Virus record (IMG/VR): IMGVR_UViG_3300042534_000692
Location: 1 to 31,090 of that record
Length of the DNA: 31,090 nt
Reading direction: 5' to 3' (one strand)
DNA from: a virus
The notes under the pieces were generated by a model, which worked only from the letters and a program-made list of their open reading frames with translations, was not told where the DNA came from and ran no database searches. Below are positions 1 through 31,090 of the stretch, in pieces (the first letter of the stretch is position 1; each line of letters starts with the position of its first letter). Both the position numbers and the translations under genes were made by a program.

Positions 1-873
1 CCACTCTCCGCGACAATATACCTTTATGATCTCTTCTCTAAACTTATTCTGTTGAGCATAGTCATGATAATAATTTTCCTTAAGATTATCTACATTGTCT
101 GCGTCGAGATTATCTTTCCATTGATTATGTTCGTCTTTTATTAATCCGGGAGGCTGTCTGAATAAAGTTGTACCTTCAATCTTATCTACTTCGAAATAAT
201 TGTATAACCAGTGATCAGTATCAGGAGGGTTTGTATCTCCTAATATTCCACCCCAAAAAGGAGCTTCTATTTGCCATTTGGCAGGATATTGACCGACACG
301 AGCAGTCATATGTGAGAATATGCCGTACGGAATATGCTGAACTTCATTAAAGTATGCACCTGTAACTTCCAATGATTCAAGAGCATCTCTTTGATCTTCA
401 CGATCTAAACCCATGAATATTATCTCAAGCTCTATTATTCCGTTACCGTCATTAAATCTGTATGTATAAGTTAGAATTGGTTTCTTACGTTTAGAAATGC
501 AAGGAAGTTTAGAAAACCATTGCAGCCATGTGTTAACTGTTGTTGTCTCTAACCGACCAATCGTATTACGAACGATAATCCATCTGCTACGCCTGACTCC
601 GTCATGACATTTCGGCATTGTACATGCTCGATATACTATCTCATGACAGCACATAACTGATTTACCAGACCGGAACGGCCCAATAATTGTTTTAATTAAG
701 TCATTTGATTTATGAAATGCAAGCGCTGTTTTGTTTGGTTTGTATTCTTTAGATCTATTAGTCACTATTGACGAATAATCATCATTAAGCGTGAAGTGTG
801 TTTCTTTTTCGATTAAATAATATTTCTCTAATGATTTTGTCTGAACTTGTAGTTGAGATATTGTTTTAGTCAT
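1..873 (-). CDS. Terminase large subunit, N-terminal (ATPase) part; continues at the other end of the window
   Basis: This is the first 291 codons of the DNA-packaging motor. The frame runs from the ATG at 873 off position 1 with no stop. The ATPase domain has a Walker A, GPFRSGKS, at residues 65-72, and a Walker B-like segment GAYFNEVQH at about residue 180. The last codons read CRGEW. When the 8-base terminal repeat is merged, the frame continues in phase as GIVVKGKHVFDEYN and then into the nuclease part at 30399-31082, giving 518 aa in total (P22 gp2 is about 500 aa). No convincing Shine-Dalgarno sequence precedes the ATG. The gene follows the recombination genes on the same strand and precedes portal. 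The small subunit candidate lies 9 kb away on the other strand. Confidence 0.95.
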   Translation of the reverse strand, partial: MTKTISQLQVQTKSLEKYYLIEKETHFTLNDDYSSIVTNRSKEYKPNKTALAFHKSNDLIKTIIGPFRSGKSVMCCHEIVYRACTMPKCHDGVRRSRWIIVRNTIGRLETTTVNTWLQWFSKLPCISKRKKPILTYTYRFNDGNGIIELEIIFMGLDREDQRDALESLEVTGAYFNEVQHIPYGIFSHMTARVGQYPAKWQIEAPFWGGILGDTNPPDTDHWLYNYFEVDKIEGTTLFRQPPGLIKDEHNQWKDNLDADNVDNLKENYYHDYAQQNKFREEIIKVYCRGEW

Positions 874-947
874 TTATATAATTTTTTTAAACATTCATTA
901 ATTCTTCTTTTTATAGCGGTGATGGTAAATAAGCACTGTATTATTTT

Positions 948-1163
948 TTATACTACCACCTGTTTTTTGTTCATTATACGAATTATTTGTTTAAAAGCCA
1001 ATCGTAAAACTGTTCTTTTTTCCTGTTGATGTTCTTTAGTTTGTGATATAATAACTGCCTTTTCGAAAAGATGTCTTAAGACTGCTTTTATATCGTTCTG
1101 TTGTTTCTCTTCAGATTCAGTTTTCATAATATTATTTATAAATAAATACTCATCAATATTCAT
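948..1163 (-). CDS. Hypothetical 71-aa charged protein between the SSB-like gene and terminase
   Basis: The family is not recognised. It encodes 71 aa, begins MNIDEYLFINN and has a Lys/Glu/Gln-rich helical middle (residues 15-50) with no cysteines and no membrane segment. It sits 9 bases after the SSB-like gene and 74 bases before the terminase start, in the same direction, so it is probably co-transcribed. Its position just before the large terminase could suggest a packaging role, but nothing in the residues supports that, and a better small-subunit candidate lies at 10173. The ribosome site is weak (GAAGTG). Confidence 0.6.
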   Translation of the reverse strand: MNIDEYLFINNIMKTESEEKQQNDIKAVLRHLFEKAVIISQTKEHQQEKRTVLRLAFKQIIRIMNKKQVVV

Positions 1164-1172
1164 AATTCACTT

Positions 1173-1694
1173 CTAAAAAGGAATATCATCATAGTTTTCT
1201 AATGGCTTTGTTGGATAATGAAGTTGATTGCTATTAATTTCTTCTATAATTCTTTCAGCAGTATTATCATTAAGTGGTCCTGATGGTTTATATCCAGTGA
1301 TTTCATTATATTTTATATTATTTTCATCAATACCAATTTCAAGAACAATAGTTTTATTTATAAGATCATTAGTATTCAATTGCTTATAAGATATTCCTTT
1401 TTTATATGCTCCTGTTAGACAGGCTACCTTAGTTAATTGCCTTCTAGCAATATTCCGAGCAATATCGGTTGGATGATGAATATTATAATTATTAAATATC
1501 TTTCTGTTTCTATATTGTGTATCACCAATTAATTTAAATTCTATTCGTATCATCTTATGCCCATTTCTTGAAAAAACCTCCTCAACCTTTTCAATAACAG
1601 CATTATAATCTCCTGGCGGGATTGGCTCGAAATTATTTATTTCTTGAGATGATTCAACGTCATCTAAATTAAAATCTAATTCTATAATAGTCAT
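1173..1694 (-). CDS. DUF669-family single-stranded DNA-binding protein
   Basis: A 173-aa protein of the DUF669 type, found next to phage annealing proteins and thought to act as single-stranded DNA-binding or recombination accessory proteins. Family hallmarks are FEPIPPGDYNAVI (residues 23-35), the central strand region ending RNRKIFNNYNIHHP, the helix with IARRQLTKVA, and ITGYKPSG near the end. It finishes with DDIPF, the acidic-hydrophobic tail that in SSBs docks partner proteins. The start has AGGAG 9 bases upstream. It lies just after the Bet/RecT gene, the usual pairing for a phage annealing recombination module. The Shine-Dalgarno and start codon overlap the ankyrin-like remnant frame at 1669-1833. 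Confidence 0.85.
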   Translation of the reverse strand: MTIIELDFNLDDVESSQEINNFEPIPPGDYNAVIEKVEEVFSRNGHKMIRIEFKLIGDTQYRNRKIFNNYNIHHPTDIARNIARRQLTKVACLTGAYKKGISYKQLNTNDLINKTIVLEIGIDENNIKYNEITGYKPSGPLNDNTAERIIEEINSNQLHYPTKPLENYDDIPF

Positions 1695-1833
1695 GATTAT
1701 TTTCTCCTGTTTTAGTTTTTAAGTTTTCAAAATATTCAACAATTGCTGAATGTCCATTATATGATGCTAATGTTTTGGCTGTAAAGCCATCTTCGTCTTT
1801 AGCTTTAATGTTGGCTCCTTTTAAAAATCCTTG
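1669..1833 (-). pseudogene. Ankyrin-repeat remnant between the Bet/RecT and SSB-like genes
   Basis: The minus-strand frame 1833-1669 has no ATG and follows a stop, but it reads GANIKAKDEDGFTAKTLA then SYNGHSAIVEYFENLK. That is one nearly complete ankyrin repeat: DxxGxT at the turn, LA, NGH, and IVE before the second helix. It runs past the SSB-like start codon and stops at 1671-1669. It is best read as the last repeat of an ankyrin gene whose upstream part is lost. The signal is clear at the protein level; its origin (host gene or older phage gene) is unknown. Confidence 0.7.
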
Positions 1834-1841
1834 TTATCTTA

Positions 1842-2669
1842 TTATTTGTAAAGTCGGTCTGCTTCTTGTTCGTTTTCTTCTTTTATTTCTTCAAGTCCTA
1901 CAACTGGGCTTAAAGATGATATTATTTCTCTATCTATTATGGAAGTTTTCTTTAGATTTTCTCTCTTTACTATTTCCTCTGTTATCTTGTTTAATGCGTG
2001 TTGATAAGCTTCTTCGTTATTATTATATTTTTCAAGAAAATTATTCCATTTATTTTTTTCTTCATCGGTAAAAACGTCATTTTTAAGAAGATTTAATATT
2101 CCGTCTTTAAGATCTTTATGATTTTGATCAACTGATATAGGTTCTTGTTCTTGACTCATCTCTTCAGAAGTAACAAGACCTGAAATGCTAAATGCTCGTT
2201 TTAATGCAAATACTTCAGCCACTTTAATTAACATAGCGCTTGGATAGCTTCGCCATATTGGATTTCTATTGTTCATTCCATATTCTTTAAATTTTACTTC
2301 TGCTTTAAAACTATGAGACATATCTTTGCGCCATACCTCACAAATAGCTTTGACTGGATTGCCATTTTCATCATCAATAGTATGACTATCAAGCCCATCA
2401 AATTGTCCGCTATCATGAGCTATTTTTAAATATCCATCACGACTGGTAAAAATAGTAGGTGCTTCAGCAACTTTATACTTTATAAACCATATCTGTTTAG
2501 CTAATGGATCAAGACCATATTTTTTTGCAAGATGTAAAAACATTTGTAATTCATCATCTGTAGCATTTTTTGCAACAGTCTTTTTTACTAATTCTATCTG
2601 TTCAGGAGTAAAGCCATTTATTCCTGCCATAGAATTATCAGTTTCTTTTTTTACTATATTATTACTCAT
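1842..2669 (-). CDS. bet: Phage Bet/RecT-family single-strand annealing protein
   Basis: A 275-aa annealing recombinase of the lambda Bet/RecT superfamily, which pairs complementary single strands during recombination or replication repair. Diagnostic stretches are FTPEQIELVKKTVAKNATDD (residues 20-39), LAKKYGLDPLAKQIWFIKY, IFTSRDGYLKIAHDSGQFDG, and the helix IKVAEVFALKRAFSISGLVT (about 147-166). The C-terminal third is acidic and variable, as usual. Its ribosome site, AGGAGGGG, lies in the end of the upstream 56-aa gene, and the start overlaps that gene's stop. With the SSB-like protein it forms a recombination pair. No exonuclease partner was recognised. Confidence 0.92.
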   Translation of the reverse strand: MSNNIVKKETDNSMAGINGFTPEQIELVKKTVAKNATDDELQMFLHLAKKYGLDPLAKQIWFIKYKVAEAPTIFTSRDGYLKIAHDSGQFDGLDSHTIDDENGNPVKAICEVWRKDMSHSFKAEVKFKEYGMNNRNPIWRSYPSAMLIKVAEVFALKRAFSISGLVTSEEMSQEQEPISVDQNHKDLKDGILNLLKNDVFTDEEKNKWNNFLEKYNNNEEAYQHALNKITEEIVKRENLKKTSIIDREIISSLSPVVGLEEIKEENEQEADRLYK

Positions 2670-2836
2670 TCTATCCCCTCCTTATAATACGAATCCAAAA
2701 TTGATGGCGTTTTAACCATTGCAACAGCTACAACCATTGATTCTGGATAAAATTGAGACAATATGTTTATTGTTTCATTCATACGTTTTTCATATTCTTT
2801 GCTGATATTAGCAATTGATTCTGTTAGAGTTTCCAT
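2666..2836 (-). CDS. Small 56-aa protein, first gene of the recombination operon
   Basis: A 56-aa reading frame starting METLTESIANISKEYEKR and ending SYYKEGIE. It has an ideal ribosome site (AGGAGG, 5 bases before the ATG). Its TGA overlaps the ATG of the Bet/RecT gene (ATGA), so the two are probably translationally coupled. It is predicted helical, with one modestly hydrophobic patch (MVVAVAMV) and no cysteines. It is the first gene downstream of the promoter at 2873-2900. The family is not recognised. Its place suggests an early or recombination accessory role. Confidence 0.75.
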   Translation of the reverse strand: METLTESIANISKEYEKRMNETINILSQFYPESMVVAVAMVKTPSILDSYYKEGIE

Positions 2837-2872
2837 TTTCTTCCTCCTGATTTTTAATTAACCTCGACGACC

Positions 2873-2900
2873 ATTGTAGTTTGTTTCGGCTAGGCGTCAA
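2873..2900 (-). promoter_or_regulatory. Sigma70-type promoter of the recombination operon
   Basis: On the minus strand: TTGACG (2900-2895), exactly 16 bases, then TACAAT (2878-2873). Directly upstream is an A-tract (AAAAAAATAC) and then an A/T-only stretch, like an UP element. It points at the 56-aa gene at 2836 and shares its design with the promoters at 6039, 8393, 9623 and 10004. Confidence 0.75.
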
Positions 2901-2992
2901 GTATTTTTTTAAATTTATTTTATTTTATTTGTATTTTTTTATGATAAGATGACGGGACGATCTATTAAATTTTATAAATTGAGGTAAAAAAA

Positions 2993-3277
2993 ATGTCAGA
3001 AAATCAATGTAATATTATTTCAAACTTACGTAAATACAGACGTTTTACAGGTTTAACTTTAATGCGACTTGCTAAATTAACCGGTTTTACGACAACTAGT
3101 CTAAGTCAGTGGGAAAAAGGTAAAAGATTTCCTAATCTGTATAATGCTATTGTTATAATTAATGTTCTTAATGAAGTATTGGGTAAAAGGAAAAATTCTG
3201 GTTTTAATGTAAAGCCTGGTTTAACTTTAGATAGCATCTGGGAAATTAAAAATAATACCAAAGGTGAAGCTCAATAA
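2993..3277 (+). CDS. Cro/CI-like XRE-family transcription regulator
   Basis: A 94-aa protein with a helix-turn-helix at about residues 8-62: ISNLRKYRRFTGLTLMRLAK, then LTGFTTTSLSQWEKGKRFPN, where SxWEKGxRxPN is the classic XRE recognition-helix and turn pattern. No C-terminal cleavage or peptidase domain is present, so it is Cro-like in size rather than a full CI repressor. It starts divergently from the recombination operon, with GAGGT 8 bases before the ATG, and precedes the replication genes. It could regulate the 2840-2990 divergent promoter region. No clear plus-strand promoter could be assigned; TATGAT or TAAGAT near 2940-2950 are possible -10 boxes. Confidence 0.85.
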   Translation: MSENQCNIISNLRKYRRFTGLTLMRLAKLTGFTTTSLSQWEKGKRFPNLYNAIVIINVLNEVLGKRKNSGFNVKPGLTLDSIWEIKNNTKGEAQ

Positions 3278-3292
3278 AAACAGGAGGTTATA

Positions 3293-4249
3293 GTGAGGTA
3301 TAGAACTATTTATTGTTCCATATGGAACGATAATAAATTCCCATATATGAGCATTGAAGGGAAGATTGTTTTTCTACATTTATTGACTACTCCACTAGCT
3401 ACACCCTTCGGATTATACAAAGCTGGGATTGCAACTTTAGCAGAAGAAATGCAAATTTCTACCAGAAAATATTCAAAAGGATTCCAAAATGGAATCGAAA
3501 TGGATTTGTTTCGGTATAACTCTCGTACCAGAGTGGTTTACATTCCGAACTTTTTTAGGTACAATTTACTCCCTCCCAACTCAAATAACTTAAAATCCTG
3601 GTGTAAGATTTTAGCCGAAATTCCAGATTGCGAAGAAAAAGAAGATTTTTGTTTATGTTTTTCAAAGGCTTTGGAAAGTGAGAAAAAATGGCTTTTTGAT
3701 CTTTTTGAAGAATGGAAAAAAGCAGATTTTAAATCTCTCGCAACAGGTGTTAGAAACAGCTGTTTTGAACAGGTGTTAGAAACAGCTGATGGCAACTTCA
3801 GGAACAGGAACAGTAACAGTAAGAAAAGAAAATACAAAAAGAAAAGTTTTTCGCAAGGAACAGGTGTTGCAAATAGCACACCCATTGTTGAGCAAACAAG
3901 TTGCTCAACGACCACCAAGAAAATCAAAATAATTTTTAAATATTGGCAAGAAATTTTATATCATCCAAATGCCATACTTGACAACAAGCGCAAACGAATT
4001 ATCGAAAAAGCTTTAAAACTTTATGGCGGAAATATTGAACCCCTTAAGCATTCAATCCTAGGTTGTTCAAGGTCTAAATGGCACATTGGTAATAATCCAG
4101 ACGGTAAAAAATACGACGATATTGAATTGATATTACGTGATGCTAGCCACATTGAAAAATTCATACATATTGCCGAACATCCGGAAAATTTGAAATCAAT
4201 TGATGATATTATTATTGATAAAATAACAGGTACTTATAATGAAAAATGA
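3293..4249 (+). CDS. Phage replication initiator / replisome organizer (lambda O-like role)
   Basis: A 318-aa protein starting at GTG (AGGAGGT 5 bases upstream). The N-terminal domain (about 1-110) matches phage replisome organizers: RYRTIYCSIWNDNKFPYMS, then LLTTPLATPFGLYKAGIATL, and RTRVVYIPNFFRYN. A basic, low-complexity linker (about 150-205) follows. The C-terminal domain (about 208-300) has YWQEILYHPNAILDNKRKRI, then GCSRSKWHIGNNPDGKKYDD and IELILRDASHIEKFI. The linker DNA carries three iteron-like repeats, a dyad and an A/T-rich stretch, as in lambda O where the origin lies inside the initiator gene. The next gene overlaps it by 11 bases and is the likely helicase loader. Confidence 0.8.
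   Translation: MRYRTIYCSIWNDNKFPYMSIEGKIVFLHLLTTPLATPFGLYKAGIATLAEEMQISTRKYSKGFQNGIEMDLFRYNSRTRVVYIPNFFRYNLLPPNSNNLKSWCKILAEIPDCEEKEDFCLCFSKALESEKKWLFDLFEEWKKADFKSLATGVRNSCFEQVLETADGNFRNRNSNSKKRKYKKKSFSQGTGVANSTPIVEQTSCSTTTKKIKIIFKYWQEILYHPNAILDNKRKRIIEKALKLYGGNIEPLKHSILGCSRSKWHIGNNPDGKKYDDIELILRDASHIEKFIHIAEHPENLKSIDDIIIDKITGTYNEK
3742..3945. other. Candidate replication origin inside the initiator gene
   Basis: Two identical 21-base repeats (AACAGGTGTTAGAAACAGCTG at 3742-3762 and 3768-3788) lie 26 bases apart, so they encode different peptides. A third, diverged copy (AACAGGTGTTGCAAATAGCA) is at 3859-3878. Then comes a perfect 9-bp inverted repeat, GTTGAGCAA / TTGCTCAAC (3887-3895 and 3901-3909), followed by an A/T-rich stretch at about 3916-3945. 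Because the copies sit in different frames, the repetition was not kept for protein reasons. The arrangement (iterons, dyad, A/T-rich DNA in the initiator linker) parallels lambda ori. The origin role is inferred. Confidence 0.5.
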
Positions 4250-4664
4250 TATCGAAACAGCAAAAGAATTTACTAGGCAAATGAATCGATTAGCAAAGCT
4301 TTTAGGCAGAAATTTTGAGAATTCGATTCATGGAGATGAGGAAAAATTGCAGACTTATCGCGAATATTGGAATTTCTTAGAAATTTATGAATTGGATGTT
4401 GTTAAAAAAGCAATTGCTGAATGTTTACAACAAGATACGTTCTGGCCTAAACCTGCGAGATTAATCAAATTGTGCGAAGAAGAGCTGTTTCGCAGAAGGC
4501 AGGAATTTGCAAAACGTAGAACGATTGAGAGCGAAGAGAGCAGGGAATATCATGCGGAACTGGCTTTCCAGAAAGATTTGAAAAGTCTCAATCCTGAGCA
4601 ATATAAAAATTATATGGCTGAAAAGCTAGAAAATGATACTAAGAAACGAAATACGGTTCATTGA
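4239..4664 (+). CDS. Probable helicase loader / replication accessory protein
   Basis: A 141-aa helical, charged protein that starts inside the end of the initiator gene (11-base overlap, AGGT upstream). The central part contains YREYWNFLEIYELDVVKKAI and DTFWPKPARLIKLCEEELFR; the WPKPARL stretch resembles phage loader or inhibitor proteins that act on the replicative helicase. The C-terminal third is a charged helix. The assignment rests mainly on position directly after the initiator (lambda O-P style pairing) and moderate motif likeness. A related YREYWNFLE segment recurs in the 52-aa gene at 5307-5465. Confidence 0.55.
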   Translation: MKNDIETAKEFTRQMNRLAKLLGRNFENSIHGDEEKLQTYREYWNFLEIYELDVVKKAIAECLQQDTFWPKPARLIKLCEEELFRRRQEFAKRRTIESEESREYHAELAFQKDLKSLNPEQYKNYMAEKLENDTKKRNTVH

Positions 4665-4769
4665 TAATGATTCTGGGCAATCCTATGGGGGTACACGCTG
4701 CTATCTTTTTTTAGCAATACAATCGGATGGGTTGAAAAGATAATTTAATGGTGAGCTTCTGAGGTGGTT

Positions 4770-5117
4770 TTAAATGGACCGTATTTTTTTTTCCAGTTTG
4801 ACTAATTTTTTACATTGTTCTTTCATTAAACAAATTAAAGATATTCGGTATTTTCTTTCCAGTTTTGTTAATTTTTCTGATTGTTCTTTTATGGTTTTAT
4901 CATAATCAAACTCAAACTCGATAGGACTTTTTAACGGTCCATCTGTTGAGTCAGCAACTGCTCGATCATACATCCTAATAAGCTCTTCAAGTTTTCCGTT
5001 TTTCATGTATGAAATAAAAATAGGAGGCGCATATTTAGTGCCTACTGTACCAGTCTCAAGCCAATATCGTACGGCAATTTCTTCAGTGTGAATTTCTAAA
5101 AGATCAGAATTGTTCAT
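4770..5117 (-). CDS. Hypothetical 115-aa protein with duplicated C-terminal segment
   Basis: Not recognised. The N-terminal half includes RYWLETGTVGTKYAPPIFIS and a helix ELIRMYDRAVAD. The C-terminal part is lysine-rich and repeats itself: EQSEKLTKLERKYRIS then EQCKKLVKLEKKIRSI, an imperfect internal duplication likely forming a coiled coil. AAGGA precedes the start. It is the last gene of the minus-strand small-gene cluster and converges on the replication genes. The 105 bases between the two genes hold no clear terminator. Confidence 0.6.
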   Translation of the reverse strand: MNNSDLLEIHTEEIAVRYWLETGTVGTKYAPPIFISYMKNGKLEELIRMYDRAVADSTDGPLKSPIEFEFDYDKTIKEQSEKLTKLERKYRISLICLMKEQCKKLVKLEKKIRSI

Positions 5118-5128
5118 GAGTTATATCC

Positions 5129-5317
5129 TTAACCAATCTTGTTTACGAAAATAGGGGGTTGAACATCTGGAAGCATTTGTCCAGGAATTGTGATGCTGTA
5201 CAAAGTACCATCAACGTCCATTGTATAATTTTGGAAGTCCATGACATCTGCCTTTGATGGCGTTATAGCGAAGCTAAATATTAGTGAAAATATGAGTGTT
5301 AAAGATTTAATTATCAT
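5129..5317 (-). CDS. Small secreted or periplasmic protein with signal peptide
   Basis: A 62-aa protein with a classic Sec signal: MIIK, a hydrophobic core SLTLIFSLIFSFAI (residues 5-18), and a likely cleavage after SKA at residue 23. The mature part is about 39 aa, acidic to neutral, with no cysteines and ends PPIFVNKIG. It overlaps the end of the upstream 52-aa gene. The family is not recognised. A small exported protein in an early phage cluster could act at the host envelope, for example in superinfection exclusion, but that is only inference from the signal peptide. Confidence 0.55.
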   Translation of the reverse strand: MIIKSLTLIFSLIFSFAITPSKADVMDFQNYTMDVDGTLYSITIPGQMLPDVQPPIFVNKIG

Positions 5318-5465
5318 TATTTCTTCTTTTTTCGAGAAGTTCTAAGAAATTCCAATATTCGCGATAAGTCTCCTCGTCTCCACTGGCTGAATTGCTGAGT
5401 AATCCTGCTTTTCTTCTTTTGTGATTAAATATTTGCAAGCGGTGCTGTATATTCTGTTTTATCAT
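5307..5465 (-). CDS. 52-aa protein sharing a segment with the helicase-loader candidate
   Basis: A 52-aa frame beginning MIKQNIQHRLQIFNHKRRKA, with GLLSNSASGDEETYREYWNF in the middle and LELLEKRRNNDN at the end. It overlaps the zinc-ribbon gene upstream (39 bases) and the signal-peptide gene downstream (11 bases). The central GDEE-TYREYWNFLE matches GDEEKLQTYREYWNFLE in the gene at 4239-4664, in DNA as well as protein, with the two copies on opposite strands. No strong ribosome site precedes the ATG, so it may depend on coupling. The function is unknown. Confidence 0.55.
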   Translation of the reverse strand: MIKQNIQHRLQIFNHKRRKAGLLSNSASGDEETYREYWNFLELLEKRRNNDN

Positions 5466-5709
5466 AATCAATTTTATTAATATCAAATTCTTCTAAATTT
5501 TCAGTAGAAATTTTTTCTGCTGCTTCTCTTAATTTGCCAAGATAAAGACGTGAGTCATTAAAGGTAAATAATTTCCCACACTTAGGACATTCATGAATAG
5601 GAATAAAATAAGGTGGTTCGTTATTAGTTGATTTGCTTGTAGTGCACAAGCCAGTATTTTCTAGCGGAAAATTACAATCATCACAGTAATATTTTTCACT
5701 CATCTCCAT
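5425..5709 (-). CDS. Zinc-ribbon-like small protein
   Basis: A 94-aa protein with two CxxC pairs: YYCDDCNFPL near residues 8-12 and HECPKCGKLF at about 39-46, plus one further cysteine at residue 22. This looks like a zinc ribbon. The C-terminal half is an acidic helix region. The start is ambiguous: the ATG at 5709, or the one at 5703 that overlaps the upstream stop as ATGA, the style used elsewhere in this cluster. The function is unknown. Small zinc-ribbon proteins in early phage regions often bind nucleic acid or host proteins, but nothing here decides that. Confidence 0.65.
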   Translation of the reverse strand: MEMSEKYYCDDCNFPLENTGLCTTSKSTNNEPPYFIPIHECPKCGKLFTFNDSRLYLGKLREAAEKISTENLEEFDINKIDYDKTEYTAPLANI

Positions 5710-5888
5710 CTTTCGGATTGTCTCCAGCTTCTTTTGAATACATCTAGAAAACTTCTATCTATAAGCCAATCCCGCCCAAATTTACGTGAAGGGATAAATC
5801 CTTGTTGACATAAAGATTGGATTCTTCTTTGTGATTTTCCAATTTCTTTTCCAATTTCTGCTGTTGTTAAATAATTCTTATATGACAT
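5700..5888 (-). CDS. Excisionase-like HTH DNA-binding protein
   Basis: A 62-aa protein of the MerR/excisionase-like winged helix type: LTTAEIGKEIGKSQRRIQSL is the helix-turn-helix, CQQGFIPSRKFGRDWLIDRS is the wing (G...P..K.G..W.I), and FLDVFKR is the final helix. No integrase is present, so it is better read as a small regulator than a true excisionase. Its leader holds two strong inverted repeats (5914-5947 and 5953-6034), and a promoter-like sequence lies at 6039-6066. Its stop overlaps the start of the zinc-ribbon gene. Confidence 0.8.
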   Translation of the reverse strand: MSYKNYLTTAEIGKEIGKSQRRIQSLCQQGFIPSRKFGRDWLIDRSFLDVFKRSWRQSERWR

Positions 5889-5913
5889 CTGTAACCCTTT
5901 TAGTTTGTATATT

Positions 5914-5947
5914 TAATTGGATTGTGAAAAAAATCACAAGCCAATTA
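5914..5947. promoter_or_regulatory. Long near-perfect hairpin or dyad upstream of the HTH gene
   Basis: TAATTGG and CCAATTA enclose TTGTGA-AAAAAA-TCACAA: 13 of 14 pairs match around a 6-base loop. It ends 26 bases before the start codon of the HTH gene at 5888. No T-run follows it in the direction of transcription, so it is unlikely to be a terminator. It may be an operator for the HTH protein itself or an RNA structure in its leader. Confidence 0.6.
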
Positions 5948-5952
5948 AAAAA

Positions 5953-6034
5953 AAGTTAGTAGATAAATATCTATCGTTAAAGGAATTTTCATGAAAGTTG
6001 TGTTGTTTTTTCATCATAATTTATCTACTAACTT
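5953..6034 (-). terminator. 16-bp inverted repeat with 50-base loop and T-run (attenuator or terminator candidate)
   Basis: AAGTTAGTAGATAAAT (5953-5968) is perfectly inverted at 6019-6034. On the minus strand the second arm is followed by a run of Ts ending at about 5947, so a transcript from 6183 or from the promoter at 6039 would fold a long stem followed by U residues. The large loop and A/T-rich stem make it an unusual terminator; an attenuator ahead of the HTH gene is plausible. Confidence 0.45.
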
Positions 6035-6036
6035 GA

Positions 6037-6183
6037 TTATTCTACAATATCCCAATCTAATGTCAATTCTTTTTTTTCGTTTTGGCGAAACATTTGGGGA
6101 AAAAAAAGGCTATAGAAATATTCTTCTGAACTTTGTTCAGCCAATTGTTGTTCTGTATTGTCCATTTCCATTAAGTCATTCAT
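6037..6183 (-). CDS. Small 48-aa acidic protein
   Basis: A 48-aa frame beginning MNDLMEMDNTEQQLAEQSSE, with SLFFPQMFRQNEKKE in the middle, ending LTLDWDIVE. AAAGGA lies 9 bases before the ATG, and the gene begins 12 bases after the stop of the 89-aa gene upstream. It is acidic with no membrane segment or cysteines. Its last codons contain the TTGACA and TAGAAT boxes of the candidate promoter at 6039-6066, so that promoter would be internal. The function is unknown. Confidence 0.6.
   Translation of the reverse strand: MNDLMEMDNTEQQLAEQSSEEYFYSLFFPQMFRQNEKKELTLDWDIVE
6039..6066 (-). promoter_or_regulatory. Candidate promoter for the HTH/zinc-ribbon gene group
   Basis: On the minus strand: TTGACA (6066-6061), 16 bases, TAGAAT (6044-6039), with an A8 tract just upstream (AAAAAAAAGAA). 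The spacing and A-tract match the other phage promoters. The boxes overlap the end of the 48-aa coding region, so coincidence is possible, but the design match is good. Confidence 0.55.
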
Positions 6184-6195
6184 TATTTGATTCCT

Positions 6196-6465
6196 TTACA
6201 CTTCTTTAAAATCTATTAAATAAGGAAATTCCGGCAATAGATGTTCATGTTTATAAATATCTAAGTGGAATAATTCTAATAGTTCATCTATTGAACTATT
6301 CTTTAATACTCGATAATCAGTTAAATCTTCAATATCAGTTCTAATATATTGTAAGATATTTTCTTTGATCTCTTCCGGACTTTTAGAATTAAGCCCGCAT
6401 GAGCTAAAGCTCGGAATAGGGTCTTCAAAATCCTTAACGTCCTTATCTATAATTGAATAATACAT
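6196..6465 (-). CDS. Hypothetical 89-aa acidic protein
   Basis: Not recognised. An 89-aa acidic protein beginning MYYSIIDKDVKDFEDPIPSF, followed by SPEEIKENILQYIRTD and DELLELFHLDIYKHEHLLPE. It has a strong ribosome site (AGGAGG, 7 bases before the ATG). It is mostly helical, with no membrane segment. It lies in the minus-strand small-gene cluster between a two-helix membrane protein and the 48-aa gene. Confidence 0.7.
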   Translation of the reverse strand: MYYSIIDKDVKDFEDPIPSFSSCGLNSKSPEEIKENILQYIRTDIEDLTDYRVLKNSSIDELLELFHLDIYKHEHLLPEFPYLIDFKEV

Positions 6466-6497
6466 ATTTTTATTCCTCCTTTTTTAATTTATATCCT

Positions 6498-6713
6498 TTA
6501 AAAATTATAGGCTCCTTTAAAAATTAAAAATATAAAAAAACCACCAATAAAAGCTAGTCCAAAAAGCGTTATTGCTAACGCCCAGCAAATGGTTCCTTCT
6601 AGTTTGTTTATTATTGCTTGTCTTGTATTAATGGGAATGTTCTTATATTTATTGTGCAAGTATGGGTATATAACTACAGATATTGATATTAATGATGTTA
6701 TTAAGAAGTACAT
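6498..6713 (-). CDS. Small membrane protein with two transmembrane helices
   Basis: A 71-aa protein with a hydrophobic segment at residues 2-18 (FLITSLISISVVIYPYL) and a second at about 43-66 (WALAITLFGLAFIGGFFIFL). A short basic loop, HNKYKNIPINTRQAIINK, joins them. Two helices and this size fit a holin-like or superinfection-exclusion membrane protein, but the lysis genes are elsewhere (10717-12296), so an early membrane role is more likely. AAGGA lies 9 bases before the start. The family is not recognised. Confidence 0.6.
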   Translation of the reverse strand: MYFLITSLISISVVIYPYLHNKYKNIPINTRQAIINKLEGTICWALAITLFGLAFIGGFFIFLIFKGAYNF

Positions 6714-6760
6714 TTTAAAGTTCCTTAAATTAGAGGATCTTGTGAAAATATTTTGTAATA

Positions 6761-6949
6761 TTAACTTAATAAAATTACAAAAGAATTAGCTGCTCCCATA
6801 TAAGCGTCTAAATCATCTTGTTCCAAAGACTCGTTGAGCTGCACCTTTAATGATTCTAATTCCTCTTCTGAAAAATATTTAGCTTGACCATTTTTATCAT
6901 TTAAGATATCTATAATTTCTTTAGTTTCTTTTGCATTTAAAATACACAT
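6761..6949 (-). CDS. Hypothetical 62-aa acidic helical protein
   Basis: Not recognised. A 62-aa acidic protein, MCILNAKETKEIIDILNDKN then FSEEELESLKVQLNESLEQD, probably two helices. It has a good ribosome site (AGGAG, 7 bases before the ATG). It follows the 61-aa membrane protein gene by 10 bases and belongs to the same run of small minus-strand genes. Confidence 0.65.
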   Translation of the reverse strand: MCILNAKETKEIIDILNDKNGQAKYFSEEELESLKVQLNESLEQDDLDAYMGAANSFVILLS

Positions 6950-6959
6950 TATTTATCTC

Positions 6960-7145
6960 CTATGTTTCTAGTGCTGGAGCTGGTTTACATTTAGGCGGTA
7001 AAGGATTAGGAAAGCTAGCACGCATAAGTAAAGTAATTTTCCTTTCTAATTCGTCTATTTTATGACTTAACATTGCTATGCGTATCCATGCTAACACGCA
7101 TACTATTAATGCTCCGCAGGGTGTAAATTGTATAAAATTAGTCAT
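6960..7145 (-). CDS. Small single-span membrane protein with proline-rich tail
   Basis: A 61-aa protein with one hydrophobic stretch (GALIVCVLAWIRIAML, residues 11-26), a short helix KIDELERKITLLMRA, and a proline-rich end PNPLPPKCKPAPALET. Its ATG overlaps the stop of the 97-aa gene upstream (ATGACTAA), so they are coupled. The neighbour also has an N-terminal membrane helix and a coiled coil. The pair recalls spanin pairs in outline, but there is no lipobox and they are far from the lysis genes, so no function is assigned. Confidence 0.6.
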   Translation of the reverse strand: MTNFIQFTPCGALIVCVLAWIRIAMLSHKIDELERKITLLMRASFPNPLPPKCKPAPALET

Positions 7146-7431
7146 TATCTTCCTCCTCTAGTATTGTCATTAATTTTTCCGATTTTAATATAGTTTCTAT
7201 TCTTTCTATACAATTTATATTATTGTATATAAGTTTACTTGAGTTTTCAAAAAGACGTAGATTTGCTGCGTGAATATCTTGATCGACTTTAAGATGCCCA
7301 TTAAAGTTGTTAGTTAATTTGCGCAAACGTCTTCGTTGAGAGAAAAAGGCAACTATTATTAATAATCCAACTAATAAATTAATAGCAAAAGATATTCCAA
7401 GGAATAGCTCTATAAAAGTAAGTTCATTCAT
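7138..7431 (-). CDS. Membrane-anchored coiled-coil protein
   Basis: A 97-aa protein: MNELTFIELFL, a membrane helix (GISFAINLLVGLLIIVAFF, residues 12-30), a basic stop (SQRRRLRKL), then a helical soluble part rich in Asn/Ile/Glu ending EEEDND. GGAG lies 8 bases before the ATG. The positive residues after the helix suggest N-terminus out and C-terminus in the cytoplasm. It is coupled to the 61-aa membrane protein gene. The function is unknown. Confidence 0.65.
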   Translation of the reverse strand: MNELTFIELFLGISFAINLLVGLLIIVAFFSQRRRLRKLTNNFNGHLKVDQDIHAANLRLFENSSKLIYNNINCIERIETILKSEKLMTILEEEDND

Positions 7432-7508
7432 TAAATGTTCTCCTTCAATTAAAAGGTAAGGGCGGAGAGATGTGTTAGTTTTTTTTATTTAGAAGTATAT
7501 TCTTGTTT

Positions 7509-7748
7509 TTATGTCTTGTTCTTCTTCTTAGTAAAAATCATCTCTCCATTAACACTATTAATTAAGTAATTAACTTGTATAGGAATATAAGGACTTTCTT
7601 TTAAAAGAATTTGTAATCCTTCCACAAGTCTACGCTCCCATATTTTCGCATTTATTTGTGTTATTAAATTGCATGCTTTTTTTATGTCGTTACCATTCAA
7701 TAAGTAAGCATCAAATGCTTCTCTTAATAAAAAGTCATATGTTTTCAT
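7509..7748 (-). CDS. Hypothetical 79-aa protein
   Basis: Not recognised. A 79-aa protein, MKTYDFLLREAFDAYLLNGN then KKACNLITQINAKIWERRLV, ending in a basic KKKNKT tail. It is predicted mainly helical, with no membrane segment and one cysteine. AAAGGACAC precedes the start. The 75 bases between it and the gene upstream contain no confident promoter. Confidence 0.6.
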   Translation of the reverse strand: MKTYDFLLREAFDAYLLNGNDIKKACNLITQINAKIWERRLVEGLQILLKESPYIPIQVNYLINSVNGEMIFTKKKNKT

Positions 7749-7823
7749 ATTATGTGTCCTTTTAGTGCCCTAAATTCCAATTTTATCAATTCTATGAGAA
7801 AAACTGACAATTCACGCCTGTAT

Positions 7824-8027
7824 TTAGTCTTTATATTCCAATTCCTCGTTTTTTTTATACCATGGGCATTTTATTTTTTTATTAAAACTGTCTACCATTT
7901 TCATATAATTTGCGAAAGAAGGGTTATTTAACTCTGTATATGTACAGCCGTTTACTTTATATGTTTTTGCTTTAAATTTACAACTTTCACAATAATTTTT
8001 ATTAAATTTTTTTTTAACCGATATCAT
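7824..8027 (-). CDS. Cysteine-containing small protein, possibly zinc-binding
   Basis: A 67-aa basic protein with four cysteines: YCESCKFK (residues 13-16), a third in VNGCTY, and a fourth in KIKCPWYKK. CxxC plus two single cysteines can hold one metal, so a small zinc-binding fold is likely. Its start overlaps the stop of the 45-aa membrane protein gene (ATGA), so the two are probably coupled. The function is unknown. Confidence 0.65.
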   Translation of the reverse strand: MISVKKKFNKNYCESCKFKAKTYKVNGCTYTELNNPSFANYMKMVDSFNKKIKCPWYKKNEELEYKD

Positions 8028-8161
8028 TTTTTTTTCTCAATTTTTGCTACTATATAAAGAGGTATAATTATGCTTGTTATCCAAGTGCCTATAATAGCTA
8101 TTAATAACATTCCTATCAACGATAAGATAGGATATAATGTAGATAAAGTTAAATTAGTCAT
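8024..8161 (-). CDS. Small single-span membrane protein (45 aa)
   Basis: Start chosen at 8161, where AAGGAG stands 7 bases upstream; a longer frame from 8248 would overlap the duplicated coding sequence of the gene before it and has no ribosome site. The 45-aa product MTNLTLSTLYPILSLIGMLL continues into IAIIGTWITSIIIPLYIV and a basic end AKIEKKK: one long membrane segment with its C-terminus probably in the cytoplasm. Its start overlaps the stop of the 53-aa gene. The function is unknown. Confidence 0.7.
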   Translation of the reverse strand: MTNLTLSTLYPILSLIGMLLIAIIGTWITSIIIPLYIVAKIEKKK

Positions 8162-8315
8162 AATCGTTCTCCTTGTTTGATATTGTCTTATCAAATATAT
8201 TGTGATGCTCGACTTCAAGAATAACTGTGTAATTGTTTCTCTTATCAACTTTATTTTCTACAGCAACTGTGTAATTGTTTCTCTTATCAACTTTATTTTC
8301 TAAACATGTAATCAT
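8154..8315 (-). CDS. Small 53-aa protein with a 14-residue tandem duplication
   Basis: First gene behind the promoter at 8393-8420, with an ideal ribosome site (AGGAGG then ACGAAA before the ATG). The product begins MITCL, then ENKVDKRNNYTV appears twice in tandem (14-residue period), then ILEVEHHNIFDKTIS and NKENDYD. The DNA copies (38 bases, 42-base period) are identical, so the duplication is recent and in frame. It is charged with no membrane segment. Its stop overlaps the next start (ATGACTAA). The family is not recognised. Confidence 0.75.
   Translation of the reverse strand: MITCLENKVDKRNNYTVAVENKVDKRNNYTVILEVEHHNIFDKTISNKENDYD
8223..8302. repeat. Identical 38-bp tandem repeats, 42-bp period
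   Basis: 8223-8260 and 8265-8302 are identical, separated by 4 bases. The period is 14 codons, so the 53-aa gene keeps its frame. Confidence 0.95.
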
Positions 8316-8334
8316 TTTCGTCCTCCTTTTTTAA

Positions 8335-8355
8335 TTGATAGTAAAACACTATCAA
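8335..8355 (-). promoter_or_regulatory. Leader hairpin before the ribosome site (copy 1)
   Basis: TTGATAGT (8335-8342), loop of 5, ACTATCAA (8348-8355): a perfect 8-bp stem ending about 5 bases before the AGGAGG region of the 53-aa gene. The leader at 9942-9962 has the same hairpin with one C-G or G-C pair replaced by A-T, that is, a compensatory change. Confidence 0.7.
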
Positions 8356-8392
8356 CAACACTATTTAACTTATTTTTATATCTTATAAGTAC

Positions 8393-8420
8393 ATTATAGC
8401 GTCATAACGTCATATGTCAA
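8393..8420 (-). promoter_or_regulatory. Strong sigma70-type promoter of the small-gene cluster
   Basis: On the minus strand: TTGACA (8420-8415), 16 bases, TATAAT (8398-8393), with AAAAAAAGAC immediately upstream and a CTTATAAG box at 8389-8382 near the expected start site. It drives the 53-aa gene and probably the cluster down to about 4770. Confidence 0.9.
8399..8410. promoter_or_regulatory. Operator-like box GCGTCATAACGT in the promoter spacer
   Basis: The box lies between the -10 and -35 elements of the minus-strand promoter. A matching box, GCGTTATGACGT, is at 8520-8531 on the other side of the divergent region. Together they read GCGTYATRACGT, nearly self-complementary, so a dimeric repressor site is likely. 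Confidence 0.55.
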
Positions 8421-8458
8421 GTCTTTTTTTAAATAAATTTACAAAAAACCAAAAATAA

Positions 8459-8487
8459 TTGCTTAATTATATACGATGTTTTATAAT
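8459..8487 (+). promoter_or_regulatory. Promoter of the alphaCTD-like gene
   Basis: TTGCTT (8459-8464), 17 bases, TATAAT (8482-8487). The DNA upstream, shared with the divergent promoter, is almost pure A/T from 8424 to 8458. The leader to the start codon at 8564 is about 70 bases and contains the operator-like box at 8520. Confidence 0.7.
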
Positions 8488-8519
8488 ATGCCGCTGTGGA
8501 CAGAGATTTTTATATTGTT

Positions 8520-8531
8520 GCGTTATGACGT
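8520..8531. promoter_or_regulatory. Operator-like box GCGTTATGACGT in the alphaCTD gene leader
   Basis: Partner of the box at 8399-8410. It lies about 33 bases after the -10 of the plus-strand promoter, where a bound protein would block transcription. CGTTATGACG here is exactly the reverse complement of CGTCATAACG at 8400-8409. Confidence 0.5.
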
Positions 8532-8563
8532 TCTTATTATTAATAAAAAAGAATGGAGTAAAA

Positions 8564-8815
8564 ATGAAGGCTATAATTGAATGTGATCTGCGGTATCTTG
8601 AGCTCCCAATTGATGATTTAAAGTTGTCACTTAGATTAACTCGTACTCTAATTTATGCGAATATTGAATTTATCAAGGATTTAGTTCAATGCACAGAAAC
8701 AGACTTATTATTAATTCCAAATGTAGGTGTAAAATCACTTAATAAAATTAAAAAAGAATTAGCTGCTCGTTGGTTATGTCTTAGAGAAACAAAATATAAA
8801 TTTGAAAAAACATAG
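8564..8815 (+). CDS. Stand-alone RNA polymerase alpha C-terminal-domain-like protein
   Basis: An 83-aa protein starting at 8564 (GGAG 6 bases upstream; an earlier frame from 8459 would begin inside the promoter). Residues 14-75 match the C-terminal domain of bacterial RpoA: LPIDDLKLSLRLTRTL, then FIKDLVQCTETDLLLIPNVG, VKSLNKIKKELAAR. In E. coli alpha, R265, N268, G296, K298 and S299 contact UP-element DNA. Here R24, G55, K57 and S58 occupy those places, and only N268 differs (R27). The N-terminal assembly domain of alpha is absent. Such a protein could bind A/T-rich promoter DNA or sigma/activator surfaces and redirect host polymerase. The homology is clear; the mechanism is inferred. It is followed 9 bases later by the 77-aa gene. 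Confidence 0.88.
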   Translation: MKAIIECDLRYLELPIDDLKLSLRLTRTLIYANIEFIKDLVQCTETDLLLIPNVGVKSLNKIKKELAARWLCLRETKYKFEKT

Positions 8816-8824
8816 GAGAAAAAC

Positions 8825-9058
8825 ATGAAAGGTATACTTGAATTCGATTTGCCAACAGACAATGAATATTTTAATGGAGCAAGTAAGTCAATAAAATTTT
8901 GGCTTTGTCTAAGTGAACTTGAAGAATATATAAAAAGTGAACTTGAAGAATATATAAAAAATGGAAGTACAAATGAATCTGATTATACTGAGAAAGTATA
9001 TAAAAAATTTTGGGAAATATTAGATGATCATAATGTAACATTAGAAGAATATAGTTAA
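8825..9058 (+). CDS. Conserved phage small protein (77 aa) with internal tandem duplication
   Basis: A 77-aa acidic protein, start AGGAG 7 bases upstream. MKGILEFDLPTDNEYFNGAS resembles a common phage family opening MKAxLEFxLPED followed by W-x-L-x-E helices. LSELEEYIK-SELEEYIKNG comes from a perfect 24-bp tandem duplication (8911-8958). The C-terminus is IRDW-like only in outline: FWEILDDHNVTLEEYS. It is co-transcribed with the alphaCTD-like gene and converges on the HTH gene, the two stops overlapping by 4 bases. The function is unknown. Confidence 0.75.
   Translation: MKGILEFDLPTDNEYFNGASKSIKFWLCLSELEEYIKSELEEYIKNGSTNESDYTEKVYKKFWEILDDHNVTLEEYS
8911..8958. repeat. Perfect 24-bp tandem duplication
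   Basis: 8911-8934 and 8935-8958 are identical, adding 8 codons (SELEEYIK) in frame to the 77-aa gene. Confidence 0.95.
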
Positions 9059-9261
9059 GTAGACTTTTCGTTAAAGCCTTTTTTAATAAATTCTTCGAGA
9101 TCTTTTTGCTTTATGCGCCAGAGTTTTCCAATTTTGTAACCAGGCATAAGACCTTCCCTACACCATCTCAAAACAGCTAGATGCCCAATATTTAATTTTT
9201 TAGCAACTTCACTCGCAGAGATAAAATCACTCGTGTTTTTTGCATCATTATGTATATTCAT
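9055..9261 (-). CDS. Excisionase-like HTH DNA-binding protein
   Basis: A 68-aa MerR/excisionase-type winged helix protein: SASEVAKKLNIGHLAVLRWC is the helix-turn-helix, REGLMPGYKIGKLWRIKQKD the wing and start of the last helix, and LEEFIKKGF the end. It matches the family closely across residues 14-62. It has no integrase partner, so it is probably a transcription regulator; it lies next to the alphaCTD operon and downstream of the promoter at 9623. The sequence is unlike the 62-aa HTH protein at 5700, apart from the fold. Confidence 0.88.
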   Translation of the reverse strand: MNIHNDAKNTSDFISASEVAKKLNIGHLAVLRWCREGLMPGYKIGKLWRIKQKDLEEFIKKGFNEKST

Positions 9262-9281
9262 TATATGCCTCTTATTTTTAT

Positions 9282-9512
9282 CTACGTAACTTCATAATAA
9301 ACTAACATTCTATTTAATTCTGCATTAAGCTGTAATATTTCAAATTCTAAATCATATAGAATCCTATTATAGAATTTTAATAAGTTTTTTTCTTGAATTT
9401 CTCTCAATAATTTCAATAAATTTGTTGTATGTTTATCTATATGAAGTAAAGATTCTCTGTCAATTACTCCTAACTTAGATTCACCATCGCTTAAAATTTT
9501 TGTTGCTTCCAT
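9282..9512 (-). CDS. Hypothetical 76-aa helical (coiled-coil) protein
   Basis: Not recognised. A 76-aa protein, MEATKILSDGESKLGVIDRE then leucine-rich helices NLLKLLREIQEKNLLKFYNR and DLEFEILQLNAELNRMLVYY, likely coiled coils. It has a strong ribosome site (AGGAGG, 7 bases before the ATG). The leader between the promoter at 9623 and this gene carries two tandem GC-rich hairpin repeats. It is upstream of the HTH gene in the same operon. Confidence 0.7.
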   Translation of the reverse strand: MEATKILSDGESKLGVIDRESLLHIDKHTTNLLKLLREIQEKNLLKFYNRILYDLEFEILQLNAELNRMLVYYEVT

Positions 9513-9536
9513 TTTTTATCCTCCTTCTTTTAGATT

Positions 9537-9601
9537 ATTTCTAAGCTGCCTGTGCGGCAGTCAACCTCGGTAATTTCTAAGCTGCCTGCGCGGCAGTCAA
9601 C
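9537..9601 (-). repeat. Two tandem 29-bp hairpin repeats in the leader of the 76-aa gene
   Basis: 9537-9565 and 9573-9601 are identical except one base, with a 36-base period. On the minus strand each contains CTGCC-loop-GGCAG (5-bp GC stem, 5-base loop with GCGCA or GCACA), flanked by GTTGA and CTTAGAAAT. These GC-rich hairpins stand out in A/T-rich DNA. There is no T-run, so they are not typical terminators. Confidence 0.8.
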
Positions 9602-9622
9602 TTTATTGATCTTATAATTACT

Positions 9623-9650
9623 ATTATATCCTTGATTTACTTAATGTCAA
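9623..9650 (-). promoter_or_regulatory. Promoter of the 76-aa / HTH gene pair
   Basis: On the minus strand: TTGACA (9650-9645), 16 bases, TATAAT (9628-9623), followed by ATTATAAG at 9618-9611, related to the CTTATAAG box at the other two promoters. The A7 tract lies further upstream here (about 12 bases). Confidence 0.85.
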
Positions 9651-9692
9651 GAATGTAAAGTGTTTTTTTATTTATTTTGTGTGTTTGCTTTG

Positions 9693-9920
9693 TCAACATT
9701 CATCGCAATTTAAATATTCTTCAAAAACAGATTTCGTATTAAATTTATTTGCAAAAAAGCTACATTCATATATGTAAGACCCTTGATCTTCTATATATAA
9801 TTGAATAGACACACCTTTATTTGTCCTCCCGCAATTTTGAGCTCGATATGTAATGTCTGTGTCTAAGTCTGTAAATTCTAAAATATCTTGAAAAATTGAT
9901 TTATCTTCTGTTATGTTCAT
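9693..9920 (-). CDS. Hypothetical 75-aa protein behind a duplicated promoter-leader
   Basis: Start chosen at 9920 because AAAAGGAG then AAACGAAA precedes it; a longer frame from 9971 would run through the leader hairpin. The 75-aa acidic product reads MNITEDKSIFQDILEFTDLD then TDITYRAQNCGRTNKGVSIQ, and ends EEYLNCDEC. It has four cysteines and probably a small beta-rich fold. It is the only gene between the promoter at 10004 and the promoter at 9623. The family is not recognised. Confidence 0.7.
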   Translation of the reverse strand: MNITEDKSIFQDILEFTDLDTDITYRAQNCGRTNKGVSIQLYIEDQGSYIYECSFFANKFNTKSVFEEYLNCDEC

Positions 9921-9941
9921 TTTCGTTTCTCCTTTTAAAAA

Positions 9942-9962
9942 TTGATAATATTTTATTATCAA
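9942..9962 (-). promoter_or_regulatory. Leader hairpin before the ribosome site (copy 2)
   Basis: TTGATAATA, loop TTT, TATTATCAA: a perfect 9-bp stem just before the AAAAGGAG of the 75-aa gene. It aligns with the hairpin at 8335-8355. The pair that is G-C or C-G there is A-T here, so both arms changed together. Confidence 0.7.
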
Positions 9963-10003
9963 CAACAACACTATTTAATTTAATTTATTTATCTTATAAG
10001 CGC

Positions 10004-10031
10004 ATTATATCTTTAATTTGTTTAATGTCAA
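10004..10031 (-). promoter_or_regulatory. Promoter of the 75-aa gene
   Basis: On the minus strand: TTGACA (10031-10026), 16 bases, TATAAT (10009-10004), then CTTATAAG at 10000-9993. The DNA from here to the start codon resembles that from 8398 to 8315. Confidence 0.9.
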
Positions 10032-10087
10032 GTGTTTTCTTTCATTTATTTTGTGAGTATGTGAAATGTTGCATAAAACACTTGACA
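10026..10087. repeat. 13-bp inverted repeat holding two back-to-back -35 regions
   Basis: TGTCAAGTGTTTT (10026-10038) is perfectly inverted as AAAACACTTGACA (10075-10087). Each arm contains TTGACA and the ACAC plus A-run upstream of it, for the minus-strand and plus-strand promoters respectively. Confidence 0.85.
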
Positions 10088-10109
10088 TATGAGCATAATG
10101 ATGTAATAG
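10082..10109 (+). promoter_or_regulatory. Promoter of the small-terminase-like gene
   Basis: TTGACA (10082-10087), 16 bases, TAATAG (10104-10109), preceded by AAAACAC. The -10 is weak, but the -35, its upstream sequence and the spacing match the phage set. The leader to the ATG at 10173 is about 60 bases. Confidence 0.55.
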
Positions 10110-10172
10110 ATTTAAGCTTAAAAAAGCCGCTCGTAAAGCCGCTGGTGCGGAAAAAATACGGAAAAATAAAAA

Positions 10173-10643
10173 ATGGAAAATGTAACAGATAGCTCTAAAA
10201 ATGAAGTTACTATTATAGACAATAGAGATGAAAAAGGTAGATTTAAGCAAGGAAACAATTGGGGAGTTACAAAAACTAAAAATACTAAACAAACACTTAT
10301 CATGAAACAATTCATGAATACAGATGAATTTATAGTTATTAATAAGAAAGCTATAGAGCTGGCAATGGGCGGTGATACTAAGATGATTGAGTTATTCATG
10401 AAGCCGCTAATTCCAAAACGTTCATCAGCGATTGTGTACTGCGCGGGGGTCAATGAAGGAACAGCTAAAGAACGCTTACAAGCTATACTAAATCACGTTA
10501 ACAATGGCTTTCTAACTCCGGACGAGGGAGAAAGACTATCTAATATAGTCGACAAATATACTAGAAATGTTGAGATTGTTGAGCTTTCAAATAAGATCGA
10601 TTTACTGATGTCTGAAAAAGAAAAAAGAGAGCAAGAAAAGTAG
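10173..10643 (+). CDS. DUF5681-like protein, probable terminase small subunit
   Basis: A 156-aa protein. The N-terminus has the DUF5681 sign DEKGRFKQGNNWG (residues 19-31). Next come helices with AIELAMGGDTKMIELFMKPL and the IPKRSS turn, corresponding to the family pattern 'ALxGDxxALxLxLERxxPPRK'. The C-terminal part, LQAILNHVNNGFLTPDEGER then VDKYTRNVEIVELSNKIDLL, is also typical. Such proteins occur in phage packaging regions and are taken as small terminase subunits that recognise DNA. It stands alone on the plus strand, about 9 kb from the large subunit across the circle. No strong ribosome site is seen. Confidence 0.7.
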   Translation: MENVTDSSKNEVTIIDNRDEKGRFKQGNNWGVTKTKNTKQTLIMKQFMNTDEFIVINKKAIELAMGGDTKMIELFMKPLIPKRSSAIVYCAGVNEGTAKERLQAILNHVNNGFLTPDEGERLSNIVDKYTRNVEIVELSNKIDLLMSEKEKREQEK

Positions 10644-10716
10644 TAGCATAACTACAAGGAGTAAATAGCAAAAGATAAGTGAAAATATAGGTGAAAATCC
10701 TATCCACCTGAACCTT

Positions 10717-10926
10717 TTATCTATGTCTTAAATCATTCTTAATCTCTCGTATATCTTCTTTTATACCTTCTACTTCAGTAGTTAGTTCAATTAATTTTTC
10801 TAATTTAGATTCAATAGAATCAATTTTTACAAAGTATCTTTTAACTAGTACTGATACTAATCCTCCGGCTAGCAAGATGCCAGACAATATTCCTGTTATC
10901 TCTCTTACAACAGCCTCTGCGCTCAT
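10717..10926 (-). CDS. Holin-like small membrane protein
   Basis: A 69-aa protein with one membrane helix at about residues 9-28 (EITGILSGILLAGGLVSVLV), then a coiled-coil tail (IDSIESKLEKLIELTTEVEG, IKEDIREIKNDLRHR). This layout occurs in holin or XhlA-like lysis helpers. It is the last gene of a minus-strand group with the endolysin and a papain-like amidase, which supports a lysis role. It has only one clear membrane segment, so it could instead be a holin partner. GGTGATT precedes the start. Confidence 0.55.
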   Translation of the reverse strand: MSAEAVVREITGILSGILLAGGLVSVLVKRYFVKIDSIESKLEKLIELTTEVEGIKEDIREIKNDLRHR

Positions 10927-10932
10927 TAATAA

Positions 10933-11433
10933 TCACCGAATTCTGTCTATATAGACAGAACGTCCGGAACCTTTTTTTAGAACTTCTTTCACAAGACTTC
11001 CTGGCGTAATAGCAGTTTCATTTACCTCAACACAATTCATGCGAATAACCGCATTTGCAAATTCAGCGCATTGCCATTTATCATCTTTTTTAGGTTTTAA
11101 ACCAAATGCTGCTCTTATACAATCATACCATGAATATTTTTCTCCTAATTTAGTATCGATAAAATTTCGTGTGTCAGGAAATAATTTTACATCTATACCA
11201 AAAATATGTGCAGGGAGTAATTTATTAATAGGTAAAAGACGTACGCCTTTCCCTTCAAACGATTCTACTACTGTTACAATATCATCTTTTATTTTATAAA
11301 TAATTGCTACATGACTATACGTCTCCTTTGTCCATAGCCTGATTACTTTTGAAAAAAAACTATTGCGAGAGACAGCTAGTAAATCACCTTCAGAAATTAG
11401 GTTTAATCTAATGCTGTCTTTTAATGAGGCCAT
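10933..11433 (-). CDS. Permuted papain-like (YiiX/NlpC-P60 superfamily) amidase
   Basis: A 166-aa protein with the circularly permuted NlpC/P60 order: the catalytic His comes first (YSHVAIIY, H41), E57 in VVESFEGKGVR, and the Cys later (KWQCAEFAN, C122). GDLLAVSRNSFFSKVIR at the start and GEKYSWYDCIRAAFG before the Cys also fit YiiX/YebB-like enzymes. Members cleave amide bonds in peptidoglycan or act on lipids. Between the holin-like gene and RusA/endolysin it probably helps lysis or wall penetration. AAGGAGG precedes the start. The exact substrate is not shown. Confidence 0.75.
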   Translation of the reverse strand: MASLKDSIRLNLISEGDLLAVSRNSFFSKVIRLWTKETYSHVAIIYKIKDDIVTVVESFEGKGVRLLPINKLLPAHIFGIDVKLFPDTRNFIDTKLGEKYSWYDCIRAAFGLKPKKDDKWQCAEFANAVIRMNCVEVNETAITPGSLVKEVLKKGSGRSVYIDRIR

Positions 11434-11446
11434 AACATCCTCCTTG

Positions 11447-11905
11447 TTATATTATTATTTCTTCTAATATTTTATTATAATGCATTTCTTCGGCTTCTTC
11501 TACTAAAATATGCAAGCCAGGAATTTTGGAATATTGTTTAGAAACAATAGCTTGGCATACTAATTTATCATCTTCATAGACAATTCCGGTGAGCGCATCT
11601 TTCACAGCTTTTAATAAGTTATCTACATCTGGTTTAAAGACATGAAAAGAATGATTAGAAATTACTTCTTCTTTCTTTTTTTTAGACCAGCTCTTAGGAG
11701 GGCTGAAACAAAAAATAACAACAATAACAACAGCAGCATCGAAAGGTACTCTATTGCCCATCTCTTTTATAGCATGACATCGAATTATCTTCTCATATTG
11801 AGCTGTTTTTTTGGGTGTATAAGCTATATATTTTCCATTAGTTATTACACTTCGATGTCTTAATTTTGATATTGGTATTAAATTATCAATACTTAATTTA
11901 AACAT
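11447..11905 (-). CDS. rusA: RusA-family Holliday-junction resolvase
   Basis: A 152-aa endodeoxyribonuclease that cuts four-way DNA junctions. The active-site region is intact: KPDVDNLLKAVKDALTGIVY (residues 91-110) followed by EDDKLV, placing acidic residues D93, D95, D103 and D112/D113 as in RusA. The N-terminus (IDNLIPISKLRHR) corresponds to the usual beta strand opening. It overlaps the endolysin gene by 8 bases, an odd place for a recombination gene; it may be expressed late to clear branched DNA before packaging. It could work with the Bet and SSB-like proteins. Confidence 0.9.
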   Translation of the reverse strand: MFKLSIDNLIPISKLRHRSVITNGKYIAYTPKKTAQYEKIIRCHAIKEMGNRVPFDAAVVIVVIFCFSPPKSWSKKKKEEVISNHSFHVFKPDVDNLLKAVKDALTGIVYEDDKLVCQAIVSKQYSKIPGLHILVEEAEEMHYNKILEEIII

Positions 11906-12296
11906 CCTTATATAATTCCCAATGCCCTAAATCACCTTTAAAATTTTTCCATTCGCTGGACGATTTAATAGGAATTCCTCTAATTGCAGCTATAGCTTGC
12001 GCAAAACCTATAAACCTATCAATTAAAACACCATCGCCCTTTTCATCACCGTTTATCATGCGACCATTAGCATACGGATATACGTCAACAGCAATTGAAG
12101 GATGTGTGTTGTGTTTGCTATCAGGGTAAGGGCATTTACTTAACCCTTTGACAAACATTTCGTTTTGATCTTTCTCGCCTCTATGCCCCCATGCCACCGT
12201 ACAATCTCTCCATTTAATAATTTCATTGAGCCAATCTTGAATTAACGGATGGCATGTTTCTAATCTAGCTTTCGATGTTTTACTAAAATAATACAT
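11898..12296 (-). CDS. Endolysin, M15-family zinc peptidase
   Basis: A 132-aa peptidase of the VanY/T5-endolysin type that cuts peptidoglycan stem peptides at lysis. Zinc-site motifs are SKHNTHPSIAVDVYPY (H62 and D71) and GHWEL (H125); the helical start HPLIQDWLNEIIKWRDC and WGHRGEKDQNEMF also fit. It has no signal peptide or wall-binding domain, so it needs a holin to reach the wall. AAGGA lies upstream. It sits directly after the tail fibre gene and before RusA, the papain-like amidase and the holin-like gene. Confidence 0.9.
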   Translation of the reverse strand: MYYFSKTSKARLETCHPLIQDWLNEIIKWRDCTVAWGHRGEKDQNEMFVKGLSKCPYPDSKHNTHPSIAVDVYPYANGRMINGDEKGDGVLIDRFIGFAQAIAAIRGIPIKSSSEWKNFKGDLGHWELYKDV

Positions 12297-12306
12297 ACTT
12301 TATCCT

Positions 12307-15300
12307 TTATTGATATGGTTTAGGATGAACAACTACATGCATTTTAAAATTATATGACCATCCGTCATTAGGTTCTTCTAGTATAGTAATAGAATGCTGA
12401 CTTAAAGAATCTATAGCCTGGATAGTTCCATTAGTTCCATCTCGTTCTCTGACTTGTCCAGCAGTTCCATTGAAAGGATTATACGCGTTTGCTTCGGCAA
12501 CGACAGGAACTGCTATTAAAGTAGTATTGTAATTAAAATGTGCGGCATGCACCATATCTGGTTCTACTTCATAAGCAAAACAAGAATGTATCGATGACGT
12601 CATCTGTCCAGTTGTTCCTATAACAATATTATTATTATAAGAACATGCTATTCTAGTCTCAGTTTTCTTTATTTCATCACGATCTTCAAAGCCTACAAAA
12701 CTATATCCCATATGCTTCGCAATCTTTTTAATTATTAAAGCATCTCCACTAGATTCACTTCCAGCAGTTCTGATCAATAAGCCCAGTCTAGTAGCTAATA
12801 TATTAAATGAAGATAAACTTATATCTTCCCATTTAATTACTGCATTACTTCCGCTTATAGTTAAAGTTGGTGAATTAGCAACATAAGACCAAGCTCCTGT
12901 TGCATTAGAAGATAAAGTAGGAGTTGATCCCCACGTAGTAATTGGGTCTTTTAAACAAGCATTATTAGTTGATGGAACCCATTGGATAATATCCATTTTT
13001 ATGCTTGTTATCCCGGTAGCTCTACCATAAAAACCGACAGATAATTTTTCTCCGGCGGCTTTTAAATCAGTTAGATAAGTTGAAAATTCATCGTTATATA
13101 GAGGTTCATATCCACCAAGATATCCTGAGCTTGTAAGCTGCAAAACTAATTCATTTTGATTAGATGTATTACGCTGGACATCAGCAGTAGCATTATGTAA
13201 TATTAAAAATGATGGCGTTACTAGGGTAGCGTCACTAAATGATGATAATCCTACGCCTTTAATCCAGAGAGGTATTTTACTAAAATCCCCAGAAACTAAT
13301 AAATTCTTTGGTGGATTAAAATTTAATAATGCAGTGTCTAAATTATAATATTTAATATTTCCCAATGAATTATTTATTAATGCATTTGTTATTTTCTTGC
13401 CATTAAGATGAACGGCTGCATTTGATGAAGTGCTAAATAATTGATATGTTGAGCTTACACCAATAATTTCATCGCATTCTATATAGACAGTTCCCCACGT
13501 AATGTTAAATGCTGGTGTACTAGAGCTTAATCCAGAAGCATCTAGTTTTTTTATCTTAATATAGGCGCGAGTATTGGCGTCGCCGCTAATATTAAATATA
13601 TTTCCAGTTGCAGTACCTGAAGTACGTATTTCATCTATGTCAAAACATGTAGTTCCTAATTGATGATTAATGCATGAATTAGATGAACTATGCAATAATA
13701 TACCTATCCGATGATATTGAATATTTCCACTGTTTCCTTCATTCAATATTGCACGTCCTGAACCGCTAGCACTCACAACATCTGTATTGAAATATGTGGG
13801 ATCACTATCTGCTGAAGAATAGTGTTCAATACCATCACCAGAAGTTACAAGGAATTTATGACAAGAAAATGATACCCCTGCTTTTAAGATAATATTTGAA
13901 TTGCTAAATGTAGCTCCTCGACAATCATATTCACTATCATCAATAGTTGTAAAACTGTCACCGGTATATGTTCCAATATCTGTTATATAGAATTTAGATG
14001 TTGTTGATCCAGCAGCAGTATTAGCACTTGTTAAAGTTAATTTAGGCTCACCGAGTTGCAGACCATCATTAGAATCATTGCCATTTTTCCCGATATAATA
14101 TGTGTTTATTTGATCTGGGAGACCACCACCACCAGCGGCTTGCCATGCGGCTGTTGTTGGCCCGGTTAAAGTAGGTACATCTCCTATATTTCCACCGCCA
14201 GCTGGCCAAGCTACTGTATTAATAGATGCGACAGAGCTTAAAGCTTTACTATTAACATCTAAATTTTTCCCGAGTTTAACTACACCAGTACCGTCTGGAA
14301 TCAAATCAATATTACCGTTTGCCGTCGAAACAAAGCTATACCCATTAACATCCAAATCACCACCTAATTGCGGAGTTGTGTCTTCTACTACATTTGATAT
14401 GCCCGAAGGATTTGAAGACCAGGCTGCAGTTGTTGGTCCAGTTAATGTAAGCACATAGTTTGTAGTACCACCCGCAACAGGCCATGTTACTGTATTAAGT
14501 GTTGAAACAGAGCCTAAATTACCGCTTGCATCAGCTGTAATAGTGCTTTGAATAACACCATTAGGAGTAGCATTATTAGCCAGAATCCCATTTGCAACTG
14601 TATACGCACTAAATGTATCATTTAGTCCCAAAAAAGACTGTATAGAGTTTAAAGTGATCCACGAAGACCCATTGTATACCTTAAAAGTAACTTGAGCATC
14701 TACGTAACAAGCGTCCCCTTCTTCAGTAGCAAGCTCAGTCCAGTCAATACTATTCCATTCGTAGATATAGTCTTTAGTAACCGATTGTGCAGTACCACTA
14801 CTAGTACCTGTAACTGTGTTGATATACCGATCACCGAGGGAGGGACTTCCAGGTTCGGCTGTTGTGAAATCTACCTCATTAATAACCGCCTCTTTCCAAT
14901 GCAGCCCCGCAATAAAATTAGAAATATAAGTTTTAACAGAACGCTGCGTAACACCGAGCGTGCTTGAATTCGCAGCCATTGTTATGTCATCCGAAAATCC
15001 AGTAACAGCATTACCCGTCGCTCCTTCAAATGACGTTGCTTTTACCTTTCCGCCAAATGAACTATCGCCCGATACATTTATCACATTTGCTGTTCCAGAC
15101 GTCGCAGTTTTAGACCCGGATAGCTTCATTACATTTAAGTTTAAAACAGCTCCCGAAGAATTAACCGTGTATGCGTTGCTAGCCTCTATTTCCCTAGCGT
15201 TTATATTTAATGTGCTATTTGCAGTTAACGAAATTGCAGATCCGCTCGGCGCATAAAGCCTGCCGAAGCTTAAATTGAACTTAGTAAGTGTTGAAGACGG

Positions 15301-16401
15301 CGCGGTTACCGTCACACAATTTCCGCCACCTGTTGCCTGAATAGTATTTATATATCCGCTCGTGTATGTGGCATCCGTTGCTATAAGTACACCACCTCCG
15401 GAGAGCGCCTCTATCCTATCGATATTAACTTCAAATTCACCAACAGAGTTTTGTACTGCTACTCCTGTCGACGTACATTGAACCTGATCAATCTCACCAA
15501 AAGCCTTATTACCCCCCGCATTTTTCTCAAGAGCTATTCCAGTACCAGAGTATAAAAGAGTATTTAATTTAAGAGATGAGTATTGATACACACTAATTTT
15601 TCCGTTCACCGTCGCGTTAGGTAAGTAGTAATGACAATATGATCTTGATATAATATCTTCAGTAAAAACACTTCCCGACAAACATACAATAGCAAACTGA
15701 TTAGTAGGTGATGGTACTTGTGCGACAACTTCTGCTTCAGCTTTAGCCAAAGTTTTAAATGGAGTTTGTTCGCTCTTTCCGTCATTTAACGTATCACTGC
15801 CATTTTCGTCTACATAATATATTTGTTTTCCTGAAAAATACGGAGCTTTAGCATTTAATTGCGTTTGAATAGCAGAAGATACACCCGACAAATACCCCAT
15901 CTCGGTTGGAGTAGCACCGTTTACAGTTCCGGTGCCATCAGGCACGATGTTTATGTTGCCATTAGATGAAGAAATAATATCATGGCCGTTTACATCTAAA
16001 TGATTTGCCAATCCCGTTGTCAAATCAAGAGTATTTCCGACAATGTTACCAGAAAGATCAACAGTGGCTCCACTCTCGACTAACCCGTCCGGCGTACTAT
16101 TGTTTGTAACAATTGCATTTGCCGTTGAATAAAACCCTGATACATCTCCAAGATCATCAAAATTTTCAGTATGCTCGTCTATTTCTGCATCAGTCATTCT
16201 AAGCCATCGACCAGAACCGACTGTAGGTTGTACTACTTTATCATCATCTGGTGTTTTAGTTGATGTCGGACTATAACGATATACACCTTTCGTTACTACT
16301 GTAATTATTCCCCCATCAGCATAAAGGGTTACATCTAGTGCTTTTAAAGTTGTCACATCCGCAACTGGTCTTTGAATAATTTGATGCTGTAAAATAGCCA
16401 T
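12307..16401 (-). CDS. Long tail fibre / tailspike protein with two beta-helix modules (1364 aa)
   Basis: A 1364-aa virion protein for host surface recognition. Residues 1-70 form an attachment-like head with YRYSPTSTKTPDDDKVVQPT and GSGRWLRM. TEMGYLSGVSSAIQTQLNAK at about 167-185 is a common phage tail motif. Two regions open like pectate-lyase-fold beta-helices: YYVDENGSDTLNDGKSEQTP at about 195 and YYIGKNGNDSNDGLQLGEPK at about 764, each followed by strand-rich repeats. The connecting part repeats LDVNG-NGNI-PDGTG and NTV-WP-GG-LTGPTTAAW modules. The first half looks richer in G+C than the second, suggesting mosaic assembly. The C-terminal 140 residues are beta-rich and may trimerise or fold the fibre. 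AGGAG precedes the start. No enzyme active site could be recognised. Confidence 0.85.
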   Translation of the reverse strand: MAILQHQIIQRPVADVTTLKALDVTLYADGGIITVVTKGVYRYSPTSTKTPDDDKVVQPTVGSGRWLRMTDAEIDEHTENFDDLGDVSGFYSTANAIVTNNSTPDGLVESGATVDLSGNIVGNTLDLTTGLANHLDVNGHDIISSSNGNINIVPDGTGTVNGATPTEMGYLSGVSSAIQTQLNAKAPYFSGKQIYYVDENGSDTLNDGKSEQTPFKTLAKAEAEVVAQVPSPTNQFAIVCLSGSVFTEDIISRSYCHYYLPNATVNGKISVYQYSSLKLNTLLYSGTGIALEKNAGGNKAFGEIDQVQCTSTGVAVQNSVGEFEVNIDRIEALSGGGVLIATDATYTSGYINTIQATGGGNCVTVTAPSSTLTKFNLSFGRLYAPSGSAISLTANSTLNINAREIEASNAYTVNSSGAVLNLNVMKLSGSKTATSGTANVINVSGDSSFGGKVKATSFEGATGNAVTGFSDDITMAANSSTLGVTQRSVKTYISNFIAGLHWKEAVINEVDFTTAEPGSPSLGDRYINTVTGTSSGTAQSVTKDYIYEWNSIDWTELATEEGDACYVDAQVTFKVYNGSSWITLNSIQSFLGLNDTFSAYTVANGILANNATPNGVIQSTITADASGNLGSVSTLNTVTWPVAGGTTNYVLTLTGPTTAAWSSNPSGISNVVEDTTPQLGGDLDVNGYSFVSTANGNIDLIPDGTGVVKLGKNLDVNSKALSSVASINTVAWPAGGGNIGDVPTLTGPTTAAWQAAGGGGLPDQINTYYIGKNGNDSNDGLQLGEPKLTLTSANTAAGSTTSKFYITDIGTYTGDSFTTIDDSEYDCRGATFSNSNIILKAGVSFSCHKFLVTSGDGIEHYSSADSDPTYFNTDVVSASGSGRAILNEGNSGNIQYHRIGILLHSSSNSCINHQLGTTCFDIDEIRTSGTATGNIFNISGDANTRAYIKIKKLDASGLSSSTPAFNITWGTVYIECDEIIGVSSTYQLFSTSSNAAVHLNGKKITNALINNSLGNIKYYNLDTALLNFNPPKNLLVSGDFSKIPLWIKGVGLSSFSDATLVTPSFLILHNATADVQRNTSNQNELVLQLTSSGYLGGYEPLYNDEFSTYLTDLKAAGEKLSVGFYGRATGITSIKMDIIQWVPSTNNACLKDPITTWGSTPTLSSNATGAWSYVANSPTLTISGSNAVIKWEDISLSSFNILATRLGLLIRTAGSESSGDALIIKKIAKHMGYSFVGFEDRDEIKKTETRIACSYNNNIVIGTTGQMTSSIHSCFAYEVEPDMVHAAHFNYNTTLIAVPVVAEANAYNPFNGTAGQVRERDGTNGTIQAIDSLSQHSITILEEPNDGWSYNFKMHVVVHPKPYQ

Positions 16402-16422
16402 TTTAAATTCTCCTATCTTTGT

Positions 16423-16587
16423 TTACTGTGTTGTCCACTTCTCTCCGAATTCGTCTTCCCATATGTCATAACCCTCGTCTTGAGTTGACGTCCAATAATA
16501 ATTATATACAGGAGATGATCCTCCTTTCTCTAAACAGTTACGCCAGAAAACCATTACTTGAAGCATAGTATGCATAGTATTTTTCAT
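16423..16587 (-). CDS. Small 54-aa protein between tail genes
   Basis: A 54-aa frame, MKNTMHTMLQVMVFWRNCLE then KGGSSPVYNYYWTSTQDEGY and DIWEDEFGEKWTTQ. AGGAAA lies 5 bases before the ATG, and it fills the otherwise empty 195 bases between two tail genes in the same direction. It is acidic and tryptophan-rich (4 Trp). The family is not recognised. It could be a small virion or fibre-assembly protein. Confidence 0.65.
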   Translation of the reverse strand: MKNTMHTMLQVMVFWRNCLEKGGSSPVYNYYWTSTQDEGYDIWEDEFGEKWTTQ

Positions 16588-16596
16588 TTACTTTTC

Positions 16597-16917
16597 CTAT
16601 TGTCCACCATGAGCGGTTACATAAGTTGTTGTTGTAGTTCTAAGCTGTCCATTAATAGTAGCTTGATATAAAATCTTTTTTGTAACAACTGGCACCCAAT
16701 CCCCATCTAATAATCCCCAATATGGATGTGGAGCTCCGTCTACATCTTCTACAATAAGATGTCCACCACCTCCAATATGAAGCATACTCACATAATTCGG
16801 AAGCTCTACATCTCCAGTCAATGCAGTATCATAATTAACTTCCCATCCCGCCTTAGAAACTATAGAAATCTCATTGCAGGGTGCATCTGGATTCACGTGA
16901 TTTTTTGTATAACTCAT
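16597..16917 (-). CDS. Small tail-associated structural protein (106 aa)
   Basis: A 106-aa protein with NEISIVSKAGWEVNYDTALT, a glycine turn HIGGGGHLIV, then DGDWVPVVTKKILYQATING and a threonine-rich end. It is beta-rich, in keeping with small virion or fibre-associated proteins. It has a strong ribosome site (AAGGAG) and lies between the two large fibre genes. It has no membrane segment or cysteine motif. The family is not firmly recognised; the structural role is inferred from position and composition. Confidence 0.6.
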   Translation of the reverse strand: MSYTKNHVNPDAPCNEISIVSKAGWEVNYDTALTGDVELPNYVSMLHIGGGGHLIVEDVDGAPHPYWGLLDGDWVPVVTKKILYQATINGQLRTTTTTYVTAHGGQ

Positions 16918-16928
16918 CTTCTATCTCC

Positions 16929-19226
16929 TTAATATTTAATAAAGTAATAAGCATATATATTTTTAGGTCTGGTTTCGCTTTCGCCAGATAAATCTATCAT
17001 ATCCCACGCCATAATTCCATCAGAGCCTGTATGCCAAGGTTTTCCGCTGTCATCTCTCCCAGGATAATGGCCGATCGGACTTCCTTGATTTCCTCCGAGA
17101 TCATTTGCCCTAACATTATGCCTATGTGCTCCATAAGCATCAGCTTGCGTGGTTCCAACAGCTTTCCCCCATCCAAACGCGTGGTTAGGTGTACGTGAAT
17201 CAACAGTGCCATTAAAATCAGCAGCTCTTAAAAATAGATCATCATAATTAGGAACATTAAAATATATAGAATTAAGCATATCAACAGTTATAGCTGCAAC
17301 TTGGGCAGCTGTTTCTGTTCCGTCTACTTTTATTTTAGAACCTAATTTACCAGCAGGAGCTGGATCTGTTCCGTTTCCTCCAACTTCGTACCACATATAC
17401 CTATTTTCTAAACGCCCATTGAAATTAAAGGACTCACCTCCGCTTAATGTTGATGCTGCATTACATGTTATTTGAGTAAATTGGGTACTTTTTAAAACTT
17501 CTAAAATTGCATATGCTATTTGTGCTTTTGCTGTAACAGGGTCATATCCAGTAGTAATATCAACTCTTAATCCAGTCCCTCCAGGCGCAGGGTCAGAACC
17601 AACCCCATTAACTCTAATCCACACATAATATGAAGTAGAAGTACTATTTATAGTAAAATATTCTCCGCCACTCCAGGCATCTGATGTAACTGTAATATTC
17701 GTTTTCTCAGGTGAAGATGCATCTCCTTGTTGATCTATATAAATAGAAACATGCGCAGTCCCAGCAGTTGCGTCTGTAACATTACCGTTAGATGTATTAG
17801 TTACTCTAATTGTATTTGACGCATGCCATTCAGTAGTCATGTCTGGAGTATCTTTACCATTAATATAAGTAGAAAATGAAAATCCAGTATCATTGTCACT
17901 CCAATTTGTAACTGCTCCAGTTTTAGCATTTCTACAGATACATGTATCTGTTGCTGATCCTGCTAAGGTATAACAAAAGAACCCATCAGCACCACTTCCA
18001 TAAATATTTCCTATCTTATTAAACAATCTTCTATAGGTGAGCTTATCATCAGTTCCAGGAATATAATCTGCGGCTTTATAAACAGTTCCATCGCAAAGTA
18101 AATATCCTTTTATGGATGTATCAGGAGTTGCTGATGTTAGAAGAGTGCCCACAACATGTTCTGCTACAGCATATGAATGATCAGTATCCGTCCAAAGAGG
18201 AAGATGCATTAAATCATCTGTTAAATCAGGAAGCTCTATACTCTTTTTCTCAACTTCAGCCATTTCATAAGTCTTGTAATTAAATTCTAATAATTCATCT
18301 CCTTTATTCATCTGCATATTAGTTATATCAACTTCACTAATAATATCTAATGGTAAACGTATACCTATTTCAAGATGATCATTATTGTCAGTTCCTAAAG
18401 TTTTCCCACTTACACTTGGAATTACTAAAGTTATTGTATATTCTTCCCAATCAGTAGTTAATTGTTCTAAAGTTAATGTTTCTACAGGCTCACTCGGAGT
18501 TCCACCTGTTCCAAAACCTTGCCTAACTACAATTTGAATTTGAGAATTCGTAGAACTTCTGGCTCTAATATTTATTGTTACTGTTTCACCAGATAAGGTT
18601 TCAGCTCCTTTTATGCGATGAACAATATCTTTTCGTGTTTCACCACCAGCTCCAATTGCTGTACATGCATATCTTAAATAATATTTAGGATTCTCAGGAA
18701 CATCAGTCTGACCTAAAACAAATTCATTGAATGTTAATGAATTCGTTGCATTAATATTATTTCTTTTAAAATTCCAGTTATCAGCTGCAATAAGAACATA
18801 TTCAGTGCTATTAAGATCTTCATTTGTGTATTCTTCTTGATAATGAAATCTAAACTGTGGATTTAATAAATAATTAGTAGGATCAAATTCAGTAACTACT
18901 GGTGGACCCTCTCCAGCTGATGATGGAAAATTATCAAAACTTTTAATCAATGTGCTATCACTTGCTCTTACTTCTATATAATATGGTTCATCATTTGCAA
19001 AATAAGGTGCTGACATTGATCCCGCAGAATCTAAAGTATGAGGATTAGCATATGCAGGAGGCGTTGTTGCAGGAGGAGTAATAACATCTGTTTCATATAC
19101 TGCTTTTCGTGTATCATGATCAGTTGCTTTAGACCATTGTACTGTCCCGGCAATTAAAGGGAGGCCATTTTGATCACAATAATAATCTATACATTTTGGT
19201 TGTAAACTATACCTTATAGTTGTCAT
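16929..19226 (-). CDS. Tail fibre / tailspike with head-binding N-terminus and collar-like domain (765 aa)
   Basis: A 765-aa protein. Residues 1-100 resemble the P22-tailspike head-binding domain: PKCIDYYCDQNGLPLIAGTV, a proline-rich loop, HTLDSAGSMSAPYFANDEPY and YIEVRASDSTLIKSF. Residues about 115-320 form a jelly-roll-like carbohydrate-binding region (LLNPQFRFHYQEEY, DITNMQMNKGDELLEF). At about 368-415 there is a tail-collar motif: GYLLCDGTVYKAADYIPG then YRRLFNKIGNIYGSGADGFF. The C-terminus (AYGAHRHNVRANDLGGNQG) recalls fibre tips of collar-domain proteins. The stop and start overlap with neighbours suggests one late operon. It probably anchors adsorption structures to the neck. Confidence 0.85.
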   Translation of the reverse strand: MTTIRYSLQPKCIDYYCDQNGLPLIAGTVQWSKATDHDTRKAVYETDVITPPATTPPAYANPHTLDSAGSMSAPYFANDEPYYIEVRASDSTLIKSFDNFPSSAGEGPPVVTEFDPTNYLLNPQFRFHYQEEYTNEDLNSTEYVLIAADNWNFKRNNINATNSLTFNEFVLGQTDVPENPKYYLRYACTAIGAGGETRKDIVHRIKGAETLSGETVTINIRARSSTNSQIQIVVRQGFGTGGTPSEPVETLTLEQLTTDWEEYTITLVIPSVSGKTLGTDNNDHLEIGIRLPLDIISEVDITNMQMNKGDELLEFNYKTYEMAEVEKKSIELPDLTDDLMHLPLWTDTDHSYAVAEHVVGTLLTSATPDTSIKGYLLCDGTVYKAADYIPGTDDKLTYRRLFNKIGNIYGSGADGFFCYTLAGSATDTCICRNAKTGAVTNWSDNDTGFSFSTYINGKDTPDMTTEWHASNTIRVTNTSNGNVTDATAGTAHVSIYIDQQGDASSPEKTNITVTSDAWSGGEYFTINSTSTSYYVWIRVNGVGSDPAPGGTGLRVDITTGYDPVTAKAQIAYAILEVLKSTQFTQITCNAASTLSGGESFNFNGRLENRYMWYEVGGNGTDPAPAGKLGSKIKVDGTETAAQVAAITVDMLNSIYFNVPNYDDLFLRAADFNGTVDSRTPNHAFGWGKAVGTTQADAYGAHRHNVRANDLGGNQGSPIGHYPGRDDSGKPWHTGSDGIMAWDMIDLSGESETRPKNIYAYYFIKY

Positions 19227-21043
19227 TATTCATTTCCTCTTTCTTTTAATAATTGACTCATAATGAGTGCTCTTGTTGTCGGCGATAATGCAGTAGCAGC
19301 TCCTGTTTCTGCAAGTCGACCAGTAGCGCCTAACCCTAATCTTTTTAGCAGAGGATAGCCCAAAATAGCAGTTCCGGCCGCTATATGACCCCCTGCAATT
19401 CCACCTACTCCTAATGCTTGTCGTCCAAGCCCAAACATTGAACCCAGCCCACCTTTCTTAGCAGGTTCCTTAAATAAATCAGGATTACTTTCATGTAATT
19501 TAGAATAATTATCTAATGTCGCCTTGTCTTGCTCATTAAACATAATATTTTTCTGATTTTCACCTAACTTCATATATTTTTTTATAAATGCAGCAGGATC
19601 ACCTTCTTCAGTTCTGAAATGATGATATGCAATAAGATTTTTAGATTCTTCATCAGGCATCATGTGCATTAAATTATTTACTAATTCAAATTGATCTTTT
19701 TGTTTCCCAGGACGTAAATATTCCTCGGCCATTCCAGAAACGGGTCTGCCTTTTGCGTACCTGTTATAAAATGGCGATGATTTTGCTTTACCTCCGGGAG
19801 TTTCCATAAATGGAACAAGATTTTCTTTATATTTTCTATCTGCTTCTTCCCAAGATTTAGATATATCTTCTTTTTTATTTTTAAGGGATTCAATCTTTTC
19901 TGCGTTTGCTTCTTTATTTTCAGAGGTTAGTTTGCTTATTTTTTCATCTACGGAGTCTATGCTAGATTTTCTGACTGAATCCCTTAAACCTTCTTTTGCC
20001 TCCATAGCTATATGACGTCTTTGATCATCATATTTAAAACGTTTAAAATCTTTGTTTAATCTTCTTTTAGCTAAATCAACTTTATCAAATGTAGGAGTTT
20101 TAAGTTTTAACCATTTATTGAGATAATTCATGGTTTTTACTTGATCTTCATCTAGTTCTTCTGGACCTTCAAAAAGCCCTCCTTCTTCTATCTCCTCTTT
20201 TTTAAGAGCCTCCATCTTGTCTAAATAAGGTTGAGAATTAATTTTTAATTTTTGTTCTTGAGCCATTTCCATAGGTTTTGCATATGCTGCTCTAATACTA
20301 TCTTCAGGTTGTACCCATCGGCCTATACCAACAATATCATCTCGTTTATTTTTACCTCTTAACTCTTCAAAATGTTGTGCTGCTATATCATAAATATCTT
20401 GCGCGGATGTTTCTTTACTGCTGGACCCCCTGAATCTTGTTAACATATTATCTAATGCAGCTCGTGCTTGAGGATAGATAACTTCTGCTCTTTTAGAAGC
20501 AGCTTGTGCTAATTTCCCAGCACCTACACCACCTAAATGTAAACCAGCACCAGCTAGTCCTCCTATAACAGCACCTCTTTCAGGTGCCTGCGGAGCCTGT
20601 GTTGCGCCGTATGTTGCACCTATTGCTGCCTGTTCGCCTAATGGAGTTAATGACTCTGCAAGGCCGAGAGGACCCATAGCAGCTGCTGTCCCGCCATAAC
20701 CTAGAATATCTCCGAGTACTCCGCCAACTTTACCTGGTAATGTCCGACGTCCAGGAGCTTCAGCAACCTGAAATGGAGATAGAGGTTGTGCTCCTGCTAT
20801 TCTTCTTGGAATATTAACAGCACCTGTGACTAAGTTTGATAATTGTTGAGCTAATTCTTGTCCCGCTGCTGCCGGAACTTCTACAGCTGCTCTCCCAACT
20901 CCTCCTAAAGCTTGTAATAAAGGATGCTGAGTTGTAGACGCTTTGTCGACAGATGCTTGATCAGCTAGTAAATTAATAGGCCCAACTACTGTTGGTGCAG
21001 GCTGTTTTAAGTCTTCTTCTGTTAATAACATCTTTGGCATCAT
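19226..21043 (-). CDS. Ejection (DNA transfer) protein, P22 gp16-like position and size
   Basis: A 605-aa protein, compared with 609 for P22 gp16. The N-terminal third is rich in Gly/Ala with hydrophobic stretches (VGGVLGDILGYGGTAAAMGP, GAVIGGLAGAGLHLGGVGAG), suited to entering the host envelope. A long charged helical middle (about 190-430) and another Gly-rich hydrophobic part near 530-580 follow. It comes third in a row of ejection-protein genes, as gp16 does. The assignment rests on order, size and composition rather than close sequence match. It overlaps the gene before it by 4 bases (ATGA). Confidence 0.7.
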   Translation of the reverse strand: MMPKMLLTEEDLKQPAPTVVGPINLLADQASVDKASTTQHPLLQALGGVGRAAVEVPAAAGQELAQQLSNLVTGAVNIPRRIAGAQPLSPFQVAEAPGRRTLPGKVGGVLGDILGYGGTAAAMGPLGLAESLTPLGEQAAIGATYGATQAPQAPERGAVIGGLAGAGLHLGGVGAGKLAQAASKRAEVIYPQARAALDNMLTRFRGSSSKETSAQDIYDIAAQHFEELRGKNKRDDIVGIGRWVQPEDSIRAAYAKPMEMAQEQKLKINSQPYLDKMEALKKEEIEEGGLFEGPEELDEDQVKTMNYLNKWLKLKTPTFDKVDLAKRRLNKDFKRFKYDDQRRHIAMEAKEGLRDSVRKSSIDSVDEKISKLTSENKEANAEKIESLKNKKEDISKSWEEADRKYKENLVPFMETPGGKAKSSPFYNRYAKGRPVSGMAEEYLRPGKQKDQFELVNNLMHMMPDEESKNLIAYHHFRTEEGDPAAFIKKYMKLGENQKNIMFNEQDKATLDNYSKLHESNPDLFKEPAKKGGLGSMFGLGRQALGVGGIAGGHIAAGTAILGYPLLKRLGLGATGRLAETGAATALSPTTRALIMSQLLKERGNE

Positions 21044-22278
21044 GCTGCTCCATGTTTTTGTCTTAATCTTTGTATTACTTCGTCTGTAGATATTCCAAGC
21101 TGTTTAGCTGTATGATCTATATTTTCTTGTGTAGAATTAGGAATGTTAGGAATTAATAAAGCTGTTCCTTTTTGATAACCTGTTTCGAATTGTTCTTGAC
21201 CAGCTATTCCGCCTTTAACTCTCGTTAAATTACTATTATGATAATGATCTAAGTATTCTATTAATTTGTTCCATCGTTGAAGAGCAAGTTCAGGATTGTT
21301 ATCTAAAACGTTATCTACTCCTTGGCTCAGGTTTGCTACAGCATCAGCTATATATTTTTCAACATACCCTTCTCTAACAGAAGTCGCCATAGCTTGTCTT
21401 AAAGTATCAGTAATAAATTTATGAGTTTCTTTTCTAAAAGTCTGATAATCATTAAATCTTTGCTTTCGATCCCCAGTTAATGTTCCTGTTGCATTAGATA
21501 ATTGATCGGTTCTATATGCTGCCGCTCCACCAGGTCCTGAATAACTCATCATTGGAGATATATTTACACCTTTTATTTCCGATAGAATAGAAGCTGATGT
21601 AGATGCTCTATTTCTAGCTGTTTCATCAGAAGTCTCTTTTTCTAATTCACTTCCTGTTTGTGCAGCCATTTCACCAAATTGTTGCTGATCTTCAGTAGGA
21701 ACGTGAGCTTGAACAGCTGGTGTACCAGTCATAGCTGCTACTAATGGATGCTGAACTGTTTTAGGTGTCTGCACACCAGTTTCCGGAGATTGTCCTGGGA
21801 CTAATTGTTGACCTGTATCAGTTGTGACATTTAATTGTTGCTGCTCCTGAGGGGTCATCTGAGGCAATATTGAATCTAATAAACTTCTATCACCAGCAGC
21901 TGCTTTTTCTTGCGCTACTTTTAACATCTGTAATTTAGACGAGGATGGCATATAAGCCCATATTCCTCTTTGTTGTAGACTTTGAGTTTGAGCTTTTCTA
22001 TAAGATTCTCCAGCATTCCAGTCTTCTTTCGTAACCTGTAAAGGTTGACCTGTCATTAGGCTTCTAACACGTGCACGACCTAATGCAAGTGCAGGACCTC
22101 CTGTAAGACCGCCTCCCTGACCTAATAAAGGGTCTTGTGCTTTAGCTTGTGATAATGCAGCTTGTGCTTGCAATTGAGCTAACTGAGCTTGGGCCATAGG
22201 AGTTACATATGGTGAAGTCAATAAACTACGCGCTGCCTGACCTCCAGCTGCTGCTGCTTGCGGATTAAATGCTACCAT
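21040..22278 (-). CDS. Ejection (DNA transfer) protein, P22 gp20-like position and size
   Basis: A 412-aa protein, compared with 471 for P22 gp20. The N-terminus is Ala/Gln-rich and helical: NPQAAAAGGQAARSLLTSPY, MAQAQLAQLQAQAALSQAKA. The rest is mostly helical, with QLVPGQSPETGVQTPKTVQH in a low-complexity middle. It resembles internal virion proteins injected with DNA. It is second of three ejection genes and shares the N-terminal theme HPLLQALGG/HPLVAAMTG with the following protein. Its function is inferred from synteny and composition. Confidence 0.68.
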   Translation of the reverse strand: MVAFNPQAAAAGGQAARSLLTSPYVTPMAQAQLAQLQAQAALSQAKAQDPLLGQGGGLTGGPALALGRARVRSLMTGQPLQVTKEDWNAGESYRKAQTQSLQQRGIWAYMPSSSKLQMLKVAQEKAAAGDRSLLDSILPQMTPQEQQQLNVTTDTGQQLVPGQSPETGVQTPKTVQHPLVAAMTGTPAVQAHVPTEDQQQFGEMAAQTGSELEKETSDETARNRASTSASILSEIKGVNISPMMSYSGPGGAAAYRTDQLSNATGTLTGDRKQRFNDYQTFRKETHKFITDTLRQAMATSVREGYVEKYIADAVANLSQGVDNVLDNNPELALQRWNKLIEYLDHYHNSNLTRVKGGIAGQEQFETGYQKGTALLIPNIPNSTQENIDHTAKQLGISTDEVIQRLRQKHGAA

Positions 22279-22290
22279 AATCTTTTTCCT

Positions 22291-22962
22291 TTATAAAAAT
22301 GCGCTGATAGCACCACCAAGGCCACCACCAAACTCACCTAAATATTGACCTAATCCACTTTGTGATGCTACTTTCTGGGCTTCAGCCTGTGCTTGTGTTT
22401 GTGCTAACTGTGCAGCTAGATTTCCATACTGTCCTGCAGATGTAAGTCCAAATTGACCCATCTGACCAGCCGCACCCATACCCATCTGACCGAGTCCAGC
22501 CTCACCACCTAAATATGTTTGACCCATACCTAGAATATTCTGTAAATATTGCTGCATGTCTTGTGATGCTAATCCTTGCGAATAACCTAGGATGTCCTTC
22601 ATTTCTTGACCTGATCCAGCCATCCCTCTAGCTCCCATTGCATTCTGTAATTGTTTAATACCTTCCTGCTGTTGAAATTGAGCTGCTGGAGACATTTGAT
22701 ATCCACCCATAATTTGAGAATACATTTGCGAAGGGTCGGAATACGGTTGCAATGCTTGCATATATTGTTGCAATCCACCATAGCCTGCCTGTTGATATGG
22801 AGCTAATTGACCTATCGCTTGTTGACCCATCTGCTGAATATAATCTTGAGCACTTTTTAAAGTTTTCTCCCCACCTCCGGAAAAATCACCTTGTCCACCT
22901 AAATAATAACCAAGTAAGTTACCTCCAAGCTCGGCGGCAAATGGTAATGCTGCTGCAAACAT
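22291..22962 (-). CDS. Ejection (DNA transfer) protein, P22 gp7-like
   Basis: A 223-aa protein, compared with 229 for P22 gp7, and extremely rich in Gly, Gln and Ala. Key stretches: YLGGQGDFSGGGEKTLKSAQ, SPAAQFQQQEGIKQLQNAMG, ARGMAGSGQEMKDILGYSQG, and LASQDMQQYLQNILGMGQTY. The pattern 'AQFQ..QG...L....AARG...SG..L' is typical of gp7-like DNA-transfer proteins. It is first of the ejection trio and follows the small 137-aa gene in the position of gp14. It has a strong ribosome site (AAGGAG). Confidence 0.78.
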   Translation of the reverse strand: MFAAALPFAAELGGNLLGYYLGGQGDFSGGGEKTLKSAQDYIQQMGQQAIGQLAPYQQAGYGGLQQYMQALQPYSDPSQMYSQIMGGYQMSPAAQFQQQEGIKQLQNAMGARGMAGSGQEMKDILGYSQGLASQDMQQYLQNILGMGQTYLGGEAGLGQMGMGAAGQMGQFGLTSAGQYGNLAAQLAQTQAQAEAQKVASQSGLGQYLGEFGGGLGGAISAFL

Positions 22963-22974
22963 ATCTATTCTCCT

Positions 22975-23388
22975 TTAATTATTGCTTCTACTATTCTCAA
23001 TCCAAATATTTCGTTTTTTATTATAATGAAATGATATTACATCTCCTTCACCCATCTCATAATCAACTCCACCAGATAATTGGAGTCCATTACCATTAAC
23101 AAACTTAACTTTATTTGTATCACTCATTCCTTCGACAGTTAATGATTGACCATCTTCTCCTGCTGTAATCTGAGGATCAGACGTCAATGTTGTAGTTCCA
23201 GCACTTGCGCCTTCAATTCTCATAATACCTGCCTCAACTCTAATTTGATCGTAGGCATTTAAAATAAGAGTATTTGATGGAGTACTAGAAAAATTAATAG
23301 CAGTTGTAGCCCTCTCGAACCACCTACTCCAATTCTGATTAATAGAATATTTTCCTGCTACATTGTCATACGGCTGTTTTTCAAGCAT
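22975..23388 (-). CDS. Small structural protein (137 aa) between gp10-like and ejection genes
   Basis: Start taken at the ATG overlapping the upstream stop (TAATG, GGGG about 9 bases before). A frame 9 codons longer exists but lies inside the gp10-like gene. The product starts MLEKQPYDNVAGKYSINQNW and is beta-rich: FSSTPSNTLILNAYDQIRVE, GTTTLTSDPQITAGEDGQSL, FVNGNGLQLSGGVDYEMGEG. Its place corresponds to gp26/gp14 in P22, but it lacks a long coiled coil and so is not a gp26-type needle. A decoration or tail-tip role is possible. Confidence 0.65.
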   Translation of the reverse strand: MLEKQPYDNVAGKYSINQNWSRWFERATTAINFSSTPSNTLILNAYDQIRVEAGIMRIEGASAGTTTLTSDPQITAGEDGQSLTVEGMSDTNKVKFVNGNGLQLSGGVDYEMGEGDVISFHYNKKRNIWIENSRSNN

Positions 23389-24824
23389 TATTGAATCCCC
23401 ACAGTCAATGAACATCCTAATAAAACGAATGGAATCTTATTATAATTTTCAATTCTGAATGCTGTATCTGCACTAATTCCTAAATTAAAAAATCTTACTT
23501 CAGTCTTTCTTTTTCCAATCTTACCCATCGCCTGACTTAACTGGTTTCCATAAGTAATTCCACCATCCCTAGAAACTTCTAATCTAAGTAGTGGATCATC
23601 ATCATTACCAGATTCATGACCTACACCAGATTTCACATCAAACCATATCTCGCATAAAAGATGATTTTTATAATTAGGCAATGAAAACACACCAACTTCA
23701 CGCATTTTACGAATAGAAGTCCCATTATCATCATAAATTTGATCAGATAGCTCCATAATAGAATTTGCGTTATAAGGTAAAACATAATGTTTATCGTTAT
23801 AATAAAAATATGCCTCCGGTAGCCATCTGTCTTCATCTTTATATGATAACTGAGACCAAGATTGAGTTGTCAGACAATACATCCATGTTCTGTTATCTTC
23901 AGTAAAATTAACTACGTAGAAAATATATCCAATCCTATTTTTGAAGATATACGCGCTCGAGTCTTCTGGTGTTTTATACAGAGATAATTCTTCTTCTATA
24001 GCTGCTGTACTTATCTTTTCAGGCTCTCCACCGGTCGTCATCACTATAGAGACCTGACCGTTATAATATCGAGCAAGCCAAATGGCACGTTCGAAATTTA
24101 TAGCAATACTTCCAGCAGATGCGCACCCATAATCCAGTGTCTGTACAGACTGCTGACTAAAAGGAAACGCTTGGCCAGAATCGTACCAAACTTCAACCGA
24201 ACGTTGACCAAAGAGATATAACAGACCTCTCAAACGCCCTAATCCTGTGAATATGTCGGGATATGCTGTTAACTTAGCTCTGTCTAATGTATCCCATGAA
24301 TTAGCATCATTTATTCCAGAAATTCCCCACGAAGCACTTTCAGCCTGACATACAATAAATCTTTCAGCTAGAACTGTGATATCTATAGGATTATCTAGGA
24401 AACCAGGAGCTGTTATTTTAGTTAATACACCAGTATCTTTACTATAAACCCAGCCCCCTTTCCCGTCCACGAAGACTAACTCTGTCCCATTGTCTTCAAT
24501 TCCTACATATCCTCTATCCGTTAGAATTTCTCCAAGATAAACAATATTAAATGAGTTATCTAATGAATATATTTTATCATCAATGACAATAAATATTTTA
24601 TTATCAAAAACATGCGCTGCTCTTCCTCGTCCTGTTCCTCGCCCACGCCTTACCAATGTTTTAACTTCTTTCAAACCTGGGCGCGTGAATAAAGATTTAT
24701 TGTTCTTACCTTGATGGTCAACAGCAGCATACATATTTAGAGTTCGTTTAGAATCAAACTCATCATAACCATGTCGAGCATAATCCCCTACAATATCTAA
24801 ATTTACTGTCGTCAATGTACTCAT
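23388..24824 (-). CDS. Packaged-DNA stabilization protein, P22 gp10-like (tail hub)
   Basis: A 478-aa protein, compared with 472 for P22 gp10. It plugs the portal channel and joins the tail. Recognisable parts: FDSKRTLNMYAAVDHQGKNN near residue 25, FTRPGLKEV, beta-propeller-like blades with WLARYYNGQVSIVMTTGGEP, and GLGRLRGLLYLFGQRSVEVW then YDSGQAFPFSQQSVQTLDYG, which are hallmarks of gp10 proteins. It follows the gp4-like gene directly and overlaps the next start by one base, keeping P22 order. Confidence 0.85.
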   Translation of the reverse strand: MSTLTTVNLDIVGDYARHGYDEFDSKRTLNMYAAVDHQGKNNKSLFTRPGLKEVKTLVRRGRGTGRGRAAHVFDNKIFIVIDDKIYSLDNSFNIVYLGEILTDRGYVGIEDNGTELVFVDGKGGWVYSKDTGVLTKITAPGFLDNPIDITVLAERFIVCQAESASWGISGINDANSWDTLDRAKLTAYPDIFTGLGRLRGLLYLFGQRSVEVWYDSGQAFPFSQQSVQTLDYGCASAGSIAINFERAIWLARYYNGQVSIVMTTGGEPEKISTAAIEEELSLYKTPEDSSAYIFKNRIGYIFYVVNFTEDNRTWMYCLTTQSWSQLSYKDEDRWLPEAYFYYNDKHYVLPYNANSIMELSDQIYDDNGTSIRKMREVGVFSLPNYKNHLLCEIWFDVKSGVGHESGNDDDPLLRLEVSRDGGITYGNQLSQAMGKIGKRKTEVRFFNLGISADTAFRIENYNKIPFVLLGCSLTVGIQ

Positions 24825-24825
24825 A

Positions 24826-25569
24826 TTATCTACTCAATGATGATAAATTCGTTATATAATTATTCTTTCTAAATATAGAAGTATCATTAATATCTAAATT
24901 CCTTGCATTACTTGCAATAATGTCATCTCTACTTTGCTTATAATAAGATTCATCTACTTCATCCCATTTACTAGCTGGATAATTACGATGTAACATTCTA
25001 GCTAATGCATTTTCTAAATAAAAAATCATGTACGGAGGAATATTATCAATTTCAGTATTTAAAGCTTGTGTTGTAATATTCATTTTTGCTTTAATTGAAC
25101 AGGTATACCCTTTATCAGGTATTTTATAAAATGTAATTACTGATTCCATTAATCGATGAGGTGTTGCATCTGGCACCATTCTATTAGTAAAATAACATTT
25201 TGAAGGACGTCCTGTAGCTGTAAGAGAAGTTCCTTCAAAATATAAGGTGTCGCTTAAGATATCAACTGGATATAAAATATCATTTTCAATTATAGAAACA
25301 TGCAAAAGCTTTGTAATGTTAAAACCAGTCAGCGGATAATGCTTAGAAAAAACAACGTCCCTTTCTCCTGGAATTAAAGAAAATTCAACTTCACTAAATA
25401 ATGGAATATATGATTCATTGCCAGATAATTCATCAAGTAAAACATTAAGAGAATACAATCCTTCTGTTACTTGATCTCCAGTTAAATTTCGATCATTAGA
25501 TTTAACATTTATTATTCTGTATGCTTTTTCTATTATATCATTAACAGTTCTATATATTGGTGTAGCCAT
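24826..25569 (-). CDS. Head-to-tail adaptor, P22 gp4-like
   Basis: A 247-aa protein, longer than P22 gp4 (166). It has the family opening MATPIYRTVNDIIEKAYRII then LTGDQVTEGLYSLNVLLDEL and a beta region with LIPGERDVVFSKHYPLTGFN. The C-terminal part FYLENALARMLHRNYPASKW is typical of portal-gp10 adaptors. It starts after a hairpin that follows the coat gene and precedes gp10. Its ribosome site is AGGAG. It binds beneath the portal and seals the DNA-filled head. Confidence 0.82.
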   Translation of the reverse strand: MATPIYRTVNDIIEKAYRIINVKSNDRNLTGDQVTEGLYSLNVLLDELSGNESYIPLFSEVEFSLIPGERDVVFSKHYPLTGFNITKLLHVSIIENDILYPVDILSDTLYFEGTSLTATGRPSKCYFTNRMVPDATPHRLMESVITFYKIPDKGYTCSIKAKMNITTQALNTEIDNIPPYMIFYLENALARMLHRNYPASKWDEVDESYYKQSRDDIIASNARNLDINDTSIFRKNNYITNLSSLSR

Positions 25570-25596
25570 CTTATTCTCCTAATAATAATATAACTA

Positions 25597-25622
25597 TAAG
25601 GAGGGAAAATAATCCCTCCTTA
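25597..25622 (-). terminator. Hairpin between coat and gp4-like genes
   Basis: TAAGGAGGG and CCCTCCTTA form a perfect 9-bp stem with an 8-base loop. Read on the minus strand it is followed by an A/T-rich run with scattered Ts, not a clean U-tract, so it is probably a leaky terminator or RNA stabiliser that lowers expression after the highly expressed coat gene. Confidence 0.65.
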
Positions 25623-25630
25623 AGGATTAT

Positions 25631-26875
25631 TTAGGATACGAGCCTAACTATTTGGGATGGAATCCACACCCATCCGCAAAGTACATCAAGACGTAATTGA
25701 TTTACATTATTTCCTATACTACTACCTTTAGATATACGAACTGACCATCCTGTTTCAGGATCCATAAATGTTGAACTATCGCAAGCATCTAATTTTTCCA
25801 GAGGAGGACAGACAGCATATAAACCACACGATGGATAAGCTATATTGACATTCTGTAAACCGTCAGTACTGTTTCTAATAACAGTAATAGTTGCTCCATC
25901 AGGAATAGCACCAGATAAATTTTGATTAGGATCATCAGTATCAATATTAATAGTTGGATTAACAGGAATAGTTGCAGCTCCTCCAATCGCAACATTAACA
26001 TCAGCAGTCACAAGAAATTGAGCCTTTTGACGACTATTAATCTTATTTACTCTATTCACAAAATAAGGCTGCAAAGTAGCATGTGTAATCTCAATTATAT
26101 CTCCCTTCTTTAACATGCCAGTTACACCAGCACCACCACCATCATCAAAACCAGCAGCTACGATTGTATTTCCAGAAGAAACAGCCCCATTAACAACAGG
26201 AGTTCCATAAGTTCCAGTATAAGATTGATGTGCAGCAATGCTTTGATCTTCAAATACAGTAAAATGCGATAATTTACCCAATTGTGAGCCAAAACTAATT
26301 TCTTCATTCAAAGTTGTATTAAATGAATTTTGTAAAGCAGATTTTAAAGCTGATGCATCATACGGATTTAAAGAAAGAAACCATTCCTTACCTTTATCAA
26401 TACCCTGTCCAACCATTATTGCGCCAGTATTATCAACAGCTGCAAAAGTATTAATAGGAGTGCCAGGAGTACCGTTTGATAAATAAGCACTATTAACAGC
26501 ATCTAAAGCTATATCTTTATTTATATCAGAAATAATATTCCTAACAGCTGGAAGTAATACACGATCTTTCCAACTGTTATAGCGCAATGTTGTTGATAAA
26601 TCTATAGTTGAATAATTTATATACACAGTATATAAATCCCTCAAAGTAAGAGGTAAATATGTTTCTTTAATATCTGATGCAGTAACTGAATTACCACGTT
26701 GAACTTTATGCTGATTATCTAAACGAATATTAATCGTTTGACCAGCATCATAAGTATTATCACGAAATATACCATCATACTGACGATTAGCAGTAGCGAT
26801 AAAAGTATTGTTTGTTTTGAAGTACGCAGCAGATTGTTTAGACAATAGCGTACTATTTATGAGCGTATTAGCCAT
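25631..26875 (-). CDS. Major capsid protein, P22 coat (gp5)-like
   Basis: A 414-aa coat protein, compared with 430 in P22. Start taken at 26875 (MANTLINSTLLSKQSAAYFK) because GGAGG lies 7 bases upstream; an ATG 8 codons earlier overlaps that ribosome site. P22-coat features: NTFIATANRQYDGIFRDNTY, GQTINIRLDNQHKVQRGNSV, ADVNVAIGGAATIPVNPTIN and the ending VLCGWVWIPSQIVRLVS. It is expected to have the HK97 fold with an inserted domain as in P22. It sits between the scaffold and the gp4-like genes. A hairpin follows it. Confidence 0.92.
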   Translation of the reverse strand: MANTLINSTLLSKQSAAYFKTNNTFIATANRQYDGIFRDNTYDAGQTINIRLDNQHKVQRGNSVTASDIKETYLPLTLRDLYTVYINYSTIDLSTTLRYNSWKDRVLLPAVRNIISDINKDIALDAVNSAYLSNGTPGTPINTFAAVDNTGAIMVGQGIDKGKEWFLSLNPYDASALKSALQNSFNTTLNEEISFGSQLGKLSHFTVFEDQSIAAHQSYTGTYGTPVVNGAVSSGNTIVAAGFDDGGGAGVTGMLKKGDIIEITHATLQPYFVNRVNKINSRQKAQFLVTADVNVAIGGAATIPVNPTINIDTDDPNQNLSGAIPDGATITVIRNSTDGLQNVNIAYPSCGLYAVCPPLEKLDACDSSTFMDPETGWSVRISKGSSIGNNVNQLRLDVLCGWVWIPSQIVRLVS

Positions 26876-26941
26876 TTTAATGCCTCCATAATAAATCAAA
26901 AAAATTAATAATTTCAGTGACTTATTGTAAAGACCCTAAAA

Positions 26942-27742
26942 TTATCTCATATATTTCTTTTTTTCAGCGTCTACCATTTGAGAATAACTCATCGCGATAG
27001 GATCTGATGTTGTTTTTGATTTAGGAACTGCCTTCGTTGAATCAATCGGAAGAGGTGCAGATGATTTGATCGGTTTTGTTCTATTTAACATATTACCTTC
27101 AAGCATATACATCTCTCTTACTTGTTGATCAGGTGGCAATCTGGAGATACGTGCAGCTTCTCTTTGATTTTTTGATAGATGATAAATGACATCAGGGCCA
27201 TTAGGAGAATTTTTAGCAGCTAAAAGCATTGTATCACTGAAATTTCCGCTATCTCCTAATTGAATGATATTTTTGGAAAAATCTTCGATATCAGCAGCCT
27301 TTTCCTGCATTTTTCTTGCAAATTCTTGCTCTTTAGCAGCTTCATAAACCTGAAACTGTAGATTCTGCATCTCTATTTCACGACGTTGAATCTCTTGTTT
27401 CTGCTCTTCGGTCAAAACTTCATTAAATTGAGCCTTTTCTTGACTCTTTTGAATTTCAGCCGACCGAACCAAAGCTTCTAACTCTTTAATTCTCTGCTTA
27501 TCTTCTCGCGAAGCCTGTTTGTGCTTTGTTTCCAGCCTTCCCAGCCTTCGTAGAACCCATTTTTTGTCCTTAACTGAATCAGGAGCATCTTTCAGAGCTT
27601 CTAACTCTTCAGATTCCTCTAATTCTTCATCTTCAACCGGAGTTTCAATCTCCGTGTCTTCATCATTAGATATATTTTCATCTAATGCTTCAGCTATAAC
27701 TTCTTCTTGCCCTTCTGGGGCTCCATCGGTTACTTCTGACAT
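26942..27742 (-). CDS. Scaffolding protein, P22 gp8-like
   Basis: A 266-aa protein, compared with 303 in P22. The first 55 residues are strongly acidic (MSEVTDGAPEGQEEVIAEAL onward), then come long charged coiled-coil helices (about 58-165) and a basic C-terminus ending MSYSQMVDAEKKKYMR. A basic helical C-terminus is the coat-binding part in P22 scaffold. It lies just before the coat gene, the standard position. AAGGAG precedes the start. The family call is by layout, composition and position. Confidence 0.8.
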   Translation of the reverse strand: MSEVTDGAPEGQEEVIAEALDENISNDEDTEIETPVEDEELEESEELEALKDAPDSVKDKKWVLRRLGRLETKHKQASREDKQRIKELEALVRSAEIQKSQEKAQFNEVLTEEQKQEIQRREIEMQNLQFQVYEAAKEQEFARKMQEKAADIEDFSKNIIQLGDSGNFSDTMLLAAKNSPNGPDVIYHLSKNQREAARISRLPPDQQVREMYMLEGNMLNRTKPIKSSAPLPIDSTKAVPKSKTTSDPIAMSYSQMVDAEKKKYMR

Positions 27743-27864
27743 GTTGTCTCCTTTTCCTACTATGCATTTATGGCTACATATTCGCCTTACCAGCTAATAT
27801 CTTTGCTGTGAAAGACCTCTTTTTAAATATGGTTTCATATCTAATATAAGAGTATACGAATGCA

Positions 27865-27893
27865 AGTTTAGGATTTTATTGGGACAATGTCAA
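27865..27893 (-). promoter_or_regulatory. Possible promoter ahead of the scaffold-coat genes
   Basis: On the minus strand: TTGACA (27893-27888), 17 bases, TAAACT (27870-27865), giving a leader of about 120 bases to the scaffold start. The -10 is weak and the spacing differs from the 16 used elsewhere. Confidence 0.35.
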
Positions 27894-27985
27894 CTACATA
27901 TTATAGATTTTTTCATATTTGCTAAATGATAAATATTATATCTTTAAAAAAGCCTGGTTATTACCCCAAAATCCACCTTACATAA

Positions 27986-28114
27986 TCCTTACGTTATCCT
28001 TTACCTTACGTTAAAATAGGGAGGAAGGTTTTTTATAAAAAGGCTGATATAGAATCATTTATCGAATCTAATACTGTCTATAGATACAGTAACTATTTTA
28101 AAAACTTTGAATAA
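27986..28114 (+). pseudogene. Remnant of an excisionase-like HTH gene
   Basis: The plus-strand frame from 27986, following a stop and without a start codon, reads LRYPLPYVKIGRKVFYKKAD then IESFIESNTVYRYSNYFKNF. LPYVKIGRKVFYKKADIESFI is the typical wing and last helix of MerR/excisionase-like proteins. The N-terminal helix-turn-helix is missing. Short near-repeats of CCTTACGTTA just upstream suggest slippage broke the gene. A short upstream frame beginning near 27926 in another phase (MINIISLKKPGYYPKIHLT) may or may not belong to it. It is opposite in direction to all neighbouring head genes. Confidence 0.6.
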
Positions 28115-28154
28115 CAATTGTTTTTTTATAGCTGCTATGTGAAAATATATATAA

Positions 28155-28174
28155 ATGTCAAAGAATTTTGACAT
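28155..28174. promoter_or_regulatory. Palindrome with TTGACA-like arms
   Basis: ATGTCAAA-GAAT-TTTGACAT is a perfect 8-bp inverted repeat with a 4-base centre. Each arm contains TTGACA, but no -10 box at proper spacing was found in either direction. It is possibly an operator for the lost regulator. Confidence 0.4.
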
Positions 28175-28201
28175 CTAAGTGTGCGGAATTTTTTACATTT
28201 G

Positions 28202-28342
28202 TCATTCTTGCTCTAATCGATCCAGACGATCAATATCATATTGTGCTTTAACTTTTATGCTTTCATCATCTCCTGCAAGAATCTCTTCAAGTTCTTCACG
28301 AGTGATGTCTTCTTTTCCATACCAATGTTTTTTTCTACTCAT
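28202..28342 (-). CDS. Small 46-aa protein between portal and scaffold
   Basis: A 46-aa acidic helical protein: MSRKKHWYGKEDITREELEE then ILAGDDESIKVKAQYDIDRL and DRLEQE. GGAG lies 7 bases before the ATG, and it starts 2 bases after the portal stop, so it is co-translated. Small acidic proteins occur at this place in related phages, but no family is recognised. It may be a scaffold or portal assembly helper. Confidence 0.7.
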   Translation of the reverse strand: MSRKKHWYGKEDITREELEEILAGDDESIKVKAQYDIDRLDRLEQE

Positions 28343-28344
28343 AA

Positions 28345-30381
28345 TTAGACTCCTTTTTCTGTAGTAGTTATCATCTTATCTATAAGCTCGGCTTGAGCTT
28401 TGTACATTTCAGCATCAATCTTTCTGTTTTGCATATCTAATTTAGCATTATCATGTGTTCTATCCATATGTGAATTCATAAGACTATCTATAGTAGCAAT
28501 ACCTTCAATTTGAGTATCAGTTTGATTTTTTATAGCCTGAGATTGATTCTTAATTGCTTCTGATTGCTTTTTCTTAGTATCAGCATGAAGATTTTGCATC
28601 TGAGCTATCATCATAGGATTAGGAGGCTGAGGAGCTGGTTGTCGTCCTTCGCGTTTAGCTTTAACATGTTCCGGAACTAATGCATCATCAAGCTCTCGAG
28701 CTAACTGAACAGCATTATTTAAATCTAAATTTTTGACATAATCACCAACTAAATAAGGCCTAGCGTCTGGATATATTTGCATTAAATCTTTCATCTTAGT
28801 TATATTCTCGTTTTTTTGCATTGCAAATGATGAACCAGCTTTAACTTTAATATTAAAATTTGACTTTGATATATTTGTTTCTCCATCATTGATTTTAACA
28901 CTTTTTTGTTGATTATCAGCATCTGTAATAAAAATACTTCTTTCAGTATCATAAATATGTGGAATTAATGATACGACAATTCTACCTATCTGTTCTATAG
29001 CTCTGTTTCTATTATCTATATAAACATAAGCACTGCTATATCCTTGTCTAATTTTGTTGGCAATAGCAACTCCACTGATTTCATTTCCTATATCACCTCT
29101 AGTCGATTGAAAAATACCTAGAACAGTATGAATTTCAGTATCAACATAGGCTTGCTGAGCCATGAGCGAAGAAGGGATTTCGATAGGACTTGTTTTTGAA
29201 GGAGATTGCTTTCCTGGAATTGTGCGAAAAGGTAGTAACCCTTCAATTCTATCCGGATTTTTCCACACTTCTTCATATCCAGCTATACATTCTACATCAC
29301 CGTACCACTGCTCCTTTCTACCACTCTTAATATACTGAGTAATATCACTTTTTAAAAAATTATAATATCTTTGCGCATCATGAGCAAACTCAGTAAATGA
29401 TTTTGTAATCTGTTCGCCCTCTATAGTATATGAATTACCATCCATAAAAACCAAGGGCAAAAGTTTTGAAGGCCACTTCGTTTTTTCTAAAATTTCAACT
29501 CCGCTAATTTTATAATGCCAAATCTCATAATCTTTAGTCCATCTTTCATCAACAATCTCTAATGAAACAAAATTATCAGTATAATTTCCGTATTGATCCG
29601 TTGCGTATTGAGCATAATGTGCACTTATAATTTCATCTGCATCTTTTGAATCAACTACTTCGCCGTTACTTAATAATGATATTTTTTTTCTCTTCCATTT
29701 TTTTTTATATACATCAACAACAGCAACATTGTCATTTGTCATCCACTCAAATAAACCTTCGATATTATTTTCACCAAGAGACAATCCTGTCGTTATTTCT
29801 TTGTTGGGCCATAATGCTTTAAATTCATCATGACTTAATATGTTCCACATTCCACAAAAATCACCGTCTTCTTTAGTTACATCTTTAGCCGCTGGATCAA
29901 AAAATACTGATACAGGATCCTTGATTGTCTCTATTATTATTCGTTGATTGAAACTATTAGAATTTTCAAATTCTGTATTAACTGCTATTGCTCCATACCC
30001 GAGCAACGCACATTCAAATGCTGTTTGCGCAGCTATCTCTCCTTTACTGTTATAAGCAATATCACGAACTAAACCTTCATGTATTTCTATTATTTTTTTA
30101 TCAATATTTTCGTCTGTATTAAGCTCAATATCAGCTGTATTTGATCTCTGTTCACCGACAATTTGCTGAATATAAGAATAAAGTTTATTAATTGTAAGTC
30201 TTGGTTTTCGTCTATCATCATATTCTGCTTTATCTGCTTCATCCCACTGCTCACCTAGCACTGTAAATCTTACCTCTTTTTTATATCTATCAATATTATT
30301 TTTAAAATAATTAAACCACGCATTAATGTCTTTCTTAATTTCATCTAATATATCTTTATCTGCTTTACTGTCATAACTCAT
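28345..30381 (-). CDS. Portal protein, P22 gp1-like
   Basis: A 678-aa portal, compared with 725 in P22. Start taken at ATG 30381 (MSYDSKADKDILDEI; AGGA 8 bases before), not at the TTG 9 codons earlier, which lies in the end of the terminase gene. Family features: FTVLGEQWDEADKAEYDDRR then KPRLTINKLYSYIQQIVGEQ, TAFECALLGYGAIAVNTEFE, DPVSVFFDPAAKDVTKEDGD, and the later GISGVAI-type stretch GNEISGVAIANKIRQGYSSA. The C-terminal 100 residues are Gln/Lys-rich helix (KKKQSEAIKNQSQAIKNQTD), matching the portal barrel. It follows terminase and forms the DNA entry ring. Confidence 0.92.
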   Translation of the reverse strand: MSYDSKADKDILDEIKKDINAWFNYFKNNIDRYKKEVRFTVLGEQWDEADKAEYDDRRKPRLTINKLYSYIQQIVGEQRSNTADIELNTDENIDKKIIEIHEGLVRDIAYNSKGEIAAQTAFECALLGYGAIAVNTEFENSNSFNQRIIIETIKDPVSVFFDPAAKDVTKEDGDFCGMWNILSHDEFKALWPNKEITTGLSLGENNIEGLFEWMTNDNVAVVDVYKKKWKRKKISLLSNGEVVDSKDADEIISAHYAQYATDQYGNYTDNFVSLEIVDERWTKDYEIWHYKISGVEILEKTKWPSKLLPLVFMDGNSYTIEGEQITKSFTEFAHDAQRYYNFLKSDITQYIKSGRKEQWYGDVECIAGYEEVWKNPDRIEGLLPFRTIPGKQSPSKTSPIEIPSSLMAQQAYVDTEIHTVLGIFQSTRGDIGNEISGVAIANKIRQGYSSAYVYIDNRNRAIEQIGRIVVSLIPHIYDTERSIFITDADNQQKSVKINDGETNISKSNFNIKVKAGSSFAMQKNENITKMKDLMQIYPDARPYLVGDYVKNLDLNNAVQLARELDDALVPEHVKAKREGRQPAPQPPNPMMIAQMQNLHADTKKKQSEAIKNQSQAIKNQTDTQIEGIATIDSLMNSHMDRTHDNAKLDMQNRKIDAEMYKAQAELIDKMITTTEKGV

Positions 30382-30398
30382 CTTTTTTTCCTCATTAT

Positions 30399-31090
30399 TT
30401 AAAGCCAAAAACTCTCTGGTTGATAGTAAGGTTTATCTTCAGATACAGCAGGCGTTTTATTAACATGATAACCTTCCATTGCCCCATATTGTAAACAATC
30501 AGCAATATCACTGAACGGATGACTCTTGTTAGGAACATCTCTGTAAGATTCATCACCAATTACACGCATACGCTTGTAATAATAATATCCATTCATAGAC
30601 TTGCGAAGTGTAGGACAATGTGCGCGAGAAAGCAAGAAGGCCGGCTCGCCAAAAATCAATCTTGTCAAGAAATATTTTACAGATTCGAGTCTAGGCAATA
30701 AAACATTCGTACGTGCTTGTTGTGTATTTATACCTTCTTCTCTTAATATCTCCATCGCGCTTATTGCAGCTTCTGATACACCACCACCCGCATCTCCAGA
30801 AGGATCACCAACAGAAACAACAGAACATCCTCCGTAATTCATATTTATAAAGGGCTTAACTACATCTCGAGCAAGCTCTCTGATAAACATACGTTCAGTC
30901 GTAAACTCTTTAATACACCTTAATTGACCATCATCTCTAAATTGCATAATCAAACACGCAGGAGTAAGTCCGAAATCCCAGCACAGATATATAGCTTCAT
31001 TCTCAAGCACCGGAACCTCATCTATACTATGAACATCATCATTATATTCATCGAATACATGCTTGCCTTTTACTACAATACCCCACTCTC
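30399..31090 (-). CDS. Terminase large subunit, C-terminal (nuclease) part
   Basis: The second part of the packaging terminase, entering at the window end and stopping at 30399. After the joint it reads GIVVKGKHVFDEYNDDVHSI. The RNase H-like nuclease has its acidic sites in CWDFGLTPACLIMQFRDD, VSVGDPSGDAGGGVSEAA and HPFSDIADCLQYGAMEGY. The bases 31083-31090 duplicate 1-8; treating them as one copy keeps the frame, while counting both puts a stop 11 codons on. The true protein is 518 aa. The stop lies 18 bases before the portal start. Confidence 0.93.
   Translation of the reverse strand, partial: EWGIVVKGKHVFDEYNDDVHSIDEVPVLENEAIYLCWDFGLTPACLIMQFRDDGQLRCIKEFTTERMFIRELARDVVKPFINMNYGGCSVVSVGDPSGDAGGGVSEAAISAMEILREEGINTQQARTNVLLPRLESVKYFLTRLIFGEPAFLLSRAHCPTLRKSMNGYYYYKRMRVIGDESYRDVPNKSHPFSDIADCLQYGAMEGYHVNKTPAVSEDKPYYQPESFWL

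Follow-up and report, generated by a model that had tools for sequence, protein, structure and literature searches.

The open reading frame (ORF) at positions 8564–8815 of a 31,090-base phage record (the whole stretch of DNA analysed, hereafter the window) is identified by profile, sequence and predicted fold as the C-terminal domain of the bacterial RNA polymerase alpha subunit, RpoA (alphaCTD), encoded here as a protein of its own. We put at about one half the probability that this free alphaCTD is a small early transcription modulator, which would bind A/T-rich promoter DNA and compete with the host alphaCTD or its activators at UP-type promoters. It is through the alphaCTD that the polymerase reads UP elements and takes input from many activators. 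If phages do use this domain in free form, a protein of some 80 residues could rewire host promoter preference in trans, and a natural example would make the role of an untethered alphaCTD in a cell directly testable.

The ORF runs on the + strand from an ATG at 8564 to a stop codon at 8813–8815 and encodes 83 amino acids. The profile search against the RpoA C-terminal family that a sequence-only reading of this DNA had proposed gives a clear match: Pfam RNA_pol_A_CTD (PF03118) scores 58.3 bits (E-value 6.5e-16, hmmscan) against a curated cut-off of 23.8 bits, with residues 9–67 aligned to profile positions 8–66 of 67, and reaches 57.7 bits in a genome-wide search of the 31-kb record. Among PDB sequences, phmmer matches the E. 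coli alphaCTD at 8.5e-11, and down to an E-value of 0.14 its matches are RNA polymerase alpha subunits only. Of the other helix-hairpin-helix families, HHH_5 comes closest with 16.6 bits, short of its own cut-off of 27, and AF1548-like scores 13.6 bits against its own cut-off of 23.9; no PHROGs family profile matched the protein or its relatives convincingly. The motifs DLVQCTETDLL and PNVGVKSLNKIKKELA are present as the sequence-only reading had quoted them. Its alignment with the RpoA C-terminal domain "across its length" stands for the domain, and fails for codons 1–9, which derive from another phage gene, and for the last ~8 residues, which form a low-confidence tail. It was also right that the polymerase assembly domain is missing, because the NCBIfam RpoA models match in their last part only; TIGR02027 (complete RpoA), for instance, aligns at positions 233–296 of 298 with 45.6 bits (cut-off 227.8), and no alphaNTD dimerisation/assembly domain lies upstream within the 83-aa ORF. 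Neither rpoA nor a second alphaCTD was found elsewhere in the whole 31,090-base record. Contamination, or a fragment of host rpoA, was ruled out, as this is the sole alphaCTD of the record, phage genes surround it and collinear sister phages exist.

AlphaFold returned an unusable model without an alignment (pLDDT 53). With an alignment of 29 rows, comprising the 83-aa protein and 28 viral relatives gathered here, the pLDDT was 87 overall and 94–97 over residues 11–70. When this model was compared with the PDB by Foldseek, the best 48 matches were all RpoA. The overlay on the E. coli alphaCTD that had been suggested as a check was made with VIA-align 2, and the two superpose with a Z of 12.7 and an rmsd of 1.1 over 67 residues; the first non-RNAP structural matches are Dmc1 (Z 8.8) and RAD51 (Z 8.5), both with an rmsd >4. 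The sequence-only reading had named a fold other than that of alphaCTD, or a better match to another helix-hairpin-helix family, as what would speak against it. With RpoA ranking first in Foldseek, a Z of 12.7 against 8.8 and 8.5, and HHH_5 below its cut-off, the comparison favours alphaCTD on both counts, although a lower rank alone does not rule a fold out.

Like the RpoA alphaCTD (PF03118; PDB 3k4g, 1lb2, 1z3e), with which it shares the fold and a near full-length profile match, the 83-aa protein keeps R265 (as R24), N294 (N53), G296 (G55), K298 (K57) and S299 (S58), in E. coli numbering. It differs in being phage-encoded, in having neither alphaNTD nor linker, in nine phage-derived codons and in the changes N268 to R27, C269 to T28, E302 to K61 and E261 to K20; K271, K291 and K297 are also changed, to I, L and V. 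The statement that four of five UP-element contacts persist (R24, G55, K57, S58), with R27 in place of N268, is thus accurate. N268, C269 and E302 occur in all 18 RpoA references; these are functional-surface residues, and the assignment of the domain rests on profile and fold. Across the viral alphaCTD clusters, R265 is found in 30 of 31, N268 in 19 and an arginine at 268 in 6. The conservation of R265 is informative because this position lay outside both IMG/VR scan patterns. For N294, G296, K298 and S299, conservation among the viral proteins is biased, as these positions were part of a scan pattern. Net charge shifts little (+2, against an RpoA median of 0). Since N268R, E302K and E261K fall at DNA-facing and sigma-facing positions, the phage domain is no plain replica of the host surface. 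With N268, C269 and E302 changed and K271, K291 and K297 lost, its affinity for DNA may be low.

Three sister phages were found by a scan with RecT of the window phage, and two of their records, L106 and L107, are collinear with the window across most of the early region. The alphaCTD gene is absent from all three sister records. The slot behind the rightward promoter holds alphaCTD in the window, a hydrophobic protein of 133 aa in L106 and a 180-aa MT-A70 methyltransferase (2.4e-29) in L107 (Table 1). Since the sisters keep the divergent promoter and hold other genes in this slot, the alphaCTD gene is optional cargo in a variable slot. Variation extends to the leftward flank of the divergent promoter, where L106 encodes a pentapeptide-repeat-like protein (712–1038) and the window (8154–8315, - strand) has a small ORF based on a 42-bp tandem repeat.

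The 5' end of the alphaCTD gene points to a second source. Its first 27 nt are identical to the start of the resident gene at 25 of 27 positions in L106 and 24 of 27 in L107, and to the copy at 8825 in the window at 21 of 27; the next-best match elsewhere in the L106 locus reaches 18. In blastn, positions 8558–8589 match L106 at 93.9% (E-value 4e-6) and 8552–8591 match L107 at 87.5% (E-value 1e-6). From the identity to the L106 resident-gene start and the blastn matches, the ORF is a chimera of nine codons of a resident phage gene and an RpoA alphaCTD, which may have arisen by recombination at the start codon. The L106 gene directly after the slot starts MKAIIEFDLPED, and its product is 53% identical to that of window 8825–9058. 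In L107, the resident MKAILEFDLPED gene is shortened after ~20 codons (about 388–442, - strand). The MKGILEFDLP family is widespread in phages and common in viral contigs with no alphaCTD nearby, which rules out the EFD-type gene as a specific partner of alphaCTD. A putative fusion of an EFD-type protein with alphaCTD in L008 was dropped, as the profile did not detect it.

Table 1. Mapped features of the divergent promoter region, the alphaCTD operon and the corresponding slot in sister phages (window coordinates unless a sister record is named).
Feature	Position	Strand	Basis
Leftward promoter, TTGACA-16-TATAAT (12/12)	8393–8420	-	Promoter scan; region kept in sister phages
CGTTATGACG, operator-like copy within leftward promoter spacer	8400–8409	-	Repeat search
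A/T tract, 38 bp, 87% A+T, upstream of both -35 elements; UP-element-like position	8421–8458		Sequence
Probable alphaCTD-operon promoter, TTGCTT-17-TATAAT, weak -35	8459–8487	+	Sequence; below scanner threshold
CGTTATGACG, inverted second copy in alphaCTD 5' leader	8521–8530	+	Repeat search
GGAG ribosome-binding site, 5' of alphaCTD ATG	8555–8558	+	Sequence
alphaCTD-like ORF, 83 aa, without alphaNTD or linker	8564–8815	+	Pfam, phmmer PDB, AlphaFold, Foldseek/VIA-align
First nine codons of alphaCTD gene, derived from 5' end of resident MKAI(I/L)EFDL early gene	8564–8590	+	Nucleotide identity, blastn
77-aa acidic protein (net charge -10), MKGILEFDLP family; 9 nt downstream of alphaCTD gene, same operon	8825–9058	+	Sequence; L106 counterpart
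Slot cargo in sister: MT-A70 adenine methyltransferase	L107:583–1125	-	
Slot cargo in sister: hydrophobic 133-aa (membrane) protein	L106:79–480	-	

The divergent region (~8375–8537) is common to the window, L106 and L107, and comprises the leftward promoter, the central A/T tract and a rightward TTGCTT-17-TATAAT-like promoter, the TTGCTT of which is conserved in the three phages. The best UP-consensus score is 13/14, and the site matches the leftward promoter only if an offset is allowed. Because L106 and L107 conserve the A/T tract equally and both are without alphaCTD, it cannot be assigned as a private target of the phage domain, and a dedicated UP element was not supported. The two copies of CGTTATGACG compare with 0.64 expected, a weak excess.

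AlphaCTDs without an alphaNTD are present in about 60 IMG/VR contigs: a scan with a small alignment gave 61 loci and a second scan 62, with large overlap. A full rpoA is not among the 61 ORFs: four are truncated at a contig end, and the complete ones span 76–320 aa and include other segments. Terminase_6N matches in 9 of 32 of these records identify at least those 9 as phage. In a tree with bacterial RpoA there are at least four virus/RpoA changes, counting well-supported branches alone: L013, L014, L027 and L028 lie among alphaproteobacterial RpoA, L026 and L076 with Bacillota, and L062 and L063 with RpoA from a gut contig. These placements point to several independent captures of host rpoA by phages. 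The window domain itself is on a long branch (3.97) and groups, at poor support, with beta/gamma-proteobacterial RpoA. For pairs of related viral genes that differ sufficiently, dN/dS is 0.05–0.24, which shows purifying selection on related viral alphaCTDs; the window gene itself has no close homologue. No direct stand-alone relative of the 83-aa protein was found in IMG/VR or GTDB genomes, and its single genome match is an ordinary Clostridia rpoA. One viral protein (L026:4455–5195) joins sigma-70 region 4 (8e-15) to an alphaCTD (2.3e-23), a fusion that ties alphaCTD to transcription initiation in phages; by eye, L062, L063 and L067 resemble it. As to cultured phages, five INPHARED matches were examined: four are bacterial rpoA copies, and the fifth is a weak domain of Ruegeria phage V16. 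The phage-filed records holding bacterial rpoA (L003, L004, L005 and L007, the rpoA of L005 having ribosomal protein genes around it) are mislabelled bacterial contigs.

T4 Alt and ModA ADP-ribosylate the alpha subunit of host polymerase. Rac of phiKMV-like phages leads to cleavage of alpha (PMC7552054). These systems share the host alpha subunit as their target, but modify or cut it, whereas the phage alphaCTD is a copy of part of alpha. Carriage of such a copy, which the sequence-only reading had called a different strategy, is not supported as unique, given the annotated alphaCTD protein of Erythrobacter phage vB_EliS-L02 (ORF40; PMC9127768) and the IMG/VR contigs. Database-named phage alphaCTD proteins (uncultured Caudovirales phages, Rhodococcus phage Finch, Mycobacterium phage Mithril) have the same fold, but are longer (111–240 aa) and 20–30% identical to the 83-aa protein. 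Open-access full text, a scope with subscription papers mostly outside it, held no functional study of a phage alphaCTD that we could find, and the word "phage" is absent from a 2026 review of alpha subunits (PMC13374769). New here are the minimal form, the chimeric start and the cargo slot; the kind of phage gene itself was already known, though unexplored.

According to the proposed mechanism, a phage with a P22-type portal would have captured the C-terminal domain of a bacterial RpoA, which was then spliced, in the cargo slot, onto the start codon and the nine opening codons of a resident early gene. From an operon directly behind the divergent promoter, the domain would be made free and untethered, probably early. 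Folded as an alphaCTD, as predicted with high confidence, it would bind A/T-rich promoter DNA via R24, N53, G55, K57 and S58, perhaps with extra charge from R27 and K61, and could then compete at UP-element-type promoters with the tethered host alphaCTD, or with activators that use it, or else work beside the host alphaCTD. This modulator reading is supported by the identity in profile, sequence and fold, with no other alphaCTD in the record; by the DNA-facing residues kept, R265 above all; by the purifying selection in related viral genes; by the joining of sigma-70 region 4 to alphaCTD in L026; and by the location behind a divergent promoter with conserved A/T tract and TTGCTT, in a slot filled by other cargo in the sisters. 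DNA binding by a free alphaCTD has precedent, as the isolated B. subtilis domain, with no other part of the polymerase present, binds promoter DNA in gel shifts, and in the Spx complex also a partner protein; it differs in being the host's own domain, as a purified fragment (PMC2801614). The reading is weakened by the altered or lost DNA-facing residues listed above, by the loss of the avidity of a tethered pair, and by an A/T tract that is not a protein-specific site.

It is unlikely that the domain works instead as a positive bridge, a co-activator in trans that, next to a phage -35, would recruit polymerase by contacting either a phage activator or, through the 261 determinant, region 4 of sigma. 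D258 and D259 of this determinant are kept (D17, D18), sigma region 4 and alphaCTD are fused in L026, and the operon's own promoter has a weak -35 with A/T-rich DNA upstream; yet E261, a central sigma-contact residue in E. coli, is charge-reversed to K, and the sisters keep the same promoter region without the gene. Quite unlikely is a decoy that, without acting on DNA, would titrate host activators or other alphaCTD-binding proteins (287 determinant), or an alpha-sensing host defence protein. T285 and E286 persist (T44, E45) with an acidic D47 at 288, and one of the slot-mates encodes an MT-A70 methyltransferase, and genes of that type often play a part in host interaction. However, V287 is lost, no partner was identified, and the conservation of R265 across viral members favours DNA.

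We consider very doubtful a role outside transcription, in which the helix-hairpin-helix-like surface would let the domain assist phage recombination or replication by binding DNA. The commonest neighbour matches at 29 viral loci are YqaJ (6), ERF (3), SSB (3) and NinG (2), and the YqaJ recombination exonuclease gene overlaps or touches the alphaCTD stop codon in four viral loci (L015:5297, L022:4895, L045:5186, L059:3840), which may mean a non-transcriptional role there and to that extent weakens the modulator reading; the window phage, too, has RecT, RusA and a DUF669 ssDNA-binding-like protein. Such genes are ordinary in early regions of these phages, though, the next gene in the window is not a recombination gene, and the sigma-4 fusion speaks for transcription. 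A neutral recent acquisition without function would fit the long branch and the three sister records without alphaCTD, but is highly improbable with a domain core that is intact and modelled at high confidence, a good ribosome-binding site, a compact operon and strong purifying selection on related viral genes. Beyond the modulator reading, several independent captures, purifying selection and the sigma-4 fusion together raise this from a single-contig curiosity to a phenomenon at the level of a family. It is possible, as a tentative generalization, that phages have repeatedly captured their hosts' alphaCTD alone as a free trans-acting promoter factor that can be combined with other domains, sigma region 4 among them, and that these proteins form a distinct regulator class, built from the very domain with which the polymerase reads DNA and activators. 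The occurrence of the lone domain in dozens of uncultured phages, where selection maintains it, suggests a common, unstudied phage route to meddling with host gene switches.

The window phage encodes a P22-like portal, RecT, RusA, the DUF669 protein, a DnaD-like loader and an endolysin. Since the two ends of the record adjoin in a sister phage, with 31088 at L108 5893 and 1 at L108 5888, it is close to whole, a near-complete, circularly permuted genome; positions 1–8 and 31083–31090, which adjoin in the sisters, share a short CCACTCTC stretch. Near-identical 29-bp repeats, each with a GCTGCC...GGCAG hairpin, lie at 9537–9565 and 9573–9601, just upstream of an ORF at 9282–9512. Three perfect 12/12 sigma-70 promoters (TTGACA-16-TATAAT) occur on the - strand, the leftward promoter and two more at 9623–9650 and 10004–10031. 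All three are followed after 4–5 nt by TTATAAGAT, present in 5 copies in the window against 1.4 expected, and promoter and motif together are a shared early-promoter/leader element.
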